This document shows positions 1 to 64,000 of a stretch of 64,000 nt of DNA, one piece after another. Numbering within the stretch: the first letter of the stretch is position 1; every line of letters starts with the position of its first letter. This stretch comes from Gillisella taibaishanensis. GTDB lineage: Bacteria > Pseudomonadota > Alphaproteobacteria > Rhizobiales > Rhizobiaceae. A program made the translations under genes and the position numbers. The DNA lies in assembly GCF_001938985.1 (NCBI RefSeq), contig NZ_MKIN01000022.1:1-64000 (forward strand), read 5' to 3'. Under the pieces are notes generated by a model, which saw only the letters and a list, made by a program, of their open reading frames with translations, was not told the origin of the DNA and ran no database searches.

Positions 1-250
1 TTTGCGGAAAGATGAACCACATCCAGTGCGACTTCTTTTTGCCATCACGCAGTTCTTGCAAAGCGTTGTCATATACCTCGTATTGCGCTTTGACGAACCG
101 CCCCAAGTCAAATCCCATTTCTTTGTCTTTCGCTCGCCGTGTGAAATTCGGGTTGGTAGGAGACGATAACCGCGTCGGTCCATTTCCAACTACGCGATCA
201 TGCAGCCCCCAGCCGACATAGGTCACGAATTCTTCCGAAATCGCGGTCAT
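1..250 (-). CDS. DUF1810 family protein, C-terminus beyond window edge
   Basis: Reading leftward from an ATG at 248-250, the frame stays open to the window edge (83 codons). The stretch FDLGRFVKAQYEVYDNALQE followed by a K/R-rich turn and HWMWFIFPQ is the hallmark N-terminus of the DUF1810 family (COG5579), whose members are about 140 residues long and have no settled function. Family proteins usually begin just before the FDL motif, so the ATG at 116-118 may be the true start. The extra 44 residues from 250 are open but are not typical of the family. Identity is confident; the start is not. Confidence 0.8.
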   Translation of the reverse strand, partial: MTAISEEFVTYVGWGLHDRVVGNGPTRLSSPTNPNFTRRAKDKEMGFDLGRFVKAQYEVYDNALQELRDGKKKSHWMWFIFPQ

Positions 251-597
251 TGAAGACGGAACTCCGTCCTTAAAATACGTTTGTTCATTCTATGTTCCGG
301 CCGAGGAGTCAATACAACTGAGCGGCAGGAATTCAGTCCTAAGAATTGACAGTTCGGAGATTTGAAAACGGAATCAAAACCCTAGCAGACACGCGGCGGC
401 CCGGAAAAACTTGAGCTCGACTAACTGTCCTGACCAACTACGGTAGGACCAAAAGAGAACCTGGAGATTGCTTTCACTCATGGTCCGCTTTGCGCCCTCG
501 AAGCGGACATTTGCGATTGCCGGCGAACTGCCTATTGTGCGACGTCGAAAAAGTCGGGAAAGCAAGTGTCGCTTTAATTGGGCAGACCGTCTGAAAA
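251..597. other. Intergenic stretch without a recognisable gene
   Basis: No open frame here resembles a known protein. A short inverted repeat (ACGGA-act-TCCGT type, about 253-266) sits just upstream of the DUF1810 gene and could be an operator or hairpin. Nothing else stands out. Confidence 0.4.
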
Positions 598-1236
598 CTA
601 AGACGGTTTAGTTGCGGCCATGGAAGGACGTGATGCCATGCGTGCCCACCATTCCTGTAGGTTTGCGTGTTCGCGGATGAGTTCTGCCCCCTCGGATGTC
701 ATAAGGAAATAGTCGAACATGGGAGCGACGTACAAATCAGCTAGGGTTAGTTGCTCGCCAACGAACCATGGGGCATCTCTCATCAATTGAGACATCGCGG
801 CCAAGCAGTTCCGTGCTTTCGGGAGCGCCGCGAAGAACTTGTCCTCGTCGGTGGGAACGCCTCTGCCAGGCTTTGATATCCGCTCCACGTAAACTCCCCA
901 CACCAGGTTAGGATACGCATAGTTGTCAGCAATGCTCATTAACTGATTGCATCTTGCACGGTGTACCGGGTCTACGGGCTGAAGTTGCGGGCCGTCGAAA
1001 GCTTCATCGATATATCGAGTGATCGCACTGGTCTCATAGAGACTAAACTTTTCATGCTCGAATGCAGGAATCCGTCCGAACGGGTGCTTCGCTAAATAGT
1101 CGGCTGGAGGTCCACCATCTGCAAAGATATCGAGCGGAACAAGTTGATGTTCGATGCCTTTCTCAATCAGGCACAGTCGAGCAATCCGGACGTAAACGCT
1201 GTAATCTGCTCCAAACAGGCGCGGTTTTGCTGTCAT
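598..1236 (-). CDS. Glutathione S-transferase-like protein
   Basis: The 212-residue product has an N-terminal thioredoxin-like half (MTAKPRLFGADYSVYVRIAR, then a beta strand and GRIPAFEHEKFSLYETSAI, the usual GSH-binding cis-Pro and ES/ETSAI region) and an all-helical C-terminal half with the WFVGEQLTLADLYVAP motif (N-capping box and hydrophobic staple). This matches cytosolic GSTs in both order and length. The start at 1236 is chosen because AAGGTGAG lies 5 bases upstream; an in-frame ATG 18 bases earlier lacks such a site. Substrate is unknown. It stands alone, with the DUF1810 gene in the same direction but about 350 bases away. Confidence 0.85.
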   Translation of the reverse strand: MTAKPRLFGADYSVYVRIARLCLIEKGIEHQLVPLDIFADGGPPADYLAKHPFGRIPAFEHEKFSLYETSAITRYIDEAFDGPQLQPVDPVHRARCNQLMSIADNYAYPNLVWGVYVERISKPGRGVPTDEDKFFAALPKARNCLAAMSQLMRDAPWFVGEQLTLADLYVAPMFDYFLMTSEGAELIREHANLQEWWARMASRPSMAATKPS

Positions 1237-1290
1237 CTGCTCACCTTCGTGCAAGTGCGAACGCGTTGGGATTCAAAGCAAGCCGCGTCC

Positions 1291-1440
1291 ATGGTAGTTT
1301 ATGGCATGGCACATCTTTCAGGAACAGATCGCGCGCAATTGCTGCTTCTGCCGGAGGCGGTGGACGATTACGTGGGGCAGGACAACCCGGTCCGCTTCAT
1401 CGAGGCCTTCGTGGATGGCCTCGATCTTGCTGCCGCGCCG
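1291..1440 (+). pseudogene. Transposase N-terminal fragment (IS1182-like)
   Basis: From about 1306 the translation MAHLSGTDRAQLLLLPEAVD continues with DYVGQDNPVRFIEAFVDGLD, the characteristic N-terminus of IS1182-type (IS5-related) transposases. Similarity stops around 1440 and the frame terminates at 1452, so only about 45 of the expected 400-plus residues remain. No inverted repeats marking a whole element were found. It is a remnant of an old insertion and fits the decay seen through the first 13 kb. Confidence 0.6.
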
Positions 1441-1764
1441 GTACCATGGTGACTCCATCAGTTTCGAGGCATCGAGATAGAATATATCGATCTTGTTGAA
1501 GGGCCTGAAGTGAGAGACGCAGTGAAGCGTACCTGGCAGCCACTCGTTGAACAAAAAACCGGGCCACTGCTTCGGAAATTCCCGGCATTAGGTAGCAAAA
1601 ACCACCGAAAGTGGCCTACGTATTTGAATTTGAGAGTGATTCCGCTAGGCGTTTTCATAGCGCCCAATGCGCGCATTCGTTGTCAGTTTGATAAGGGTTG
1701 AGCGGTAGGGATTGTCTCGGGCGCGCGACTTTCTCGCTTTCGGCGTGTCTTTCATGTTGATTTT
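1441..1764. other. No recognisable gene; IS remnant flank
   Basis: Several frames are open in this stretch but none resembles a family known to me. It joins the transposase fragment to the promoter region of the toxin-antitoxin pair and may contain more eroded insertion-sequence DNA. Confidence 0.35.
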
Positions 1765-1780
1765 TACGAAGAACTTCGTA
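1765..1780. promoter_or_regulatory. Inverted repeat upstream of toxin-antitoxin pair, likely operator
   Basis: TACGAAG-AA-CTTCGTA is a perfect 7-base inverted repeat with a 2-base spacer, 13 bases upstream of the ATG at 1794. A TATATT sequence overlaps its right end (1779-1784) and could be a -10 box. In type II toxin-antitoxin operons the antitoxin commonly binds such a palindrome to repress its own promoter. Binding here is inferred. Confidence 0.6.
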
Positions 1781-1793
1781 TATTGAGGGTGAA

Positions 1794-2084
1794 ATGGCTT
1801 TCAAGGGCGTCACGTATCGCGTCATCAAGGCACTAAAGGAAGGTACTTATCAGCATGCGGCTCGTGGGAGCATCGAGGACAAGAATGCCTTGATGACCGG
1901 CGATATTTCCCCCGAGGACCTGATAAAGATCATCGATAGGTGCAATGGTACGCATCATGAGAGTTCTGAACACCATGAGTTCAAGGGCGTTGAAGTACAC
2001 ATCCTCAAGCGAGATGACTGGTACATAAAATTCTATTTCGTTGACCCTGACACGGTCTTCATAAGTGTACATCCATCAAGGTAG
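1794..2084 (+). CDS. Putative type II toxin, MqsR/DUF4258-like
   Basis: This is a 96-residue protein with GAGG as its ribosome site just before the ATG. It begins with a helical segment and ends in two beta strands (VEVHILKRDDWYIKFYFVD then TVFISVHPSR). The D-x-x-Y-x-K pattern followed by a strand ending in I/V-S-x-H resembles the MqsR ribonuclease toxin, and the arrangement also fits DUF4258. MqsR cuts mRNA at GCU sites; whether this protein does is unknown. It is followed after 6 bases by a zinc-motif gene that looks like MqsA, which supports a toxin-antitoxin reading. Similarity is weak by eye. Confidence 0.5.
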   Translation: MAFKGVTYRVIKALKEGTYQHAARGSIEDKNALMTGDISPEDLIKIIDRCNGTHHESSEHHEFKGVEVHILKRDDWYIKFYFVDPDTVFISVHPSR

Positions 2085-2090
2085 GCGAAC

Positions 2091-2708
2091 ATGAAAATCT
2101 GGTATGCTGGAGATAAGAGCAAGGCGCTCTGCGAAAAGTGCCGAAAAGTTGTTGCGACGACTTTCGACTATCACGATGTGCCTTTCGAAAGCGGGATCGG
2201 CGTAGCGAAGCAGATCATGGCGGCTACCTGCGACGAGTGTGGTACCGTTGTGGCTATCCCGCCGCAGTCGACGCCAGCAATCCGTGTTGCTCGCGAGATT
2301 GCCTCCAGACCCCTGGAAGTGGTTATGGCTGCGCCGTTTATGGACACGTTGGACCTAGCGTCCTATCGGATCGATCCTTCGGCTGGCGTGATCCTTCGAA
2401 AGTCACTGATCGCGTACTTCGTGCACAGGTCTGTAAACGACGATTCCTTGGTGGAGAGGCTTCGCAGAAACGCAGAGGTCCATCGCGAGAAGTGGAAAAG
2501 CTGGCACGATACACCGTCTAAGCGTCTTTCGATGAAAGTGACCCCGCGCGTTGGCGACGAGTTTAACGAGCTCGTCAAGAAGAGTGCGTTGAATAAGACA
2601 ACGTTGGTCAAGTCCATCGTCATGGATATTGCCTCGGAAATCGTTGAACCTGAAGAGCCGCGGATGATGCCCGAGTTGCGCAGGATGGCGGCGGCGCTTG
2701 CAGCGTAG
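2091..2708 (+). CDS. Putative MqsA-like antitoxin with zinc motif and RHH-like C-terminus
   Basis: The product has 205 residues. The N-terminus carries two Cys pairs (C14-x2-C17 and C47-x2-C50) around a YHDVPFES segment, the arrangement of the MqsA zinc domain that wraps its toxin. Near residues 145-182 the sequence RLSMKVTPRVGDEFNELVKK plus a following helix has the strand-helix-helix pattern of ribbon-helix-helix DNA-binding domains. MqsA proper is about 130 residues and uses an HTH, so this would be a longer variant with a different binding domain. It lies 6 bases after the toxin-like gene and probably represses the operon through the inverted repeat at 1765-1780. Confidence 0.5.
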   Translation: MKIWYAGDKSKALCEKCRKVVATTFDYHDVPFESGIGVAKQIMAATCDECGTVVAIPPQSTPAIRVAREIASRPLEVVMAAPFMDTLDLASYRIDPSAGVILRKSLIAYFVHRSVNDDSLVERLRRNAEVHREKWKSWHDTPSKRLSMKVTPRVGDEFNELVKKSALNKTTLVKSIVMDIASEIVEPEEPRMMPELRRMAAALAA

Positions 2709-2718
2709 GGCAAGCCCG

Positions 2719-2925
2719 TTAACCATCTGATCCTCCTCCGATCAACTCATCATAAGATTCCAGGTAAGAACTTGGGTCATGTTCAGGATGATACGCATAC
2801 AGCTCTGATTTTCCGGCGGTCGTAATCGGCCGCCGATCCGCTGTGTCTGCCGTCGACTTCTGGAGCCTAAACATGACCATCACCACCGCCATCGCCCATC
2901 CGTCCCACGCCGCCGTGTTAGCCAT
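2719..2925 (-). CDS. Small hypothetical protein
   Basis: A 68-codon frame starts at an ATG with AAGG 6 bases upstream and ends in an acidic, aromatic tail (KSELYAYHPEHDPSSYLESY). The tail has normal protein-like composition, but I recognise no family. It runs convergent to the antitoxin gene. It may be real, or an accident in a region with insertion-sequence debris. Confidence 0.3.
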   Translation of the reverse strand: MANTAAWDGWAMAVVMVMFRLQKSTADTADRRPITTAGKSELYAYHPEHDPSSYLESYDELIGGGSDG

Positions 2926-3530
2926 CAGTACCTTGGGCGGCGGCTTAGAAATACGCCCGACCTTCCTCCGGATCGCGGAGGGGTTGAGCCATGGCAACCC
3001 CCGAAGACACGCGCAAGGGCCAGCACTTCCTGCAGTCGCCAGAGTGCCGAACGCTGACAGTGCTCCATCTCGTCAAGATGCGGGATGCGACAAACTACGA
3101 CCACCTGTGCCTCCCCGAAAGTGAACCAAAGCCAGCACCACTTATGAATCGCCCGCAAGGGACCGGCTCAACCGCAGCGTTGTATATGGAGTGCCAGCGA
3201 TTACAAGAAGAGCGGCGACTGAACAGCATTCCGGCTCGCGTCCGGAGAAATGCAAATCCGCGACTTTTCCAGGTCTATCCGTGCCAAGTGAGTGTCGGCG
3301 CTCCGCCGAACACCCCTGAGCGATACCACCAGCTTGAGGCAATATCGAAGAGCGTCAATGACCGAAGCGAGCGCATGCCACTAATGCTGCTTTCAGGACT
3401 GTTGAGCTTGTTTCTGAATGGCCCATATGGGTCGTAAGCCGCGATCGGCAGATAGGCATTGAACTGCAGCTTTTCGGATCACGTTCTGGAAACGGATTCC
3501 GTCGGCGGCCTTTTGAGGGCCTCAGAATGA
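2926..3530. other. Degenerate region, possible IS1595-like remnant
   Basis: No intact gene is visible. On the + strand near 2991-3115 the frame reads TRKGQHFLQSPECRTLTVLH, which loosely resembles the N-terminus of IS1595-family transposases (QHFLLSxxARTLSL), but the downstream Cys-rich zinc region is missing. The rest looks like eroded mobile-element DNA. Confidence 0.3.
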
Positions 3531-6143
3531 CTATGCTACTGCATTCTGCCGAATTCGAAGAGCGTCTGCCCAGTCCTTTAGGGCCTTAATATCGTCCGAG
3601 ATCTCCGATGGCGGCGGTGGCTCCTCATTACGAACGCGCGACGGATCATGCGCCTCGATGATGTCGCTGCATTTCTTGAACGCTGCTCGGAACGCTTCCG
3701 TATCCGTCTCCAAGAGCGCGGTGACCTTCTTCAAATGCTTGGTATCAATGTAGTCCCGGTGCCGCATCAGCACACCCGCGAAAACGATCTCCTCGAGCGC
3801 GCGCTCCCACGTAGCCCGCAGAAAACCGTAAAGTCTGACGGCGGAGCTGCGGTAGGCGTCTTCGTCGTTGGCATCATAAAGAGTCTTGGCAGCCCGTTGG
3901 TCTTTCTCGAGCCGATCCAGGCGCGCCTTGACGCCAGCATGATCCCACGGCAATCCATCGCCCACGATACCGGTACCTTCCGGGCCGCGTGAGAGGTTTG
4001 CAAGCTTGGCGGGAATGCCTTGGCCGCGGGCACTGTCATTCAGGTCGTTCACGAACACCAGGTCGTGGGTGAAAACAATGATTTGACGTTCCTTCGCCTC
4101 GTCCACGAGCCTTTGCGCTACCTTCTTGCGCCAGCGGTGGTCGAGCGATGTAACAGGGTCGTCGAAGATGAGTGCGGATTTGTGTGTGGCTGTCGCGAGC
4201 TCGGTTAGGAACGCTGCCAGTGCTACGCAGGTTTGCTCGCCTTCGCTCAGCACCAGATGCACCTTGGTCTTGGGATTTGCGAACAGACGGATCTGGTAGT
4301 TTGGCGAGCCGTACTGGCCGCCGGAACGCACCACCTCAACACGCACCTTTTCCGCCGCAAGCCTGACAATCTCTCTCTGGAAGCGGTCACGCATCCGGGG
4401 AGTGATGATGTCATCGGCAAGTTCGTTGCCAAGTTTCGTGATAGAGGTCGTCGCTGTCTGGCTCAGGCACTTGGCAATGCGCTCGAGCTTTTCCAGCCGC
4501 TCGACTTCTTTCGTGGCGACCTCGTGAAGGGCCGTAGCTGCAGCTCGGTCTTCGAGCTCGTTATGCTCGGCCTGCAGGATCTGGCGGCCTCCGACATCGG
4601 CTGCCGCCTCCAACTGGCCGGCATAGGTGCGGGTGTCACTTTCAAGTGCCAGCAGCTCTGTTTCCGGGATTACTGACATCGGCGACAGGGTCATGACACC
4701 GTTGTGCTCGATATCTCGCAGACACTGTAGTCTGCGTAGATCGGCGGTGGCCATAAAGCGCAGCACGCCGGCGGCTACATCAGAGTGCTGGATGGCAATC
4801 CACCTCCGTATGTCCGCGACTAGTCGAATGTCCGGTTGACGCGTCCGGAACTCCTTGAGTGTCTTCGTGTAGACGTTCTCGGCCGTATCAGCCTGCTTTT
4901 CCGTATCATCGCGGATGAAGCCCTCGAAGCCGCCCAGCCGCGCACCGGTCTCGGCGTCTAGCGGCTGATGGCACAGCACGCAGTGTTCACCTTCCGCCGG
5001 CGGGAACTGCCGTTCAACATGCTTCGAATAGTGCCGTGCCGCCTCCCATAACTCCCGCCATACTTCCGCGCCGACGCCGGGCAAGGTGGCGTCCTTGAAG
5101 GCGTTTTCCGCTGCGATCGTCGCGGCAAACCGTTTGGTTCTGGCATCGTCTGCAAACGATTTCAGCGTGTTGAGAGCGTCGTCGGAGTAGAATTCCTCAA
5201 CCTTCTTGAGATAGCGCAGGAGCCTCGCGATACCTTCGGCGAACTGGTGCTGCTCGGCGGCCGCCTCAACCGGATTTTTGGCGAGGTCTTCGGTGAGTTG
5301 CTGGAGCCGTGCCCGTTCGACATCGGTCATGACTGCGAGGTTCGCCAGCGGTTCCAGCTTGGTATTGTGCTTGAGATTGGACATGATACGCCCAACCGCT
5401 GTGGTCGCCCCCCAAGTAGGCTTCTCGAACACTGGATCGCGGAGCGCCTTGAACTGGGTCTCTTCGCTCTGCAGCAACACCTTGATTTGCGTGCAGACTG
5501 CCGCGAGGTCGTCGGGAATGTCCAGCCCGAACGGCCGGAAGGCAACCTCTGTCTTGTCCTGGATGTGGACTGCGCCGCATTCGCGGTCGAACACGCTGAC
5601 GGCAGAAAGCACCGGATCAGGATTCGCGTTGTCCTCCCACGGCAACACAGGCTGCTGCACGCCGTCTTGCGAGATTGTAAAACTGGCCGTGGCCTTGCCG
5701 CCGGTCGTTAAGGAAAAAGCGTCGGGCATGATTTCACCGGCCTTGCGTGCCCTGCAGGCGCGCTTCAACACTCGCCCATATCCCGATTTGCCGGCTCCGT
5801 TGGGTCCGTAAACAACTGTCAGGCCCTGTTGTTCGAACGCAAGGGTCTGCCTCGAAGCCAATTGATTCACGCCGACGACATCGCCAAGGGAGACCAAAGT
5901 GATGGTCGCGCCGTTACCGGGGTTCGCAGGCAAATGTACCGCTTCCAGCGCTGCGGCCGTCAGTGAGATATCGGGCGCGCCGTGCTCTTTCTTACAGAGG
6001 TCTAAAACTTCGTTGATGGCCGCAGCATCAAGTGTACCACCCGTTACAATACGCCGCAGTGCATCTCGCTGCCACAGTGGACGCCCTTGCGACCAATCCA
6101 GTATCGTTTGAGGCACAGTTTTCGGCGGGCCAGCTTGGTGCAT
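3531..6143 (-). CDS. Zinc-hook ABC-type ATPase, AAA_13 family, RloC/PrrC-like
   Basis: An 870-residue protein with all ABC/SMC head motifs: Walker A GPNGAGKS (about 113-120), signature LSEGEQ (632-637), Walker B ALIFDDPVTSLD (657-668) and H-loop FTHD (H693). The long region between them holds a CxxC (HCVLC, 388-391) in a coiled-coil setting, as in Rad50 and RloC zinc hooks. The about 180-residue tail holds R776-x3-E780 and H832 (in IEAHDPSR). PrrC and RloC anticodon nucleases use an Arg-x3-Glu...His triad in the same place, though their His is closer (about 26-31 residues). RloC proteins sense damage or phage attack and cut tRNA. The function is therefore a good candidate, not established. 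An in-frame GTG 6 bases upstream is an alternative start. Confidence 0.75.
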   Translation of the reverse strand: MHQAGPPKTVPQTILDWSQGRPLWQRDALRRIVTGGTLDAAAINEVLDLCKKEHGAPDISLTAAALEAVHLPANPGNGATITLVSLGDVVGVNQLASRQTLAFEQQGLTVVYGPNGAGKSGYGRVLKRACRARKAGEIMPDAFSLTTGGKATASFTISQDGVQQPVLPWEDNANPDPVLSAVSVFDRECGAVHIQDKTEVAFRPFGLDIPDDLAAVCTQIKVLLQSEETQFKALRDPVFEKPTWGATTAVGRIMSNLKHNTKLEPLANLAVMTDVERARLQQLTEDLAKNPVEAAAEQHQFAEGIARLLRYLKKVEEFYSDDALNTLKSFADDARTKRFAATIAAENAFKDATLPGVGAEVWRELWEAARHYSKHVERQFPPAEGEHCVLCHQPLDAETGARLGGFEGFIRDDTEKQADTAENVYTKTLKEFRTRQPDIRLVADIRRWIAIQHSDVAAGVLRFMATADLRRLQCLRDIEHNGVMTLSPMSVIPETELLALESDTRTYAGQLEAAADVGGRQILQAEHNELEDRAAATALHEVATKEVERLEKLERIAKCLSQTATTSITKLGNELADDIITPRMRDRFQREIVRLAAEKVRVEVVRSGGQYGSPNYQIRLFANPKTKVHLVLSEGEQTCVALAAFLTELATATHKSALIFDDPVTSLDHRWRKKVAQRLVDEAKERQIIVFTHDLVFVNDLNDSARGQGIPAKLANLSRGPEGTGIVGDGLPWDHAGVKARLDRLEKDQRAAKTLYDANDEDAYRSSAVRLYGFLRATWERALEEIVFAGVLMRHRDYIDTKHLKKVTALLETDTEAFRAAFKKCSDIIEAHDPSRVRNEEPPPPSEISDDIKALKDWADALRIRQNAVA

Positions 6144-6449
6144 GATCACAGCTTTACTTGGAGGTGTTTTGCGACAATGGCAGCAGCCCGCAACCTATAC
6201 TAGCGCATGAAACATGCAATCGATGGGGTGTCGGAACTCGTAGTTATCAACAAAACGCAGGCCCGACGCCAGCGGTGTGTTGATTTTCCCCCCATATTTC
6301 ACTCCGGGACACACCCCGAACGGTGCCCCGCTTACCGCAATGCCGAATGCCGATCGATGTCTGCCATGGCCATCAATTGGTTCAAAGCCGACAGGCTGCC
6401 TCCGGTCCTTAGCGGGCATCTGGAGCAAGAGCGGCCCGATCGCCAAGCG
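6144..6449. other. Intergenic region upstream of the ATPase gene
   Basis: No gene recognised. On the minus strand a TATAGG sequence near 6190-6200 could be part of a promoter for the ATPase gene. The rest holds short frames without family resemblance. Confidence 0.3.
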
Positions 6450-6822
6450 TCATCTAGATCGGTCCACAAAAGCACGGCTTGAAATGGAAACGGAATCGCC
6501 AGACGGGTCTTTGGCATTGGCGAATACATAGCCATCGGCCTGGTGAACCGGTCCGAAAGCAAGTCCCCGATCGGAGGCAAACCGAACAAACTCGGGTACG
6601 TCCTCGACATCGAACACAAGTTTCACAAGAGCTTGCCCCTCTTTTTGGGTCTTGGCCGCAGGATGCAGCAGAATGGAGACCCCGTCGCCATTCGGACGGA
6701 GCTCGACGAGCCTGTCCCCCCGGTCGTTGCACGGCTACGAACCCGAAAGCCTCGGAATAGAAGGCGACCATCTCGGGAATACGCTTCGTATAAACGATGA
6801 TGCGGCCTACACCTGAATGCAT
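6450..6822 (-). pseudogene. Glyoxalase/bleomycin-resistance-fold protein, frameshifted
   Basis: The first 35 codons read GRIIVYTKRIPEMVAFYSEA then FGFVAVQRPGG, a typical first beta-alpha-beta unit of vicinal-oxygen-chelate proteins. The sequence then resumes in another frame (LVELRPNGDGVSILLHPAAK ... VKLVFDVEDVPEFV ... DGYVFANAKDPSGDSVSI) and ends with TGA at 6450-6452. The frame changes at a run of six C on the + strand (about 6716-6721); one base fewer would restore a complete protein of about 123 residues. Either the gene is broken or the homopolymer was misread. Substrate unknown. Confidence 0.75.
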
Positions 6823-7283
6823 CGGATGCCTCTCGCGAATTTCTATTGAGTTTGACCCACTCTCGCGAAGTAGGCAACGACCGCTTCGGAGTCTTGAAGC
6901 GCATCGTCGATTTGCTGACCGATGACAAGGCGGCCGAGCGCCCTTGCCACAGGCAGCTATCTCTTCTTCTTCGACTGGAACACCCGGATGACCTTCGCTT
7001 CGTTCTCAACGTGAAGGGTGTAATGGGCGCAATGCCGGTGGGCATGCAATGCAACTGGCATCTGACATGGCCGCATCCGGCCCAAAGCGGACACTGCCTA
7101 CCCGAGATTGACAGCAGAAAGACTTCTGCGCACAATCGCGTTCGGTAGATACAGTCTGCTGCTTGCGCCCCGTTGGGGTACGGTGAATGTATCGAGCCAT
7201 CTACGGCTCACTTTGCCCGGACGAACGGGTCAGCAACGCAAGCTCCTGACGATATTCGTTCGTTTGACGCAAAGGATTATCTC
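6823..7283. other. Region without an intact gene
   Basis: Many frames are open but none is convincing. On the minus strand two same-frame fragments separated by one stop (HYTLHVENEAKVIRVFQSKK, about 6960-7030, and RLVIGQQIDDALQDSEAVVA, about 6850-6930) have protein-like composition and could be the relic of one gene. I cannot name the family. Confidence 0.3.
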
Positions 7284-8041
7284 ATGCGCGATTTTCGCGA
7301 TGCCAAAGCTATGGCGAAACGTTACGTGATGCACTTCAGGTCAAATCTGTCGTTTTGACCACCAGTGAGAGCCAGGAGCTTGTCGCTCGTATTTTCGGCC
7401 TTCGAGACTGGAACGTGTTGGCCGCGAGGATTAACGAAGCGGCACATCTGCCTGTTTCCTCTATGAGAGACAGTGCCCCGAATCTCTCCGAAGCACGCAT
7501 CCCCTTGGTTCCTATGCGTGATCTTGTATTGTTCCCGCATATGATCTCCCGAATTTTCGTGGCACGCGATAAATCTCGCCAAACTGTGGAGCGCGCGATC
7601 AGCAGCGATCAGCCCATCCTCATTGTCGCCCAGAGACATGGCAAAGATGATTATCCCGACACACTCGAGGCCTTTCATTCGGTAGGCGTCATAGCGAGCG
7701 TGGTAGACCGCCAAACCCAGGTGGATGGAGCTCTCAAGGCTACTGTGCGGGGACTAAAGCGGACAAAGCTTATTCGCCTCATTAAGGGCGAGTACTTGGC
7801 GGCGGAGATTGCGCCGATAGAAGAACAGCGTGGCCAATCGAAGGAGGCGGTTGCACTTTCGAGTGCGGTTCTCGATAGCTACTAGGCCTATGCCGAAGTT
7901 GATTTTTCCGCGCTTCCATCGGGCTCCAAGGCCCGCTTTAGTCTACCTTCTATCGGCGACCCGAGCCTTTTAGCCGATACAGTTGCCCCGTTGCTATCAA
8001 ACAGCATCGAAGTGAAGCAGCAAATATTGGAAGCTAGTTAG
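7284..8041 (+). pseudogene. Lon substrate-binding-domain protein, broken
   Basis: The reading starts MRDFRDAKAMAK (7284), then needs one extra base at about 7317 (an AAA run) to continue as TLRDALQVKSVVLTTSESQE, the short N-terminal module often fused to Lon N-domains in rhizobia. It continues as IPLVPMRDLVLFPHMISRIF, the start of the Lon N-terminal domain, through to residue 176. A TAG at 7883-7885 interrupts it, but the same frame goes on with AYAEVDFSALPSGSKARFSL and IGDPSLLADTVAPLL, still Lon-N, until a stop at 8039. There is no ATPase or protease part. One frameshift, one nonsense codon and a truncation mark it as a dead gene. Confidence 0.8.
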
Positions 8042-8655
8042 CGCTGTGCAGATGCCATGAACCCAGCGGCCAGCAGGATCATTCCGCCCGCTGTTCCGTC
8101 GATCAACCTACGCTTCTTGTCGTTGAGGTTGCCACCGCCGAGACGGGACAAAGTAAGGCTCAGGATCGAGTAAACGACCGCACACCAGAACATGAACGCG
8201 AGAGACAGGCTGATGGCCTGTAAGGTCACGTTGCCCGCCTGATGGTCCATGAACTGGGGGAGGATGGCGACGTAGATCATCATGCCTTTTGGGTTCAGGA
8301 GCGCCGTCAGGAAGCCCTTGGAAAGCTGGTTCTCGACCTTCCGTCCAGATACGGCAATGTCTTGGGACTGCATGGCCGATCTGATAAGTTTGTAGGCGAG
8401 AAAGAGCAGGTAGGCGATGCCGATCCATCTGATCGCCTCGAACAGCACGGGAGAGGCCGCGACGACGGCGGCAAGCCCAAGGGCGACCAACAGGGAGTGA
8501 ACGCCGTAGCCCAGCACCACGCCGAACGTTGCACGCAGCCCGGCTTTCGATCCCCCGGACACGGCCTGGGACGCGATGAAGAGCATGTCGGGGCCAGGTG
8601 TGCAAATCAGCGGCAGAACGGTGGCGGAGAAGAGCAGGAGCAGATGTGCGTTCAT
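8038..8655 (-). CDS. LysE/RhtB family amino acid exporter
   Basis: A 205-residue membrane protein that begins MNAHLLLLFSATVLPLICTP followed by GPDMLFI, the signature of LysE/RhtB translocators. Hydrophobic segments repeat through the protein (about six: residues 3-25, 38-65, 68-85, 110-135, 145-170 and 183-203). The family exports amino acids such as lysine, arginine, threonine or homoserine; the substrate cannot be told here. The frame extends far upstream, but the family start and a divergent neighbour place the true ATG at 8655. It is paired head-to-head with an Lrp-type regulator, the usual arrangement for a regulated exporter. Confidence 0.9.
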   Translation of the reverse strand: MNAHLLLLFSATVLPLICTPGPDMLFIASQAVSGGSKAGLRATFGVVLGYGVHSLLVALGLAAVVAASPVLFEAIRWIGIAYLLFLAYKLIRSAMQSQDIAVSGRKVENQLSKGFLTALLNPKGMMIYVAILPQFMDHQAGNVTLQAISLSLAFMFWCAVVYSILSLTLSRLGGGNLNDKKRRLIDGTAGGMILLAAGFMASAQR

Positions 8656-8751
8656 ATCAATGTTGTATCTGAATGCGAGCGCAATCGGGTTGCTAATGTT
8701 GCTTGAAAAAGGAATATATTGGCACGCAATGCCAAAAAAGGGCGGATTCAT
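8656..8751. promoter_or_regulatory. Divergent lysE/lrp control region
   Basis: These 96 bases separate two divergent genes and must contain both promoters. The stretch around 8690-8735 is AT-rich (for example GGAATATATTGG), as expected for a promoter and Lrp-type binding region. I cannot define the individual boxes. Confidence 0.5.
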
Positions 8752-9216
8752 ATGCTTCAAAAGCTCGATGAGATCGACAGGCGCATCCTGAAGGCTCTTC
8801 AAGGCGACGGCAAGATGCAGAACATCGAGCTGGCTAAGGAGGTCGGCCTGTCGCCTTCTCCTTGCCTTCGGCGGGTGAAAGTCTTGGAGGAGGCGGGGGT
8901 TATCAAGCGATACGTCGCGGTTGTTGACCAGGCGAAGGTCGGCCTTCCCCTGTCGATGTTCTCGCGGGTCTGGCTGACGGCGCAGGATGCCGAGACGATT
9001 GACCTCTTCATCGCCGCAATGCGACTTCTCCCGGAGGTGGTTGAATGCTACATCATGCTGGGGGAGAGTGACGCGCTGCTGCGCGTTGTCGTCGCCGATC
9101 TCGATGACTACCGCCGCTTCCAGTCCACGCACCTGACGCGCAAGAACGGTATTCAGTCGGTGAAGACAGACGTTCCGAGCGAGGTCATCAAGCAGACGTT
9201 TGCTCTTCCGGTTTGA
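8752..9216 (+). CDS. Lrp/AsnC family transcriptional regulator
   Basis: The product is 154 residues if started at MLQKLDEIDRRILKALQGDG; an upstream ATG at 8719 would add 11 residues that the family lacks. The N-terminal winged helix-turn-helix (about 4-60, with NIELAKEVGLSPSPCLRRVK) is followed by the alpha-beta RAM domain (about 65-145) that binds amino acids and forms octamers. Divergent placement next to a LysE exporter suggests that it senses the exported amino acid and controls that gene and itself. Confidence 0.9.
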   Translation: MLQKLDEIDRRILKALQGDGKMQNIELAKEVGLSPSPCLRRVKVLEEAGVIKRYVAVVDQAKVGLPLSMFSRVWLTAQDAETIDLFIAAMRLLPEVVECYIMLGESDALLRVVVADLDDYRRFQSTHLTRKNGIQSVKTDVPSEVIKQTFALPV

Positions 9217-9289
9217 ACGCGGGGCAAGCACCATGTGTCCGGTGTTGGCGCAAAGGTGCCGGGTCGCTTCAGCCCTAAACGGGCAATCT

Positions 9290-9757
9290 TCACCTACCGT
9301 GGTATTGCAGTTCTCTGGAAAGTATCCCCATCATCAGGCCGTCTTGCCTGACGCCATCGACGAATGCAGTTTCCCGCTCGCGTCTCTCAACGATGAAGCC
9401 GCACTTTTGGTAGGCCCTGGTAGCTCGCTCATTATAGGCTAGGACCCGTATGCCAATCCGGTGGAGGTTCAGTTGCGTGAAGGCGTGGTGCAAAAGCAGT
9501 CGGATTGCTTCGCTTCCAAATCCCATTCCAAGCTGCTGGGGGTCGTAGACCGCAATTGCCATAGACGCTCGTCGATCCTGAGCATTCACACTATGGAGTT
9601 TGATTTGACCAATGAACTGCCCAGCAACTTCAATGATCCAGACGTATGGATTAGCCGCGCAGGCACGAGCCCACACTTCTGCTGCATCCATTGTCATAGG
9701 TTTGGTTTCGGCATGGCTGACACCGAACATCCGCACAATTTCCTGGTTGTATCCCAA
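9290..9757 (-). CDS. GNAT family N-acetyltransferase, start uncertain
   Basis: The central part reads WIIEVAGQFIGQIKLHSVNA, then a strand, QLGMGFGSEAIRLLLHHAF (the acetyl-CoA loop Q/R-x-x-G-x-G/A) and NERATRAYQKCGFIVERRER, the standard GNAT motif order of the RimJ/RimL type. The annotated start is a TTG at 9757. The first beta strand of the fold (SLRLRPATADDAAARF) lies in frame just upstream, up to about 9820, with no ATG before a stop. The real start is therefore CTG, or the N-terminus has been damaged. Substrate unknown. Confidence 0.7.
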   Translation of the reverse strand: MGYNQEIVRMFGVSHAETKPMTMDAAEVWARACAANPYVWIIEVAGQFIGQIKLHSVNAQDRRASMAIAVYDPQQLGMGFGSEAIRLLLHHAFTQLNLHRIGIRVLAYNERATRAYQKCGFIVERRERETAFVDGVRQDGLMMGILSRELQYHGR

Positions 9758-9820
9758 CGAAAAGCGGGCTGCGGCATCATCAGCCGTCGCGGGCCGTAGG
9801 CGCAGGCTTTGGCAATGCAG

Positions 9821-10142
9821 GTCATTATCGCCTCAATCGGAGTGTGATGAAGGTAGTCTACGCGAAACCAGGGTTTGCACAATGATGCAGTTGGCGCTTC
9901 TGCGCTATGACAGCCGTCGGCCCATATCAGACGCTGCGCGCCTTCAAGCCGAGGTTAATCCTATAAATATCGACGGTCGCACGCCAGGATTTCGCACAAC
10001 ACGTTACCGACAAATATTCTGGACGATCAGGGTGAACTGATCTTGCTTTTCGCCTTTCCAACAAAAGTTATCACTGATATGTTCCTGATTTGTTCGGCGA
10101 CTCTCGAGGTATGCTGAATGTCTTACCAATACACGGGTACAG
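9821..10142. other. Intergenic region upstream of the helicase gene
   Basis: No gene is recognised. It should hold the promoter of the + strand helicase gene and of the minus-strand acetyltransferase. I see no clear boxes or palindromes. Confidence 0.35.
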
Positions 10143-11744
10143 ATGGCGGCTTATCTCGACAAACTGAATGATCGGCAACGTGAAGCCGTGGTGCATGGGG
10201 TCGGCAATGCTGATGACGTGGTCGGCGGACCGCTGCTGATCATCGCCGGCGCAGGTTCGGGCAAGACCAATGCGCTGGCCCACAGGGTCGCGCACCTGAT
10301 CGTCAATGGTGCCGATCCGCGGCGCATCCTGCTGATGACGTTTTCGCGCCGTGCCGCCTCTGAGATGGCGCGCCGCGTGGAGCGCATCTGTCGGCAGGTG
10401 CTGGGCGACAATGCAGGCGTCATAACGGACGCGCTCGCCTGGGCAGGCACGTTTCATGGTATCGGCGCGCGGTTGTTGCGGATGTATGCCGAGCAGATTG
10501 GGCTGAATATCGACTTCACCATTCACGATCGCGAAGACAGCGCCGACCTGATGAACCTCGTCCGGCATGAACTGGGCTTCTCCAAGACCGAGAGCCGTTT
10601 CCCTACCAAGGGAACCTGCCTTGCGATCTACTCACGCGTAGTCAACGCCGAGACCTCCATCAAGGAGGTGCTCAAGTCGGCCTACCCCTGGGCGATCAAT
10701 TGGGAAGAGCAGTTGAAGCAGCTCTTTGCCGGTTACGTCGATGCCAAGCAGGCACAGAACGTCCTCGATTACGATGATCTCCTGCTCTACTGGGCACAGA
10801 TGGTCTCGGATGCCGAGCTTGCCGCTGATATCGGCGGGCGGTTTGATCATGTCCTTGTCGATGAATATCAGGATACCAATCGTCTGCAGGCCTCGATCCT
10901 GATGGCTCTCAAGCCCGGCGGGCGTGGGCTGACCGTCGTTGGCGACGATGCCCAGTCGATCTATTCCTTCCGGGCGGCGACGGTTCGCAACATTCTCGAC
11001 TTTCCCAAGAAATTTTCGCCGAGGCCCGCAGACGTCATCACGCTCGATCGCAACTACCGTTCGACGCACCCGATCCTTGCGGCTGCCAATGGTGTCATCG
11101 ATCTGGCGCGTGAGCGGTTCACCAAGAACCTCTGGACCGACCGCCAGTCCGAGCAACGCCCCTGGCTGGTCACGGTCAAGGATGAGACGGACCAGGCCAA
11201 TTACATCGTCGAGCAGGTTCTCGCCGCTCGGGAGGTCGGCGTCGCATTGAAGCAGCAGGCTGTGCTGTTCCGCACCTCCAGCCATAGCGGCGCGCTGGAA
11301 GTGGAGCTGACACGGCGCAACATCCCCTTCGTCAAGTTCGGCGGTTTGAAGTTCCTCGACAGCGCGCATGTGAAGGACCTGCTAGCGACACTGCGCTTTG
11401 CCCAGAACCCGCGGGACCGCGTGGCCGGCTTCCGGCTTCTGCAGATGCTGCCGGGTATCGGACCACATAGATCGGCGAAGATTCTCGACGCGATCACCAC
11501 CGATCCGGAGCCCCTGCAGGCGCTCGCGGAAATCCCGCCACCGCCGAAGACCGGCGATGACTGGCCAGCCTTTGTGACTTTGCTGTCAGGTCTACGCAAA
11601 GCGGAAGGCGGCTGGCTGAGCGCCGAATGGGAAGCGGTGAAACACCTTCAGCGCCCGCTCCCTGACGATAGTCTGGTCCTGGTCGATCCGCCCGCCAAGA
11701 CCGTCCCTGGCCTCAGATCTGAGGCATGTCATGCCGACGACTGA
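10143..11744 (+). CDS. UvrD/Rep-family DNA helicase, C-terminally short
   Basis: The product is a 533-residue superfamily-1 helicase. Visible motifs are the Q motif (LNDRQREAV), Walker A AGAGSGKT (about 36-43), motif Ia [10 protein letters not shown], motif [12 protein letters not shown], motif [14 protein letters not shown] and motif IV DRNYRST. The C-terminus ends abruptly ([19 protein letters not shown]), before the expected motifs V and VI of the second RecA-like domain. Related proteins run to about 680 residues. The truncation falls exactly where the broken dinB gene begins, so a deletion may have joined the two. If so, the protein would probably lack unwinding activity. Confidence 0.8.
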
Positions 11745-12861
11745 AGCAGCCACGGTGACAACGAATGACATCCTAGAAGGCTTGTCACCCCCTCGCCTGC
11801 GCAAGATCATCCATGTCGACATGGACGCCTTTTATGCTTCGGTCGAACAGCGCGGCAATCCCGATCTGCGCGGCCAGCCGGTGGCGGTCGGCGGATCGGA
11901 AGCACGTGGTGTCGTGGCGGCGGCGAGCTACGAAGCGCGGCCTTCGGTGTGCGCTCGGCCCTGCCCTCTGTGACCGCCAGACGCCGCTGCCCAGAGCTCA
12001 TCTTCGTCAAGCCGCGCTTCGATGTCTACCGCGCCGTCTCCGCCCAGATCCGCGAGATCTTTGCAGAATATACCGACCTTATCGAGCCCCTGTCGCTGGA
12101 CGAAGCCTATCTCCACGTCATCGACAACAAGCACGGCATCGCCATAGCCACCGAGATCGCGACACGGATCCGCGCCCGCATCAAGGAAGTCACCGATCTC
12201 AATGCCTCGGCCGGTATCTCGTACTGCAAGTTCCTGGCGAAGATGGCGAGCGACCTCAACAAGCTGAATGGCCAGGCGGTCATCACACCAAAGGCCGGAC
12301 CGGGTTTCGTGGCATCGCTTCCAGTCAAGAAGTTTTATGGCATTGGCCCTGCGACGGCCGCCAAGATGGAGCGGCTTGGAATCGTCACGGGCGCCGATCT
12401 CAGCGCAAAGCCGCTGGAATTTCTGACCGCAAACTTCGGCAAGTCCGGCACATGGTATTACCGCATCTCGCGCGGCATCGATGAGAGACCCGTGCAGCCT
12501 GACCGACCCCGCAAGTCGATCGGGGCAGAAGATACCTTCAGGGTTGATCTCTTCGACTTCGCGGCCGCGAAGGCGGAACTGGCACCACTGACGGAGAAGG
12601 TGTGGCGGCATTGCGAGGCAAAGGGAATGGGTGACCGTACAGTTACCTTGAAGGTCACGTTTGCAGACTTCCAGCAGATAACCGCAGCCGCTCACTTTTC
12701 CAGGAGCGATCGCCTCACAAGATGAACTGCTCGATAACGTAGCCGACCTGCTGGAGGATGTGTTTCCTGTTGTCGAAGGGAAGTCGACTGCTGGGAGTGA
12801 CGATGTCCTCACTGAAAGCGAAGGGTCTGCGTCGACAGACGGGCAGTTGGCGCTTTTCTGA
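11731..12861 (+). pseudogene. dinB: DNA polymerase IV (DinB), multiple frameshifts
   Basis: The Y-family polymerase is recognisable throughout: [20 protein letters not shown] (catalytic acidic residue and steric gate) and [18 protein letters not shown] in one frame, then [12 protein letters not shown] ... LSLDEAYLHVID (catalytic DE), SYCKFLAKMASDLNKLNG and VKKFYGIGPATAAKMERLGI in the next frame. The frame changes near 11940. Near 12705 and again near 12770 it changes once more, with the last segments reading DELLDNVADLLEDVFP and RLLGVTMSSL in different frames before a QLALF end at 12859. At least three indels make a working enzyme unlikely. It overlaps the end of the short helicase gene. Confidence 0.85.
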
Positions 12862-12906
12862 AAATGGCGATCCTACCGCAGACCAGCTAAAGAGGCCTTG
12901 CCTCTA

Positions 12907-13119
12907 TCAGAAAGAATCCCCGTCTTCCAACTGCCCAGGAGAAGTCGCCCATTCCCCGACCGACCGCTTCTCACCCAGTACAAATTCGATGGTGAACCGT
13001 CCGTTAGGAGCCTTAACGACAACGGGCGCCTGAATGGCGGCGTCAAGAACCCGAGCGGGATCGGCTTCGAATTCTTCCCGAGTGCAGAAATCCTTGATCG
13101 GAGCTTGTTCGTGCTTCAT
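12907..13119 (-). CDS. Small antitoxin-like protein divergent from PIN toxin
   Basis: A 70-residue protein starting at ATG 13119 (an in-frame TTG lies 6 bases upstream). The pattern REEFEADPARVLDAAIQAPV followed by VVKAPNGRFTIEFVL resembles the N-terminal fold of Phd/YefM-type antitoxins (helix, 'P..vl..a...pVvi...grp...l'). Phd family proteins bind DNA as dimers and neutralise a toxin with their tail. It is transcribed away from a PIN-domain gene, which is an unusual orientation for a toxin-antitoxin pair. The family call is tentative. Confidence 0.5.
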   Translation of the reverse strand: MKHEQAPIKDFCTREEFEADPARVLDAAIQAPVVVKAPNGRFTIEFVLGEKRSVGEWATSPGQLEDGDSF

Positions 13120-13221
13120 CGACAACCAAAATTCCGTAGGCGCCCAAGTTAGTTTTTGACGCCGACATCAATCTACTGTTTTCTTCGATTCAGAGCAATT
13201 CTTGGTTTTTCGAGCGGAACG

Positions 13222-13794
13222 ATGTTCAATGGCGATCAAAGCCCCTTGGACCGGGCCAGGCCGTTGTTGCTGCTGGACACCAACATTCTGAGCGCACGAG
13301 CCAGAGTGAGGCCGCCGGTCGGCCTAACGGAGTGGCTGAAGGAAGCATCAGACACTGTCGACTTTTGCGTCTGCTTCCCAGTTCTGGTCGAAATCAAGCG
13401 CGGCGCACTACTCGCTCTTGACCCCAGCCAAGCGAAGAGAATACGAGACGCGATCGACGCTATTATAAGAACCGACTTTATTTTCCTCGGCGCCGGGGAG
13501 GAGACGGCAGAAATCTATGCACGAATGCTCTCAACAAAAGCGTTGAAAAACATCTGGTACGTCAAGCCGTACTCGAAACACAACAGGATCAGCCAGGACC
13601 TTCTGATCGCGGCCATAGCCATCTCGCACGGCATACCCATCGTCACGTGCGATTGCGACTACCAGCTCATAGACAGCTTCTTCAAGCTTCCGGGCGTCTA
13701 CGACCCAATCACCTCTAAATGGACAATTGAACCCGCCGTTCCCATTGACCTGCCAACATTACCGCAGGCACGCGGAGCTTTAGGCGCTTCCTGA
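13222..13794 (+). CDS. PIN-domain protein, VapC-like toxin
   Basis: The product is 190 residues, started at the ATG preceded by GAGCGGAA. The PIN fold is shown by LLLLDTNILSARARV (D19), an acidic residue in CFPVLVEIKRG (E57), ISQDLLIAAIAISHGIPIVT (D126) and CDCDYQ (D144/D146), which together can bind the metal ions used for RNA cutting. VapC toxins are about 130-150 residues, so this one carries a C-terminal extension of about 35 residues. A small Phd-like gene lies divergent, 100 bases upstream, rather than in the same operon. It may be a toxin with a displaced antitoxin or a stand-alone PIN nuclease. Confidence 0.75.
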   Translation: MFNGDQSPLDRARPLLLLDTNILSARARVRPPVGLTEWLKEASDTVDFCVCFPVLVEIKRGALLALDPSQAKRIRDAIDAIIRTDFIFLGAGEETAEIYARMLSTKALKNIWYVKPYSKHNRISQDLLIAAIAISHGIPIVTCDCDYQLIDSFFKLPGVYDPITSKWTIEPAVPIDLPTLPQARGALGAS

Positions 13795-13801
13795 ACATCG
13801 C

Positions 13802-13817
13802 CCGGCCAGATGGCCGG
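13802..13817 (+). terminator. Hairpin after PIN gene
   Basis: CCGGCCA-GA-TGGCCGG is a perfect 7-base stem 8 bases after the PIN stop codon. No T-run follows, so it could be a weak or factor-assisted terminator. A second hairpin (CCCCGA...TCGGGG) follows at about 13834-13855. Confidence 0.45.
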
Positions 13818-14028
13818 CTGAAAGATGACGCACCCCGACTATCTCTTCTCGGGGATGAGCCTTTCGACGCCACCGTAAAATGTCATTGCTCGAACGGAAA
13901 AACCCGTTGTCGAATCGGATATGCCCAAATCAAATCCAGCGAAATGACCAGATCAGTCAGCACAGGGACAAACCAGATCGGCGAAATCAGTCGCACCCAC
14001 AATAATTTCAAGACGTTAACCCATGTAT

Positions 14029-14073
14029 TGGCGACCCCTGCAGGAATCGAACCTGCGACAACCTGCTTAGAAG
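14029..14073 (-). other. Phage attachment core: 3' part of tRNA-Arg(TCT)
   Basis: On the minus strand the sequence reads anticodon loop CTTCTAA, stem strand GCAGG, variable loop, TpsiC arm GCAGG-TTCGATT-CCTGC, acceptor strand AGGGGTC, discriminator G and CCA. This is the last 45 bases of a tRNA-Arg with anticodon TCT. The sequence before the anticodon loop is AT-rich and cannot pair with GCAGG, so the 5' half is missing. Phages that integrate at the anticodon loop leave exactly such a copy at one end. The intact tRNA should lie at the other end of the prophage. Confidence 0.85.
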
Positions 14074-14286
14074 TCTCATTTTAATTTAATAAAAACAATG
14101 GCGAGTTTCCAAACCTTTATGGATGGCCACTTATCAATTTCAATGAGTTACGGACCGTTTTCAAACCAACAGACCGCCCTTCGAGGCCATCCGGGCCGGC
14201 CATCTTTCAACGGTAACTTGATTTTAATGAACGGCAATCACGTTAAGAGAGTAAGAAGCATATATTCCCGCAACAGGAGATTTGAC

Positions 14287-14730
14287 ATGGCCACAACTAA
14301 TCAATTCTTAGGAACGAATTGGACTACCGGGGCAGCCCTGGAAGCATCATGGCAGTGGAGATCCGGTGGCACCATGTCCCCCTGCGGTACGATCACGGTC
14401 AATTCGATATCTGACTTCGAAGTAGATCTCAGCGTCAACGTCACTATCCTGTCCGGCACATTCGACAACCGCGTTATAATCAAGCTGCTTGACCAGCTCC
14501 CAGAGGCAACAACAGGACCAGCCCAGGTCGCAATAGGATCGCAAAATAGCAATGTTAATTATTTCGAGGGTCCCGCACATAACCCAGGAGATTTTCATGG
14601 CGGTAATGCCATCAAAATGAATGGCATAGAATACAATCACGTCGACATTAACATACAAATTTGGCCAGTCGGCGAGAAAACTTTGCTTTATATCGATTCG
14701 TCGTATCTCTCTTTTTGGCTTGCAGCCTGA
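14287..14730 (+). CDS. Hypothetical prophage-end protein
   Basis: The product is 147 residues, started at the ATG with AGGAG nearby; a longer frame upstream has no such site. The sequence is rich in alternating hydrophobic and polar residues (FEVDLSVNVTILSG, NHVDINIQIWPVGEK, LLYIDSSYLSFWLAA) and looks all-beta, without a signal peptide or membrane segment. I recognise no family. It is the first gene inside the prophage and is followed by a hairpin, so it is probably a single-gene accessory unit expressed in the lysogen. Confidence 0.6.
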   Translation: MATTNQFLGTNWTTGAALEASWQWRSGGTMSPCGTITVNSISDFEVDLSVNVTILSGTFDNRVIIKLLDQLPEATTGPAQVAIGSQNSNVNYFEGPAHNPGDFHGGNAIKMNGIEYNHVDINIQIWPVGEKTLLYIDSSYLSFWLAA

Positions 14731-14734
14731 ATTT

Positions 14735-14769
14735 ATTGGCGCATCACTCGATAACCAGGGCGCGCCAAT
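14735..14769 (+). terminator. Hairpin downstream of the first prophage gene
   Basis: ATTGGCGC and GCGCCAAT form an 8-base perfect stem with a 19-base loop, starting 5 bases after the stop codon. No T-run follows, so termination strength is uncertain. Confidence 0.45.
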
Positions 14770-15147
14770 TAGCTGCCACAGCCTACCTATGAGCGGCAGC
14801 CCAGAACCTTTTTGTATTCAACATCAGTAACACGTAGATTTTTCGGCACGAGAAAATCTCGCGCACTCAAGGCGGCTTTGAAGTGAAGGCGATTAAGATC
14901 TTCCTGCTGAAATGATAGGGCTAGATCCTACGGTGCTGAACTGTGCCCGCTGAAGGCCGAAGCCGGTCGGCTGGTACAACCCCTAGTCCGCCAAAGCTAG
15001 CAGACGCTCAAGGATGAAAATAGCGAGTAAGATAACCACAGTGATTGCGTGGACGCATCAGCTGCTCTTGCCTTTCTCCAACCATTGAGCGAATTTCTCA
15101 TACCGTGCAGTTTATAGGAAAATGCATAGGCAACCTCGGGGGGTGGG
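14770..15147. other. Non-coding stretch in prophage left arm
   Basis: Stop codons are frequent in all frames and no gene is seen. It presumably contains the promoter for the small gene at 15148, which has a strong GGGGGGTGGG ribosome site. Confidence 0.4.
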
Positions 15148-15369
15148 ATGAAAGAAGCGATGAAGGTCTATCGAGCAAAGCTGCTCGATGATCGATTTAA
15201 ACACCAAGAGATTGTATCTTCTATGCAATCAGGAAGACTACAATCATTTGAACTAGACTCAGCAGGCAACAGGACAGAATGCACTAGCGAACGTATAAGA
15301 GACCACGAGAGCCTAATCCAAACTTTAAACGAGGTTATCGCGGCGATTGACCGTGGAGACTTCGGGTAA
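15148..15369 (+). CDS. Small hypothetical protein
   Basis: The product has 73 residues, with a G-rich ribosome site directly upstream. It is charged and probably helical (AKLLDDRFKHQEIVSSMQSG; LIQTLNEVIAAIDRGDFG) and could form a coiled coil. No family is recognised. It sits in the accessory left arm of the prophage, 70 bases before a DUF2158 gene in the same direction. Confidence 0.5.
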   Translation: MKEAMKVYRAKLLDDRFKHQEIVSSMQSGRLQSFELDSAGNRTECTSERIRDHESLIQTLNEVIAAIDRGDFG

Positions 15370-15440
15370 TTTGCTCTTACCTTCGATTTCATGCCCAGTA
15401 TTTACATTCGTAACGTAAACCATCTACGAAAGGGATGAGT

Positions 15441-15611
15441 ATGGAATTCCAAATTGGTGATGTTGTGCAGCTAAAGTCAGGCGGCCCTTTGATGACAATA
15501 GCTTCTCAAGAAAGCGGCGGCGCTTGGAATTGTGTATGGTTTAACGAAAAAGATGGGGCTCACGAGCCGAAGATTTATATCTTCAAATCCCAAGTACTAA
15601 AAAAGAAGTAG
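15441..15611 (+). CDS. DUF2158/YodC-family small protein
   Basis: The product has 56 residues, too short for most gene finders. It starts at the second of two ATGs, with AAAGGG 6 bases upstream. The sequence FQIGDVVQLKSGGPLMTIAS and then GGAWNCVWFN fits the DUF2158 (YodC) pattern of 'GDvVqLKSGGP.MTV' followed by a C-x-W-F strand. The function of the family is unknown. A strong hairpin follows the stop codon. Confidence 0.8.
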   Translation: MEFQIGDVVQLKSGGPLMTIASQESGGAWNCVWFNEKDGAHEPKIYIFKSQVLKKK

Positions 15612-15620
15612 AGACCTATG

Positions 15621-15656
15621 TACATCCCGCCGTGTGAGAAAAATCTGCGGGATGTA
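15621..15656 (+). terminator. Hairpin downstream of DUF2158 gene
   Basis: TACATCCCGC and GCGGGATGTA are perfect 10-base arms around a 16-base loop, 9 bases after the stop codon, with a TTTACTT tail. A second G/C-rich hairpin (GGGTCCCTCCGGGCCC, 15679-15694) followed by ACCATTTTTC could also terminate transcription. Confidence 0.65.
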
Positions 15657-15850
15657 TTTACTTCAGCTGTCGATTTGCGGGTCCCTCCGGGCCCACCATT
15701 TTTCTTAGTTTTCAAAGGTGTTTAGCGGTGATGTGGCTAACCTTTGTTCTCGTAATATTCCGATTTCTGGCGAACCTTAAACGATTGCCGCTTTGCCGCC
15801 GTTCATGAAACCACTAATGTGCGCGGATCGTCAGACGGGAATCGACAGCG

Positions 15851-16639
15851 TTGAAGATCAAACACTACATCGTCACTTACAAAAACAATCCGAAGCTCGA
15901 GACGTGCGTTGAAAGCATCTTGAACACACCAACGGAGCATGACCGATCCATCTATGTGATCGCCAATCACTCGCTCGATTGCTTGCCTGATCGCTATCCA
16001 GTCAAAATGCTGCGGAACGAGCTAAGGCCTGACTTTTCGACCGGCCACCTCGCCAGAAACTGGAACCAAGCTTTGATCAACGGCTTCGTCGATCTGAAAT
16101 CACCGGATGCAGACCTCCTAATCCTTTCCCAGAACGACTGCGAATTCGAGACCGGCTACCTCGATGAATGCATCCGCCTCCACCAGACTTACGACCTGGT
16201 AACGTACGGAGAGGGCGATAACTGCATCAGCTATGCGCCCCGGGCTGTTGCCCGGGTTGGTCTGTGGGATGAGCGCTTCTGCAATATCGGCTACCAGGAA
16301 GCAGACTATCTCTTACGCGCCGCGATTTACCTGAGGGACAAGGCATCAATCAACGACGGCGCCAATCATAAGCGGCAGCACAACCCGATCGATACAGTCG
16401 AGAAAGTGACGAAGCGGCTACCGACCGGCTACGATCGCAAGGAAGAATCGCACATGGCATCGATGAGATATCATCGCCATACCCATGATCTCTTCCTCGC
16501 CAAATGGAAGCGGCCTCCGGGCGATTGGGCTGATGACTACCTATCAACCCAGCAGCATTTGCTTAATCACATCTACTACCCCTATTTCGAGGCGGATGTC
16601 GAAACCCTGGCTGAGCAAAATTACTTGGCTTTTCTGTAG
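15851..16639 (+). CDS. Glycosyltransferase-like protein (GT2 type)
   Basis: A 262-residue protein starting at TTG. The N-terminus (MKIKHYIVTYKNNPKLETCV) and the acidic motif LLILSQNDCEFETGYLDECI resemble GT-A fold family 2 transferases, where an aspartate pair near residue 95 binds the nucleotide-sugar metal. There is no membrane segment. In a prophage left arm such genes usually modify host surface polysaccharide and block superinfection. The acceptor is unknown. It may act with the CatB-like acetyltransferase at 17537. Confidence 0.6.
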   Translation: MKIKHYIVTYKNNPKLETCVESILNTPTEHDRSIYVIANHSLDCLPDRYPVKMLRNELRPDFSTGHLARNWNQALINGFVDLKSPDADLLILSQNDCEFETGYLDECIRLHQTYDLVTYGEGDNCISYAPRAVARVGLWDERFCNIGYQEADYLLRAAIYLRDKASINDGANHKRQHNPIDTVEKVTKRLPTGYDRKEESHMASMRYHRHTHDLFLAKWKRPPGDWADDYLSTQQHLLNHIYYPYFEADVETLAEQNYLAFL

Positions 16640-16665
16640 GATCGCACAGCGGGTGAATTAATCAT

Positions 16666-17421
16666 TTACTTCCCCGCCGTCGCTACAGATATAATCGCAG
16701 TAATATAATCTTCAATCTGACGAACACACTGCATTAGAGCATTTACAGCTCCTTGATCAAGTTTAGATTCTAGTATATTCCCGTCTCTTGAGTATGTAAT
16801 GCTATCTTCAGTCATCATTCTGCTAATGGAAACCTTACCTCCATCACTTTTAATTGTACCGGTTATTTCAAACGGCCCCTTCATAGCATTGCCCTTCCGG
16901 CGGTTCGGACGGGTATAGTTTTCAGCTTCATGTGCTACAGTGTTTCTCGCATTTTTTTGCGCCGGGAACGCGATAACGAACGTCTTATTCCAAGCTTTGG
17001 GAGCCGTTATTTGACTTAGTGGCAAATGCGTAGATTCTTTCAGCTGTACATTGAACGCTGTTAAGGCGTCATCAAAATGTGAAATTGTCATAACGCTGTC
17101 TCGGAAAGCGATAGCAGTCCAACGCTGAAGGAGAGTTAACCGACTGCGCGCCGCGCCTAAGGCTATGCGGTCCTCGACCCCGCCTGCGGTCGCCCCTCCC
17201 CGGACAGGTGCACTAATTGCCTCAGCAAGCTGACGGCATTGGGCAATCAGGCTTTCTTTCAATTGGAATGCAGCCTCAAAATTTTTGTAATAATCCTCAA
17301 TGTGGCGATGTAGGTCAGTTAGGTGACGCAACTCGTCATGTACGCTTTTGCCCAAGCCAGCTTGAAATACCCTTTCCATGACTCGCGCTTCGAACGGTAA
17401 AGATGAAGAAAAATCGGACAT
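16666..17421 (-). CDS. Hypothetical protein with HEPN-like RX4H motif
   Basis: The product has 251 residues, mostly helical in its first 165, with no membrane segment. Near residue 159 it reads AQKNARNTVAHEAEN. R159-N-x3-H164 matches the Rx4-6H catalytic motif of HEPN ribonucleases, including the polar residue after Arg that is common in active members. A beta-rich tail follows (FEITGTIKSDGGKVSISRMM). HEPN proteins cut RNA in many toxin-antitoxin and anti-phage systems. The flanking genes are accessory and it is transcribed alone, so a lysogen-expressed defence role is possible. This is inferred from one motif. Confidence 0.5.
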   Translation of the reverse strand: MSDFSSSLPFEARVMERVFQAGLGKSVHDELRHLTDLHRHIEDYYKNFEAAFQLKESLIAQCRQLAEAISAPVRGGATAGGVEDRIALGAARSRLTLLQRWTAIAFRDSVMTISHFDDALTAFNVQLKESTHLPLSQITAPKAWNKTFVIAFPAQKNARNTVAHEAENYTRPNRRKGNAMKGPFEITGTIKSDGGKVSISRMMTEDSITYSRDGNILESKLDQGAVNALMQCVRQIEDYITAIISVATAGK

Positions 17422-17536
17422 TCACTCTCCCTGAAGGCGACGCATCAACTAGCTAACTCTAATACAAAAAACGTCGATAAGAAAAGTCTTAAACAACACG
17501 GTTTAAGCACCCATGGGATAGCGGCCTTGTGATCTT

Positions 17537-18277
17537 TTAGAGCGCGATCAGCTCCGATCCAAGAGTGGGCAACGGGGAAAACTCAGCCATATCTTCTTCA
17601 CGATCTCGAAGCTGATGAAGGAATGCGCGCGGGTCTGAAAAGTCCAAGTCAGCAAACTGCGGGAGCGCGAAACGCCACCACCGGCTCTCGAGCAATTCGC
17701 GGCATAACGCTTCATCGAAACGATATCGAACGTGGCGGGCCGGATTACCCGCGACAACCGAGTAGGGTTCAACACTCTTTGTCACGACTGATCCGGCAGC
17801 AATAACTGCCCCCGTCCCAATAGTAATGCCTCGACCAATCAGCGCGCCTTGGCCGATCCAGACGTCGTGCTCGATGACTGGAAAATCCGGCGTCTCATCG
17901 CTGTGTCTCACTGGCACCGGAACTCCAAAATCTTCCTGAGCGTCCCTGTAGGCCAGAATTTGCCGGTCGTAAAACATGGAAGACGTGGACAAACTTCGCA
18001 TCGGATGCCATCCACCCATGAACTTAACGTCGTGAGCGATACAACAATATCGCCCTACGACGACGTCAGGAAACATTTCAGACCACGAATAGCTGAAGGA
18101 GCCCATGGAACAAAATCCACTGCCCACTATGAAAGTAGCATACGGCTCAATTCTCGCCGTTTCTCGCAGGAATATAATGTGCCCTTCCGATAACCGGCAT
18201 TCCTGTTCATGATGTGTGTTGATACGCCGCTCACGTAAAAAAGCGATATGTCGGTTGGTTGCAACGAACTGACGCAC
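17537..18277 (-). CDS. CatB-related xenobiotic/O-acetyltransferase, hexapeptide repeat
   Basis: A 246-residue protein with a left-handed beta-helix: VVVGRYCCIAHDVKFMGG, then GGWHPMRS (His 91, the catalytic histidine position of the Vat/CatB family), IEHDVWIGQGALIGRGITIG, TGAVIAAGSVVTKSVEPYSV and VAGNPARHVRYRF, the standard ending of the family. These trimeric enzymes move an acetyl group from acetyl-CoA to sugars or antibiotics. Next to a glycosyltransferase in a prophage arm, O-acetylation of lipopolysaccharide is more likely than drug resistance. Confidence 0.85.
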   Translation of the reverse strand: MRQFVATNRHIAFLRERRINTHHEQECRLSEGHIIFLRETARIEPYATFIVGSGFCSMGSFSYSWSEMFPDVVVGRYCCIAHDVKFMGGWHPMRSLSTSSMFYDRQILAYRDAQEDFGVPVPVRHSDETPDFPVIEHDVWIGQGALIGRGITIGTGAVIAAGSVVTKSVEPYSVVAGNPARHVRYRFDEALCRELLESRWWRFALPQFADLDFSDPRAFLHQLRDREEDMAEFSPLPTLGSELIAL

Positions 18278-18313
18278 GATACTCCCCTTGGGTTGCGCCT
18301 GTTTACAGCACGC

Positions 18314-20569
18314 TTAATCTGCTCTCACAAGTACGATTTTCAGACGCGTCGTATTTGCGGATCCTCCCACGATGTCCACGACCTTTGTCGTGCCGGAGAT
18401 CGTACAAGTGGCGTAAAGCTGCTCCCCTTTTTTCAAGTGAAACGATCCACCTGCATGTCCAAATCCGGTGACCGGATTGATCCCATAGCGAAATGCTACC
18501 ATCGCAGTGGACGGTCCTGCGACAATGGTGATGATGCCACTGGTCGCACCTGAAAAGTCGGCTAACTGAACGTTGACATCAACTTGATATTCCCCGGAGA
18601 CGGGCGCCGTGAAGGTGCCATTGGATGCCAGTCCGCCGCCGAGGTTCAGTGTGATCGCAAGCGGATTAATCCCCGACGCGCTGCCATCACCGGTGATGTT
18701 AGACAACGTAGCCGAGGTGTACCCCTCGGATGAGGGAATGGCTTTAGCCGCACCGATGTTCCGAGTAACGACATTGCCCGCGTCAATTACCGTGTTGTTG
18801 CCAGTGTTATTATCCGCCCCCTGATCGAGAATGCCGCCGGATGTCATATTGACGTTTCCATATGCATCAATTCGGTTATCCGTGACATCGCATCCAGTCG
18901 TATTGTTCCTCAGGTTTACAGGTATCGCAGCTCCAGAAACGCCGTTGTCGCTCACTGTAGCGCGGCCAATCTTTGTTGTATCGGTGATAGAACCAACGAC
19001 AATTCCATACGAGTTGTTTTGTCTTGAGACGCCATTTGCATCCGTCTCACCACTTATATGAATTCTGTTGCCTCTTGCTGCAGCATAATTGCAATTTAGG
19101 ATGATCGAGACATATTGAAGGGCCGAATATAATTCCGCTTCTGATCGCAGGAAGAAGCAATCCTCGACGGAGGAAAAGTCCGAACCGTTCACACTATCCG
19201 CTCCTAAAGACACCCCAATCCTGGTGGTGTCGAAATGGACGCCTTTCGCAACATGGTATTGACCCGGCGACAAGGCGACAAATCCCTGCCGCATCGCCAA
19301 TATCGAACCGCTGTTGATCCGGATAGCTTCAGTCGGACGACCTTCATTCTTAACTAGGATACCCAGTTCGCCCCAGGTGACATACGGATTGTTGAGGTCA
19401 ACGGTGTTGCACCCATCAGAAAATTCAACCCCAACCTGAAGATCGTTGGCCGCAAGGGAGGAGCGCCCTCGTACATAAATAGAGTTGATGACACTACCGA
19501 CTGCGCGCTTGATAACGCCGCCTTTACTCCACCCTTTGTTAGTTTCAACCCCGTACAGCCGCAAACGCTCGAAATGGAGAGACCTGACGAGATTATCAGC
19601 AATGTAGTCTGACCCGACAAAACGTAATCCGACGCCAACACCATCAGTTTCCGTGTAAAGCCCCAGCCCGTCGATACCAAACGTGTTGACGAAGCCAGAG
19701 GCTACAGCTGAGTTATCAATAACGAGCCCATCAGTTCCGCCCGAGAAGATAAGTCTTCCTGCTCCGGCGGCTCTCAGCGTTGCCATGTAGCCTGAAAGTG
19801 TCTTGCTCGACGCAAGCCGAACAGGAATATCAATAACGCCGTCAACGCCCTTGTCCTGTAGCTCTGCGAAGAACTGCGAAAATTTGGTATCCTCGTTTGT
19901 CCCATCTCCCAGGCAATAGAGGCTCACTTTCAGCGGGGAGCGAATAATTGTGACGACGGACGCAACCGTCGCTGCGGTAGCCGCCTGTGCGGCTTGCGAT
20001 GCCGCGCCGATATTTGCAAGGGCCTGGTCTTTCTGAGTGCTTGTCAGGCTCTGTGCGGCGTCGTAGCGAACGCGGTTGCCAAGCGCTGTTGCCGTGGTCG
20101 CGGCAAAATTGGGGTCATTGCCCAGCGCCGCCGCCAGCTCGTTCAGCGTATCCATCGCAGCTGGAGAACTGTTCACGAGCGCGGTGATCGCGGCGGAAAT
20201 GTCTGCTGGCGTGGCCTTCGCGGCCAACGCCGCAATCAGTCCCGTGACCGTCGACATCGGCTGCTCGCCGGTATGTGTCGTCCGATCCCGAAGCGCGGCG
20301 TCAGTGGCATTGGCCGTGGCGCCGTTGGCAATGCCGTTCAACTTCACCTTGTCAGCAGCAGTCATCAGCCCATTGTCAGCCGTCGTCGCCAGGTCCTCGG
20401 GCTGGACAGCGCTGTCTGCCTTGGCACCCTGCGCCGACGAAGCAAAAGCCGCTGCGTCCTCATCGGCCGCACTGCCCAGCTCCATGGCTTCGCGCAACGC
20501 TGTCTTCAGTACGCCGGTATCGCCAGCGAGGTCGTATAGAAATGCGTCCTTGCTCTGGACCTTGCTCAT
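18314..20569 (-). CDS. Phage tail fibre / receptor-binding protein
   Basis: The product has 751 residues and starts at the ATG preceded by GGAGG; the frame extends upstream but overlaps another phage gene there. The N-terminus holds the Ala-rich helical repeats typical of tail fibres (ITALVNSSPAAMDTLNELAA; QALANIGAASQAAQAATAAT). The middle (about 290-600) is a beta-helix-like domain with many GN/SG turns. The C-terminus (GTFTAPVSGEYQVDVNVQLA) resembles a C1q/TNF-like head. It lies at the end of the late operon and should contact the host surface. A second fibre gene is at 29423-30583. Confidence 0.85.
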   Translation of the reverse strand: MSKVQSKDAFLYDLAGDTGVLKTALREAMELGSAADEDAAAFASSAQGAKADSAVQPEDLATTADNGLMTAADKVKLNGIANGATANATDAALRDRTTHTGEQPMSTVTGLIAALAAKATPADISAAITALVNSSPAAMDTLNELAAALGNDPNFAATTATALGNRVRYDAAQSLTSTQKDQALANIGAASQAAQAATAATVASVVTIIRSPLKVSLYCLGDGTNEDTKFSQFFAELQDKGVDGVIDIPVRLASSKTLSGYMATLRAAGAGRLIFSGGTDGLVIDNSAVASGFVNTFGIDGLGLYTETDGVGVGLRFVGSDYIADNLVRSLHFERLRLYGVETNKGWSKGGVIKRAVGSVINSIYVRGRSSLAANDLQVGVEFSDGCNTVDLNNPYVTWGELGILVKNEGRPTEAIRINSGSILAMRQGFVALSPGQYHVAKGVHFDTTRIGVSLGADSVNGSDFSSVEDCFFLRSEAELYSALQYVSIILNCNYAAARGNRIHISGETDANGVSRQNNSYGIVVGSITDTTKIGRATVSDNGVSGAAIPVNLRNNTTGCDVTDNRIDAYGNVNMTSGGILDQGADNNTGNNTVIDAGNVVTRNIGAAKAIPSSEGYTSATLSNITGDGSASGINPLAITLNLGGGLASNGTFTAPVSGEYQVDVNVQLADFSGATSGIITIVAGPSTAMVAFRYGINPVTGFGHAGGSFHLKKGEQLYATCTISGTTKVVDIVGGSANTTRLKIVLVRAD

Positions 20570-20748
20570 GCGGAAGCCTCCAGGGGCGTGTAGACATAGG
20601 CCCCGTTGCGATCGATCAGGTAAAGTTCGGTGGAACCGGTGCGCACGACCCAGCCCATGCCATCGGGCGGGCTTTCGGTTGGCGAGACAGGCGTCCAGGA
20701 ATAGAGAGAGCCTAGCGAAACGCCGGGCCGGCCAAAATGCAGGGGCAT
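20566..20748 (-). CDS. Small phage protein upstream of tail fibre
   Basis: A 60-residue protein that ends LYLIDRNGAYVYTPLEASA; its stop overlaps the start of the tail fibre gene by 4 bases, which indicates translational coupling. It begins 3 bases after the preceding gene. The sequence is hydrophilic and strand-rich; function unknown, perhaps tail-tip or fibre assembly. Confidence 0.65.
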   Translation of the reverse strand: MPLHFGRPGVSLGSLYSWTPVSPTESPPDGMGWVVRTGSTELYLIDRNGAYVYTPLEASA

Positions 20749-20751
20749 GGC

Positions 20752-21054
20752 TCAATCGCCCTGCATTTCGACGCGCAGGCCGTCGGACCCATCAGGATAG
20801 CCATAGACGTCACAGGCTTCCGTGAAGCTCGCGGCATAAGGCTTCAACGCCGTCATGGTCATGAAGTGGAAACCCACATCAGCCGGCGCGCCATCCGGAT
20901 CAGGCGCCACGGTGGGTGCAGTCGCCCCTGCCGAAACGCGACGAATATACAGCGTGCCGGTCTTGGGCAGGTTGACGAGAATGTTCAAAACGCCATCCGC
21001 AATCAGCGTCCATTGCGAGGCAGCACAGAGGACAGCACCGTCTTTCAGGGCCAT
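20752..21054 (-). CDS. Hypothetical phage protein
   Basis: The product is 100 residues, started at the ATG with AAAGGA 6 bases upstream. The sequence (LKDGAVLCAASQWTLIADGV; TGTLYIRRVSAGATAPTV) is beta-rich and resembles small decoration or fibre-associated proteins near tail fibre genes. No family is named with confidence. It is the first gene of the three-gene fibre cluster. Confidence 0.65.
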   Translation of the reverse strand: MALKDGAVLCAASQWTLIADGVLNILVNLPKTGTLYIRRVSAGATAPTVAPDPDGAPADVGFHFMTMTALKPYAASFTEACDVYGYPDGSDGLRVEMQGD

Positions 21055-21147
21055 GGGATATCCTTTCGCCGCCACTGATTGGCGGGTCCATCAAGGGTTA
21101 GAATGTTGGACGGCGTTACGCCGGCAGCGTCAGACTCTGCAGGCCGG

Positions 21148-21795
21148 TCAGCCCGGGGGCCGCTGGCTGTAGAGCTGCCGCTCGAACCGATCCTGCCGGT
21201 CGCGCAAATCGATCATCAGGTCGCGGGCACTATAGGTGTTGGCCTGCCCCTGTTTCAGTTCGTCGATCTGCTTCTGCATCTGTGCGCGCTGCTGGTCTTC
21301 GGACTGCCAGGCCCTCTCCAGCTCCGCGCGCGGCACCTGGTCCTTGCGGATAGTGTCGAGCTGCATGTTCACCTGGTTGAATTTGTCGATCAGGTCCGCA
21401 CGGGAAACGACCCTGTTGTTTTCATAGGTCGCCTTGAAATCGGTGAAGGCGGCGACGGAAAGCGAGTTTGCAGTCGCTACGCGCAGATCCGTTTTCGTCT
21501 CGGCAACCGCTTCCTTGATCGGGCTGAGCGCCTGCGATCCGAGCGCAACGATGATCCCGAAACAGACCCCGGCCGCTGCCCAGATCACCGGCCACTGCGT
21601 CTTGCTGCTGCTGCGCAACTCGTTCGAGAGGGCGTTGATCGAGGATTGGACACTCTGGAAACCGGTGTTCATGTTCGACCGAAGATCGATGATATCCTTG
21701 CCTTGGTTCTCGACGCGCTCGCTCAGCCTCGCCCATGATGCCATCGGGTCGAACATATTGGTGCTGGCTGCCACGTCCTGCTCTCCTGTCGCCAT
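21148..21795 (-). CDS. Membrane-anchored coiled-coil phage protein
   Basis: The product has 215 residues. A soluble N-terminal part (about 1-65) is followed by one membrane segment (WPVIWAAAGVCFGIIVALGS) and a long charged helix (LERAWQSEDQQRAQMQKQID) ending near the C-terminus. It lies between the outer spanin gene and the fibre cluster. The layout suggests a membrane-associated coiled-coil protein; its role in lysis or superinfection exclusion is unknown. Confidence 0.65.
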   Translation of the reverse strand: MATGEQDVAASTNMFDPMASWARLSERVENQGKDIIDLRSNMNTGFQSVQSSINALSNELRSSSKTQWPVIWAAAGVCFGIIVALGSQALSPIKEAVAETKTDLRVATANSLSVAAFTDFKATYENNRVVSRADLIDKFNQVNMQLDTIRKDQVPRAELERAWQSEDQQRAQMQKQIDELKQGQANTYSARDLMIDLRDRQDRFERQLYSQRPPG

Positions 21796-21801
21796 CAGCC
21801 C

Positions 21802-22089
21802 CTAATTCCCCTGCAATGAATTGATCGTCGCCGCCTTGGCAGCATTCAAGGCCCAGCAATCCGCCAGAGCCTTCCTATCCTGGCCCCACAGCCGGTATTC
21901 ATCATCCCGGTCGATACCGGCCGGGATGTATGTCACACTCTTGCAATCGGCCATTACGGCGGCCGATACGTTCGGCTTGCGGTCAGCGCTTGGTGGCGCC
22001 GATTGCGTTGAGAGCGTTTCGCACCCTCTCAGGGATAGCATCGCTGGCAGCAATGCAGGCAGCAACGCCAGGAGCACTCGATGTCGCAT
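21802..22089 (-). CDS. Rz1-like outer-membrane spanin lipoprotein
   Basis: The product is 95 residues, starting inside the Rz-like gene in another frame. It has a positively charged start and hydrophobic core (MRHRVLLALLPALLPAMLSL) followed by RGC at 21-23, a plausible though atypical lipobox cysteine, and a proline-containing hydrophilic tail. The nested position relative to Rz is the classic spanin arrangement. Together the pair fuses inner and outer membranes in the last step of lysis. Confidence 0.7.
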   Translation of the reverse strand: MRHRVLLALLPALLPAMLSLRGCETLSTQSAPPSADRKPNVSAAVMADCKSVTYIPAGIDRDDEYRLWGQDRKALADCWALNAAKAATINSLQGN

Positions 22090-22450
22090 TCTTTTTTTTC
22101 CTTTCGTCCGCAAGCGCTGCTTCCAATCCAGCAACCTGCTCGACATGCGCGGCGATGGTGGTGATCAAGGCCGCATCGGCGGCGTTGATCTGCTTTTGCT
22201 GTGCCTCGACCTTGGCGATTTGCTTTAGATCAGCCCGGCGCTGCGCCTCGGCCCACTGCTGGCGGACTTCGACCCGACCCAATTCCTTTGCTGCATTGAT
22301 CTTGCCGTCGACGATCTGCCAACCGACAAGCGGCACACGCAGACCTTCATAGCTGACGGCTGTTGCGCCCCACGCCAGCAGCGCGCCGACAATGAGGCCG
22401 ATGACGATCGAGAGGCCGATCTTGATAGGGTCCGTAAGGCTACTGAACAT
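21983..22450 (-). CDS. Rz-like inner-membrane spanin
   Basis: A 155-residue protein with an N-terminal membrane segment (IKIGLSIVIGLIVGALLAWG) and a long periplasmic helical region (QQWAEAQRRADLKQIAKVEA ... VEQVAGLEAALADERKKK), the standard Rz layout. The ATG at 22450 overlaps the last codons of the endolysin gene, so the two are translationally coupled. The Rz1-like gene starts within its 3' third. Confidence 0.75.
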   Translation of the reverse strand: MFSSLTDPIKIGLSIVIGLIVGALLAWGATAVSYEGLRVPLVGWQIVDGKINAAKELGRVEVRQQWAEAQRRADLKQIAKVEAQQKQINAADAALITTIAAHVEQVAGLEAALADERKKKNATSSAPGVAACIAASDAIPERVRNALNAIGATKR

Positions 22451-23084
22451 TTGGCAGCCCACTGACGCAAAGCTCGGCTTCGCCAAGTCGCTGGGCATCG
22501 CCCATTTCCCGACGGATCACGAGGCCATTCACGACCTTGCCACCGGCCCGGTTCCAAGCCGTCTGCGCCTCGCATGCCTGACGGAACTTGCCCTGCGTAA
22601 CCAGCCGCGCGGCAGTCGACCGGATTTGCCCTTCGGTTCCGAAATTGTAGGCTCCCGATATCATCGAGGCCTGGACACTATCCGGCGCTGTCAGGAAGCC
22701 TTTAACGCGCTTCGCGAGAGGCAGGTAATAATCGTAAAAGACGCGCTTCTTCAGCATGCTCTCGCATTGCTGCGGCGTGAAACTCATCCCTGCCCGGACA
22801 GGCTTGCCATCGACAACAGTCTCGCCATAACAGACGGTCCATACGCCGACGATATCCTGATAGGAGACGAGCCGAAGGCCCTCATACGGCTTGATCAGCC
22901 GATCGATCGCCATCTCCACGGCAGGTGGCGTCATCTGTTGTTCGACATAAGCCCGCTCGATCTGAGCGGGCGTCGTGGTCCCCGGCGAGAAGAATGCCAC
23001 CCAGCCGCCGACAATAGCGGCCGCAAGGCTGGCGGCTACGGCGGCCTTTCCGCGCTTCGTTGCGGTGATCTTATTGATCGGCAT
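22440..23084 (-). CDS. SAR endolysin (lysozyme, GH24 family)
   Basis: The product is 214 residues, starting at the ATG with AAAGGA upstream. Residues 13-32 form a weakly hydrophobic, Ala/Gly-rich segment, the signal-arrest-release type that exports the enzyme and keeps it inactive on the membrane until the membrane is depolarised. The catalytic triad E68-x8-D77-x5-T83 lies in KPYEGLRLVSYQDIVGVWT, as in T4 and P21 lysozymes. The enzyme cuts the glycan strands of peptidoglycan. It follows the holin gene and overlaps the spanin gene. Confidence 0.9.
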   Translation of the reverse strand: MPINKITATKRGKAAVAASLAAAIVGGWVAFFSPGTTTPAQIERAYVEQQMTPPAVEMAIDRLIKPYEGLRLVSYQDIVGVWTVCYGETVVDGKPVRAGMSFTPQQCESMLKKRVFYDYYLPLAKRVKGFLTAPDSVQASMISGAYNFGTEGQIRSTAARLVTQGKFRQACEAQTAWNRAGGKVVNGLVIRREMGDAQRLGEAELCVSGLPNVQ

Positions 23085-23316
23085 TTTGATATCCTTTGGG
23101 AGGAGCGGAGAGGCTGCGCTGCGCGACCAGTCGCGCAATGGTGCTGGCCATGGTCGTGAGGCCGGAAAGGGCGGCAAATAGGCCTCGGGGAATGCTGACC
23201 CACTGGTCGATAATTGGCAGAGCGATCTCCATGCCAGCGAAAAAGCCGGCCAGGATGTTGAGCCGAATCGACCAAGCATGCTTCAGCAGCCGCCGCCATT
23301 CCGGGAGGAGGTCCAT
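23071..23316 (-). CDS. Putative holin
   Basis: An 81-residue protein with two hydrophobic segments (LNILAGFFAGMEIALPIIDQ and GLFAALSGLTTMASTIARLV) separated by a short turn, a charged start and a polar C-terminus. It precedes and overlaps the SAR endolysin gene by 14 bases. The size, topology and position fit a two-segment (pin)holin, which times lysis by depolarising the inner membrane. Confidence 0.75.
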   Translation of the reverse strand: MDLLPEWRRLLKHAWSIRLNILAGFFAGMEIALPIIDQWVSIPRGLFAALSGLTTMASTIARLVAQRSLSAPPKGYQNADQ

Positions 23317-23342
23317 AATCGTTTCCTTATGTTCGTTAAAAT

Positions 23343-24356
23343 CTAGCGGCTGTCCTGGCCGGCCTTGCCCTGCGGCTCACTCAGGCTGATCGAGGTGGTG
23401 TAACCAGACGAGCGGGAAAGCTCGTCCGTCACGCTCTTGATCGTGTAGGTTCCATCTACCCCCGCACGGAGGCCGGACAGAATGCATTTGCCGCCCGGCT
23501 GCGGCGTGGCGTCGCCGTTGATGACGATCGATCCCTCTGCCTTGTCGCGCGCCGCCTTCTTCGCACCTGCCTTCGCCCGCCGGCTGGCATGATCCTCCGA
23601 CGAGGCGGAGAAACCGGATTGCAGATCTGCATCCACCGTGTCGCCGCTGGCATATTGCGCGGCCAGACGGGAGGCCTTGTCGAGATCGTAATAGGTCTCG
23701 ACCTTCTGTTTGATGCGTGGCCGGTCCGTCACAGGAGCAAAGCCGGAGGCGGACAGAAGCATGCTCCGGGTGACGGTGAAGGCCGAAAGGTCAGCGCCCG
23801 TCACACCTTTGCCGTAGGGCACGAACACGGCGGACGTCCCGGAAATCCGAAAGATCGCCCCATGCTCTCGGGCCAACCGCTCTCCAAAGGCAATGAAGCT
23901 CTCCGCATCCATCGCCTCCCAGTCCAAACCCGTATCGGCGTAATCGGCATGGACCGAAACCGAGATGCCGGCGTCTTCACCCGCATCCTGGAGAACGGTT
24001 TTCAGAGGCTTGCCGTCCCAGTGCTTCTCCTTGCTCGCCTTCGCCTTGCCCTTCAGTGAGACCGACCGCGCGGTTACCGAGAGAACGGAACCGGCGCTGC
24101 GGCTGAGCGACCAGCTGGCGGTATCGACCTCCCCATCGAAGACGCGGATCGCCCCACCCTCGCGGCCAAGTTCGACATGAACCTTCTGCCCGGTCTCCGG
24201 CCAGCGCAGTGTGCCGCCGCGATCGTCCAGATCGAATTGCGCGGCATCCGCCGTCTTGTCGACACCCTTGGTGATGGAGGCCGAAAGCAGAACGGGCAGG
24301 AAGTTCTTCGTTACCACCCGCCCGTCGACCGAAACCAGAAAATGCGCCTTCGCCAT
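23343..24356 (-). CDS. Phage late control protein D (tail/baseplate hub, P2 gpD)
   Basis: A 337-residue protein with the family start (FLVSVDGRVVTKNFLPVLLS ... SASITKGVDKTADAAQFDLDD) and middle (VSLKGKAKASKEKHWDGKPL then TVLQDAGEDAGISV). This family is the gp27-like hub of contractile tails. The gene overlaps the gpX gene by one base, and the order TMP-U-X-D is exactly that of P2. Confidence 0.9.
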   Translation of the reverse strand: MAKAHFLVSVDGRVVTKNFLPVLLSASITKGVDKTADAAQFDLDDRGGTLRWPETGQKVHVELGREGGAIRVFDGEVDTASWSLSRSAGSVLSVTARSVSLKGKAKASKEKHWDGKPLKTVLQDAGEDAGISVSVHADYADTGLDWEAMDAESFIAFGERLAREHGAIFRISGTSAVFVPYGKGVTGADLSAFTVTRSMLLSASGFAPVTDRPRIKQKVETYYDLDKASRLAAQYASGDTVDADLQSGFSASSEDHASRRAKAGAKKAARDKAEGSIVINGDATPQPGGKCILSGLRAGVDGTYTIKSVTDELSRSSGYTTSISLSEPQGKAGQDSR

Positions 24357-24604
24357 CAGTCGAACAGCCCGGTTACCTTGCTATTGGTCGTATCGGTTGT
24401 GAGGGCATCCTTTACCGGCACGATCAGCACAGTGCCCCGTGGGATTTCAGCGCCCTTGCGAGCAAGATCCTGATTGAGCGACCAGACCTGTTCGCACGCA
24501 CCGGATATCACCTCACGATAATGGCGGGCCAGGACGCCAGACAGGGTCAGCCCATCACGGGCAACGGTGATGGTTTCCGTCTCGCTCAAGACACCAGCTC
24601 CCAT
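24356..24604 (-). CDS. Phage tail protein X
   Basis: An 82-residue protein with the LysM-like gpX pattern: TVARDGLTLSGVLARHYREV ... VWSLNQDLARKGAEIPRGTV and then LIVPV. In P2 the gpX protein belongs to the baseplate hub region. It overlaps gpU at its start and gpD at its end. Confidence 0.85.
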   Translation of the reverse strand: MGAGVLSETETITVARDGLTLSGVLARHYREVISGACEQVWSLNQDLARKGAEIPRGTVLIVPVKDALTTDTTNSKVTGLFD

Positions 24605-25005
24605 AAGGTCGAGAAATAGCTTTCACCGTCCGGCGCGTCGGCCTTCTTCAGTTCGATCTGCATTTCAAGCACCTGACCCACCCCCTTGGCGTTCAGATAG
24701 GTATGCCCTTCGGTGATCCGCGTGATCACAAACCAGCCCATCACCTCGCCATCGCCGCGCAGCACCAGCTGCGGCACCTGGTTTTTCAGCAGGGTTTGTA
24801 GCGTCTTCAGGTTTGATAACCCGCCGAGCTTGTCGGGAAACAGCCGACCGGCCAGCGTCATCTGCTCCGGCCCCTCGCCCATGGCTTCCAGCGGTGGACG
24901 CTCGCCAATGACAGGCTTGTCGACAAAATCCGCCGTCGTCTCGCGCGACACCCCATCAAGGTTGAACTTGAGATCGAAGGTCACGACACCGATTTGATAG
25001 AGCAT
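24586..25005 (-). CDS. Phage tail protein U
   Basis: A 139-residue protein with the gpU hallmarks: Y-x-IG-x-V-x-F (MLYQIGVVTFDLKFNLDG), RPPLEAMGEGPEQMTLAGRL and LFPDKLGGL, then strands ending in WFVITRITEGHTYLN. gpU is required for assembly of P2-like contractile tails, probably at the tube end near the tape measure. It overlaps the tape measure gene by one base. Confidence 0.9.
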   Translation of the reverse strand: MLYQIGVVTFDLKFNLDGVSRETTADFVDKPVIGERPPLEAMGEGPEQMTLAGRLFPDKLGGLSNLKTLQTLLKNQVPQLVLRGDGEVMGWFVITRITEGHTYLNAKGVGQVLEMQIELKKADAPDGESYFSTLWELVS

Positions 25006-26822
25006 CAGGGTTGATCCACGAACTGACCATTGGTCTGCTGTTGCAAGGCCTGCCCGGTGCTGCGCGGCATACCGCCGCCGGGATTGGCCATGAATGCCCC
25101 AAGGGCACCTGATATCCGCGACAGAAAGGCAGAGCCGATCGCGTTGCCGACAGCGCTGGCCTGGCTCTGCATGTTATCAGCCGCCGCCTTCCCCGCTGCG
25201 CCACCGCCCTCGACAATCTTTTCGGAAATCGCAGCCCCCACCTGAGGAAGCTTGTCCGGCCCGGCAAGAAAGCTGTCGAGCGACTGCTGCCGCGCCAGGT
25301 CGTCCGGATTGGTGACCGGCGCAGCCGCCGGCTTGCGAAAGTGATTATACTGGTTGCCGTAGACCGGGTGATTTTTGAAATCGTCCATGACGCTCGACTG
25401 CGTCCCAGCCCCAACGCGCGCTGTGGCATTCATATAGGCATCATTGACCTGAAACCACCAGGCATCCGGATTACGCGCACGGTAGGCGTCCTTATAGGTC
25501 TTCGCTTCCGTACGCCGCTGCTCTTCAGTCTTACCCTCCTGTGACTTCATCTGGTTGCGGGCAGATTCAATTGCCGAATTCAAATAGCCAAGCGTCGGGT
25601 TTGCCACCACAGCAACGCCGGAACCGACATTCTTCACGAACCGATCCCAGTTGTTCGACAGGTCCTGTATCTTTGCAGCGCTGTCGCCAACGACCTGATT
25701 GAAATCCCGGAGCGTCGAACCATCGACATTCTTCAGTTCGGCATTGAGCTTCTTCATTTCTTCGCGCTGGCTGATCAGGCCACGCACACCGGCCTGCATC
25801 TGCGCATCCGGAAACAGCAGAGACAGTTTCGACAGATCGCCCTTGGTCGCAACCGTGCTCATATCGAGCAGGACGTCGATCACGTCCCGGCCACTCTTGC
25901 GCGCCTTATCAAGCGCCTTCGGCAGATCGATCCCAAATTTCTTGAATTTCGCTGCGGTATCGGCCGAATACATCTTCTGCATGATGTTGGCGAGATTGGT
26001 CGCCGCCTCGCCAGATGTGCCTGTCTGGTTGCGCAGGACCTGCAACATCGCAACCATTTTCTCTAGGCCTTCGGTACCCTTGTAGCCCAAGGCAGCGAAT
26101 GCAGGCAGGAGACTGGGCAACTCGCGGGCCATATCCTTCAATTCGAATTTGCCGGCCTTGCCGCCTGCCACAAGGATGTCGAAGGCATGCTGCATATCCT
26201 TGGCATTGATCTTCAGGGATCCCGCCAAGCTATCAGCGGACAGCGCCATATCGGAAACGGCGGCACCCGATGCCTGCGCCGTCGTCGTCACAGCAGGCAG
26301 AAATGCCATCGCCTCATCAAGGGTTCGCCCGGACGAGACAAGCGTCTCAAGCCCTTCCACCACGTCGCCGAAGGCCATATGCGCATCTGCCGCGACATCC
26401 TGCATCTTGCCGATGGTCGGCTGGATGGCATCGGCGCCCTTGTCGGCGTTGATGACAATCCGGTTGACCCGGCGCTCCAGCGAAGCAAAATCGGAATAAG
26501 CCTTGCCGGCTGCCACACCGACGGCGACGGCGGCAACCGTCCCGCGCGCAAGGATCGCATTGTGCCGTTCAGACCGCAGCGCTGCGGCTTCCTTCGCCTT
26601 CGCGGCGCGCGCCTCAAGCTCGGCCTGACGCTCGGTCAGAAGCCGTTCCATCGCCCGGTCTTTGTTGGACAGACGCAAGCCTTTGCTGGACAGCATATAA
26701 TCCCGTTCTGCCTTTTGCAGACGGTTCATATTGCCGATCACGGCCGATGTCTTGGCACCGGTCTTATCGACCAGGTCGACCACCAGCGAGGCCTGCAGTT
26801 TGCTCAATGGACTATTCCCCAA
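25005..26822 (-). CDS. Phage tail tape measure protein
   Basis: A 605-residue protein with a helical, Ala-rich N-terminus (MERLLTERQAELEARAAKAK) and the conserved TP901-type core (IQPTIGKMQDVAADAHMAFG; VSDMALSADSLAGSLKIN; LPSLLPAFAALGYKGTEGLE). It sets tail length and is ejected with the DNA. At about 600 residues it predicts a moderately short contractile tail. The gene overlaps the upstream tail-assembly gene. Confidence 0.9.
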   Translation of the reverse strand: MGNSPLSKLQASLVVDLVDKTGAKTSAVIGNMNRLQKAERDYMLSSKGLRLSNKDRAMERLLTERQAELEARAAKAKEAAALRSERHNAILARGTVAAVAVGVAAGKAYSDFASLERRVNRIVINADKGADAIQPTIGKMQDVAADAHMAFGDVVEGLETLVSSGRTLDEAMAFLPAVTTTAQASGAAVSDMALSADSLAGSLKINAKDMQHAFDILVAGGKAGKFELKDMARELPSLLPAFAALGYKGTEGLEKMVAMLQVLRNQTGTSGEAATNLANIMQKMYSADTAAKFKKFGIDLPKALDKARKSGRDVIDVLLDMSTVATKGDLSKLSLLFPDAQMQAGVRGLISQREEMKKLNAELKNVDGSTLRDFNQVVGDSAAKIQDLSNNWDRFVKNVGSGVAVVANPTLGYLNSAIESARNQMKSQEGKTEEQRRTEAKTYKDAYRARNPDAWWFQVNDAYMNATARVGAGTQSSVMDDFKNHPVYGNQYNHFRKPAAAPVTNPDDLARQQSLDSFLAGPDKLPQVGAAISEKIVEGGGAAGKAAADNMQSQASAVGNAIGSAFLSRISGALGAFMANPGGGMPRSTGQALQQQTNGQFVDQP

Positions 26823-27282
26823 TCATGAAGGACGGCACGATATCGCGGTAAAGCTGAAACACAGCCTCCGCGTCCGGCCATTTCAGCCGCTTGATCACGA
26901 CGGGATGCAGGCCGGTCAGCCGGGCGAGCATGCCGCGTGTTCCATCGACGCCGCCGGAATAGAAATCGTCGATATCCTGCTGTTCCGGCATCCGGAGCGT
27001 GATGGTCGATAGGATGACGCCATTCACCTTGGGCTTTTGCACCAGCGTGTAGGTCCGCGATCCCGCAAGATCGTCGTCATAGGCGACAACAGGATCACGC
27101 GCTTCGTCAGCCGAATTGTCACCTGCGTAAAGCTCGCCAGGCGATGTGGTAAAGGCGTCGAGGTCGATCATCGTAGCCTTGGGCGCTGCCACCGGCTCCG
27201 CTGCTACGGGTGCAGGCCCCGCAAGAGCCTGCCCCAAGGGATCGTCAACCGGTTTGCGGCTGCGGCGCGGCTCGACCATCAT
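26812..27282 (-). CDS. Phage tail assembly (chaperone) protein, gpE/gp41-like
   Basis: A 156-residue protein. A variable N-terminus is followed by VNGVILSTITLRMPEQQDID and LARLTGLHPVVIKRLKWPDA, the pattern of the Mu gp41/P2 gpE tail assembly family. It lies between tube and tape measure, as in P2 (FI-FII-E-E'-T). In P2 a frameshift makes E+E'; I see no clear slippery run here. The protein is thought to chaperone the tape measure during tail building. Confidence 0.8.
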   Translation of the reverse strand: MMVEPRRSRKPVDDPLGQALAGPAPVAAEPVAAPKATMIDLDAFTTSPGELYAGDNSADEARDPVVAYDDDLAGSRTYTLVQKPKVNGVILSTITLRMPEQQDIDDFYSGGVDGTRGMLARLTGLHPVVIKRLKWPDAEAVFQLYRDIVPSFMIGE

Positions 27283-27812
27283 TCAACTCCCAGCGCTACG
27301 CGCACGGCCTGGGTTTCATCATTGCCGAACTGGCGCACGGTCGAGGTGAAGTAGTCCAGATAGAACCATTCCGTACCGTCGACCGTCAGCTGATAATGGG
27401 TCACTTCCGTGATGCCATGGTCGTGACCGAAGGCGCTGGCCCGATCGAAACTATCAGGGGTCAGCTTGCCAATGATGCCCTGAAGCACGGCCTTAGCCTG
27501 AAGGACCGCGCCGGTCTGCTTGTTGCGCAGCACGCCATAGGCGGTGAATTTCTGAGAGGCGCTGCTGCCGATCCCGAGATATTTGTAGGATGTCTCGGTA
27601 AAGCCGGCCAGTTTGAAGCTGGGCTCCAGCGCATTGAAGGCGCCGACGGTCCAGTTCACGCCCATGACGGCGCCGCCGCCAAGATGCGAAACAGCGGCGC
27701 GCTCGAGCGTCGGCAGGCCGAGGCTTTGCAGCTTGACGTGATTAGTGTCTTCCGGATCGGCATCACCGACGAAGATGTTGACCTGTTCGAGGATAAGCAG
27801 TTTTTCAGCCAT
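27279..27812 (-). CDS. Phage major tail tube protein (P2 FII-like)
   Basis: A 177-residue protein with the tube pattern: LILEQVNIFVGDADPEDTNH, LGLPTLERAAVSHLGGGAVM, FKLAGFTETSYKYLG and HYQLTVDGTEWFYLDYFTST. It forms the inner tube through which DNA passes and sits directly after the sheath gene. The end overlaps the next gene by 4 bases. Confidence 0.9.
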   Translation of the reverse strand: MAEKLLILEQVNIFVGDADPEDTNHVKLQSLGLPTLERAAVSHLGGGAVMGVNWTVGAFNALEPSFKLAGFTETSYKYLGIGSSASQKFTAYGVLRNKQTGAVLQAKAVLQGIIGKLTPDSFDRASAFGHDHGITEVTHYQLTVDGTEWFYLDYFTSTVRQFGNDETQAVRVALGVE

Positions 27813-27839
27813 GTGCGTGGTTCCTTAACTCGCCAGCGG

Positions 27840-29102
27840 TCAGGCGTTCTGTGCCGCCAAGATTTCGTCGATGGTGGCGTCGAGCGCCGCCGCATAGGGC
27901 CGGGAGGCAACGGTCAAGCGCTTGAAGACCGGTGCTTCTTCGAACTGCATATCCACATAGATGTGGCCGGCGCGCAGGTCGCTCGCATTGTTCTTGTCCG
28001 CGTCGAACCGCACCCGGAAACCGAGGATGTCGCCATTCGCCTGGCGGTTCTGGCAGATGGTCGAGATCGTATTGACGACAGACTGGATGGTCTGGGTGGT
28101 CAGATTGTAGCGGCCGAGATAGGACCGGACTGTACGCAGCACGGTGAGCTCGATGAAGTCGCGGCCACGGACCTTGTGATACTGGTCCCAGACGCTTTCC
28201 TCGGAGAGATTGTCCGTGCCGATGAAGACATAGCCGCCATCGGAGATCGAGAAGTCGTCGCCGCTCTCGCCCCGCACGATGATCCCGCCATGGGCGGCCA
28301 GAATCTGCTGGCCCTCGGTCGAGCCATCCGTGAGCGAAAACCGCAGGTTCTTTTCGACGCCGATGATGCCATAGACCGTCTGGTTCGCCACAGACTTGAA
28401 CGGCGAGCCGTCATTTTCATAGTCGCGCCGCACGAACAGGCCGGCAACACGCGGGCTCATTGGCCGCAACACGCTGGCGCCGCTGCTGTCGGTCGCGTAG
28501 ACGCCTCCGGAAACCGGGATGATCCGCATGCCGGCATGCTGCTCGACCCAGTCGGTAAATTCGTCGAGACCGGCAGGCCCGTCTGCAATCACCTGAGCAA
28601 GGATCTGGTTTGCTACCGTCGGAAGCGAGGTGAGGACAGGATTGGCGGCACCATCGGCATGAGCCTTGGTAAAGCCGGGGCAGATCAACAGGCGCGGGAA
28701 AACCCCGACATCCGGACCGGCGTCGAGGAATGCGAAGATCCCCGTCTTGGACACGGAACTGCCGGTGATATTGGCCATGGTGGCCGCATCGTCGACGCCT
28801 TCGGCTACGCGGACCACGACCAGGGTTGCCGCCGTCTGATAGCTGCCGAGCTGATCGTTGATCCCTTCGATCGCGTCGATGAAGCCGCCGTCCTGGTCGC
28901 ACAGCGCCAGGATACTGGTGTCATTGCTATTGAGCGTGACGCATGTGTTCAATGGAAACGCGGCGTCGAACGCCCCCTGCTGTGCGCTGGCTGCTTTGTC
29001 GATCGGCATGCAGATGCCGACAACGCTCATCTGCGCCTTGGAGGCCGTCGTCGCCTCGTTGGCGCTTCGGTTGATGGTAATGCCAAATGTCGGGTCGGTC
29101 AT
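27840..29102 (-). CDS. Phage tail sheath protein (P2 FI-like)
   Basis: A 420-residue protein with the sheath family patterns: ITINRSANEATTASKAQMSV, FPLNTCVTLNS, IEGINDQLGSYQTAATLVVV, FPRLLICPGF, RVAGLFVRRDYENDGSPFKS and FIELTVLRTVRSYLGRYNLT. The sheath contracts to drive the tube through the cell envelope. It starts the tail module after a strong terminator at 29155-29178, so it may have its own promoter just upstream. Confidence 0.95.
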   Translation of the reverse strand: MTDPTFGITINRSANEATTASKAQMSVVGICMPIDKAASAQQGAFDAAFPLNTCVTLNSNDTSILALCDQDGGFIDAIEGINDQLGSYQTAATLVVVRVAEGVDDAATMANITGSSVSKTGIFAFLDAGPDVGVFPRLLICPGFTKAHADGAANPVLTSLPTVANQILAQVIADGPAGLDEFTDWVEQHAGMRIIPVSGGVYATDSSGASVLRPMSPRVAGLFVRRDYENDGSPFKSVANQTVYGIIGVEKNLRFSLTDGSTEGQQILAAHGGIIVRGESGDDFSISDGGYVFIGTDNLSEESVWDQYHKVRGRDFIELTVLRTVRSYLGRYNLTTQTIQSVVNTISTICQNRQANGDILGFRVRFDADKNNASDLRAGHIYVDMQFEEAPVFKRLTVASRPYAAALDATIDEILAAQNA

Positions 29103-29154
29103 GACCGAAGCTCCTGTTCATGAAAAGCCCCGGCCAATGGGCAAATACGGCCAT

Positions 29155-29178
29155 AAAAAAAGCCGCCAGAGAGGCGGC
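29155..29178 (-). terminator. Rho-independent terminator
   Basis: On the minus strand GCCGCC-TCTCT-GGCGGC is a perfect 6-base stem followed directly by seven T. It lies 24 bases after the stop of the small gene at 29202 and before the sheath gene, dividing the late block into two transcription units or setting expression ratios. Confidence 0.85.
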
Positions 29179-29201
29179 CCGATAGGGTGATGATCAGAAG
29201 A

Positions 29202-29426
29202 TCAAGAGGACATTTTCCACGTTCCGACAGGCTTGCCAGCGGCAATCCACTCGGTAATGGCAGAACGGACGGCAGACGCGATGCCATATGTATCGGTCGG
29301 GCGACTGGTATAATGCCCAGATAGATCGTTGCCATTGCTGTCGGTCATGACGATCTCCGCGACATAGACCCTCCGTTCATCAGTCTGATAAACGGCATTT
29401 AAGGTCTTCAAATTCAACGAAGTCAT
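29202..29426 (-). CDS. Small phage protein following tail fibre gene
   Basis: A 74-residue protein that overlaps the fibre gene stop by 4 bases and precedes the terminator. The C-terminus (SAVRSAITEWIAAGKPVGTW) looks folded and helical. By position it could be a fibre assembly factor; no family is recognised. Confidence 0.65.
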   Translation of the reverse strand: MTSLNLKTLNAVYQTDERRVYVAEIVMTDSNGNDLSGHYTSRPTDTYGIASAVRSAITEWIAAGKPVGTWKMSS

Positions 29427-30583
29427 CCGATCCTCACCGCCTCATACCATTGACGGCTTGTATCGCCACAGCCGCCGCGCGTGACCCATTGCCCTGACAA
29501 AGCCGAACCCGACGCAGATTTCCCGGCGATGATATAAGAACCGGCATTGTTCTTATTGATGCAGGGGACAATCGTGGCATTACGGCTGATGGTGACACCG
29601 CACTCCACGAGAATTCGCTCACCCAAAGGGTAATCGGTCAGATTGGCGTCATTTCCGGAATAGACTTCCGCCGCCAGAAACCCGAGCGCATGATCATGTC
29701 CAGACGTATCGACCGTGCCGGTCGTACTGTTGGTGATCGCCCGGGCACTGCCGAGAGACAAGGACCGATCGCCGCTCAAATCGCCACCGCCTGTCAGGCC
29801 ATTGCCAGCCGAAACCTTGCGACCGGTCGGCACGGTCGCTGCCGCAAGCGCCGAGAGCGCCGTTGAGACGGATGAAAGGGCATTGGATATCGCCGTCGTG
29901 ACGAAAGACGTATTCGCAAGCCGCGCGTTATTGCTTCCGGCCGTCTGCGTCGGCGCTGTTGGGTTCCCCGTGAAAGACGGGCTGTTGATCGACGCCTTGT
30001 TCGTCAGGTCGGATGCCACCGATGCCGCGAAATTCTTGTCGCCGCCGATAGCGGCAAACAGTTTCGCCAATGTGTTCCCGTCGGCAACGACGCCGCCGAG
30101 AATGGTGCTTTTGATCGCCTGGACCCAACCCGTGGTCGGGATGATTTGCGAATTGTCATCGGCAGCCGGCGTCGGCGCTGTCGGTGTGCCGAACAGATTG
30201 GCACTGTCGAGCGGAGCGCGGGTATTGATGAGCGCCGTCAACCCGGTGACCGCATCCGCGTCACCAAGGGCTGCCTGCAATTCGGTGATCGTCGCGATTG
30301 CCCCTTCCGCATCGGACAGGAACTGCGAAAGGGCGGCTTTGACATGAGCCGTCGTCGCCACCGTCGCGTTGTTCACCGTCGCCGGCTGTGTCGGCGCTGT
30401 GGGGTTGCCGCTGAAAGCGGGGCTCTCGACAGCCGCCTTCAAGGCCAGCGCCGTCAGAATACTGGCGACATCCACATCGATGGCCGAAAGCGCCGAAACA
30501 AGCCGCGCAACATCATGCGCCATCGTGTTTTCGATGTTCGGCAGCGGGTAGTTCCGGTTGCCGGTTTCAAGATCAACGGTCAT
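29423..30583 (-). CDS. Phage tail fibre protein with internal repeats
   Basis: A 386-residue protein. The unit S-P-x-F-x-G-N-P-T-A-P-T-Q followed by a ten-residue variable linker and ATTAHV/ANTSFV occurs three times (near residues 54, 130 and 205), with Ala-rich helical spacers between copies, typical of trimeric fibre shafts. The C-terminus (AGNGLTGGGDLSGDRSLSLG, then GHDHALGFLAAEVYSGND) resembles a fibre tip domain. It follows DUF4815 and gpI, where P2 has its fibre gene H. Confidence 0.85.
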   Translation of the reverse strand: MTVDLETGNRNYPLPNIENTMAHDVARLVSALSAIDVDVASILTALALKAAVESPAFSGNPTAPTQPATVNNATVATTAHVKAALSQFLSDAEGAIATITELQAALGDADAVTGLTALINTRAPLDSANLFGTPTAPTPAADDNSQIIPTTGWVQAIKSTILGGVVADGNTLAKLFAAIGGDKNFAASVASDLTNKASINSPSFTGNPTAPTQTAGSNNARLANTSFVTTAISNALSSVSTALSALAAATVPTGRKVSAGNGLTGGGDLSGDRSLSLGSARAITNSTTGTVDTSGHDHALGFLAAEVYSGNDANLTDYPLGERILVECGVTISRNATIVPCINKNNAGSYIIAGKSASGSALSGQWVTRGGCGDTSRQWYEAVRIG

Positions 30584-30592
30584 GGGTCAGCC

Positions 30593-33500
30593 TCAAAATG
30601 TCCAGGCGCGCAGGTCGGCAATGGCAGGACGTGCAGCCGGCGTGCCAGTCAGCGCCAGTTTCAATCGGCCGCCGTCTGGAGCCTCATGGCTGGCGATCTT
30701 GTAGGTGTATTCTACCCACCCATCATCCAGTGCCTCGGCTTTCGCCAGGGACGCCGCAGCAAATGTGCCGTCGTTGGCATCGGCCGAGACCGCCACTGTC
30801 GATCCGTTCGGCAACAGAGCGGAAAAAACCACGTCCAATTCGACACCGGCTCCCATGGTGAAGCTGCGACCGACATAATCACCCATCGCCCGCATCGTGC
30901 CAAAAATCACGGTGACATCCTTGTTGATGAGCGGCGAGACCTTGGATGTGCCTACCAACACTGCCGTGATGGTGACCGTCCCGGATGCAAAATAGTCCAG
31001 CTCCAGCGTCTGATCGACGGACACAGTATAGGTCGCATAGGTGGTTACGCCGCCTGAGACCTTCGGCACCTTCACCTGGAACACCACGGAACAGCTGCTT
31101 TCCGGCAGGATCACATCCGTCCGGATCAGGATGTCAGAGACATTGGCCACGACGAAATTGCCGATCGAAATGCTCTTGGTCGTCGGCGAGAACACGGCGG
31201 CCCGCATTTTGAAGCTGACATCGCTGGACGGATGCACCAACCAGCTCTCATTGTTCGAGCCGGAAAACCGGTCGCCGATCGTATATGGCTGCGATGTCAC
31301 CCAAGCCTGCGCGCTCGAATCGAAATCACCGAGAGTGGCGATCCCGATAGAATGACTGGCGTCGTCAGTCCGCAGCTTAAAGGCCAAATACGTATCAGCC
31401 GGGTTATAGACCGGGCAATCGAGAAGTGCTTTCGTCCAATCACCCAAAACCACCGAATTCATATCCACGCGCTTCGTGGCAAAGACGGAATTGGTCGGAA
31501 ATCCGTTCTCCATCTCGACGAAGTCGATGTCCACAGGCTTCGAGCGCGTGCCGATGGCGCAGAATTTCACATCCACCGACGTGATGTACCGGCCTTCGGT
31601 AAGGGCGTAGCTCTGCGCCTGCGGGTCGGAACTGTTATGGCCTCCGCTTTCGTGTTCGCTGGTGACTGTGACAGTCGAAAATCGTTCGATCACCGTCGTC
31701 GTCTGCAGCGTCGTGGTTTCCAGCCGCCCTTCCCCGCGAAACGTCGCCGAAGCCGAAAGACCCGCGCCACCGGTTGCCGCGATCGTCTTGGTTCCGGCCG
31801 AAACATTGGCAGGAATCTGGAACGAGCCGGTCGCGGTCCCGTTCACATCGGCGACGATACCGGCGGGGGTCACGTCCAGCCCATCGAATGTCAGGCTCGC
31901 CAGCGTCTCGCCGCCGCCCATGCCAGTGATTTCGAACCCGATATCGATCTGACGCAGATAGGCAATGACGGTGCTGGTCGTCGTGGATGACACTGTCGAG
32001 GAACGCACGCGGCTTTCGTTGCCGGAACCGAAGACCTGCGTGATCGCCGAAAGCGAAACCGTCTGGGTCTCTGTCCAATAATCTGTCGACGGGTCGATGG
32101 TGAGTTCGAATGGGACCGGATTGAAATTCTGATACGGGTTGATCTTTTCACAGGCCGTATACAGTTCCTGCGAAACGATCACTTCCTCGGTATAGTCCAG
32201 CAATCCCCAATCGGCCAACCGGACGGACCGCACATCGGCATCGATCGCGACCTGCATCGATCCGTCAAACACGGCAGCAGTCTGCGCCACACCGAAATCA
32301 CGATAGGTATCGTCCCAGAGAGGGTCGGTGAACACCCCGAGGGTGGGACCAGCAGATCGTGCATTCGCATCGGACTTCAAGCGCTCGATCAACACCAGGT
32401 CGATCACTTCCGAAAGTCGGTCCTGCAAATAGTTGAGCCGCTTGTAGCCGATGGCCCGGGTCGCATCATTGGTGATGACAGGCGTGCCATACCAATCGTT
32501 CTTCACAGTGCAGAGCGACAATGCATCCTCAGGCTCGGACGGCGCGTGCGGATTGGCAAGCGACGGAATGCCCTTCAGATAAGAAAGCGAGCCATCCGAC
32601 GATATCAGGATCCGGTCATAGCGCGGCAGCTTGTAGGAATACTCAATGAACATATCTGTGCCATCGACGCCACCGGACACGGTGATCGTCGTTGACGTGA
32701 AACTGTCGGGCACGACATCGGCATAATAGAGATACGTGACCTGATAACTCGATCCGGTTGCCGGCTCGGCGCCGCCGGGAGCCCAGCTCACACTGTCGCC
32801 AGATCGGATATAGTCGGTATCGACGACATAGGTGGTCGAAAGCTGCACGACGCTGAGAATGCTGACGACACCGGTGTCAGGCAAAGCATCAGCCGATCCA
32901 CCGACACCCTTGGTCAGCGATACGGTCTTTTGCTTCGTGATCGTGACGCTTTCGATTGCCGCGATCGGGGGTCGACGCACCGAAACGGTGACCGTCCCCG
33001 TGCCGCCGCTGGCAAAGGTGTGGCCTTCAAGGCTCACGGAAGCAACGTCCGGCTCCTCCGTGACAGTCAGCCTGTTATCGCTGCCCCGGGTCACCTTCGT
33101 CCCTTGCACATTGCAGACGCCAGCACCGACAGAAAAGACCTGCGCATCACCTGTCTTGCCCAAGGCGGTAACTGCGCATCCACGCACAACGTAATTGCCG
33201 TGCGCATCATAGTCGTAGGTGCCGATCTGCTTTTGCACACCCGTCAGCGTCGGCGGCGCATCCTGAGAAATCACCACACCGTCGCGCAGCATCGCGTAGG
33301 CATAGAAATCGCCCTCGCCGCCATCCGTCGCCGTCGCCCAGGTGATCGCCATATTGGTGCGGACAGCACCTTCTTCACCATAGGCCTCCGTGCCCGACAC
33401 CAGGCCATAGAAGATATCGTCATCAGCCGCCGTCAGTGGCGTCACCACGACACGCACGCCGAGCGATACGTCACCCGTCATCGATACGCCAGTGAGCGTC

Positions 33501-33802
33501 CGAGCATCGACGCTGCGGGGAGCGCCCTTCAGATAGATCGAACCCTGCGTGATCAGCACCGTTCCAGCGTCAGCATCGACCACGATATCGGCGCCGGACA
33601 GACGATCGCCATCAGAAGCGACCAGATCGCCGATTGCAGTGCGCTTCTTTTCCTCGATCGAGAATGCCTCATTGATATCGGCGGCCTGCGCAAAATCACC
33701 CTCGCCAAAATAGACTCGGTCAATGTCCGGCCGATCCGTGGATCGATCATGCACATTGGCCAGATCCGGGTAGGTCCCGGTATCGAAGACATTGGTTGTC
33801 AT
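30593..33802 (-). CDS. DUF4815-domain baseplate/fibre-associated protein
   Basis: A 1069-residue protein. The N-terminus (YPDLANVHDRSTDRPDIDRV, YFGEGDFAQAADINEAFSIE) and the strand-rich first 550 residues match DUF4815. The rest is composed of beta-sandwich-like segments (VEMENGFPTNSVFATKRVDM; GTVTITAVLVGTSKVSPLIN). DUF4815 proteins occur in contractile-tailed phages next to gpI and fibre genes, and are thought to link baseplate and fibres. There is no membrane segment. It is one of the largest structural proteins here. Confidence 0.8.
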   Translation of the reverse strand: MTTNVFDTGTYPDLANVHDRSTDRPDIDRVYFGEGDFAQAADINEAFSIEEKKRTAIGDLVASDGDRLSGADIVVDADAGTVLITQGSIYLKGAPRSVDARTLTGVSMTGDVSLGVRVVVTPLTAADDDIFYGLVSGTEAYGEEGAVRTNMAITWATATDGGEGDFYAYAMLRDGVVISQDAPPTLTGVQKQIGTYDYDAHGNYVVRGCAVTALGKTGDAQVFSVGAGVCNVQGTKVTRGSDNRLTVTEEPDVASVSLEGHTFASGGTGTVTVSVRRPPIAAIESVTITKQKTVSLTKGVGGSADALPDTGVVSILSVVQLSTTYVVDTDYIRSGDSVSWAPGGAEPATGSSYQVTYLYYADVVPDSFTSTTITVSGGVDGTDMFIEYSYKLPRYDRILISSDGSLSYLKGIPSLANPHAPSEPEDALSLCTVKNDWYGTPVITNDATRAIGYKRLNYLQDRLSEVIDLVLIERLKSDANARSAGPTLGVFTDPLWDDTYRDFGVAQTAAVFDGSMQVAIDADVRSVRLADWGLLDYTEEVIVSQELYTACEKINPYQNFNPVPFELTIDPSTDYWTETQTVSLSAITQVFGSGNESRVRSSTVSSTTTSTVIAYLRQIDIGFEITGMGGGETLASLTFDGLDVTPAGIVADVNGTATGSFQIPANVSAGTKTIAATGGAGLSASATFRGEGRLETTTLQTTTVIERFSTVTVTSEHESGGHNSSDPQAQSYALTEGRYITSVDVKFCAIGTRSKPVDIDFVEMENGFPTNSVFATKRVDMNSVVLGDWTKALLDCPVYNPADTYLAFKLRTDDASHSIGIATLGDFDSSAQAWVTSQPYTIGDRFSGSNNESWLVHPSSDVSFKMRAAVFSPTTKSISIGNFVVANVSDILIRTDVILPESSCSVVFQVKVPKVSGGVTTYATYTVSVDQTLELDYFASGTVTITAVLVGTSKVSPLINKDVTVIFGTMRAMGDYVGRSFTMGAGVELDVVFSALLPNGSTVAVSADANDGTFAAASLAKAEALDDGWVEYTYKIASHEAPDGGRLKLALTGTPAARPAIADLRAWTF

Positions 33803-33814
33803 TGAAAAATCCTG

Positions 33815-34948
33815 TTAGCCGAGGCTCAGTGCCGGATTTGCGTAATGCACCGGCACGATCTGGATCGGATTGATGGTCAAGGTGACGGTAAACAGCTCAC
33901 GGACCGTCTCGAAAAATCTGAGCGCGAAGTTGGTTTTGCCGACCTCGATGCCGGAACCGGTAATCACTTCCGACGGCTCCAGCCACGATTTGTATGGCTT
34001 GACCCCGTCGACAAGCTCCAATCCGTAGACAATGCCGATCTTGGCCGATGTCTGGCCGGCACCATTCCCGAAACGGGTACGCGCCTTATAGACGACGGTC
34101 ACGTAGTCATCGCCCTCTTCGGTCTGGTTTTCGGCGGCCATGATGATCCTGCTATATCCGATCACCGCGCCGGCCGCCGTGTAGAAGACGAGATGCGCGA
34201 CCTCTTGCAGCAACAACCAAGCCTTCATCGTCGTCGGAGACCCAGCCGCCGACCAGGGGATGGTGACTTGCGACCACGCAATGGCAGGCCAGCCACCATC
34301 CCCGAAGGCGGAAAGCGTATCATTCCAGCCAAACCGCTCCCATTCGTAGAAGGTCTCCTCGATGGCAATGGCATGGCTGCGGCCATGGCTCCATTTGACG
34401 GGATTGCCATCGATCCGCGCGCCGGATGAATCCCCCCAGAGCGCCGAACCCCATTTTCGACGGCTCCAGGACAGACCTCGGACATCATAGGCAAAATAGC
34501 CCCGGAAGAATTCCGAGCGCACCGGGTCCGACAGATCGGCCAGATACCAGGCATTATAGAGCCGCTGCACCTCGTCATCACCGGGCAACTCGCCCATAGC
34601 GATCTGATAGAGATGCCAGCGCCGACGGCCTTTCACCTGATCTTCGATTTGCGGGCCGTAATAGGCGATCCAGCGCAGCGCATCGAGAATGGCCTTCGGC
34701 GTTCCGCGAATGGCTTGCCAAGCCCTACCGCTATCGATCAGGTCTTCAGCCGTATCGAAGAAATCGGCAATCGGGCCAAGTCCGTATTCCTGAACGAGGT
34801 ATGGCGCGACGGTGGCGTTCAGTGGACGTTGGTACCGGAACCCGCGAACGGCCTCGAGATCGGCGAGAGCCGCATCGAAAGGATCGGTCGCAACCGCCAG
34901 CGCCTCTTCCAGCACCGTCGAATTGCTTGGAACAAGCACCGCCGTCAT
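33815..34948 (-). CDS. Phage tail/baseplate protein I
   Basis: A 377-residue protein. The N-terminus (LVPSNSTVLEEALAVATDPF, then PYLVQEYGLGPIADFF and AWQAIRGTPKAILDALRWIA) is the gpI pattern, a baseplate wedge component. The protein is longer than P2 gpI (about 176 residues), with an extra beta-rich C-terminal part of unknown role. It overlaps the gpJ gene by 4 bases. Confidence 0.85.
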   Translation of the reverse strand: MTAVLVPSNSTVLEEALAVATDPFDAALADLEAVRGFRYQRPLNATVAPYLVQEYGLGPIADFFDTAEDLIDSGRAWQAIRGTPKAILDALRWIAYYGPQIEDQVKGRRRWHLYQIAMGELPGDDEVQRLYNAWYLADLSDPVRSEFFRGYFAYDVRGLSWSRRKWGSALWGDSSGARIDGNPVKWSHGRSHAIAIEETFYEWERFGWNDTLSAFGDGGWPAIAWSQVTIPWSAAGSPTTMKAWLLLQEVAHLVFYTAAGAVIGYSRIIMAAENQTEEGDDYVTVVYKARTRFGNGAGQTSAKIGIVYGLELVDGVKPYKSWLEPSEVITGSGIEVGKTNFALRFFETVRELFTVTLTINPIQIVPVHYANPALSLG

Positions 34949-35802
34949 TTCGAACGGCCCTTGTATGTCAGGGAGATTGTCCCGAACGTCGCGGCGGAAT
35001 GGCTGTCAATGACCATATCGGCCGCTGGTGCATTGACGACAACCTTGGCGACACCCGACACCATCAGCTTGGCGATCAGCCAGGCTCGGTTCACGTCGAA
35101 GCCGAAGCCGCCTTCGCTATCCAACGCGCTGCGCAAACCCTCTTCCAAGCCATCGAACACGGCGGTTGGCGTATCGGGCAACAACCAGACATCCGCCACC
35201 ACGTCGACCGTGGTCTTGGTACCGGAAACCACGGACACGATGTCGTTGACGCACCGCACGGCGGTCGAGGTGACCTTGGCAGACACCTGCGCCAGAAGCG
35301 CCGCAGACGGCGTGCCGCCCTCCGCCGTCGACAAGATCGCGACCTCCATTTCCGGACCACTTCCCGTTCGATAGACCGCGACGGCCTCGACCTCGGCCGA
35401 GACTGACCGGGCCTGATAGGCATACCATTCCTCAGACCCGGCCGTAGACGATCCCTGGTCGGCCAGCACGATCCGCTCACGCAGCTGCGCATCGGTTTCG
35501 TCGGTAAGCCGGGTGACGCCATGGTCGGCGGCGAGCGCGTCAAGATCGTTACCAGCAGCGAAGGCCAGCAGATTGGATTTCAGCACGTCATTGAAGGCGG
35601 CATAAAGAGCCGCCCGCTGATAGGCCTGAAACTCGATCTGAACCGCAATCGGCTCACCCTCCAGCGAGACGATGCCCGTGACATCAACGCCATAATTGTC
35701 CTGCGCCCACGCGACAAAGGCCGTGGCCATGGTCGTGATCATCGCCTCCGCATCGATGCTCTGCAGCATCTGCGGGGTCGGCAGCGTCGTCAGATCGACC
35801 AT
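34945..35802 (-). CDS. Baseplate J/gp47 family protein
   Basis: A 285-residue protein with the baseplate J patterns: VQIEFQAYQRAALYAAFNDV, LDALAADHGVTRLTDETDAQ then LRERIVLA, and EEWYAYQARSVSAEVEAVAV. gpJ is a wedge protein of contractile-tail baseplates. The J-I order and 4-base overlap match P2. Confidence 0.9.
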   Translation of the reverse strand: MVDLTTLPTPQMLQSIDAEAMITTMATAFVAWAQDNYGVDVTGIVSLEGEPIAVQIEFQAYQRAALYAAFNDVLKSNLLAFAAGNDLDALAADHGVTRLTDETDAQLRERIVLADQGSSTAGSEEWYAYQARSVSAEVEAVAVYRTGSGPEMEVAILSTAEGGTPSAALLAQVSAKVTSTAVRCVNDIVSVVSGTKTTVDVVADVWLLPDTPTAVFDGLEEGLRSALDSEGGFGFDVNRAWLIAKLMVSGVAKVVVNAPAADMVIDSHSAATFGTISLTYKGRSK

Positions 35803-35805
35803 GAT

Positions 35806-36201
35806 TTACCCTGCGATGATGGTGGAGGTCCCGTCGGAACCGAAAGAAAGAGAAACCTCGCCGGCCTCTGTGAGGTCGCCAAGATGTGCCCGAGGCCGGT
35901 AGGTGCCGCGAATGGTCCAGGTCGAGTTTCCCTTGCGGTCGAGCCCGTCCATGGTGACTTTCGTCGGCTTGAAACGTGGTTCGAACAGTTCGATTGCCAG
36001 AACCAAGGCCCAGCGAAACTTCAGGATCGTCTGCACATTGGCCGTCTGACCCAGAATGGTCGGGACGGGAGAACCGACATACTCCCGCAGAACCCGCTCG
36101 AAATACCGCGTCGTCAAGAGCTTGCCGATGGCGACAGCCACACTGTCCCAGCCAGACACCCACTTGCCAGTTGCCGGGTCCATGCCAAATTGCATGCTCA
36201 T
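35806..36201 (-). CDS. GPW/gp25 family baseplate protein
   Basis: A 131-residue protein with the gp25 pattern: SVAVAIGKLLTTRYFERVLR then EYVGSPVPTILGQ, followed by LVLAIELFEPRFKPTKVTMD and strands. gp25 links sheath and baseplate and carries lysozyme-like structural features in some phages. The start overlaps the gpV stop by 4 bases. Confidence 0.9.
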   Translation of the reverse strand: MSMQFGMDPATGKWVSGWDSVAVAIGKLLTTRYFERVLREYVGSPVPTILGQTANVQTILKFRWALVLAIELFEPRFKPTKVTMDGLDRKGNSTWTIRGTYRPRAHLGDLTEAGEVSLSFGSDGTSTIIAG

Positions 36202-36740
36202 TCCGCGTAGACCTTCTCGGATGCCTCTACGATGGGCCAGAGACCAGCCGACGATCCGCTGGCAACCCGGACCCGATCGCCAAGACGGGCCACGCGCTTG
36301 CCGTCCGTTCCGGCGAGGTTGACCCGTTCGCCATGCAGTTCGGTCACATCGCCATTGCCGGTGAACCCGATCAATCCGGCCCCGAATGACGACAGGATGC
36401 GAGCATCGAGCGCCGAGGACGGCGCCCCGTTGGCATCCGAGAATGTCAGCGGTACAGCCACACCTTGGCGCATATCGCCGAACGGCGAAAGCATGATCAT
36501 CTGCTGGCCTTTAGTCGGAGGCCGCCAGCTCTTCTCGGATCCAGCCACCTCAGACCATGGCCGCCAGGGGCTCAAGAATTCCGATCCTTCGGCACCCGCA
36601 AACTTCATCCGCATCCGGCGGCTATCGCCATCAACGGCATGGACGGTCCCGACCCGCTGCATGCCCTGCACGGCACGACGCAAGGCGGCAACCTCGGCCT
36701 TCATCTCGAGGATGATGTTGACCAGAACCTCATCGCTCAT
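36198..36740 (-). CDS. Phage baseplate assembly protein V (spike)
   Basis: A 180-residue protein with the gpV pattern: GTVHAVDGDSRRMRMKFAGA, SFGAGLIGFTGN and GERVNLAGTDGKRVARLGD. It contains an OB-fold-like N-terminal part and a short beta-helix, and forms the membrane-piercing spike under the tube. It is shorter than P2 gpV (about 211 residues). Confidence 0.85.
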   Translation of the reverse strand: MSDEVLVNIILEMKAEVAALRRAVQGMQRVGTVHAVDGDSRRMRMKFAGAEGSEFLSPWRPWSEVAGSEKSWRPPTKGQQMIMLSPFGDMRQGVAVPLTFSDANGAPSSALDARILSSFGAGLIGFTGNGDVTELHGERVNLAGTDGKRVARLGDRVRVASGSSAGLWPIVEASEKVYAE

Positions 36741-37522
36741 GCCTCTGGTGCCTCGATTTCGCCGGCAATATTGAGCGATACCGCGCTGGTCAGCACCTCT
36801 TTGCCATTGTCAGGCGTTCCAACGCCGATCAGGCCAGGAACCGGCTGGGTCACACCCAGCATCGCCTGCACGTCCTGCCATTTCGCAAGGTCAGCACCGG
36901 CATATAGCGAGGCCGTGAAAATCCGCGACAAATCGACATAATCCGTGCTGGCGGCCATCTTGTCCAAGCCAGCGGCAATAGCCGGCGGCACATCCTGCCC
37001 CAACGCTGGCTCCGCGATTGGCTCAAGCGTCACCTCGATGATCCGGGCCGCGTGCTTGCGCCCGCTTTCAGGATCGACCATGCGGACATCGCTGATCCGC
37101 CCGAAGCCGGCGATCAGGTCGCGCAAGATTTCGGCCCAAGCGTTATCCGGATCAGACAGGGCCAACCGCCATTGCCGATCAAGCAGGTTCAGGCTTGCCT
37201 CCAACGCCGCATCCGTGGTGCCGATCTCCAGCATGGAGACATTGCCCGACCCGCCATCCTCGTCCTGGACTGCGACCGTGACGGATTTTGCCACAGCCAT
37301 CTGCAACTGCAGCGTCAAGCTGACGTCGGTCCGAAACAGACCGTCGCCTGTAGAAGGGCTGAGACTGTCCTCGACCGACACGGCAATGATGGGCGCCGGA
37401 GCATCATCCATGATCAGAGGCAGCGCCATGATCAAGCTGTCCTTCACGCGGTCCTCGGCGATAGTGCGCCCGAGAAGCGCTTCCGTCGCAGCGATCTGGA
37501 TCAACTGACGAACGACACCCAT
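36737..37522 (-). CDS. Phage virion protein, possible tail completion
   Basis: A 261-residue acidic protein. Parts such as DPDNAWAEILRDLIAGFGRI, SDVRMVDPESGRKHAARIIE and VTLEPIAEPALG look like a tail completion or minor tail protein with an alpha-beta fold. It lies between the head-tail joining gene and gpV, where P2-like phages carry completion genes. I cannot assign a named family. Confidence 0.6.
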   Translation of the reverse strand: MGVVRQLIQIAATEALLGRTIAEDRVKDSLIMALPLIMDDAPAPIIAVSVEDSLSPSTGDGLFRTDVSLTLQLQMAVAKSVTVAVQDEDGGSGNVSMLEIGTTDAALEASLNLLDRQWRLALSDPDNAWAEILRDLIAGFGRISDVRMVDPESGRKHAARIIEVTLEPIAEPALGQDVPPAIAAGLDKMAASTDYVDLSRIFTASLYAGADLAKWQDVQAMLGVTQPVPGLIGVGTPDNGKEVLTSAVSLNIAGEIEAPEA

Positions 37523-37524
37523 GG

Positions 37525-37896
37525 TTACACCTCGGACAGCCAGAAAATCACGCCGGCACCAGCATCCTCGCCTGGCCGGACGATCTCAAAGACATCGCCA
37601 TTCCCCCGCGAAACTCTGTCGCCTTGCTTGGGCAGCCACGAAAGAGCAGCGCGATCGAAGCTGACCGTCTTGGTGGCGGCGCCGACAGTCGCACGGCTGC
37701 GCACGACATCGCCGCCGCCCAGCGCCGTATCGTCGGGCATAGAATCGAACCGCGCCATGATGCCGACCTGTAAATCGCGGGACAGGTCACGGTCGGATTT
37801 CATCTTGCCCATCGTCATCGGGGTGATCGTCGCGGGCTCCCCAAGAAGCGACCGCGTCATTGATGGCAATGCGGCGCGAGCGGCGGCGATATCCAT
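37525..37896 (-). CDS. Head-tail joining protein
   Basis: A 123-residue protein that begins with a helix (MDIAAARAALPSMTRSLLGE) followed by mostly beta strands ending FDRAALSWLPKQGDRVSRGN and GDVFEIVRPGEDAGAGVIFW, the pattern of lambda FII/head-closure-like small proteins. It sits between the capsid module and the tail completion gene. Confidence 0.65.
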   Translation of the reverse strand: MDIAAARAALPSMTRSLLGEPATITPMTMGKMKSDRDLSRDLQVGIMARFDSMPDDTALGGGDVVRSRATVGAATKTVSFDRAALSWLPKQGDRVSRGNGDVFEIVRPGEDAGAGVIFWLSEV

Positions 37897-37899
37897 CGG

Positions 37900-38361
37900 T
37901 CAGGCCTTATTCAGACCGTTGGCGTCGGCCGCAGCTTTCGCAGCGGCGGCGGCCTCTTCATCGACTTTCGCCTTGGCAGCCGCTTCCTCGGCGGCCTCTT
38001 TATCGGCAGCATCCTGGTCAGCCTTGGCCTTGGCCGCAGCGGCGTCTTCAGCTGCCTTCTTGTCGACCGCGTCCTTCTCGGCCTGCGCCTTTGCTGCCGC
38101 CTCTTCAGCGGCTCGCTTTTCGGTAGCTTCTTTCTCGGCTTGGGCTTTCGCCGCAGCATCTGCCTGAGCAGCTTTTTCCTCAGCGGAAAGAACCCGCTCG
38201 AATACCAGGTCGAGTGCCGTCAAGCGTTCAAGATCCTCGTCATCGAGCGCAGGGTCTGGCGTCAACGTCTCGGTTCTATTTGGACGGATGGTGCAATGAC
38301 CGCCGCGCACGCGGATGGCCTGTGCACGAAACCCATTGTTCGTCACATCATAGGAGGCCAT
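37900..38361 (-). CDS. Phage protein with Ala/Lys/Glu-rich repeat tail
   Basis: The product has 153 residues. The first about 60 form a small domain (VTNNGFRAQAIRVRGGHCTI; ALDDEDLERLTALDLVFERV). The remaining about 90 are almost only A, K, E, D and Q in heptad-like repeats (EEAAAKAQAEKDAVDKKAAE), predicting a long single helix or coiled coil. Genes at this site in related phages follow the major capsid gene; the function is unknown. The repeats can change length by slippage. Confidence 0.65.
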   Translation of the reverse strand: MASYDVTNNGFRAQAIRVRGGHCTIRPNRTETLTPDPALDDEDLERLTALDLVFERVLSAEEKAAQADAAAKAQAEKEATEKRAAEEAAAKAQAEKDAVDKKAAEDAAAAKAKADQDAADKEAAEEAAAKAKVDEEAAAAAKAAADANGLNKA

Positions 38362-38440
38362 GATCGGTCCTTTCGAAACGACATAAGAGTGGAGAGGGAA
38401 CGGCGGGACATCCGCCGTTCATGCCTTGACCGAGGTGCGC

Positions 38441-39457
38441 TTAAAGCGTGGCGCGCCGCAGAACCTGCGGCTGAACGCACATGTAGAGCGGATAGGAGTA
38501 GAGTTCGCCCTTCGTCCAGGCCTCGCGGTCTTTGTCAATGATATTCATAGCGTAGACATCCTGGCCCTTGGTATTGACGAAAGGCATGAATTCATCGGCA
38601 GGCGAGACGAACTTCTTGAAGACATTGCTTGCGCCGACCGGGAAAATGCTTGCTTCATCCGTCGGAATGGCGACCGTCGAATTATCGTCCGTGCCGCGAT
38701 AATTGTGCCAGGTCACACCGCCAAAGGTGAAGGCCTGGAACGCAATGTTCTGACGCAGATCAGCAGCGGCAGCCCAGTTTTCATAGGTCCGGATAACCTT
38801 CGGATGGTTCACGAGAGTGTCATAGAACTCGTCGCCCGCAAGAGCATGAACGCTGGTCGCCGTCGTAAACGCCCCTTTGGCGGAACGCGCCATGCTCCGG
38901 GTCAATTCATGGAGCTTGCCACGAACGTCAGTGGTGTCGACATCGAGAGCGAGATCAATGGCCGCAGGCTCGGCAATATCGAATTCATCGAAGTAGTCGT
39001 AGATGACCGACGTGCCATTCGCGTCCAGCAGTTTGCCCTGCAACGCACCGAGGCGATGATATTCGTGGGTCAAGTCCATGTTTGTCCGCACGGTCGCCAT
39101 GCGCTCGGCATATTCGGTCTGCACGACCTTCAGCTCGCTTTCCGTCCCGAAAGCGCGGAAGCCCGCAACTTCGGAAGCGTAAAGGGTGAAACCATCGGCC
39201 AGACGGACAGACCGAAAATCTCGGACATTGCCTACGTCAGGCGTGGACTGGCGCGGCGGAGCGCCATCCGGGGACGTCGGGATCAGGCTGAGAGTGTCCC
39301 CCTTCTTTTCGACGGCGATCTTGCGGAGATAGACGCCCTTTTCCTCGAAAATGCCGAGTGATCCCAGCAACTGAGGCACGTATTCGACTTCCTTCACCGC
39401 AGCGGAAAGCTCCACCATGCTGAAGGCATCGTCCCTGAAAATGTCCATGGATGCCAT
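38441..39457 (-). CDS. Major capsid protein (lambda gpE family)
   Basis: The product is 338 residues, starting at ATG 39457 with AAGGAG 7 bases upstream. The pattern FRDDAFSMVELSAAVKEVEY ... VPQLLGSLGIFEEKGVYLRK ... TYENWAAAADLRQNIAFQAF and PYPLYM-like end (SYPLYMCVQPQVLRRATL) match the Phage_cap_E family. These proteins build the icosahedral head by the HK97 fold. It follows the gpD-like decoration gene, the lambda order. Confidence 0.9.
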   Translation of the reverse strand: MASMDIFRDDAFSMVELSAAVKEVEYVPQLLGSLGIFEEKGVYLRKIAVEKKGDTLSLIPTSPDGAPPRQSTPDVGNVRDFRSVRLADGFTLYASEVAGFRAFGTESELKVVQTEYAERMATVRTNMDLTHEYHRLGALQGKLLDANGTSVIYDYFDEFDIAEPAAIDLALDVDTTDVRGKLHELTRSMARSAKGAFTTATSVHALAGDEFYDTLVNHPKVIRTYENWAAAADLRQNIAFQAFTFGGVTWHNYRGTDDNSTVAIPTDEASIFPVGASNVFKKFVSPADEFMPFVNTKGQDVYAMNIIDKDREAWTKGELYSYPLYMCVQPQVLRRATL

Positions 39458-39468
39458 GGTATTGCTCC

Positions 39469-39831
39469 TTATCGCGCGATGATGCCGAGAGCCGCAAGCG
39501 CGGTGATCCCAGCGGTTTTCTGGTTGTCGGTCGCACCACTGAACCAATTCAGCAGCGGCGATTTGACCTGGCAGTGACGGCGCAACACAGTTGCCTCGTC
39601 TTCGCCGGTCAGCGGATAGATCAGAATGCCGGCAACCGTCTGGCTGCCGTCACTGTTGGCGGGGTTGTAGATTGCGTATTTCCCGGATGCCGTGATCTTG
39701 CCCAGCACAGTGTTTGCGGGCAGCGTCACGTCGACGCCAGCCGTAACAACGACGACGTCGCGGCTGTAAAAATGATCACCTTCCTGAATGATGCAGGAAC
39801 CTGGGCCGAGCTTTTCGGTCAGTACGGTCAT
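39469..39831 (-). CDS. Head decoration protein (lambda gpD-like)
   Basis: A 120-residue protein with the gpD pattern: a flexible start, SRDVVVVTAGVDVTLPANTV then LGKITASGKYAIYNPANSDG, and AAVA-like GILIYPLTGEDEATVLRRHC. Trimers of this protein stabilise expanded heads in lambda-like phages. It is located between the scaffold-like and capsid genes, as in lambda. Confidence 0.9.
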   Translation of the reverse strand: MTVLTEKLGPGSCIIQEGDHFYSRDVVVVTAGVDVTLPANTVLGKITASGKYAIYNPANSDGSQTVAGILIYPLTGEDEATVLRRHCQVKSPLLNWFSGATDNQKTAGITALAALGIIAR

Positions 39832-39834
39832 GGG

Positions 39835-40428
39835 TTATGCTCCCTTCCGGCCGACGCCGGCTTTCGCGATGGCATCCTTCCAGGATGCGCCGACACTTTC
39901 CTTAGCCGGCGCCTGCGAAGCACCCGGCATGGCGAGATTGGCAGCGGCGAGACGCTGCTGTTCATAAGAGGCGTTCGGCTGGCCAGCCGGAGCGGAAGCC
40001 GTCGTCGCTGCCGTGGGCGTCGCCGGGGCGGCTGCAACAGCGCCGGCTACATTGGTCGTGATGAAAGCCACGACCTGCTCAGCCATCATGCCAGGAGCCG
40101 ATTTTGCCAGATCGAGAGCGGCGGCCATGCGGTTGCCGTCACCCTTGATGCCTTCCGCCGACAGGATCGTGGTGATCCGGTCCATGGCGGCCTGAACGCC
40201 GTCGCCACCACCCTGAACGGCGGCAGCGACGGCGGCGATTGTACCGGTCGCGGACGCCGCGCCGGGCACTGTCTGGTTTGCAGACATGTCACCTCCAGTG
40301 GTTGATGCCTCGGGGTTAAGAGGCGCTTCAGAAAGGGACGCTGATGCGTCCGGCTCACCCTCGTCGAGGGCATGGAAATGCGGGTCCGGAGAAACCATCC
40401 CCCGGATCGCGGCAATCAAACTTGTCAT
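39835..40428 (-). CDS. Putative head scaffold protein
   Basis: A 197-residue, low-complexity protein rich in A, T, P and G, with a helical stretch near 65-125 (AAMDRITTILSAEGIKGDGN; MAAALDLAKSAPGMMAEQVV). It lies directly after the S49 protease and before gpD, the place of the Nu3 scaffold in lambda. An internal ATG (MSANQTV, residue 48) with a GGAGGTGACATG context could start a shorter form. Here the scaffold appears to be a separate gene rather than nested in the protease. Confidence 0.65.
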   Translation of the reverse strand: MTSLIAAIRGMVSPDPHFHALDEGEPDASASLSEAPLNPEASTTGGDMSANQTVPGAASATGTIAAVAAAVQGGGDGVQAAMDRITTILSAEGIKGDGNRMAAALDLAKSAPGMMAEQVVAFITTNVAGAVAAAPATPTAATTASAPAGQPNASYEQQRLAAANLAMPGASQAPAKESVGASWKDAIAKAGVGRKGA

Positions 40429-40432
40429 GGGA

Positions 40433-41353
40433 TCAACTCCGGTTAACTTCCTTCACGAAGGCATCGAATGCCTCGATCGGATCGCCGATGGCGTCGACAA
40501 GCCCCATCGCAAGGGCCTGTTTGGCGTCATAGACATCGGCCTCCGTGGCCAGTGCCTTTGCCTTCGTGATCCGGTTCTTACGGCCCTTCGCGACGGTTTC
40601 GGCGAATTTGTCGCGCATCTGGTCGGCCTGCGCCTGCCAGCGGCCCGCAACATCGGCCGACAAAGGCTCGTAAGGGTTGCCATCCGCCTTTTTCTTGCCG
40701 GACCGGATGATGGTGACCTTGATGCCGTCCTGGTCGAGCGCCTGCGAATAATCGGCATGCATGATGATGACGCCGATAGACCCGGCGCCGCCGAATTCCG
40801 GCATGACAATGCCCCGGGCCTGCGATGCTTGAAGATATCCCGCCGAATAAGCAAAATCCGTCAGGATCGACAGCGTCGGCTTTTCCCGCGACAAAGCCTG
40901 AATGGCAGCGGCGGTTTCAAAGCCGCCGTTCACCTCCCCACCAAAACTATCGACTTCGAACACCACGCCTTTAACGCCCGCATATTTGCGCGCCGCCGAG
41001 ATCTGGGCTTGCAAGCCCTGATAGGACGTCTCACCCGAAGCTGATCCGATCCACCCGCCCTTATGAACGAGGCTTCCCTCGATCGGAATGATTGCAACAT
41101 TGTCGATCATGTCGAACGGCAGCATGTTGGCGCGCTGATAGGCCCGCTCCAGACGATTGCCGACCTTTCCCGCCAAAGGCCGTCCGTTGCCGAAGGCGAC
41201 ATGATCCGTTGCACCGGCCGGGTTGGCGATTACGACCGTATCGCCGGCGATCCGGCTTCCCATACCCTGCAGGAACGCTTCCGCCTTGCGCGGATCGTAG
41301 AGCAGCGGGGTATTGAACACCCGCTGCGCGACATGGCCGTAGCGAAAACTCAT
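40433..41353 (-). CDS. Head maturation protease, S49 family (lambda gpC-like)
   Basis: A 306-residue protein. The family order is seen: VAIIPIEGSLVHKGGWIG, GVVFEVDSFGGEVNGGFETA, DFAYSAGYLQASQARGIVMP (Ser 170 as nucleophile), GGAGSIGVIIMHADYSQAL and IIRSGKKKADGNPYEPLS (Lys 220 or 221 as the general base). SppA-type proteases of this sort cut scaffold and portal during head maturation. It is located after gpW and before the scaffold. Confidence 0.9.
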   Translation of the reverse strand: MSFRYGHVAQRVFNTPLLYDPRKAEAFLQGMGSRIAGDTVVIANPAGATDHVAFGNGRPLAGKVGNRLERAYQRANMLPFDMIDNVAIIPIEGSLVHKGGWIGSASGETSYQGLQAQISAARKYAGVKGVVFEVDSFGGEVNGGFETAAAIQALSREKPTLSILTDFAYSAGYLQASQARGIVMPEFGGAGSIGVIIMHADYSQALDQDGIKVTIIRSGKKKADGNPYEPLSADVAGRWQAQADQMRDKFAETVAKGRKNRITKAKALATEADVYDAKQALAMGLVDAIGDPIEAFDAFVKEVNRS

Positions 41354-41363
41354 GATCTATCCT

Positions 41364-41630
41364 CTAATACCGCAGGGACCAGCGGCGATTTGGCCGGCGA
41401 CCAGTCGTCTTTTGCTGGCAGGCGGCGGCAAGCCGGTTCAATTCCTCATTGAGCGCCGACATATTTGCCGCCGAAAACACCACCTGATCGCGGGTGACTG
41501 GCGACTGAATCGAAATCTGGCTGACCTGCTCGCCCGCTAGGATCTTCAGCTTCACCGAATAGAGCGCCTGGAACAGCGCGCATGGATCGTCCTGGTCGAC
41601 CTCGGCGCCATTGATCGTAACCATCGCCAT
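41364..41630 (-). CDS. gpW-like head-tail joining protein
   Basis: An 88-residue protein with the small alpha-beta pattern of gpW: a helix and LKILAGEQVSQISIQS, DQVVFSAANMSALNEELNRL and a basic C-terminal tail ending RRPNRRWSLRY. In lambda W lies between A and B; here it follows B, so the gene order is A-B-W-C. Its stop is near the protease start. Confidence 0.7.
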   Translation of the reverse strand: MAMVTINGAEVDQDDPCALFQALYSVKLKILAGEQVSQISIQSPVTRDQVVFSAANMSALNEELNRLAAACQQKTTGRRPNRRWSLRY

Positions 41631-43285
41631 CAGGCACCCGCCGTCTGTTCTTGGCTACCAGTCTTTTCCTGGCTGCCATCCTGCTCGCCAGATGCAGCAG
41701 GATCGCTGGGCAGGCCGCGCTCGAACGGCGATGGCAGGCCCGCCTCTTTGTAACGGTTGTGCCACCAGACGCGATCTTCGAAGACCTCTTCGGCATCGGA
41801 ACCGAGTTCGCCAGTTTCGGCTGTGAGCATACCAGTACCGTTGGCAATCCTCTCGCTCGATGCCTTCGCCCGCTTCAAATCGTCCGCTGTCGGTTTGGCT
41901 GGGCCGTTGCAAAGCGCCCATTGCACCGCATCGCGGTTGGCCCGGTAGACCTCGAGGCCGCCCTTGAAGGGGATACGGCCCTCTTCGATCATTTCGTCCA
42001 GCCAGCTCCCGTAAGGCACAAGCACATGCTGGGCGGCGATCCTCTGTGTCCGGCGCTGGGCAATAGGCCAAAGCGCCGAATTCTCCATCATCGTCGAGGC
42101 ATAGGTGGCAGCCGTGTAATCCAACGTATACCCGCCGTAGCTCATACCGAGCCCACGCGCCGTCTCTCGATGCAATGCCGCCATGAAATCCTTGTAATAG
42201 GAACCGGGCGCGGTGATGTTTTTGAACTCAAGGTCCTCGCCAGGCGCCAGATGAGAAACACCGGCCCCCGCCCCCATCCGGATTTCAGATTCGGCGGCCC
42301 GATCCATCTGCGCGCGGAAATAATCGACGACATCCTGCGCCATATCCTTGGCACCGTCCAAGGGGCTATCTCTGAGGCTTTCCAGCGCCTCGAACACTTC
42401 AGCGCTCGGCTTGTCACTCTTCAAAACCGCCGAATAGATGGTCTGCATGAACATGACCTGCGCGGTGGCGTCATCGGTGTTTTCGGCCATCAGGTATTTT
42501 CGGAACGTCGGTACCAGCACGGAAATGCCGCGCACATCCTCCGCCGAAAACGGATCGAAGGCATGCAGCACGAGCTGCCGGCCATCGGCATCCGCTGCGG
42601 CATAATCCACCGTCGTCTCGAAACCGTCGCGTCGTTCCTTGAACCGATAGACCTGCGGACGGCCATAAGCATCATGGAAGATACCCTGATAAAGACCGAC
42701 CATCTCATTGGTATCCTGCACCAACTTCTGCGGCGACAGTATCAACATCTTGGTGCCGGTCCGGCATCCCGGCAGGCGCTGATTGCTCGGCAGATAGGAG
42801 ACGACGCCGGTGCTCTCACCGAAGGCCAGCCAGTTGCGCATGCCGACATCGGTTTGCTGCGGGATAGTCAGCTTCGCACGAAAATCGCATTCACGCGGGT
42901 TCCAACTCCAAGTTTTCCATTCGGCCTTGACCAACCGGGTCCAGGCAATCGCCTCCAACTGGTCATAACCGAAACGGGTCAGATCCGGCTTCGGGTTGAG
43001 CTGCAACTCGACCCCGATCGTGTCGGCGAGGATCTGATCGGTTGCACCGCGCAGACGGCCGGAATTCTGCAACATATCCATGGCAAGGCCAGCCGCCCGC
43101 CACCAGATGCGGCGCACTTCGTCGCGATGCTCGCGCAGGGACGCCGGACGGGACGCGATGACGCCGGACTGACTGTCGCGCATATATGCGGACGAGGCGC
43201 GCCCGTTGCGGGGCGCACCCGTGGGGCGTACAGCCGGCACGCTCACGCTGCCAGCCTTCACCCTCACCCGTGGCTTTTCCGTCAT
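41630..43285 (-). CDS. Phage portal protein (lambda family, gpB)
   Basis: A 551-residue protein. The start chosen is the ATG that overlaps the terminase stop (ATGA), typical of coupled phage genes; a longer frame adds 5 residues. The family patterns are visible: LREHRDEVRRIWWRAAGLAM, WNPRECDFRAKLTIPQQTDV, HAFDPFSAEDVRGISVLVPT and ETARGLGMSYGGYTLDYTAA. Twelve copies form the channel through which DNA enters and leaves the head. Confidence 0.9.
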   Translation of the reverse strand: MTEKPRVRVKAGSVSVPAVRPTGAPRNGRASSAYMRDSQSGVIASRPASLREHRDEVRRIWWRAAGLAMDMLQNSGRLRGATDQILADTIGVELQLNPKPDLTRFGYDQLEAIAWTRLVKAEWKTWSWNPRECDFRAKLTIPQQTDVGMRNWLAFGESTGVVSYLPSNQRLPGCRTGTKMLILSPQKLVQDTNEMVGLYQGIFHDAYGRPQVYRFKERRDGFETTVDYAAADADGRQLVLHAFDPFSAEDVRGISVLVPTFRKYLMAENTDDATAQVMFMQTIYSAVLKSDKPSAEVFEALESLRDSPLDGAKDMAQDVVDYFRAQMDRAAESEIRMGAGAGVSHLAPGEDLEFKNITAPGSYYKDFMAALHRETARGLGMSYGGYTLDYTAATYASTMMENSALWPIAQRRTQRIAAQHVLVPYGSWLDEMIEEGRIPFKGGLEVYRANRDAVQWALCNGPAKPTADDLKRAKASSERIANGTGMLTAETGELGSDAEEVFEDRVWWHNRYKEAGLPSPFERGLPSDPAASGEQDGSQEKTGSQEQTAGA

Positions 43286-45297
43286 TTGCGATTCTTCCAC
43301 CTGTTTCCAGTCGGTTTTTCTGGCTTCGTCTTTTCCAGTACCGGCGCAGCTGGAGCACTGACCAACGTTCTGGACGGCTCGACTGGCCGCTCCTCATGCA
43401 AAACCTTATGGCTGACCGAAGACAGCAGATCCGGAATGATTTCCGGCTCCAGCATTGCCCGCAGCCTCGCCCAATCGTCTTTGCTCAATTTCGAAAGGCC
43501 AAGATGTTCGGCCATAGCCATCGCATAGATGCGGCAGTCGAGAAAATGGTTATGCTCTCGCCGCTTCTTCCACTCCTCGTGGAGCTTGCCCTTCACCAAT
43601 GCCTGGTGGAAATATTCCCCGGTGATCTGCTGGAAATATTCCTCGCCGAGTTCCTTATGGAAATGGCAATAGCCGGACGGGTCCTGCGCCTCTCCAGCCG
43701 CAAGACCGATCTTGTGCAAATTGCCGTAAAACTCTGCCTTCAACGCCCATGTGCCGACCGGCCAGGACATGGCCGAACCGAACCGCTTGCGTCTGCCCCG
43801 CTTCGTGACAGTCTTGCGCGACGGCATGCCGATCGCTGGCAGGCCTCGGCCCGGCTGGCCTTTCGTGGCATAGGCATTCGGATGACGACGACACCATTCC
43901 ATAACCTGGTTGGTGCGCCAGCCTGCATCGACGGCCAAGGCATCGATCTTACGCAGCACCCCGGACGCATCCGGAAATTCCTGCGAAACGAATTCCTCAA
44001 ACAGCAGCCAGGCTCCGGCCTGAGGATTGTCCGTCGCGCCCTCAAAGAACTCGGCGAAGACGTTCCAATTCTGCCGATCTTCTCCGAAGGCAACACCTTC
44101 GCAATAGATGCCATAGCCTTGGACGTCTGCACCGGCCACAAACAGCAGTCCGCCAGGAGGGATGACGCCGGGCTTGTAATCCTCGCGCCGCTCCATCAGC
44201 CGTTTGTGGTCCGGTGCATTCCCTTTCATCTGATAGGGCTTGGCCAAAATCAGATTGTGGTAATCCTTCGCGCCGGCCTCGCCCTTCGCTTCGTAGCTGA
44301 TTTTGTCCTCGGCAATCGCCTCATAGGACATCATCAACGACATGAAGGCGTCGACATGAAATCCGGGATGGCGATCCGGCCCTGACGACGCAGGAATATA
44401 CCGCCCTTCCCGGACAGCTGATACCCTCTCCATCTCCGAAATATGATGGCCACACCGGGTGCAGCGCATCACAGATTTGTGTGGCTGACCCCGGTTGATC
44501 AGAAAGTTCTGATCCTCCTGGACCTGCTCGAAAGCGCATTCTGGGCACTTGATGTGCCAGAAACGCTGGTCTGATCGCCGGAACGACCTGTCTATCCGGC
44601 AATGGCCCGGCCCCTCGCCCAGCGCATCGCCGCTGTCCAACTCTGGGGTGGACAGCTCGAAAATCTTATAAGTCTTCTGCCGGCGAAACGCCGTGAAGCG
44701 ACCGAAGAACAGGTTTTCCGGATCAGCGCCATTCGGCAGCATGTTCCATTTGGACACCTCGTCCTTCACGCCGAAGCGCGCCGTCTTAGCCGACAGATCC
44801 ATGACAGTGTTGGCATTGGCCAGGTAGATCGCACCACCGGCGAACTTCTTTTCGTAGGTGGTCGACCCGACGCCGGACCGGCTGGTCGCAGGGTAGATCG
44901 TCTCCTTACCTGTCCGCTTCTGCCACTCGTCGATCAACGGCTGCAGCTTGCCGGAGTTGATATCCTGCAACGCATCGATTCCCGGAACGCCATAGAGCGC
45001 GTTGTCCGGGCAGTTCTCGGCGATGTACATCATCCAAGACAGCGCCAGGATGGACACGCCGGTTTGCTGCGACTTTCGAACCGAAACCAGATTGCACGGG
45101 TGCTCCTGGCTCAAACACTGCGCGATCTCGACCAGATAGGGCGCGTCGGCTGCAGACCAGAGTTCGCCTTTCTTAGGGCCGTCGACCAGCACGACGTTCT
45201 GCGCCAACCACCGATCGAAAGACACCGGAGGCGTCGGACGAATGGTCGATGCTGCCGCCGATGCAACGCAGCGCAGCGCACCAGGATGAACCGTCAC
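43282..45297 (-). CDS. Terminase large subunit (lambda gpA family)
   Basis: A 671-residue protein. The ATPase half has an atypical Walker A (VSVRKSQQTGVS, about 72-83, comparable to lambda gpA KSARVG), a DExx-like motif region and the Cys pairs (HIKCPECAFEQ; MRCTRCGHHISEMER) of a zinc knuckle, followed by a nuclease-like C-terminal half (DCRIYAMAMAEHLGL). It cuts concatemers and pumps DNA into heads. It overlaps Nu1-like by 4 bases. Confidence 0.9.
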   Translation of the reverse strand: MTVHPGALRCVASAAASTIRPTPPVSFDRWLAQNVVLVDGPKKGELWSAADAPYLVEIAQCLSQEHPCNLVSVRKSQQTGVSILALSWMMYIAENCPDNALYGVPGIDALQDINSGKLQPLIDEWQKRTGKETIYPATSRSGVGSTTYEKKFAGGAIYLANANTVMDLSAKTARFGVKDEVSKWNMLPNGADPENLFFGRFTAFRRQKTYKIFELSTPELDSGDALGEGPGHCRIDRSFRRSDQRFWHIKCPECAFEQVQEDQNFLINRGQPHKSVMRCTRCGHHISEMERVSAVREGRYIPASSGPDRHPGFHVDAFMSLMMSYEAIAEDKISYEAKGEAGAKDYHNLILAKPYQMKGNAPDHKRLMERREDYKPGVIPPGGLLFVAGADVQGYGIYCEGVAFGEDRQNWNVFAEFFEGATDNPQAGAWLLFEEFVSQEFPDASGVLRKIDALAVDAGWRTNQVMEWCRRHPNAYATKGQPGRGLPAIGMPSRKTVTKRGRRKRFGSAMSWPVGTWALKAEFYGNLHKIGLAAGEAQDPSGYCHFHKELGEEYFQQITGEYFHQALVKGKLHEEWKKRREHNHFLDCRIYAMAMAEHLGLSKLSKDDWARLRAMLEPEIIPDLLSSVSHKVLHEERPVEPSRTLVSAPAAPVLEKTKPEKPTGNRWKNRK

Positions 45298-45896
45298 CCT
45301 TCCTCATCCTCGATCAACGGATCACCATCAGGCGCCTGGCTGGCAATCGCTTCAAGCTTGTCCGCCATCTCGTTGCCGATCTCAAATGCGATCTGCCGCA
45401 ACGCGACCCGAACACCATGAACGCCCTCTTTCGAAACAGCGAGCGCGATATCGTCGGCCCTGTTCGGTAGGCGGCGGATGATGGCCTGCAGCTCTGCACC
45501 GATGGCACGAACCGCCGCATCGACGCTGTCTTTGCGGACCAACTGGCCGCACTCCTCCTGCCGCCGCAATTTCTCGCGTCCGACGGCCAGCCATTCCTTT
45601 TGCCGCCGCGCCTCATCGAAGCTCTCGCTCTGCGGCAAAAGTGGACCGGATGCGGGCGGCCTGTCGTCGGCGCCAATCTGCCGGATTGGCGCCGAGGCCT
45701 TCGCCGGGTTAATATGCCGCGCCCGGTAATGGTCGTAATGGGCAAGCGACAACCGCATGACTTGGCCTTGTGGCCCGCGCTCGACCGGCGTGTCTGGCTG
45801 GCTTTCCAGCATCTTCTTGACGGCCTTGGAAATCGCAGCCTTCGAGACGCCGTCTCTCACCGCAATTTCGGTGATTGACCACATCACATCAGACAT
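45294..45896 (-). CDS. Terminase small subunit (lambda Nu1-like)
   Basis: A 200-residue protein. An N-terminal winged helix-turn-helix (WSITEIAVRDGVSKAAISKA, about 5-45) is followed by a linker and a helical C-terminus that should bind the large subunit. In lambda, gpNu1 binds R sites of cosB just upstream of its own gene; repeats at 45912-45964 lie in the same place here. Confidence 0.8.
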   Translation of the reverse strand: MSDVMWSITEIAVRDGVSKAAISKAVKKMLESQPDTPVERGPQGQVMRLSLAHYDHYRARHINPAKASAPIRQIGADDRPPASGPLLPQSESFDEARRQKEWLAVGREKLRRQEECGQLVRKDSVDAAVRAIGAELQAIIRRLPNRADDIALAVSKEGVHGVRVALRQIAFEIGNEMADKLEAIASQAPDGDPLIEDEEG

Positions 45897-45911
45897 CGAC
45901 TACCGTCACCT

Positions 45912-45964
45912 TTCAACCGTCAACCCGGTCAACCACGCCGTTAACCCCGTCAACCGCGTTAACC
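45912..45964. repeat. GTYAACC direct repeats, candidate terminase binding site
   Basis: Five copies of GTCAACC or GTTAACC start at 45919, 45928, 45940, 45949 and 45958 (spacing 9, 12, 9, 9), with a sixth imperfect copy (TTCAACC) at 45912. They lie 16 bases upstream of the Nu1-like start, where lambda has cosB. The region to 46137 also has an inverted repeat (GTTGTT-AAA-AACAAC, about 46098-46112). A packaging role is inferred from position and repetition. Confidence 0.5.
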
Positions 45965-46137
45965 CAATATTTTGACCACTCCGACTGACAGAAACCCGGG
46001 CACAAGTCTGTTCGTGGGCTGGTCGCCGCTGGGTACGGTCCCTTGACCAGGGGGGGTGTGGCATTTCTGCACCATGGTCGGCTTTGGGGTCGAAATCGTT
46101 GTTAAAAACAACGTTTTCAACATCCAAGCCATTGATA

Positions 46138-46767
46138 TCATTCAAAAAATCCGGGGATCAGATATCGGATCTCATGCATCACCCTCGTCGGCAGGTCGGT
46201 GTCGACGGTCTCGGTGAAGACCTTGGCACTTGCACCCGTCACCATCTCGGCCGGAATGATCACCCCAGAGTTTTGAAGCTCGATCGGGTTTCGACCTTTT
46301 CCCGCCCGGCGGAAGACGTGGCCGTGAAGCGATGATGCATTCACCCGGCCAGGGAAACGCCCGCCCTTCATGAACGTGCCAGCGAAGAGCGTGCGCTTGC
46401 CGAATGGCGCTGCGGTCACACCAGCCTTGGTTTCCCGGGCCTTGAAGTATTTCAGGGCAATGTCGCCGCCGCGCGCCGTGATCGTGTAATTGAACGACGC
46501 ATCGGTAAACGAGACGATCTCGCCGGTCTCCCGACTGATGCCTGTTCCCGTTGCCTTGCCGACCTTCAAAGCCTTCTTAATCGTGCGGTATGGCAAGCCG
46601 GTCTGCTTTGCCAGCGTCCGCGTCACCTGAGTGAGCGCCTTATCGCCGGTATGGTTCACGGCCCGCTGCAGGACGATCCTCTTCTGCGGACCATCGAGCC
46701 GCATCATCGCGTTTTCCAGCCGCTTCAGGCCGGAAACGTCGCCCCAATGCAATGTCAGGTCAGCCAT
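46138..46767 (-). CDS. Minor tail protein Z-like (gpZ family)
   Basis: A 209-residue basic protein with the gpZ pattern: PQKRIVLQRAVNHTGDKALT, QVTRTLAKQTGLPYRTIKKA and DALPTRVMHEIRYLIP-like ending. lambda gpZ sits at the top of the tail. In lambda the gene is among tail genes; here it lies upstream of the terminase, far from the tail operon. The exact start is the family-like ATG at 46767. Confidence 0.75.
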   Translation of the reverse strand: MADLTLHWGDVSGLKRLENAMMRLDGPQKRIVLQRAVNHTGDKALTQVTRTLAKQTGLPYRTIKKALKVGKATGTGISRETGEIVSFTDASFNYTITARGGDIALKYFKARETKAGVTAAPFGKRTLFAGTFMKGGRFPGRVNASSLHGHVFRRAGKGRNPIELQNSGVIIPAEMVTGASAKVFTETVDTDLPTRVMHEIRYLIPGFFE

Positions 46768-46814
46768 TGCGCGCGTGCTCCGAATTGGTTTAGGCGATCG
46801 CTGGGCCGCTTGAG

Positions 46815-46963
46815 GATGTTCGGTCGTAATAGTCGGCTGCTATCCCAGGACAGCACCGAACATCATCGCCTCTCACTGAAAGCCGCCATTACAGCAGCGA
46901 GTTCATGGTCGCCTCCATCGGCTGGAAATGCGAAACCCGCCGAGCGTTTCCGCCAGCGGGTTT
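46815..46963 (+). ncRNA. Candidate structured small RNA with intrinsic terminator
   Basis: Between two minus-strand genes the + strand shows a perfect 10-base stem (GATGTTCGGT at 46815 and ACCGAACATC at 46855) with an inner GCTG/CAGC stem, followed about 70 bases later by AAACCCGC...GCGGGTTT (46933-46963), an 8-base stem running into TTTTTCTTATCTTTTT. A + strand terminator here ends no known gene. A small RNA of roughly 150 bases would explain it. Alternatives are a leader of the gpZ gene on the other strand or a regulatory hairpin. Confidence 0.4.
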
Positions 46964-47056
46964 TTCTTATCTTTTTCAGTGTGTTCAACCTATGTCAAAT
47001 ATTGGTCGCCCGTCAATTGACCGCAATTGCGATTATTCGCCAGTCTTTTCAAATAC

Positions 47057-47833
47057 CTATGCAATTTCGATGGATTTTTCTTCATGCGCCCATGGTTCAA
47101 GATCTGGCTCGAAGGGCATAATCTCGTGGCCAAGCAAATCAGTTAGGTCTGCCGCCAGGATCATGAGAGCGGATTGCCATTGCTGCCATTCCATGCGGTC
47201 GAGGATTGCGCCACGGATCGAAGATGCCAACTGGTATTTGCGATAGGCGCCACGGCGCGGCTTGCGGGTGCGGCGATCAAAGCCGTCCGTCTCAATGGTA
47301 TATGACCGGCCAAAGGCATCCTTGGATGTCTTCTGGCAGAACCAACGCGGGTTATTGTCCTTATCCGCCACCATGGCTTCGCGCGGCCTAGTAGCACGCC
47401 AGTCCGGCCCCCGGTTCAACAACGCACATGTCGTCACCAGGGCGGCAACATGGCGGCCGGCCAACCTGTCGCCCTTGATCATCACTTCCGCCCGCACACG
47501 TTCGACCTCCGCCGCGATCAGGCCATGATCATCAGCCCATTCCGGGAACGGGTTCCAGCCCTCTGGGATGTCGAGTGCAACAAACGACAGCTGTCGAACC
47601 GCGTCCCCCGCCCGGACCGCATCCGAATGCGGCAGACCGTCCTCAATGAAGTCAGGGATCACGCCATAGCCGTTCGGGCTACGGTCGATCATCGTGCCCA
47701 ATTCGGCAAATGAGCCCACCATGCCCCATGCAGACGCAATCGAAGCGAGGCTGCCGTCTGATCCAGACCCAACCTTGCAAAGCTCTTTGGTGAAAGCCCA
47801 ATTCAGAAAGGCTTCAATCGTGATTTTCTTCAT
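47057..47833 (-). CDS. Conserved-looking phage hypothetical protein
   Basis: The product is 258 residues, started at the ATG with AAGGTG 6 bases upstream. It contains LVTTCALLNRGPDWRATRPR and SIRGAILDRMEWQQWQSALM, mixed alpha-beta, no membrane segment. It lies between the iteron-like array and the candidate RNA, at the border of replication and late genes, where a late regulator would be expected. No DNA-binding motif is evident and I do not recognise the family. Confidence 0.6.
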   Translation of the reverse strand: MKKITIEAFLNWAFTKELCKVGSGSDGSLASIASAWGMVGSFAELGTMIDRSPNGYGVIPDFIEDGLPHSDAVRAGDAVRQLSFVALDIPEGWNPFPEWADDHGLIAAEVERVRAEVMIKGDRLAGRHVAALVTTCALLNRGPDWRATRPREAMVADKDNNPRWFCQKTSKDAFGRSYTIETDGFDRRTRKPRRGAYRKYQLASSIRGAILDRMEWQQWQSALMILAADLTDLLGHEIMPFEPDLEPWAHEEKSIEIA

Positions 47834-47846
47834 GAGATACACCTTC

Positions 47847-48109
47847 TGACAGTTTTGACAGTTTACCTGACAGTTCTTTGACAGTTATCATTATATATTA
47901 CAATAACTTAGACAGTTTTGACAGTTATTTCACCTACACATATAGAGAAAATTCGACACAGACCTCCCGACCTCCCCAAACCCTTATACGTATAGGGCCG
48001 AAAAACTGTCGGAACTGTCAGGATTTGTTGATTTCGTTGGGAAATTTCGGCTTAAACTGTCGGTGAAACTATCTGACCAACTGTCAGAACTGTCAGATTT
48101 CAGACAGTT
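47847..48109. repeat. GACAGTT repeat array, candidate replication origin
   Basis: Six direct copies of (T)GACAGTT start near 47847, 47856, 47868, 47879, 47910 and 47919. After an AT-rich stretch and a palindrome TATACGTATA (about 47985-47994), five inverted copies (AACTGTC) start at 48004, 48013, 48055, 48079 and 48088, with a last direct copy near 48102. Several are spaced 9-12 bases apart. Such iteron clusters bind initiator proteins at phage and plasmid origins. The array lies beside the replicative helicase gene and is not coding. A regulatory array is the alternative. Confidence 0.6.
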
Positions 48110-48222
48110 ATCAGCACTGGCAAGATCTGCGCAGGGGTTCCGGGGAAACGGCGCATGGAAGAGGCGAAGAACGATCTGTGATGGATGGCCGCGCCAAAAG
48201 CAACGATAATCGTCAGCGCGCA

Positions 48223-50049
48223 TCAAAATGGCCCGCCATAGCTCTCTGGCCCGCTCGGAAACGGCTCTTCATGATAGCGCGCTGGCGGCCCGCTCTGCGG
48301 CACGTCTGGCACATTCGCTAGGGAAATACCGCGATAAAGAACGATCCCAGACGTCCGGTCCTTGGCAAACTTCTTGCCCATTTCCCGCCCAAACGCAGTC
48401 ACGTTCATGGGCTTGCCGCCTTGGTCGATGGTGAAATCGCAATAGGCCTGATACAGCACCTTGCCTTCGACAGGATCTGCGCTCTCATTTTTGACCACAC
48501 ACCGCGCCACGAAGGCAGCCGTGCGGTCCATGTCATCGCGATATTGCTGTGTGGCGACTTTGACGGCCTCAGGAATGACCAGCCCTTCCCGCAGATAGAT
48601 GAAAACGCCTTCGATCAGCCAGTTCAGAATACCCGAATGTTCTGGCACGAACGACTGCACAACCTCTTCGAAGTCGCGCCGGTCCTCGACAGCAATCTGG
48701 CGCGGCCAATGGACAACAGCCATTCGCCGCCAGATACCATCATCCGTACCGCTGATCTTCGGATAGCCGTTCCCACTCATCATCGCGATGAACAACGGCT
48801 GGAAATCCATATATCCGGAAAACAGATCGCGCGCCGTGACGGTTTCCCCGCCTGTCAGTTCCTTCACCAGGTTCTCGCGCAGATCCTCACCCTCGGGCAA
48901 CTCCTTCACTCGCAACAACCGTTTTCCATACAGGCGGGCAACATCAGGGCTAGCACTTCCGGACGACCCGCCCTCACCGATCAAGCTGCTCGATGGCAGT
49001 GTCACCGAGGCATCGCCGATGATCCGGCAGAGCGTTTCCATGTAGACCGACTTGCCATTGGCGCCGTTTCCGTAATGGAAGAACAGATATTGCACCGATA
49101 CGCCGAGCAAACTGAGACCAGAACTAACCTGGACCAAGCGCCGGACCGATTCATCCGGTAATTTGCTATTGAGAAACGCATCCCATTGAGGGCATTTCGC
49201 CTTCGGATCATAGCGAACCGGGACGACATGCGTGATCAAGTCCTTGCGTCGATGGCCTGGAATGACCACGAGCTTGGCGTCGGTGCACACCTGCAGGTAT
49301 TCCGGCGCATCAGGCGTCTCCTCGACACTCTTGTGGCGCGCATTCTTCTTCCGGGTCATGGTCCGCTCGAACCGCAATGTGGCGTTCTTCACCGCGACCA
49401 TCCACTTGTCGGCGTTGAAATCGTCAGGCGATTTCATGATGTGCGGCGAGAGGCATTCCAGCATGGCATTCAGCCGGGCAACGTTTTTCGAGGTGACGGC
49501 ATGGTTCAGCCGCTTCGCGACCCGCTTTCCATGAGACTCTGACGCAGCCTGCGCCGCCGATACCAGCTTACGCTCCTCGGCATCACGCTCGCTCTCTTTC
49601 TTGGCCAGTGCATCCTTAGCGCTATCGATCAGGAACTGCTCAAATTCGTTCGGCTTGATATATTTGATTTCCGCAGCGATCCGGCTACCGAGGCGCTGCG
49701 CAATGGCCATTGCTTTGGGCTTACCATTGGCAACATCCCAGTGGCTGCCAGTCCAAACCGCATAGAGCGGCGTTTTCGCCTTCTCTTGCGCGATGACGGT
49801 CATATCGTCGCCAAAGTGCAACCGCAGGCGCGTAGCATTATCGGTGTCGGAATGGTCCAGCTCCGCGCAGAATTCAACGACAGCGTCATCAGGATCGCTA
49901 TCACCAGCCAAAGCGGCAGGGGCATCACCCAAAGGGTCTTCAGGGGTTTCGGGGTTTGGCGCATAACCCTGACGCTGGGCAGCCGCCATCTGCAAGATCT
50001 GATGAACTTCCTGAGGCAGATCCGGCTTTTTGGGATCAGTCATTCTCAT
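48223..50049 (-). CDS. P4-type primase/helicase (D5-like, superfamily 3)
   Basis: The product is 608 residues from the ATG at 50049 (GGAG 4 bases upstream); 50043 is an alternative. Helicase motifs are YGNGANGKS (Walker A, 327-334), a Walker B region around VKELTGGETVTARDLFSGYM and FIAMMSGNGYPKISGTDDGI, with an R finger-like IWRRMAVVHWPRQI. The N-terminal 250 residues are helical and lack primase residues; priming is likely supplied by the upstream gene. It should unwind the phage origin, which may be the array just downstream. Its start overlaps the primase gene. Confidence 0.85.
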   Translation of the reverse strand: MRMTDPKKPDLPQEVHQILQMAAAQRQGYAPNPETPEDPLGDAPAALAGDSDPDDAVVEFCAELDHSDTDNATRLRLHFGDDMTVIAQEKAKTPLYAVWTGSHWDVANGKPKAMAIAQRLGSRIAAEIKYIKPNEFEQFLIDSAKDALAKKESERDAEERKLVSAAQAASESHGKRVAKRLNHAVTSKNVARLNAMLECLSPHIMKSPDDFNADKWMVAVKNATLRFERTMTRKKNARHKSVEETPDAPEYLQVCTDAKLVVIPGHRRKDLITHVVPVRYDPKAKCPQWDAFLNSKLPDESVRRLVQVSSGLSLLGVSVQYLFFHYGNGANGKSVYMETLCRIIGDASVTLPSSSLIGEGGSSGSASPDVARLYGKRLLRVKELPEGEDLRENLVKELTGGETVTARDLFSGYMDFQPLFIAMMSGNGYPKISGTDDGIWRRMAVVHWPRQIAVEDRRDFEEVVQSFVPEHSGILNWLIEGVFIYLREGLVIPEAVKVATQQYRDDMDRTAAFVARCVVKNESADPVEGKVLYQAYCDFTIDQGGKPMNVTAFGREMGKKFAKDRTSGIVLYRGISLANVPDVPQSGPPARYHEEPFPSGPESYGGPF

Positions 50050-51349
50050 CGCACTCCAAAAAGGCGGGCAACTCTCTACCCGAGAGGGCCCAGTGCCTAA
50101 CGCCATCAGCGAAGGCATCCGAAAAATCCGTGCCTTCCGGCGGGTAGACGATCTGGATGTCGAGCCCGGGCCGCTCCAGCCGCGCGGCCATGCGGGCGAG
50201 GCAGGCGGCGGTCTGGACCGGCTCGCTATCGCCATCGGCCAGCACCAGCAGCGTTTTCACATGCGCCGGCACCTGCATGGCATCATCGGGCGCCTGATCC
50301 GGCTTCGGAACCGGCCCCTGCACTTTCACGGATCGGGCGCGGCCGAGCTTGTCGAGCGTCTTGAGCGTTGGGTGAACGAAATCCGAGGCCGGATCACGCG
50401 GCCCCGCCAGATTGCCGATATCGCCGGCGGCCAGATAGAAGGTATCGTCGCGCCAGCCTTCCGGCCCGGCCCACGCTGCGGGGTTTTCAATCCCCTCGCC
50501 TACAACCCAGCGATCGGCATCAGGGCTGCCGAAGACAGGCAGGAACGACCCCCGCTTGGCGCCGTGCATTTTCTTCGACGATAGGGGTTTGCCTTCGGCA
50601 TCGATCAGCATCGGCCGGAATTTCGGCTTGTTGGTCAGATCGATCCAGATCTGTTGGCTGCCGGTGATCCGCCCCTCGAGATTGACGAAGGGCACCGACA
50701 GCGCCGGTCCGACATAAAGAGACACAGGCCTGCGAAACTCGTCCTCACCATGGTAATAGGTGGCACGAGGCAGATAACGGATATGGTCGAACACGCCATC
50801 ATGCGGCCAGAAGCCGGTGCGAAACCGCAGGTAACGGCGGACCAGCGCATAGCCTTCTGCCGGCCGCTGGCCGGCTGCCATGCAATCCAGCGCATTCAGC
50901 CAAAGGCCTCGGCCGAGATTGATCGCCTTCTGGCGCTCCTTTTCAACCTTCTCCTCACGCCGCGCATTGTCGGCCTGCGCCTTGGCCCGGAATTCTGCCG
51001 TGCGCTGCTCGCGGGCCGCCCGCTCTTCATCCGTCTCTTGCTCGCCTTCGGCAGGCACCACCTCGCCCAGCGCATCGGCACAGGCCAGCAGAAATTCCGC
51101 TCGTGTCCGCAGGTTATAGCCCCGCCAGTGGGCAGCAAGGCCGATACCGTCGCGCCCACCGCCACAGCTGCGGCAATTGAAGACATTCTTGGACAGATTG
51201 ACGGAAAACCGGTCCTTCCCGCCACAACGCGGGCACGGCCCCTGATATTCGCCGCGATCCGGGGCTCGCAGTCCGATGCGCCCGGCCGCTTCCGAAACAG
51301 TGATGGTTTTCGCGCGCTCGATAAAGTCGTTGATGATGGGGCTGGTCAT
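50036..51349 (-). CDS. DNA primase, CHC2 zinc finger plus toprim
   Basis: A 437-residue protein. A zinc finger (C39-x2-C42 and C59-x2-C62 in CPRCGGKDRFSVN and FNCRSCGGG) is typical of DnaG-like primases. A toprim-like part follows (RWVVGEGIENPAAWAG, then KTLLVLADGDSEPVQTA), which carries the acidic metal-binding residues. A charged linker separates them. It makes RNA primers for phage replication. It overlaps both neighbours, so the replication genes form one coupled operon. Confidence 0.85.
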   Translation of the reverse strand: MTSPIINDFIERAKTITVSEAAGRIGLRAPDRGEYQGPCPRCGGKDRFSVNLSKNVFNCRSCGGGRDGIGLAAHWRGYNLRTRAEFLLACADALGEVVPAEGEQETDEERAAREQRTAEFRAKAQADNARREEKVEKERQKAINLGRGLWLNALDCMAAGQRPAEGYALVRRYLRFRTGFWPHDGVFDHIRYLPRATYYHGEDEFRRPVSLYVGPALSVPFVNLEGRITGSQQIWIDLTNKPKFRPMLIDAEGKPLSSKKMHGAKRGSFLPVFGSPDADRWVVGEGIENPAAWAGPEGWRDDTFYLAAGDIGNLAGPRDPASDFVHPTLKTLDKLGRARSVKVQGPVPKPDQAPDDAMQVPAHVKTLLVLADGDSEPVQTAACLARMAARLERPGLDIQIVYPPEGTDFSDAFADGVRHWALSGRELPAFLECDEND

Positions 51350-53700
51350 TCAGCAGCCTCCCGAAACTCGACAAGATCCTGGCAATTCGCCGCAACGATC
51401 GCCGCATAGGGCGGCGGCGAGACGCTATTGCCGACGCATGAGACCTGCACGCTCTTCGGGAAATCGACCCAGACCGGCGCTCCGCCGTCGCTCGGCGTCT
51501 GCCAACCGCCATCGATCACGTAATCCGGTGGGAAGCCCTGCGCATTGTAAAGCTCGCGTGGCGTCAACATGCGGATGCCGATATCGACCACGACATAGGT
51601 CTGCCCATCGATGACAAGCGTCACGAATTCCCGTTCGTCCCAGAAGCCGAAAGACCTCAAGAAGTCGGCAACCTGTCGGGCCCGGTCTTCCTGGCCAGCG
51701 GTAAAGGGCGGGACGGAAACTCCGGCCTCGACATGGCCATGACGATCTTTCGTCGTGATCGTATGGCAGGGCTCGTCTTCCGCGCCCTTCGTATCCATGC
51801 CGTAATACGAAGCCATAAATGGCGAGACATAGGCCGCGTGGCCGCCGCCAGCCGTGATCGTCTTTATCGGGACACGAAGGTCGCCCTGGCCGCCTGCGGT
51901 GTTCGACGTGTAGAGATGAGATAAATACGGCGTGACCAGTTGTGACTTATTCACACCCGCGACCACCGTTCCTGCCGGTTCTTCAACTGCATGGCCGGTA
52001 CTGTTGCCAAACTGCCGGGCAATGAAAGCGGATACCGCACCCTGCTGCGCACCGGATTGCGTCACGGTTGACATCGGCTCGTCGGCTGCCCTACCGGGAT
52101 TGATGCCACCGACGCGGCGGCTGTCATTGTTGTGCTGTGCAAGGAACGCGGCGGCCACGGCATGCTTCACGCCGCCGGCAACCACCGTGCCGAGCGGTTT
52201 CTCAATGTCCATGGTGCGAGGGGCTTGGCCTGCTCGCTCACCATAACCAGTCTGCACGAGAGTCGGGATGATGACCGAGTTCTGATCTTTGGTACTGGCG
52301 CAGATGGTGTGGTGCGGCGCTTCGACAGAGCGGACTGCACCGCCCTGTTGGGCATGCGTCAGAACCGGGGCAACGACGGAAAGCCCAGCGCCACCGGCGG
52401 TGATCGTGTGGGCTGGCTTATCCGCCTCGTTGAACGGCTTTCCGGAATTGCGCATGGTCATCAGGTGCGGCGCAAGCACACCTAAAGGCGCGCAGCCGCC
52501 TGGTCTCTTGATAAAACTGTTCGCGGTCACGGTCGACAATGGCTCATCCATTGCCGAGCCGGTCGCCCCCGAATTGAACCGGCTGATTGATGGCGCGATC
52601 AAGGAATGCCGGTTTTCCGTTGGGATAGTTGCGATCGGATCATCAAGCTCCGAAACCCGCTCCGACCGACCATCCATGTGGCTATAGTAGGAGGCCAGAT
52701 GCGGGGAGACGACAGCATGCGATATGCCGCCACTGGTCACGGTGCCCATCGGGTCTTCGATCGAATATTCGCGCCGGCCCCCACTGTAGCCATGGGCCAC
52801 CGACACCAAAAACGGCCGCTCGGCATCGAGAACATAGCGCTTCATACCCCGCGCCACCCGCGCCATCGTCGCATCGGCAAGCGGACGAACGGCCCGCAGG
52901 CGATGCTTGGTGAAGATGTTGGCGGCGGTATCGAAGATCGACGGGCACGGAAGCGACCAATCGATGCATTCCGCAGCCGTGCGCCATGGCAGCTTCTTGC
53001 CAGCGATCACATCGGGATCATCAGGCGCGCCATGCGTCGGCTCTGGCCACACGATCGGCTTGCCGTCGAACCGGATCACCAGGAACAGCCGCTTGCGGAT
53101 GGTCGGTGCGCCAAAGTCACAGGCCCTGATTTCCCGGAACTCCATCTTGCCGCCGAGCTTCTTGATTGCCTTGCTCCACGCGGCAAAGGTTTCGCCGCGG
53201 CGTTCCGGATCCGGCATCAGGCCCTTGTGGGTCTGCACCAGCGGTCCCCAATCCTTCCATTCCTCGACATTTTCCATGGTGACGACGTCGACCTTGCCGC
53301 CGCTTTTCTGGATGCGCTCGATCCATCCCGGAATGATCCAGGCGAGATCGCGGATATTCCGCTCGACAGGTTTGCCGCCCTTGGCCTTGGAGAAGTGCTT
53401 GCAATCGGGGCTGAAATGCATCAGCCCGATATGCTTGCCGCGCATGTGGTCGAGCGGATCGACCCGATAGACATTTTCCGAAAGGTGAAGCGTCTCTGGA
53501 TGGTTGGCTGCATGCAGCGCCAGCGCTGCCGGGTTGTGGTTGATGGCGATATCCGGCGAGCGGCCAAGCGCCATTTCGATGCCAGTCGACGCGCCGCCGC
53601 CACCGGCGAAGCTGTCGACGATCATGGGTCGACCGGCAGTCAATGCGGGGGTAGAGGTCGAAGCCAGGAAGTCATCCGGCAAAAAGCTCATATTCATCAC
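51346..53700 (-). CDS. DNA (cytosine-5) methyltransferase with ten internal repeats
   Basis: A 784-residue protein. Motif I is DSFAGGGGASTGIEMALG (29-46), motif IV FSPDCKHFS with Cys 100 as nucleophile (SPDC instead of the usual PPC), motif VI ENV (143-145), and C-terminal motifs QGFPPDY (721) and GNSVSPP (758). Between residues about 316 and 660 a unit like DEPxxTVTAGGxHAxVxP occurs ten times. Ordinary enzymes carry it once, near the target-recognition region. The protein is therefore about twice the usual length. It may protect phage DNA from host restriction. It overlaps the primase gene. Confidence 0.9.
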   Translation of the reverse strand: MMNMSFLPDDFLASTSTPALTAGRPMIVDSFAGGGGASTGIEMALGRSPDIAINHNPAALALHAANHPETLHLSENVYRVDPLDHMRGKHIGLMHFSPDCKHFSKAKGGKPVERNIRDLAWIIPGWIERIQKSGGKVDVVTMENVEEWKDWGPLVQTHKGLMPDPERRGETFAAWSKAIKKLGGKMEFREIRACDFGAPTIRKRLFLVIRFDGKPIVWPEPTHGAPDDPDVIAGKKLPWRTAAECIDWSLPCPSIFDTAANIFTKHRLRAVRPLADATMARVARGMKRYVLDAERPFLVSVAHGYSGGRREYSIEDPMGTVTSGGISHAVVSPHLASYYSHMDGRSERVSELDDPIATIPTENRHSLIAPSISRFNSGATGSAMDEPLSTVTANSFIKRPGGCAPLGVLAPHLMTMRNSGKPFNEADKPAHTITAGGAGLSVVAPVLTHAQQGGAVRSVEAPHHTICASTKDQNSVIIPTLVQTGYGERAGQAPRTMDIEKPLGTVVAGGVKHAVAAAFLAQHNNDSRRVGGINPGRAADEPMSTVTQSGAQQGAVSAFIARQFGNSTGHAVEEPAGTVVAGVNKSQLVTPYLSHLYTSNTAGGQGDLRVPIKTITAGGGHAAYVSPFMASYYGMDTKGAEDEPCHTITTKDRHGHVEAGVSVPPFTAGQEDRARQVADFLRSFGFWDEREFVTLVIDGQTYVVVDIGIRMLTPRELYNAQGFPPDYVIDGGWQTPSDGGAPVWVDFPKSVQVSCVGNSVSPPPYAAIVAANCQDLVEFREAAE

Positions 53701-53996
53701 ACCATCTCCCCACGCAATTCGCGCAATTCCTTGAACCCGATTCTCCGCAGCCGCCCGTGCGCCAGCAGGCTTTGCGCCAGATCTTTCAGCCGCACGTCGG
53801 CTCGGCCAAACAGGGTAAAATCGATCAGGCAGGGCGTGCCCTCATGCCAGCCGCGCAGGCCTTCGGGATCGGTAATCACCCGAAGCGCCCGGCCATCGCA
53901 GAGGCGACCGCGTGGCACCTGCCAGGCGTCCAATGTCTTTGCCGCCGCTTCACGGCTCGGCGCGATGATCAGGGTGATTTTCTGTTTTTCACGCAT
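53697..53996 (-). CDS. Hypothetical phage protein
   Basis: The product is 99 residues from the ATG that overlaps the previous stop. It begins KQKITLIIAPSREAAAKTLD and has an alpha-beta pattern (CDGRALRVITDPEGLRGWHE, LIDFTLFGRADVRLKDLAQS). No known family. It is translated between the winged-helix protein and the methyltransferase and overlaps both. Confidence 0.6.
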   Translation of the reverse strand: MREKQKITLIIAPSREAAAKTLDAWQVPRGRLCDGRALRVITDPEGLRGWHEGTPCLIDFTLFGRADVRLKDLAQSLLAHGRLRRIGFKELRELRGEMV

Positions 53997-54495
53997 CGGC
54001 GGCCACCGATATGATGGTGGCGAAGGCAGCGCGACCGGCCTCTGTGGCAACCCACGTGCTTTGGCGCGGGCCTTTGCCGACGCGCAGGCATTTGATAAAG
54101 GCGTAGGCCTTCAGCGTATCGAGCAGCCAGCGCGCCGACCCGCTCGTAATGCCGGCTTGCCGCTCCAGGTCCGCATAGGTCATGGTCACCGGACCATCGG
54201 CAACACAAAACACGGAAAGCAGCTTGCGGGCCGGGTCCGACAGATCGCCGTCATCAGATCTCGCTGGCAAGTTCCGCTCTTTCTGATCCGCAAGAAAGAC
54301 CTGGTGGTGCTGATTGCACAGAGCCTCGAGCATCTGGATCGGCTGGCCCGTCATCTCCTCCATGGACTGTTTCGAGAGCCCGCGCTCGCGCAGCATACGT
54401 GCCAGAAGGCTCTTGGTCGGATCGTCGAGGTCGGCGAAACTGGCAGGCGTGATGAAAGCCGGTGTCTTATGGCTGAACAAGGAAACGGATGTCAT
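53989..54495 (-). CDS. Winged-helix DNA-binding phage protein
   Basis: The product is 168 residues from the ATG with GAGGTGG upstream; a longer frame has no such site. The C-terminal half (TMTYADLERQAGITSGSARW, LLDTLKAYAFIKCLRVGKGP then RQSTWVATEAGRAAF) is a winged helix like those of MarR-type or replication-initiator proteins. The position in the replication operon suggests a regulator or replication accessory. The ligand is unknown. Confidence 0.6.
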   Translation of the reverse strand: MTSVSLFSHKTPAFITPASFADLDDPTKSLLARMLRERGLSKQSMEEMTGQPIQMLEALCNQHHQVFLADQKERNLPARSDDGDLSDPARKLLSVFCVADGPVTMTYADLERQAGITSGSARWLLDTLKAYAFIKCLRVGKGPRQSTWVATEAGRAAFATIISVAADA

Positions 54496-54899
54496 AACCA
54501 CCTCGATTGTCTGGAGTGTGCGGAAGAAGAGGGAGGAGACGCCGCCCGGGCAGCGGGAGGCGCATGATCCTGCCTGTCGGCAAGGGGTGCGGGCTCGGCA
54601 GGCGGCGCGCACGCCTCAGCCCATCGCTTGTCGTGCCAGGCCTCGAGCGCGGCGACATGAACGGCATAGTCCATATCGAACTCCCGCCGCAGCCGCTCTT
54701 CGCGCCAGACCTGTTCGAACAAACCGGGCGAGCCGTACCAACGGTTGATCACCTTCGCCTTGGTGGGGATTGCCGCGATCTCTGCGACATCGCTGACGAT
54801 CTTTGCCCATGCAGGCACAAGCTCGGGGTCGCAGCGGAATAGATCGATTGCCGCTTGTTGCGGATTATCGGTGCAGACGAAGAGGCCAGCCGGCTTCAT
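54492..54899 (-). CDS. Hypothetical phage protein
   Basis: A 135-residue protein with a helical N-terminal part (QQAAIDLFRCDPELVPAWAK, VREERL-like EERLRREFDMDYAVHVAALE) and a low-complexity Ala/Pro/Ser tail. It overlaps both neighbours. Not recognised. Confidence 0.6.
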   Translation of the reverse strand: MKPAGLFVCTDNPQQAAIDLFRCDPELVPAWAKIVSDVAEIAAIPTKAKVINRWYGSPGLFEQVWREERLRREFDMDYAVHVAALEAWHDKRWAEACAPPAEPAPLADRQDHAPPAARAASPPSSSAHSRQSRWL

Positions 54900-57505
54900 T
54901 GCGCCGCCTCCATCAGGTCGAAAAGGCTGGGCATGGCCATTTCCCGCGCTGCCGCCTCGACATATTTGCAGCCGTCGAGGAAATAGGCGGGGTTAAGCTC
55001 GGTCGCGATGCCTTTGCGGCCAAGCTTGATCGCCCGATATGGCACCGTCATCAGCCCGCCAAACGGGTCGAACACGGTCTCGCCCGGCTCGGTATATTGG
55101 CCGATGGCCCGGTCGACGATGTCGAATTGCAGCGGGCAGAGATGCATTTCCTTTCCGGCCTGCGCCTGCAGCGTGTTCATCGACAGCATGCGGGCGACAT
55201 CGGTCCAGACATCGTCATGCTTGGAATGCGGCGGCAACAGCATGAAGGTCGAGGGCAGCATGCCCCGCTCTTCCAGCACTTCGGCAATCTTCACGTGATG
55301 CTCGAAATCGTAGACAGATTCGAGGGAGTAGCGTTTCCAGAGCTTGAAGATCTGATGATGCTCCAGCCCGGCCAGATCCTCGATCGGCAACAGCCGGTCG
55401 CCAGAGCTCGGCATATAGCCATGGGCATCGAGCTGCCACCGCGCCCGGGAATAGCCGGTCTCGTTCGACCATTCCCCGGCTTCATTGCTCCATTGCCGCT
55501 TCTCTTTCTTCACCGGCCGGTCGGCATAACCGTTATCGGCCGAACTTGGCGGCTTGCGAAAAATCAGCAGATATTCCGGCATGCCGTTGCCCATGCGGCT
55601 GCCATCCTTGCATTGCTCGGACCAGCCGAGCCGATAGGTCTGGTTGTTTTCCCGCACCACATCGGTCGTGATCGTCTTGCGCGAGAGGAAGGCGAAGCCA
55701 TGCTTCTGGAATGCCCTGATACAATCGTCGGAAAACGGATAGACGCTCTGGAACCCGAGGCCCGTCATGCCGCCGGGCACGATCCGGTCTTTCACATGGA
55801 TGGCGGCGATCCGGCCCGGCGAAAGCACGCGCAACAGCTCGGGAATGAGAAAGTCCATCTGTTTCCAGAAGTGGTTATTGTCATCCGTGTGGCCGAAATC
55901 GCAGTAATTCGGGCTGTACTCGTATTGCGTCGAGAACGGGATAGAGGTCACGATCAGGTCGACGCTGTCAGCCGCCATGGCCTGCGTTTCCAGGACGCAG
56001 TCATTGTTGATCAGCCGGTAGCTGTCGCCAATCGCCTCTATCCGGTCGACGCCAAGCGAGCGTTGCAGCGTGGCGGCCATGGCGGCGGCCGACAGGCCGT
56101 ATTCCTTGATGATCTGGGTCATGATTGCTCTTTGCTCTTCGTGCCGCCGCCATTTCGCTTCCAGCACATCGCGCACCGGCCGCTCGGCCTCGGTGAAAAT
56201 GAGGTCGAGGCGCACGCGCCGCGTCTGCAGGAATCGGTAAATGCGGTGGACCGCCTGGATGAAATCGTTGAATTTGAAGCCGATCCCGAGGAAGATCGCC
56301 CAGCTGCAGAACGGCTGGAGATTGCAGCCCGAGCCCAGCATGGAGGGCTTGCCCGCCAGTTCGCGAATACGTCCCTCGGAAAAGCCGATGATCGAGGCTT
56401 CGCGCATTTCCAGATCCTGCGCGCCGTAGACGGTTACGGCATCCGGGATGACAGCCTCGATCGCCAGCCGCTCGGCTTCGAGATCGTGCCAGATCAGCCG
56501 ATGCTCATCCGGCGCCAGCGCCCGCAGATCCATCAGCTTGGCAATGCGCGCCGGCAGGCTGTCGCGCTTTTCCCGCGCGGCGTCCGAGAGTGATGCCGAG
56601 GCGTTGCGCAGCAATCGCCCCTGCCCGTTCTTTTCCGCGCCGGCCTGTCCGTGATCGCTCGGCACCTCATGCCAATGCACATCCATAGGCGGCAGATCAT
56701 ACCCGTCATCGGAAAAACCGAGATCGCTCGGCCGCTCGATAAACAGGCCCCAGCTTGCCACCCACAGCCAGAATTCACGCTGCTTGTGCGGATGGATCGT
56801 CAAGCTGTCGGCTTTTTCGGAATTGCGTTTGAAGAACCTGGTCTTTGCCTGCCCCACATCCATGATTTCGAGGAAGGCGGAATAGGCCAGCAGCTCGATA
56901 AACTCGTTCGGGCTCGGCGTGGCGGTCGCCACGAACTTGAAGCGGATCCCGTCAAACAGCCGCATGAACTCGCGGAATGTCTTCGAGCCGCCAAAGCCTC
57001 GCAGACAGGACGCCTCGTCGAGGCTTGCGACATCGAACAGGCGCGGGTCGATCTTGCCATCGCGCACCGGCTCATAGTTGGTCACATGCAGGCCGGTCGC
57101 CTGCGCCTCGGCCATGGAGCGGATGAAGGTAAGCCCATAAGCCCGATCGGGCCGCAGCGCCCGCCAGGCCTTCAACTCCGAGCGCTGCACATCGGTGATC
57201 CGGGGATGCGCGCCGGTTTCCAGCATCAAAGCATCCTTGCGGAATTCCTGGCGCACGCCGAGTGGCGCCACGATCAGGCCGCGACCGCCAAAGCGCGACA
57301 GCACCAGCCGCAGCACTTCCAGCTGAATGATGGTCTTGCCCAGCCCGAAGGCCGCGAAGATGGCGCGCCGGCCGCCAGCGCAAGCCCAGATGACAACCGC
57401 TTTCTGATGCGGCAGCAAAAGCGGATTGACGTCCTCGACGGCAACAGCAAACCCGCCTTCCGCCGCCATCTGGATCTTATCCTTGACAAACTCGACGTAG
57501 TTCAT
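54896..57505 (-). CDS. Helicase-DNA methyltransferase fusion
   Basis: The product has 869 residues. The N-terminal half is a superfamily-2 helicase: Walker A GLGKT (54-58), SLDEAS (162-166), VATATPSP (192-199) and QAVHRIYRFLQ (417-427). The C-terminal half is an amino-methyltransferase: TSIPFS (520-525, an unusual version of the DPPY/SPPF catalytic motif) and DPFGGLMT with ATELNPAYF (813 on). The long frame upstream is ignored because the family start is MNYVEF. Such fusions occur in alphaproteobacterial phages and may methylate adenine or cytosine while moving on DNA. It overlaps gcrA. Confidence 0.85.
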   Translation of the reverse strand: MNYVEFVKDKIQMAAEGGFAVAVEDVNPLLLPHQKAVVIWACAGGRRAIFAAFGLGKTIIQLEVLRLVLSRFGGRGLIVAPLGVRQEFRKDALMLETGAHPRITDVQRSELKAWRALRPDRAYGLTFIRSMAEAQATGLHVTNYEPVRDGKIDPRLFDVASLDEASCLRGFGGSKTFREFMRLFDGIRFKFVATATPSPNEFIELLAYSAFLEIMDVGQAKTRFFKRNSEKADSLTIHPHKQREFWLWVASWGLFIERPSDLGFSDDGYDLPPMDVHWHEVPSDHGQAGAEKNGQGRLLRNASASLSDAAREKRDSLPARIAKLMDLRALAPDEHRLIWHDLEAERLAIEAVIPDAVTVYGAQDLEMREASIIGFSEGRIRELAGKPSMLGSGCNLQPFCSWAIFLGIGFKFNDFIQAVHRIYRFLQTRRVRLDLIFTEAERPVRDVLEAKWRRHEEQRAIMTQIIKEYGLSAAAMAATLQRSLGVDRIEAIGDSYRLINNDCVLETQAMAADSVDLIVTSIPFSTQYEYSPNYCDFGHTDDNNHFWKQMDFLIPELLRVLSPGRIAAIHVKDRIVPGGMTGLGFQSVYPFSDDCIRAFQKHGFAFLSRKTITTDVVRENNQTYRLGWSEQCKDGSRMGNGMPEYLLIFRKPPSSADNGYADRPVKKEKRQWSNEAGEWSNETGYSRARWQLDAHGYMPSSGDRLLPIEDLAGLEHHQIFKLWKRYSLESVYDFEHHVKIAEVLEERGMLPSTFMLLPPHSKHDDVWTDVARMLSMNTLQAQAGKEMHLCPLQFDIVDRAIGQYTEPGETVFDPFGGLMTVPYRAIKLGRKGIATELNPAYFLDGCKYVEAAAREMAMPSLFDLMEAAQ

Positions 57506-58062
57506 GCCGCCCTCGCCCGGAAAACCAGCTTCTGATGCGCGGGGCACCACGATTGCAGATCGTCGACAGCAGCACCGCAGCAAGGCGACTTCGGCCCGGC
57601 GACGTCATCGAAGGGAACCAGCGGGAATTTGCATTGGCCCGAGGTCAGATCGGCAAAGGCCACCGGCTCGACATGCTCCAGCCGGAACGCATTAAGATTG
57701 CGTTTCGGTGCGAGACCGCCCGTCACCCGCCCATCAACGATGGTCTGCACGAACACCGGCAGTTTGGGCGCTGGCTTCGGTTCCGGTTTCGGTGCTGCCG
57801 GCTTTGGCGCACGGGGCTTTGCTGGCGCGATTGGCTTGGCAGTGACCGCCACCTTGACCTGGCCCGTCCCTTTCCGGGATGGCGGCTGAGTGCCAACGCC
57901 ACGGGCTGGAAAGAGGTCACGGCGCCGACCAGCAATACCGAGAACGGAACTCCGCGACACACCGAGAGTGCTGCTGATTTCAGTCGCCGAATGCCCCTCT
58001 TTCCAAAGGTCAGCGGCCTTTTCCAGCTTCTCGCCGGTCCAGACGAATGCCACGCCGCTCAT
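57502..58062 (-). CDS. gcrA: GcrA-family transcription regulator
   Basis: A 186-residue protein. The N-terminus (FVWTGEKLEKAADLWKEGHS, ATEISSTLGVSRSSVLGIAG) is the GcrA helix-turn-helix, followed by a Pro/Lys/Ala-rich linker and a C-terminal GQCKFPLVPF...CCGAAVDDLQSWCPAHQKL with conserved Cys/His. GcrA works with RNA polymerase at promoters whose GANTC sites are methylated by CcrM and drives cell-cycle genes in Caulobacter. The phage copy may steer host transcription or use methylation by its neighbours. It overlaps the helicase-methyltransferase start by 4 bases. Confidence 0.85.
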   Translation of the reverse strand: MSGVAFVWTGEKLEKAADLWKEGHSATEISSTLGVSRSSVLGIAGRRRDLFPARGVGTQPPSRKGTGQVKVAVTAKPIAPAKPRAPKPAAPKPEPKPAPKLPVFVQTIVDGRVTGGLAPKRNLNAFRLEHVEPVAFADLTSGQCKFPLVPFDDVAGPKSPCCGAAVDDLQSWCPAHQKLVFRARAA

Positions 58063-58250
58063 CGAAAGAACCTCCCGATCTCAGCGCAGCGGATGCAGTG
58101 CTTTTCGATAACCTCAGCTGTGGTGCGCACCGTGCCGCATTCCTTGCACTGACGCTTCTCGAGCGACGGGCTCGGCGCAAAGGCGGCAATATTGATTTCG
58201 CGGTCATGGCGACGGCGGGCGGCGTAGAGCTTTTCCTCGACAGGTGTCAT
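58059..58250 (-). CDS. Small zinc-ribbon phage protein
   Basis: A 63-residue protein with C-x2-C...C-x2-C (QCKECGTVRTTAEVIEKHCI then RCAEIGRF), a zinc ribbon. It overlaps GcrA and the CII-like gene by 4 bases each. The function is unknown; a nucleic-acid or protein contact is likely. Confidence 0.75.
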   Translation of the reverse strand: MTPVEEKLYAARRRHDREINIAAFAPSPSLEKRQCKECGTVRTTAEVIEKHCIRCAEIGRFFR

Positions 58251-58711
58251 ACGCCTGCCCCCGCCTTGCTCATGATCTCACGGATCTTTTTGATCAGCTT
58301 CTCGCCTTCGCGGCCGATGTCACGAGCCTCGCCCGTCGAAATGTGCCCATCGTCCAGGGCCTCGACGACGACGGTTTTCAGCGCATTGGACACGCTGTCC
58401 ATGCTCAAGAGGTCCATCAGGTTGAGCTTTGCGGCCGCAGCCGCAGGCTCATCCTTCACCAGCCGATAGCCCTGCAACCGGGCCAGCTGCTCGGTAATGA
58501 CGGGAGAACCGGCTTCGAGATCAGCCTCAAGGACGATATCGAGCGGCATGAACTTTTCCGCATTGTCATCGGAGGTGCTGGCGTAGTTCGACAGCGGCGC
58601 CTTGCCGACACGAGTGATGTGCTGAAAACTCTCAGCGGTGCCCGCCATCTGGATGGCTCGGCGGGTTGCGCCCTTCAGGGCAGCAGCCTGTTCTCTGTTA
58701 ATTGCGCGCAC
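58247..58711 (-). CDS. CII-like phage regulatory protein (Phage_CP76 type)
   Basis: A 154-residue protein from a GTG with GAGGAGGG 6 bases upstream. The pattern (REQAAALKGATRRAIQMAGT, ITRVGKAPLSNYASTSDDNA, EKFMPLDIVLEADLEAGSPV, TEQLARLQGYRLV) matches the CII/CP76 family seen downstream of cro in P2/Mu-like and rhizobial phages. Lambda CII activates repressor and integrase promoters. It is the first gene after the terminator that separates it from the cro-like gene. Confidence 0.75.
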   Translation of the reverse strand: MRAINREQAAALKGATRRAIQMAGTAESFQHITRVGKAPLSNYASTSDDNAEKFMPLDIVLEADLEAGSPVITEQLARLQGYRLVKDEPAAAAAKLNLMDLLSMDSVSNALKTVVVEALDDGHISTGEARDIGREGEKLIKKIREIMSKAGAGV

Positions 58712-58859
58712 TTATCCCTCCTCGGAAATCAAGGATATTTTTTGCCGATTTGTTTTCGTGAACCGCCCCGCGCCAGCGGCTAGAACCGCAACAGAAACAG
58801 GGACTTAACTTTAGCTCTCACTCACATGCGAGGCCGATATGACCAACAGACAAGAAAAT

Positions 58860-58890
58860 GCCGAGGAGATCGGGGGACAATCCCCTCGGC
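58860..58890 (-). terminator. Terminator between cro-like and cII-like genes
   Basis: On the minus strand GCCGAGG...CCTCGGC forms a 7-base stem followed by ATTTTCTT. It lies in the 238-base gap between the cro-like and cII-like genes, the position of tR1 in lambda. It could limit read-through into the cII-replication operon. Confidence 0.6.
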
Positions 58891-58949
58891 AGGTAGCGCC
58901 AGGCTCTTGCCAGACCCGGCGCGGGAGAAGCGATGTGGAGCCGCGCGGT

Positions 58950-59183
58950 TCATTCGACAGCCTCCAAACCGACCGCATGTTTCGCGAGCCAGGCAAAAGA
59001 AATCTCTTCGATTCCTTGCGCAGCGGAAGCATCAACAACGCGAGCCCAATGCTTAGGCGCGATACTTCCACGTCGCCGCATCTGACGAGCAGCCTCATAG
59101 CCGCAGCCAACCGCTGACGCGAAATCCGCGATTGTCGGCCATTGGTCAATAAGCTCGGAAATTGTCGAAACCGTCTTGCTCAT
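58950..59183 (-). CDS. Cro-like repressor (HTH)
   Basis: The product is 77 residues from ATG 59183. The HTH pattern TISELIDQWPTIADFASAVG, then GYEAARQMRRRGSIAPKHWA, has the small Cro/YdaS type recognition helix. It lies head-to-head with the repressor gene. A -10-like TACAGT with TTGCGG 17 bases upstream ends only about 6 bases before the ATG, and no ribosome site is seen, so the mRNA may be leaderless. Confidence 0.8.
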   Translation of the reverse strand: MSKTVSTISELIDQWPTIADFASAVGCGYEAARQMRRRGSIAPKHWARVVDASAAQGIEEISFAWLAKHAVGLEAVE

Positions 59184-59192
59184 ACATGGACT

Positions 59193-59263
59193 GTACAAAA
59201 TGTACGACACTTCCGCAACCCTATTTCGTACACCTTGGACGACAAAAATCGTTCATTGTGTAC
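59193..59263. promoter_or_regulatory. Three 13-bp operators between cro-like and repressor genes
   Basis: GTACA-AAA-TGTAC (59193-59205, perfect), GTACA-CCT-TGGAC (59228-59240) and GTTCA-TTG-TGTAC (59251-59263) share the pattern GTACA-N3-TGTAC. The first overlaps the probable cro promoter and the third ends 3 bases before the repressor ATG. Three related operators in a divergent immunity region match the lambda OR design. Two more copies lie at 59931-59969. Confidence 0.8.
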
Positions 59264-59265
59264 GC

Positions 59266-59880
59266 ATGAATGAACCGAAAGACAGATTGCAGATCGCTAG
59301 AGCGAAATCAGGCTACAAATCGCCGACAGAAGCGGCGAGAGCGTTTCCGCGCCACATCAATGCGAACACCATGATAAGTCATGAAAATGGCAACCGGGCG
59401 ATATCGCGCAAAGCCGCCGCAAAATATGCCGATCTGTTCGGTGTTGACGCCGGCTGGATCCTTTATGGCGAGAATGACGCAACAGAGTCTTCCGACATCG
59501 ACGTGCCACTTCTCTCGCTGGTCAGCGCGGGCAATCTCCGCGACCAATCCATGATCACTGCCGACAACATAATCAGACACATAAAGGTTGGCGAGCTGCC
59601 CAGGGGCGATTGGGTTGCACTACAGGTAGAAGGCGATTCTATGGATCGCATTGCTCCAGAAGGAGCGATCATTCTTGTAGACCGAGCCGACGATCAACTC
59701 ATTGATGGCAGGTTTTATATTTTTGCACTGGCGACAGGCGAGGCTACCTTTAAGAGATGGCGCAGATCGCCTGCCCGCCTTCAGCCATACTCAACAAACC
59801 CTGATCATATGTCAACGCCAGCAAGCCTTGATGACTTGTATGTCTTCGGCCGCGTGAAGCGGGTTATTCACGACATCTAA
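59266..59880 (+). CDS. CI/LexA-type phage repressor (S24 peptidase)
   Basis: The product is 204 residues from ATG 59266, chosen because the operator ends just before it and the HTH starts there; the longer frame would run through operators. N-terminal HTH (LQIARAKSGYKSPTEAARAF, about 8-60) is followed by the self-cleaving domain: Ala88-Gly89 cut site (LLSLVSAGN), Ser125 (VEGDSMDRIAPEG) and Lys163 (GEATFKRWRR). RecA activated by DNA damage should trigger self-cleavage and induction. No ribosome site is visible, so a leaderless mRNA is possible, as with lambda cI. Confidence 0.9.
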   Translation: MNEPKDRLQIARAKSGYKSPTEAARAFPRHINANTMISHENGNRAISRKAAAKYADLFGVDAGWILYGENDATESSDIDVPLLSLVSAGNLRDQSMITADNIIRHIKVGELPRGDWVALQVEGDSMDRIAPEGAIILVDRADDQLIDGRFYIFALATGEATFKRWRRSPARLQPYSTNPDHMSTPASLDDLYVFGRVKRVIHDI

Positions 59881-59930
59881 TCCAAAAAACCAGACGTTAT
59901 GTGTGCTCGAAATTGCCTTGGGCATTTTTC

Positions 59931-59972
59931 GTACGTTTTGTACTTGACCCTATATCGTACATAAAGTACGTT
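59931..59972 (+). promoter_or_regulatory. Early rightward promoter with two repressor operators
   Basis: GTACG-TTT-TGTAC (59931-59943) and GTACA-TAA-AGTAC (59957-59969) are near-consensus copies of the operators found at 59193-59263. A -35 TTGACC (59944-59949) and a -10-like TACGTT (59967-59972) with a 17-base spacer lie between and over them. Repressor bound here would block the + strand operon starting at 60080, like lambda OL. The gene-free stretch runs to 60079 and holds no other feature. Confidence 0.75.
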
Positions 59973-60079
59973 TCCCGTTATCCGCTGCACCACACAGCGG
60001 GTTGCCCCCGAAGCCCGCCGCCAAGCCCCTACAGATCCACCGGGCGGCGGGCAACCGGGCTTTCAACGGGGAACAGATC

Positions 60080-60244
60080 ATGTCTTTCAAATCGCTGCAA
60101 TCGGTGATGGTGCATTTTCGCGTCTCTTCACCGTTAATCTGCTTTGACTATCAGTCTGCGACCACCTTCATCGCCCGCCACCAGACCGCGTTCATGCTGC
60201 CCTGCGCTTTCGCCATTGGCTTCATGATCGCCTGCAGCGTGTGA
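60080..60244 (+). CDS. Small membrane phage protein
   Basis: The product is 54 residues, starting at the ATG after GGGGAACAG. The C-terminus has one hydrophobic segment (TAFMLPCAFAIGFMIACSV). It is the first gene of the early operon; first genes of this kind often act on host membranes or exclude other phages. No family. Confidence 0.55.
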   Translation: MSFKSLQSVMVHFRVSSPLICFDYQSATTFIARHQTAFMLPCAFAIGFMIACSV

Positions 60245-60251
60245 GGCGGCC

Positions 60252-60443
60252 ATGACCGAGCAAGAGCAAGACGCCCTGATCCGCAAGTGTCACCGTTTGG
60301 AAATGATCATCGTTCGGGCGTTCCGCGAACTTGATCCTTCCTCCGATGTCGATACGCACAGCGATATCGAAGTCCTCTCCAGCCTGCCCTTCACCATCCG
60401 CAATCAGTTGCGGCTGCTGACACTGCTGGAGGTCGTGCGATGA
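60252..60443 (+). CDS. Small hypothetical phage protein
   Basis: A 63-residue, charged helical protein (EQDALIRKCHRLEMIIVRAF) that starts 7 bases after the previous gene and overlaps the next by 4 (ATGA). Unknown function. Confidence 0.55.
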   Translation: MTEQEQDALIRKCHRLEMIIVRAFRELDPSSDVDTHSDIEVLSSLPFTIRNQLRLLTLLEVVR

Positions 60444-60760
60444 TCCAGGACGCTTTCGCCGCGCTCTACGCTTCGCTGTATGTCATTCTGACCATTTGGG
60501 TGATTGCGCTTTGCCTCGGCCTCGTGGCTTCTCTCTGGAACCGCAATAGCCGGCTGCGCGAGGACAATTACGATCTGCGTATCCGCGTGATTACAGCAGA
60601 GGCGGCTCTGGCATTCGCCGAACAACTCCCATCCCTGCAAGCGAAGTCGGACTTTCTCTGGGAATATATGTTCGGCGGCAGCTATGTCGGCGCCATGCAT
60701 CCCAGCTGGCCGAAGTTTCTTCATGCGCGCATCTCTGCAGCGCTGGACACGCGCTCATGA
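60440..60760 (+). CDS. Membrane-anchored phage protein
   Basis: A 106-residue protein with one membrane segment near the N-terminus (YVILTIWVIALCLGLVASLW), followed by a charged helix (RNSRLREDNYDLRIRVITAE) and a soluble C-terminal part. Operon gene, overlapping both neighbours by 4 bases. Unknown function. Confidence 0.6.
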   Translation: MIQDAFAALYASLYVILTIWVIALCLGLVASLWNRNSRLREDNYDLRIRVITAEAALAFAEQLPSLQAKSDFLWEYMFGGSYVGAMHPSWPKFLHARISAALDTRS

Positions 60761-61455
60761 CGCGCCTCGCCTCCGCTCCCGTTGCATCTTTCCGTGCCGA
60801 TGGATCGACCCTCGACCTGGTTGCCCCGCATCCGGGTGAGGTCTGCGTCTACAAGATGGCAGCGGCCCTCTCGCGCATCAACCGGTTCAACGGCGTGCCG
60901 GAGGCCGGGGGCTATTCGGTGGCGCAGCACAGCGTGATGGGCACCGAGGCCCTGCTGAATGAGGGCGCCGACCCGCTGGTGGCGGTCCTGTTTCAGTTTC
61001 ACGACGGGCATGAATATCTGCTCGGCGATTGGACCCGCCCGGCGCAGGACGCCATTGCCGCCGTGATCCGCCAGCAGACCGCAGAGATCGGCCCGGCCGT
61101 TGCGTTTCGCAATGCGATGGCCCGGCTCAAGGACGGCTGGGACACGGCAATCTACAGCGCCCTGCACCTGCCGCCGCCAAGCGCCTGGAAGGCGGGTCAG
61201 CGAAAGCTCGTCCACGCCATGGATACGATGATGCTCGGCGCCGAGGCGCGCGCGCTGTTTCTGCGCGGCCAGGAGCTTTACCCGGTCGACAAGTACCGCC
61301 AGCCCAAACTGAAGGGCGCCATTACTCCTTGGGGCCCGTCCAAGGCCGAAGAGGCCTTCATCAAGCTCGCCGCCCGCCTGATCGGCCAGGACCGCCTGGA
61401 TACCTGCCGGCTCACCCACCTCGCCCACATCGCCACCCCGGCCAAGCGCCGGTGA
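60757..61455 (+). CDS. HD-superfamily hydrolase (YfbR-like nucleotidase)
   Basis: A 232-residue protein with the HD metal-site pattern H58 (GGYSVAQHSVMG), H82-D83 (QFHDGHEYLLGDW) and a second His/Asp further on. YfbR-type enzymes remove phosphate from deoxynucleoside monophosphates. Beside a deoxyribosyltransferase-like gene and Ssb, a role in phage nucleotide supply is likely. The substrate cannot be told from sequence. It overlaps the previous gene. Confidence 0.75.
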   Translation: MTRLASAPVASFRADGSTLDLVAPHPGEVCVYKMAAALSRINRFNGVPEAGGYSVAQHSVMGTEALLNEGADPLVAVLFQFHDGHEYLLGDWTRPAQDAIAAVIRQQTAEIGPAVAFRNAMARLKDGWDTAIYSALHLPPPSAWKAGQRKLVHAMDTMMLGAEARALFLRGQELYPVDKYRQPKLKGAITPWGPSKAEEAFIKLAARLIGQDRLDTCRLTHLAHIATPAKRR

Positions 61456-61471
61456 ATTGGAGGAAATTTTC

Positions 61472-61909
61472 ATGTCCAGAATCTATCTCGCGTCGAGCTG
61501 GCGGAATGCATCGCAGCCGCTTGCCGTTCAAACTCTGCGGAATGCTGGTCATTTCGTCTACGATTTCAGAAACCCACCAAACGGCGTCAAAGGTTTTGCA
61601 TGGTCGGAGATTGATCCTGACTGGCAGGCATGGGATGCGAAAAAATACCGCGACTTGCTAACGACCCATCCCACGGCAGCACTCGGATACCTCAATGACT
61701 TTAGGGGCATGGAGTGGGCAGATACCTGCATCCTCCTTTTGCCCTGCGGGCGTAGTGCCCATCTCGAAGCCGGTTGGTTCGCCGGTCGCGGCAAACGCCT
61801 GATCATCTGGACCCGCGACGGCGAAGAGCCGGAGCTGATGGCACTGATGGCGAACGCTATCTGCACATCCCTCGATGAAGTGCTTGACGCCCTGGAAGGC
61901 GGCGCATGA
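61472..61909 (+). CDS. Nucleoside 2-deoxyribosyltransferase-like protein
   Basis: The product is 145 residues from the ATG with GGAGG 8 bases upstream; an earlier in-frame ATG lacks this. RIYLASSWRNASQPLAVQTL matches the start of the fold, D84 lies in MEWADTCILLL, and E99 in GRSAHLEAGWFAG is the place of the nucleophilic Glu. Enzymes of this fold move deoxyribose between bases or remove 5'-monophosphate sugar; related phage proteins make or break modified nucleotides. The reaction is inferred. The next gene starts within its last codons. Confidence 0.65.
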   Translation: MSRIYLASSWRNASQPLAVQTLRNAGHFVYDFRNPPNGVKGFAWSEIDPDWQAWDAKKYRDLLTTHPTAALGYLNDFRGMEWADTCILLLPCGRSAHLEAGWFAGRGKRLIIWTRDGEEPELMALMANAICTSLDEVLDALEGGA

Positions 61910-62448
61910 TGGCTGTCTTTACCGCGAAAATGCTCAGGGATCTGGCTTATTTTTACGCGAATACTGAACGTTCACGGCTGGAAAGCGCCGGCCTCGTTCA
62001 GGCTGGTAAATCTGGCGATGTCCAATGGGAGCGCTTCAACCATAACTTCGATACCTTCATCTTGAAGCTTTCAGACGAAAAGCTGACCCAGCTCGCCTCT
62101 ATGGCAACCAAATATGCGGGAACATCCTTTGAAGACAGCAAGGCCATCCGTGATGTGATCGCGGAACGGTTTCGACAGATCAATTATGAAGGGTGGACAC
62201 CACACCACGATGACATCGAGCATGACGGCGGCGATCTCGCCGCTGCTGCTGCATCGTATGCCATTAATGCTGCAAATAACCTCTCTCCGCATGGACCGGG
62301 CGACAATGAATGCCCCGCATTTTGGTCATTCACGCCTGGATGGTGGAAACCAAAATCTCCCCGTGAAGATCTTGTTCGCGCTGGCGCGCTGATTTTGGCC
62401 GAGATCGACATGATCGACCGCGACGAAGCCAGAAAGGCAGGTGCATAA
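61906..62448 (+). CDS. Hypothetical phage protein, possibly dATP/dGTP diphosphohydrolase-like
   Basis: A 180-residue protein. The C-terminal half ([36 protein letters not shown], then [20 protein letters not shown]) resembles a common phage family often annotated as DUF550/dATP-dGTP pyrophosphohydrolase, with a conserved HDD and WWKP. The match is from memory and moderate. Neighbours are nucleotide-metabolism-like genes. The N-terminal 100 residues are helical and unassigned. Confidence 0.5.
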
Positions 62449-62927
62449 TGGCCGGTTCCGTCAACAAGGTCATCCTCATCGGCTTTCTCGGCGCCGATCC
62501 AGAAATCCGGCGCACTCAGAGCGGCAACCCGATCGCGAATCTGCGCATCGCCACGTCGGAAAGCTGGCGCGACCAGTCCACCGGCGAACGCAAAGAGCGC
62601 ACGGAATGGCACACCGTCGTGATTTTCACCGAGGGCCTGGCCAAGCTGGCCGAGCAGTACCTGAAGAAGGGATCGCAGGTCTACATCGAGGGCAAGCTGC
62701 AAACCCGCAAGTGGCAGGACCAGAACGGCAACGATCGCTACAGCACCGAGATCGTGCTGAACGGCTTCAACGCCACCCTGACCATGCTTGATCGCCAGCC
62801 CTCCAATCGTCCGCCAGCCGCCGGCAGCCCGGATGAATACCGCTCGACCAGCACCCGCACCGGGGCCGGTGCTGGCACGTCTTCGGGCGGCTTCCGCGAT
62901 GAAATGTCGGACGACATTCCGTTTTAG
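62448..62927 (+). CDS. ssb: Single-stranded DNA-binding protein
   Basis: A 159-residue protein with the OB-fold start ([37 protein letters not shown]) and an acidic tail ending DDIPF, the partner-binding tip of bacterial Ssb. It protects single strands in phage replication and recombination. The stop of the previous gene overlaps its ATG. Confidence 0.95.
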
Positions 62928-62979
62928 CGACGGTCCAACCGTCTTTTTCAATCCGCACCACCAACCAACGAGGTGATTT

Positions 62980-63324
62980 ATGGCAATTATTCGTGACCCC
63001 AGCGTTCTGATCGGCTCTCTGGAACAGGGCCAGCTCCACAAGGATCTCGCCGAGAAAATTCAGGAAACCATCACCAAGCTACAGGACCTGACAGGCGATA
63101 ACGCCAAGGCGAAGGCCAAGGGCAGCGTTACCATCAAGCTCGATATCTGCGTGCAGGATGGCCGCATCGAATTCGACGCCGACGTGACGACTAAGACCCC
63201 GAAGCCACCGCGCCGGTCCACCGTGTACTTCCTCACCGAGGACGCCGAAATCAGCACGGTCCATCCCCGCCAACACGACATGTTCGGCGGCCCTAACGCA
63301 GTTCCCACGCGGGAAACCGCCTGA
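62980..63324 (+). CDS. Hypothetical phage protein in recombination/replication operon
   Basis: A 114-residue protein starting MAIIRDPSVLIGSLEQGQLH, with a helix and then strands (GSVTIKLDICVQDGRIEFDA). It ends with a polar tail. Found between ssb and a DUF2303 gene, a usual place for small recombination accessories. No family named. Confidence 0.6.
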   Translation: MAIIRDPSVLIGSLEQGQLHKDLAEKIQETITKLQDLTGDNAKAKAKGSVTIKLDICVQDGRIEFDADVTTKTPKPPRRSTVYFLTEDAEISTVHPRQHDMFGGPNAVPTRETA

Positions 63325-63395
63325 TCCGCTCCGGTTTCCGCAGGACGTCACGTCACGCCTGCGGTTTCCCGAACGGACCAGCAAAGGAGCAGACC

Positions 63396-64000
63396 GTGGA
63401 CACCCAGACTCTCATTCAACCTTCCAAACTTCCCGATAGCGGCGACGGTATTGATCGTATCGCAGAAATGGCAAAAGCCGCCAACGCCGTGACATTTCAG
63501 GTCGTCGAAACGGATGGCCTTGGCGATGGCTTGCCCGAAAAAATTCTTCTGGCCGTCGACACCAAGAATGGCAGGATCTCCGATCTGAAAAGCCAGATCG
63601 AGGCCTATCGTCAGGGTCCGAAACGCCGGACGGGCGAAGCCACGGTCACAACGCTGGACAGTTTTATTGACTTGGTCAACCGCCATGCATCGGAGGACGA
63701 AACGGTCGTCTTTGCCTCGACCACCTATCCGAACCTGAAGCTGACCGCCGTCATCAACTATCACAGCCTCGAAAACGTTCCGGGCCACAGCGATCACCGG
63801 ATCGGCTACGCCTTTCCTATCACGCCGGAGATGGCGGCATGGCTGGCAAAGAACAACAAGCCCTTCACGCAAGGCGAATTTGCGGAATGGCTTGATGAGC
63901 ATTGCGCCGAGCTATCGGAAGCCGACGACACCGAAAAAGACTTCTATGAAGGCCTGTTCAAGGAGCGCTTTGCCGAGCCGTCGCGGCTGATCGAACTGTC
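63396..64000 (+). CDS. DUF2303 family phage protein, runs past window end
   Basis: A GTG start at 63396 with AAGGAG 7 bases upstream opens a frame of 201 codons to the window edge. The translation (DRIAEMAKAANAVTFQVVET, LDSFIDLVNRHASEDETVVF, AVINYHSLENVPGHSDHRIG, YAFPITPEMAAWLAKNNKPF) matches the DUF2303 (YfdQ-type) family, about 270 residues long, common in phage recombination clusters. Its function is unknown. Confidence 0.85.
   Translation, partial: MDTQTLIQPSKLPDSGDGIDRIAEMAKAANAVTFQVVETDGLGDGLPEKILLAVDTKNGRISDLKSQIEAYRQGPKRRTGEATVTTLDSFIDLVNRHASEDETVVFASTTYPNLKLTAVINYHSLENVPGHSDHRIGYAFPITPEMAAWLAKNNKPFTQGEFAEWLDEHCAELSEADDTEKDFYEGLFKERFAEPSRLIEL

Follow-up and report, generated by a model that had tools for sequence, protein, structure and literature searches.

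Functional host GcrA is a cofactor of sigma-70 at methylated GANTC sites. In a prophage of Gillisella taibaishanensis, a GcrA-family gene overlaps a DNA methyltransferase gene, which raises the question of whether the phage, as originally predicted, times its own genes or those of its host by DNA methylation. We analysed the first 64,000 nucleotides of contig NZ_MKIN01000022.1, referred to here as the window. The prophage is represented in IMG/VR by a 46,646-base contig; it starts at approximately 18314 and ends at approximately 64959, as placed from the GcrA position in that contig. Besides the prophage copy, the host encodes a GcrA of its own, and the single host RAMA-domain protein is taken to be CcrM. 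The relevant features are:

18314-64000, no strand assigned: prophage part within the window (IMGVR_UViG_2738541332_000004; 46.6 kb in all, continuing past the window end)
48223-50043, minus strand: DNA primase/helicase (phrog_1156)
50036-51349, minus strand: DNA primase (phrog_510)
51346-53697, minus strand: C5-cytosine DNA methyltransferase, 783 aa (PF00145, phrog_116)
53697-53996, minus strand: 99-aa protein, backbone gene o99 (phrog_27832; kept in relatives)
53989-54495, minus strand: putative winged-helix protein (HTH_34, weak, under the curated cut-off)
54492-54899, minus strand: 135-aa protein, backbone gene o135 (phrog_37497; kept in relatives)
54896-57505, minus strand: helicase / N6-N4 DNA methyltransferase fusion, 869 aa (PF01555, phrog_16, phrog_67)
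57502-57505, minus strand: ATGA, overlap of GcrA stop and methyltransferase start (found in the sequence by script)
57502-58062, minus strand: phage GcrA-family protein, 186 aa (PF07750, phrog_16311, alignment with 27 host GcrA proteins)
58059-58250, minus strand: 63-aa CxxC..CxxC small protein (ORF; a 71% identical homolog has the same place in prophage L036)
58247-58711, minus strand: CII-like regulator, upstream of the regulator slot (phrog_101, E=1.9e-14)
59176-59880, plus strand: S24-type repressor, divergent from the operon (PF00717)

The predicted four-base overlap between the GcrA and methyltransferase genes was confirmed by the shared ATGA, and the second methyltransferase expected in the operon is the C5 enzyme, which lies beyond the region first proposed as the module. 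Since four further junctions of the operon (58247-58250, 58059-58062, 54896-54899, and 51346-51349) also overlap by 4 nt, the GcrA/methyltransferase overlap is nothing special. The tight packing on one strand agrees with the proposed single operon, and strand and spacing suggest that its genes form one transcript. A tRNA-Ser called by ARAGORN at 54591-54681 was discarded as false, because its position falls within a conserved coding gene and an Rfam scan at gathering thresholds returned no hit.

The prophage GcrA matched PF07750 with 46 bits (curated cut-off 26.9) and phrog_16311 with E=5e-18. Its layout comprises a helix-turn-helix (about residues 8-48), a Pro/Ala/Lys-rich linker, and a C-terminal Cys/Cys/Cys/His domain, as described for GcrA in the available part of PMC7403470; by alignment, both the N-terminal domain and the predicted sigma-interacting domain have their conserved residues. 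In an alignment of 18 phage and 27 host proteins, in which some phage rows are partial, the three C-terminal cysteines are retained in all 18 phage proteins and the histidine in 17. In contrast, the helix-3 residues that are invariant in hosts are often lost, with Asn48 retained in 7, Lys53 in 6, and His55 in 4 of the 18. The prophage GcrA carries Asn48Ser, Lys53Ile, and His55Gly; these changes probably bear on DNA specificity and not on membership in the fold family, and the helix-turn-helix core (two Trp, Arg47, Gly52, and Arg56, host numbering) is retained. The protein is 30.6% identical to the GcrA of its own host, and in a quick tree the host GcrAs form a separate group (support 80). An AlphaFold model was confident for the helix-turn-helix and of low confidence for the C-terminal half, and Foldseek with this model returned no match at E<=0.001, so that the case for sigma binding is made from sequence.

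The methyltransferase next to GcrA proved to be a helicase-methylase fusion, which goes beyond the original prediction. It matched PF01555 (E=2.7e-14), phrog_16 “DNA helicase” (E=1.3e-117), and phrog_67 “DNA methyltransferase”; the phrog_16 match is full-length and includes helicase and methylase motifs. The catalytic motif is TSIPF, with S-[I/V]-P-F in 147 of 148 aligned proteins and S-W-P-F in one. A total of 308 phage records contain homologs, including 146 for Mycobacterium, 85 for Flavobacterium, 27 for Arthrobacter, and 22 for Pseudomonas; this enzyme is thus common among phages whose hosts are not alphaproteobacteria. Similarity to CcrM (PDB 6pbd) is weak (E=8e-4 over about 65 residues). 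According to the accessible portion of PMC5537653, which cites its reference 14, the phage methyltransferase phiLM21_p027 is GANTC-specific; the fusion has no significant similarity to it, and no homolog of phiLM21_p027 was found in the whole window at E<=1e-3.

Comparison with related phages revealed that GcrA and the methylase occupy adjacent slots that are exchanged separately, which is the new finding here. In the A. vitis prophage L036 (methyltransferase 84% identical), the CII-like and 63-aa genes precede the regulator slot as in the window, and the slot itself holds another gene with a weak Rrf2/HTH match under the cut-off. The slot is filled by a GNAT acetyltransferase in Rhizobium phage RR1-A and L039, and by a gene near-identical in sequence to that of RR1-A in L037 and L119; no GcrA match was obtained across the complete records of RR1-A and the sister L117 (86%). 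Conversely, in L244 a phiLM21_p027-type enzyme (69% identical to phiLM21_p027) replaces the fusion, while GcrA (38%), o135, o99, and both primases are retained. An enzyme of this type also directly follows GcrA in L334, a PF01555 methyltransferase without helicase does so in L333 and L336, and L338, L437, and L439 have no methyltransferase directly after GcrA. In L196, a phiLM21_p027 homolog (78% identical), a C5 methyltransferase, and GcrA are encoded on the same strand, no more than about 5 kb apart.

Were the phage methylase to write a mark, GANTC or other, that the coupled GcrA reads to time phage or host promoters, the two genes should co-occur in the operon family above chance. Tight spacing of GcrA and the fusion gene in all 8 adjacent pairs examined (4-nt overlap to 1-nt gap), the variety of methyltransferase types following GcrA, and the arrangement in L196 favour such a pairing. 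Four GcrA-anchored IMG/VR scans yielded 21 distinct contigs with a non-C5 DNA methyltransferase at most 1.2 kb downstream in 19, within 500 bp in 17, and as the very next gene in 11, in a sample biased by query GcrAs that came from methyltransferase searches and whose own phages are among the 21. A search with a second GcrA alignment returned mainly host-type GcrA by score, and only its phage-type match in G054 was used. The strong-looking GcrA-anchored count was not confirmed when operons were anchored on the primase: a non-C5 methyltransferase was present in 7/13 operons with GcrA vs 11/16 without (Fisher p=0.47), a small test in which phylogeny is not accounted for. In these operons the two genes therefore assort independently, and a dedicated linkage was rejected. 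The set comprised 29 operons other than the window's own, from 35 regions fetched of which six were dropped for want of a CII-like gene (L449, L458, L459, L467, L468, and L470). Five operons without GcrA (L441, L445, L446, L466, and L472), scored by motif or short matches, do carry a PF01555 methyltransferase; of the eleven operons scored as having none, six have GcrA, and the check covered eight ORFs in five of these plus two ORFs of L454 and found no methyltransferase among them. When loci were anchored on the fusion, GcrA was found in the available sequence of just 14 out of 148 distinct ones, with two further weak hits. A second, phiLM21-like lineage of phage GcrA (80 loci) is associated with a NusG-like gene, present alongside in 79/80, rather than with a methyltransferase; 38 of the 80 loci, many of them truncated, lack the modelled methyltransferase types on the same strand.

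GANTC, the only sequence scanned, likewise gave no promoter signature. The sequence is avoided in the prophage, which contains 26 sites in 46.6 kb; a single one of the 25 in the window lies outside genes. Among 79 loci, of which related ones are not independent, GANTC upstream of the early operon was no more frequent with GcrA than without (14/37 vs 14/42, p=0.81); one of the 14 positive loci with GcrA, L116, is the same phage, and its site at 59010 is inside a coding ORF. GANTC timing of phage promoters was thus rejected at the sensitivity of the window and these loci. In the phage genomes analysed by PMC9437464, as far as its available text goes, predicted GcrA sites are without positional asymmetry. 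Taken together with the changed recognition helix, the missing phiLM21_p027 homolog, and the occurrence of the fusion outside alphaproteobacteria, these results leave the predicted methylation-timed mechanism unsupported, and we regard a writer-reader pairing as unlikely. What stands of the prediction is a two-domain GcrA with methyltransferases in a packed operon, an arrangement that, as to a methyltransferase beside GcrA, recurs in other phages.

The phage GcrA might instead act on CcrM-methylated host promoters and push the cell to a replication-competent state, as proposed for phiCbK GcrA in the available part of PMC3556154. The host has both GcrA and the presumed CcrM, and in the window, RHph_Y1_10, MD18, and phiCbK, GcrA has annotated replication genes in its vicinity; the loss of host-invariant recognition residues and the 31% identity to host GcrA nevertheless make this reading doubtful. 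It is more improbable still that the phage GcrA, with a re-evolved specificity, reads the mark of whichever methylase fills the next slot, as a portable epigenetic switch whose code changes by exchange of at least three methylase types. That the C-terminal domain is a decoy occupying sigma-70 and shutting down host GcrA-dependent transcription would fit the far better retention of its Cys/His motif than of the recognition helix, but is highly improbable, since a pure decoy could dispense with the helix-turn-helix core, which is retained.

The best explanation, to which we assign an even chance, is that GcrA is an early sigma-70 co-activator of the phage with a DNA specificity of its own, and that the adjoining methylase serves self-protection. 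The GcrA homolog would be an early transcription factor, expressed together with the replication genes upon release of the S24 repressor; its conserved C-terminal domain would bind to the housekeeping sigma factor of the host, and its altered helix-turn-helix would recruit RNA polymerase to promoters that it selects itself, phage or host. The fusion and the C5 methylase would mainly modify phage DNA, for protection or replication, independently of GcrA, and the two genes would adjoin as two neighbouring slots, for a small regulator and a methylase, filled independently. Small groups shared by the GcrA and methyltransferase trees (L137/L120; L038/L121/L126) count against this explanation, as they show that some pairs travelled together; likewise, the window GcrA is nearest to that of L118, and both fall in one group of four in the methyltransferase tree.

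Publications on phage GcrA date back to 2012 (PMC3556154) and GANTC-specific phage methyltransferases have been described (PMC5537653), both as given in the accessible parts of these papers, so that the elements are already known. The claim that such a mechanism is not commonly described was therefore half right: no description of direct phage GcrA-methylase coupling was found in a literature search that drew on part of the papers listed. The locus shares with the host GcrA-CcrM system the GcrA domain order, and differs in its separate GcrA lineage and in a methyltransferase only weakly matching CcrM. Like phiLM21_p027-type enzymes, which take the same slot after GcrA in L244, its methyltransferase is a phage orphan enzyme near a replication module, although dissimilar in sequence; among phrog_16 fusions it has a full-length, 77% identical homolog in RR1-A, and differs from most in its GcrA neighbour. 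Because natural swaps exist on both sides, namely operons without GcrA (RR1-A, L036, and L117) and GcrA followed by a GANTC-family methylase (L244), the earlier proposal of GcrA being exploited by phages can be put to the test. The question raised is whether the phage GcrA follows the mark of its own methylase, that of the host, or none; in the last case, it would be a phage sigma-70 co-activator with a changed DNA target. GcrA-family proteins are likewise found on other alphaproteobacterial phages (phiCbK gp222, phiCbK-like phages, Atu_ph08, RHph_Y1_10, and RHph_X2_30); in phiCbK the gene adjoins one for a DNA polymerase palm domain, and in RHph_Y1_10 a DNA replication gene is close by. In contrast to the window, none of seven annotated GcrA-positive phage records has a methylase annotated as directly adjoining GcrA, many neighbours being hypothetical. 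In RHph_Y1_10, some 2 kb separate GcrA from a DNA methylase, and in Atu_ph08, according to the available part of PMC6630229, GcrA is gp5 and a C5 methylase is gp7.

The window comes from a host genome of 5.4 Mb in 28 contigs. A prophage contig of 46,646 bases in IMG/VR is identical to it across the GcrA gene; from this match the prophage spans about 18314-64959. The operon encoding GcrA and a DNA methyltransferase (MTase) lies on the minus strand, divergent from an S24 repressor:

59176-59880, S24 repressor, divergent from the operon
58247-58711, minus, CII-like, first gene in operon order
58059-58250, minus, 63-aa Cys-rich protein
57502-58062, minus, GcrA, Pfam match above cut-off
54896-57505, minus, helicase-MTase fusion
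54492-54899, minus, o135
53989-54495, minus, putative winged helix
53697-53996, minus, o99
51346-53697, minus, C5 (cytosine) MTase, 783 aa
50036-51349, minus, primase
48223-50043, minus, primase/helicase

ORF coordinates and Pfam confirmed that a phage GcrA overlaps an MTase by 4 nt, with a second methylase in the same operon, as originally predicted. Five junctions of this operon share 4 nt, indicating that the GcrA-MTase overlap is ordinary here. A tRNA-Ser(CGA) called by ARAGORN at 54591-54681 lies inside o135, is without Rfam support and is probably false.

The operon has two exchangeable slots, one for a regulator (GcrA or other) and one for an MTase. Of 148 distinct MTase-anchored loci, some of them short, 14 had GcrA within the sequence available, and two more gave weak matches. 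The closest MTase clade had GcrA in 8 of 25 rows, and on an MTase tree of 75 rows the GcrA label (11 rows, one weak) needs at least eight changes. In the A. vitis prophage L036 (MTase 84%), the place of GcrA, next to the same upstream neighbours, is taken by another gene that matches Rrf2 (HTH) only weakly and below cut-off, while Rhizobium phage RR1-A and locus L039 carry a GNAT acetyltransferase, above cut-off, in the regulator slot. In a whole-record search of 26 chosen records, 8 of which had a match, no GcrA was found in RR1-A or the sister phage L117. Conversely, locus L244 keeps GcrA, o135, o99 and both primases, with an MTase 69% identical to phiLM21_p027 in place of the fusion; phiLM21_p027 and two more sinorhizobial prophage MTases are reported to methylate GANTC (PMC5537653). 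In L333 and L336, GcrA is immediately followed by a PF01555 MTase without helicase; these two enzymes share 45% identity and are distant relatives of the MTase domain of the fusion. No MTase directly follows GcrA in L439 (GcrA, then o135), L338 or L437.

GcrA-like ORFs were located within 8 kb in 19 of 80 IMG/VR loci anchored on p027-type MTases, three scoring below 34 bits and two lying on the other strand. When four GcrA proteins served as anchors, a non-C5 MTase was found downstream within 1.2 kb in 19 of 21 contigs (17 within 500 bp, 11 directly next); two of these contigs look like one virus, and the query phages are among them. As the four queries came from MTase searches, we then anchored on the primase, which matched at E≤1e-40 in 34 of the family's 394 genomes, including the window's own. 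From other genomes 35 regions were taken, and the 29 with a CII-like gene were scored. A non-C5 MTase was present between this gene and the primase in 7 of the 13 regions with GcrA and in 11 of the 16 lacking it (Fisher p=0.47). Pfam confirmed five doubtful MTase positives and found no MTase among ten ORFs from MTase-negative operons. There was no sign that GcrA needs an MTase or an MTase needs GcrA.

Host GcrA binding is reported to be methylation-dependent (PMC3667746), and the original prediction was that the phage times its own genes or host genes by DNA methylation. At the sequence level this mechanism is unsupported for this phage, GANTC being the only target tested. The window contains 56 GANTC sites compared to 329 expected from shuffles. 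Observed/expected ratios (composition, Markov model) were 0.15 and 0.25 for the prophage (26 sites in 46.6 kb) and 0.23 and 0.41 for eight 20-kb host stretches (133 sites in 160 kb). Low ratios were also obtained for the GcrA-less L117 (0.07, 0.12) and part of RR1-A (0.16, 0.22), while part of the GcrA-bearing RHph_X2_30 was near 1 (1.04, 0.81); thus, GANTC avoidance does not track GcrA. The gene caller placed 5 of 25 prophage sites in the window outside genes (21133, 59010, 59485, 59635, 61479), the last four of which lie in ORFs that it missed, leaving 1 of 25; by the same caller, uncorrected for missed ORFs, 39 of 133 host sites were outside genes. Within 500 bp before the CII-like gene, GANTC was not enriched (14 of 37 loci with GcrA, 14 of 42 without; p=0.81).

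The window GcrA scores 46 bits against a Pfam cut-off of 26.9. We aligned 18 phage rows, a few partial or weak, with 27 host GcrA proteins. The phage rows retain three C-terminal Cys (18/18) and a His (17/18), as well as the host-invariant helix-3 residues Arg47 and Arg56 (18/18). Other host-invariant helix-3 residues are less often kept (Asn48 7/18, Lys53 6/18, His55 4/18), and the window protein lacks all three. In Caulobacter GcrA, residues 1-45 are described as DNA binding and 108-173 as sigma binding (PMC7403470). Judged from sequence, the most likely role of the window GcrA is to co-activate sigma-70 transcription early, with an altered DNA specificity; the methylases beside it would be useful independently of GcrA. 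The window GcrA is not a recent capture, since identity to the host's own GcrA is 30.6% and a quick tree has a branch with support 80 that sets the 27 host proteins apart. In the phage collection, tblastn with the window GcrA returned a single record, RHph_X2_30. G101, a genome of the host's family, has the same GcrA as a record titled Chelativorans. Phage GcrA is on record (PMC3556154, PMC6630229, PMC11309003, PMC9437464), and a limited literature search, mostly of open-access papers, turned up no account of a phage MTase coupled to GcrA.

Some phage variants carry a second HTH ahead of the GcrA domain (L338:5952-6635, L437:7770-8471, L003:7562-8206); L338 and L437 have a first HTH match at about 8-45 and a second at about 80-114, and L003 has two PF07750 matches. 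GcrA homologs also occur in two phages whose names point to Microcystis and Synechococcus as hosts (L212, L213). GcrA is otherwise known from alphaproteobacteria, so these named hosts may be wrong.

The helicase-MTase matched 308 phage records by tblastn, 233 at ≥80% coverage, with Mycobacterium (146), Flavobacterium (85), Arthrobacter (27) and Pseudomonas (22) as top hosts. According to record titles, the 80 genome matches listed included Bacteroidota, Actinomycetota and a Thermoplasmata MAG. With such a spread, its function in general cannot depend on GcrA. Named carriers of close homologs among the matches listed were Agrobacterium, Rhizobium and Neorhizobium, and the host is accordingly taken as belonging to the Rhizobiaceae in a broad sense. 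The catalytic motif is S-[I/V]-P-F in 147 of 148 aligned proteins and S-W-P-F in one, unusual in its second position compared to the usual N6/N4 motif [D/N/S]-P-P-[Y/F/W]. In L430, L433 and L435 the helicase-MTase behind GcrA matched in several separate pieces, a sign that the gene may be broken in some prophages. The window C5 methylase (51346-53697, 783 aa) has a long insert separating its two Pfam pieces; stretches resembling 'P..T[IV]T....H' seem repeated there by eye, and the strict pattern fits only 2.

A second context occurs in phiLM21-like prophages; in a published table of their ORFs, the entry 'GcrA cell cycle regulator' has a count of 5 (PMC12429752). A NusG-like gene lay on the same strand as GcrA in 79 of 80 such loci; that of L196 is NusG by Pfam. 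L196 has GcrA (38 bits) together with a p027 homolog at 78% identity and a C5 MTase that shares 65% identity with the one in the window. For a test of methylation-timed GcrA, L196 and L244 are better suited than the window. A record search of phiLM21 itself gave no GcrA match, and a DnaA-annotated gene precedes its NusG-like gene. With GcrA just before the NusG-like gene in the prophages (L196:9756-10793, L221:10785-11833, L202:19398-20389) and the DnaA-annotated gene there in phiLM21, it is as if host cell-cycle factors alternate in this slot.
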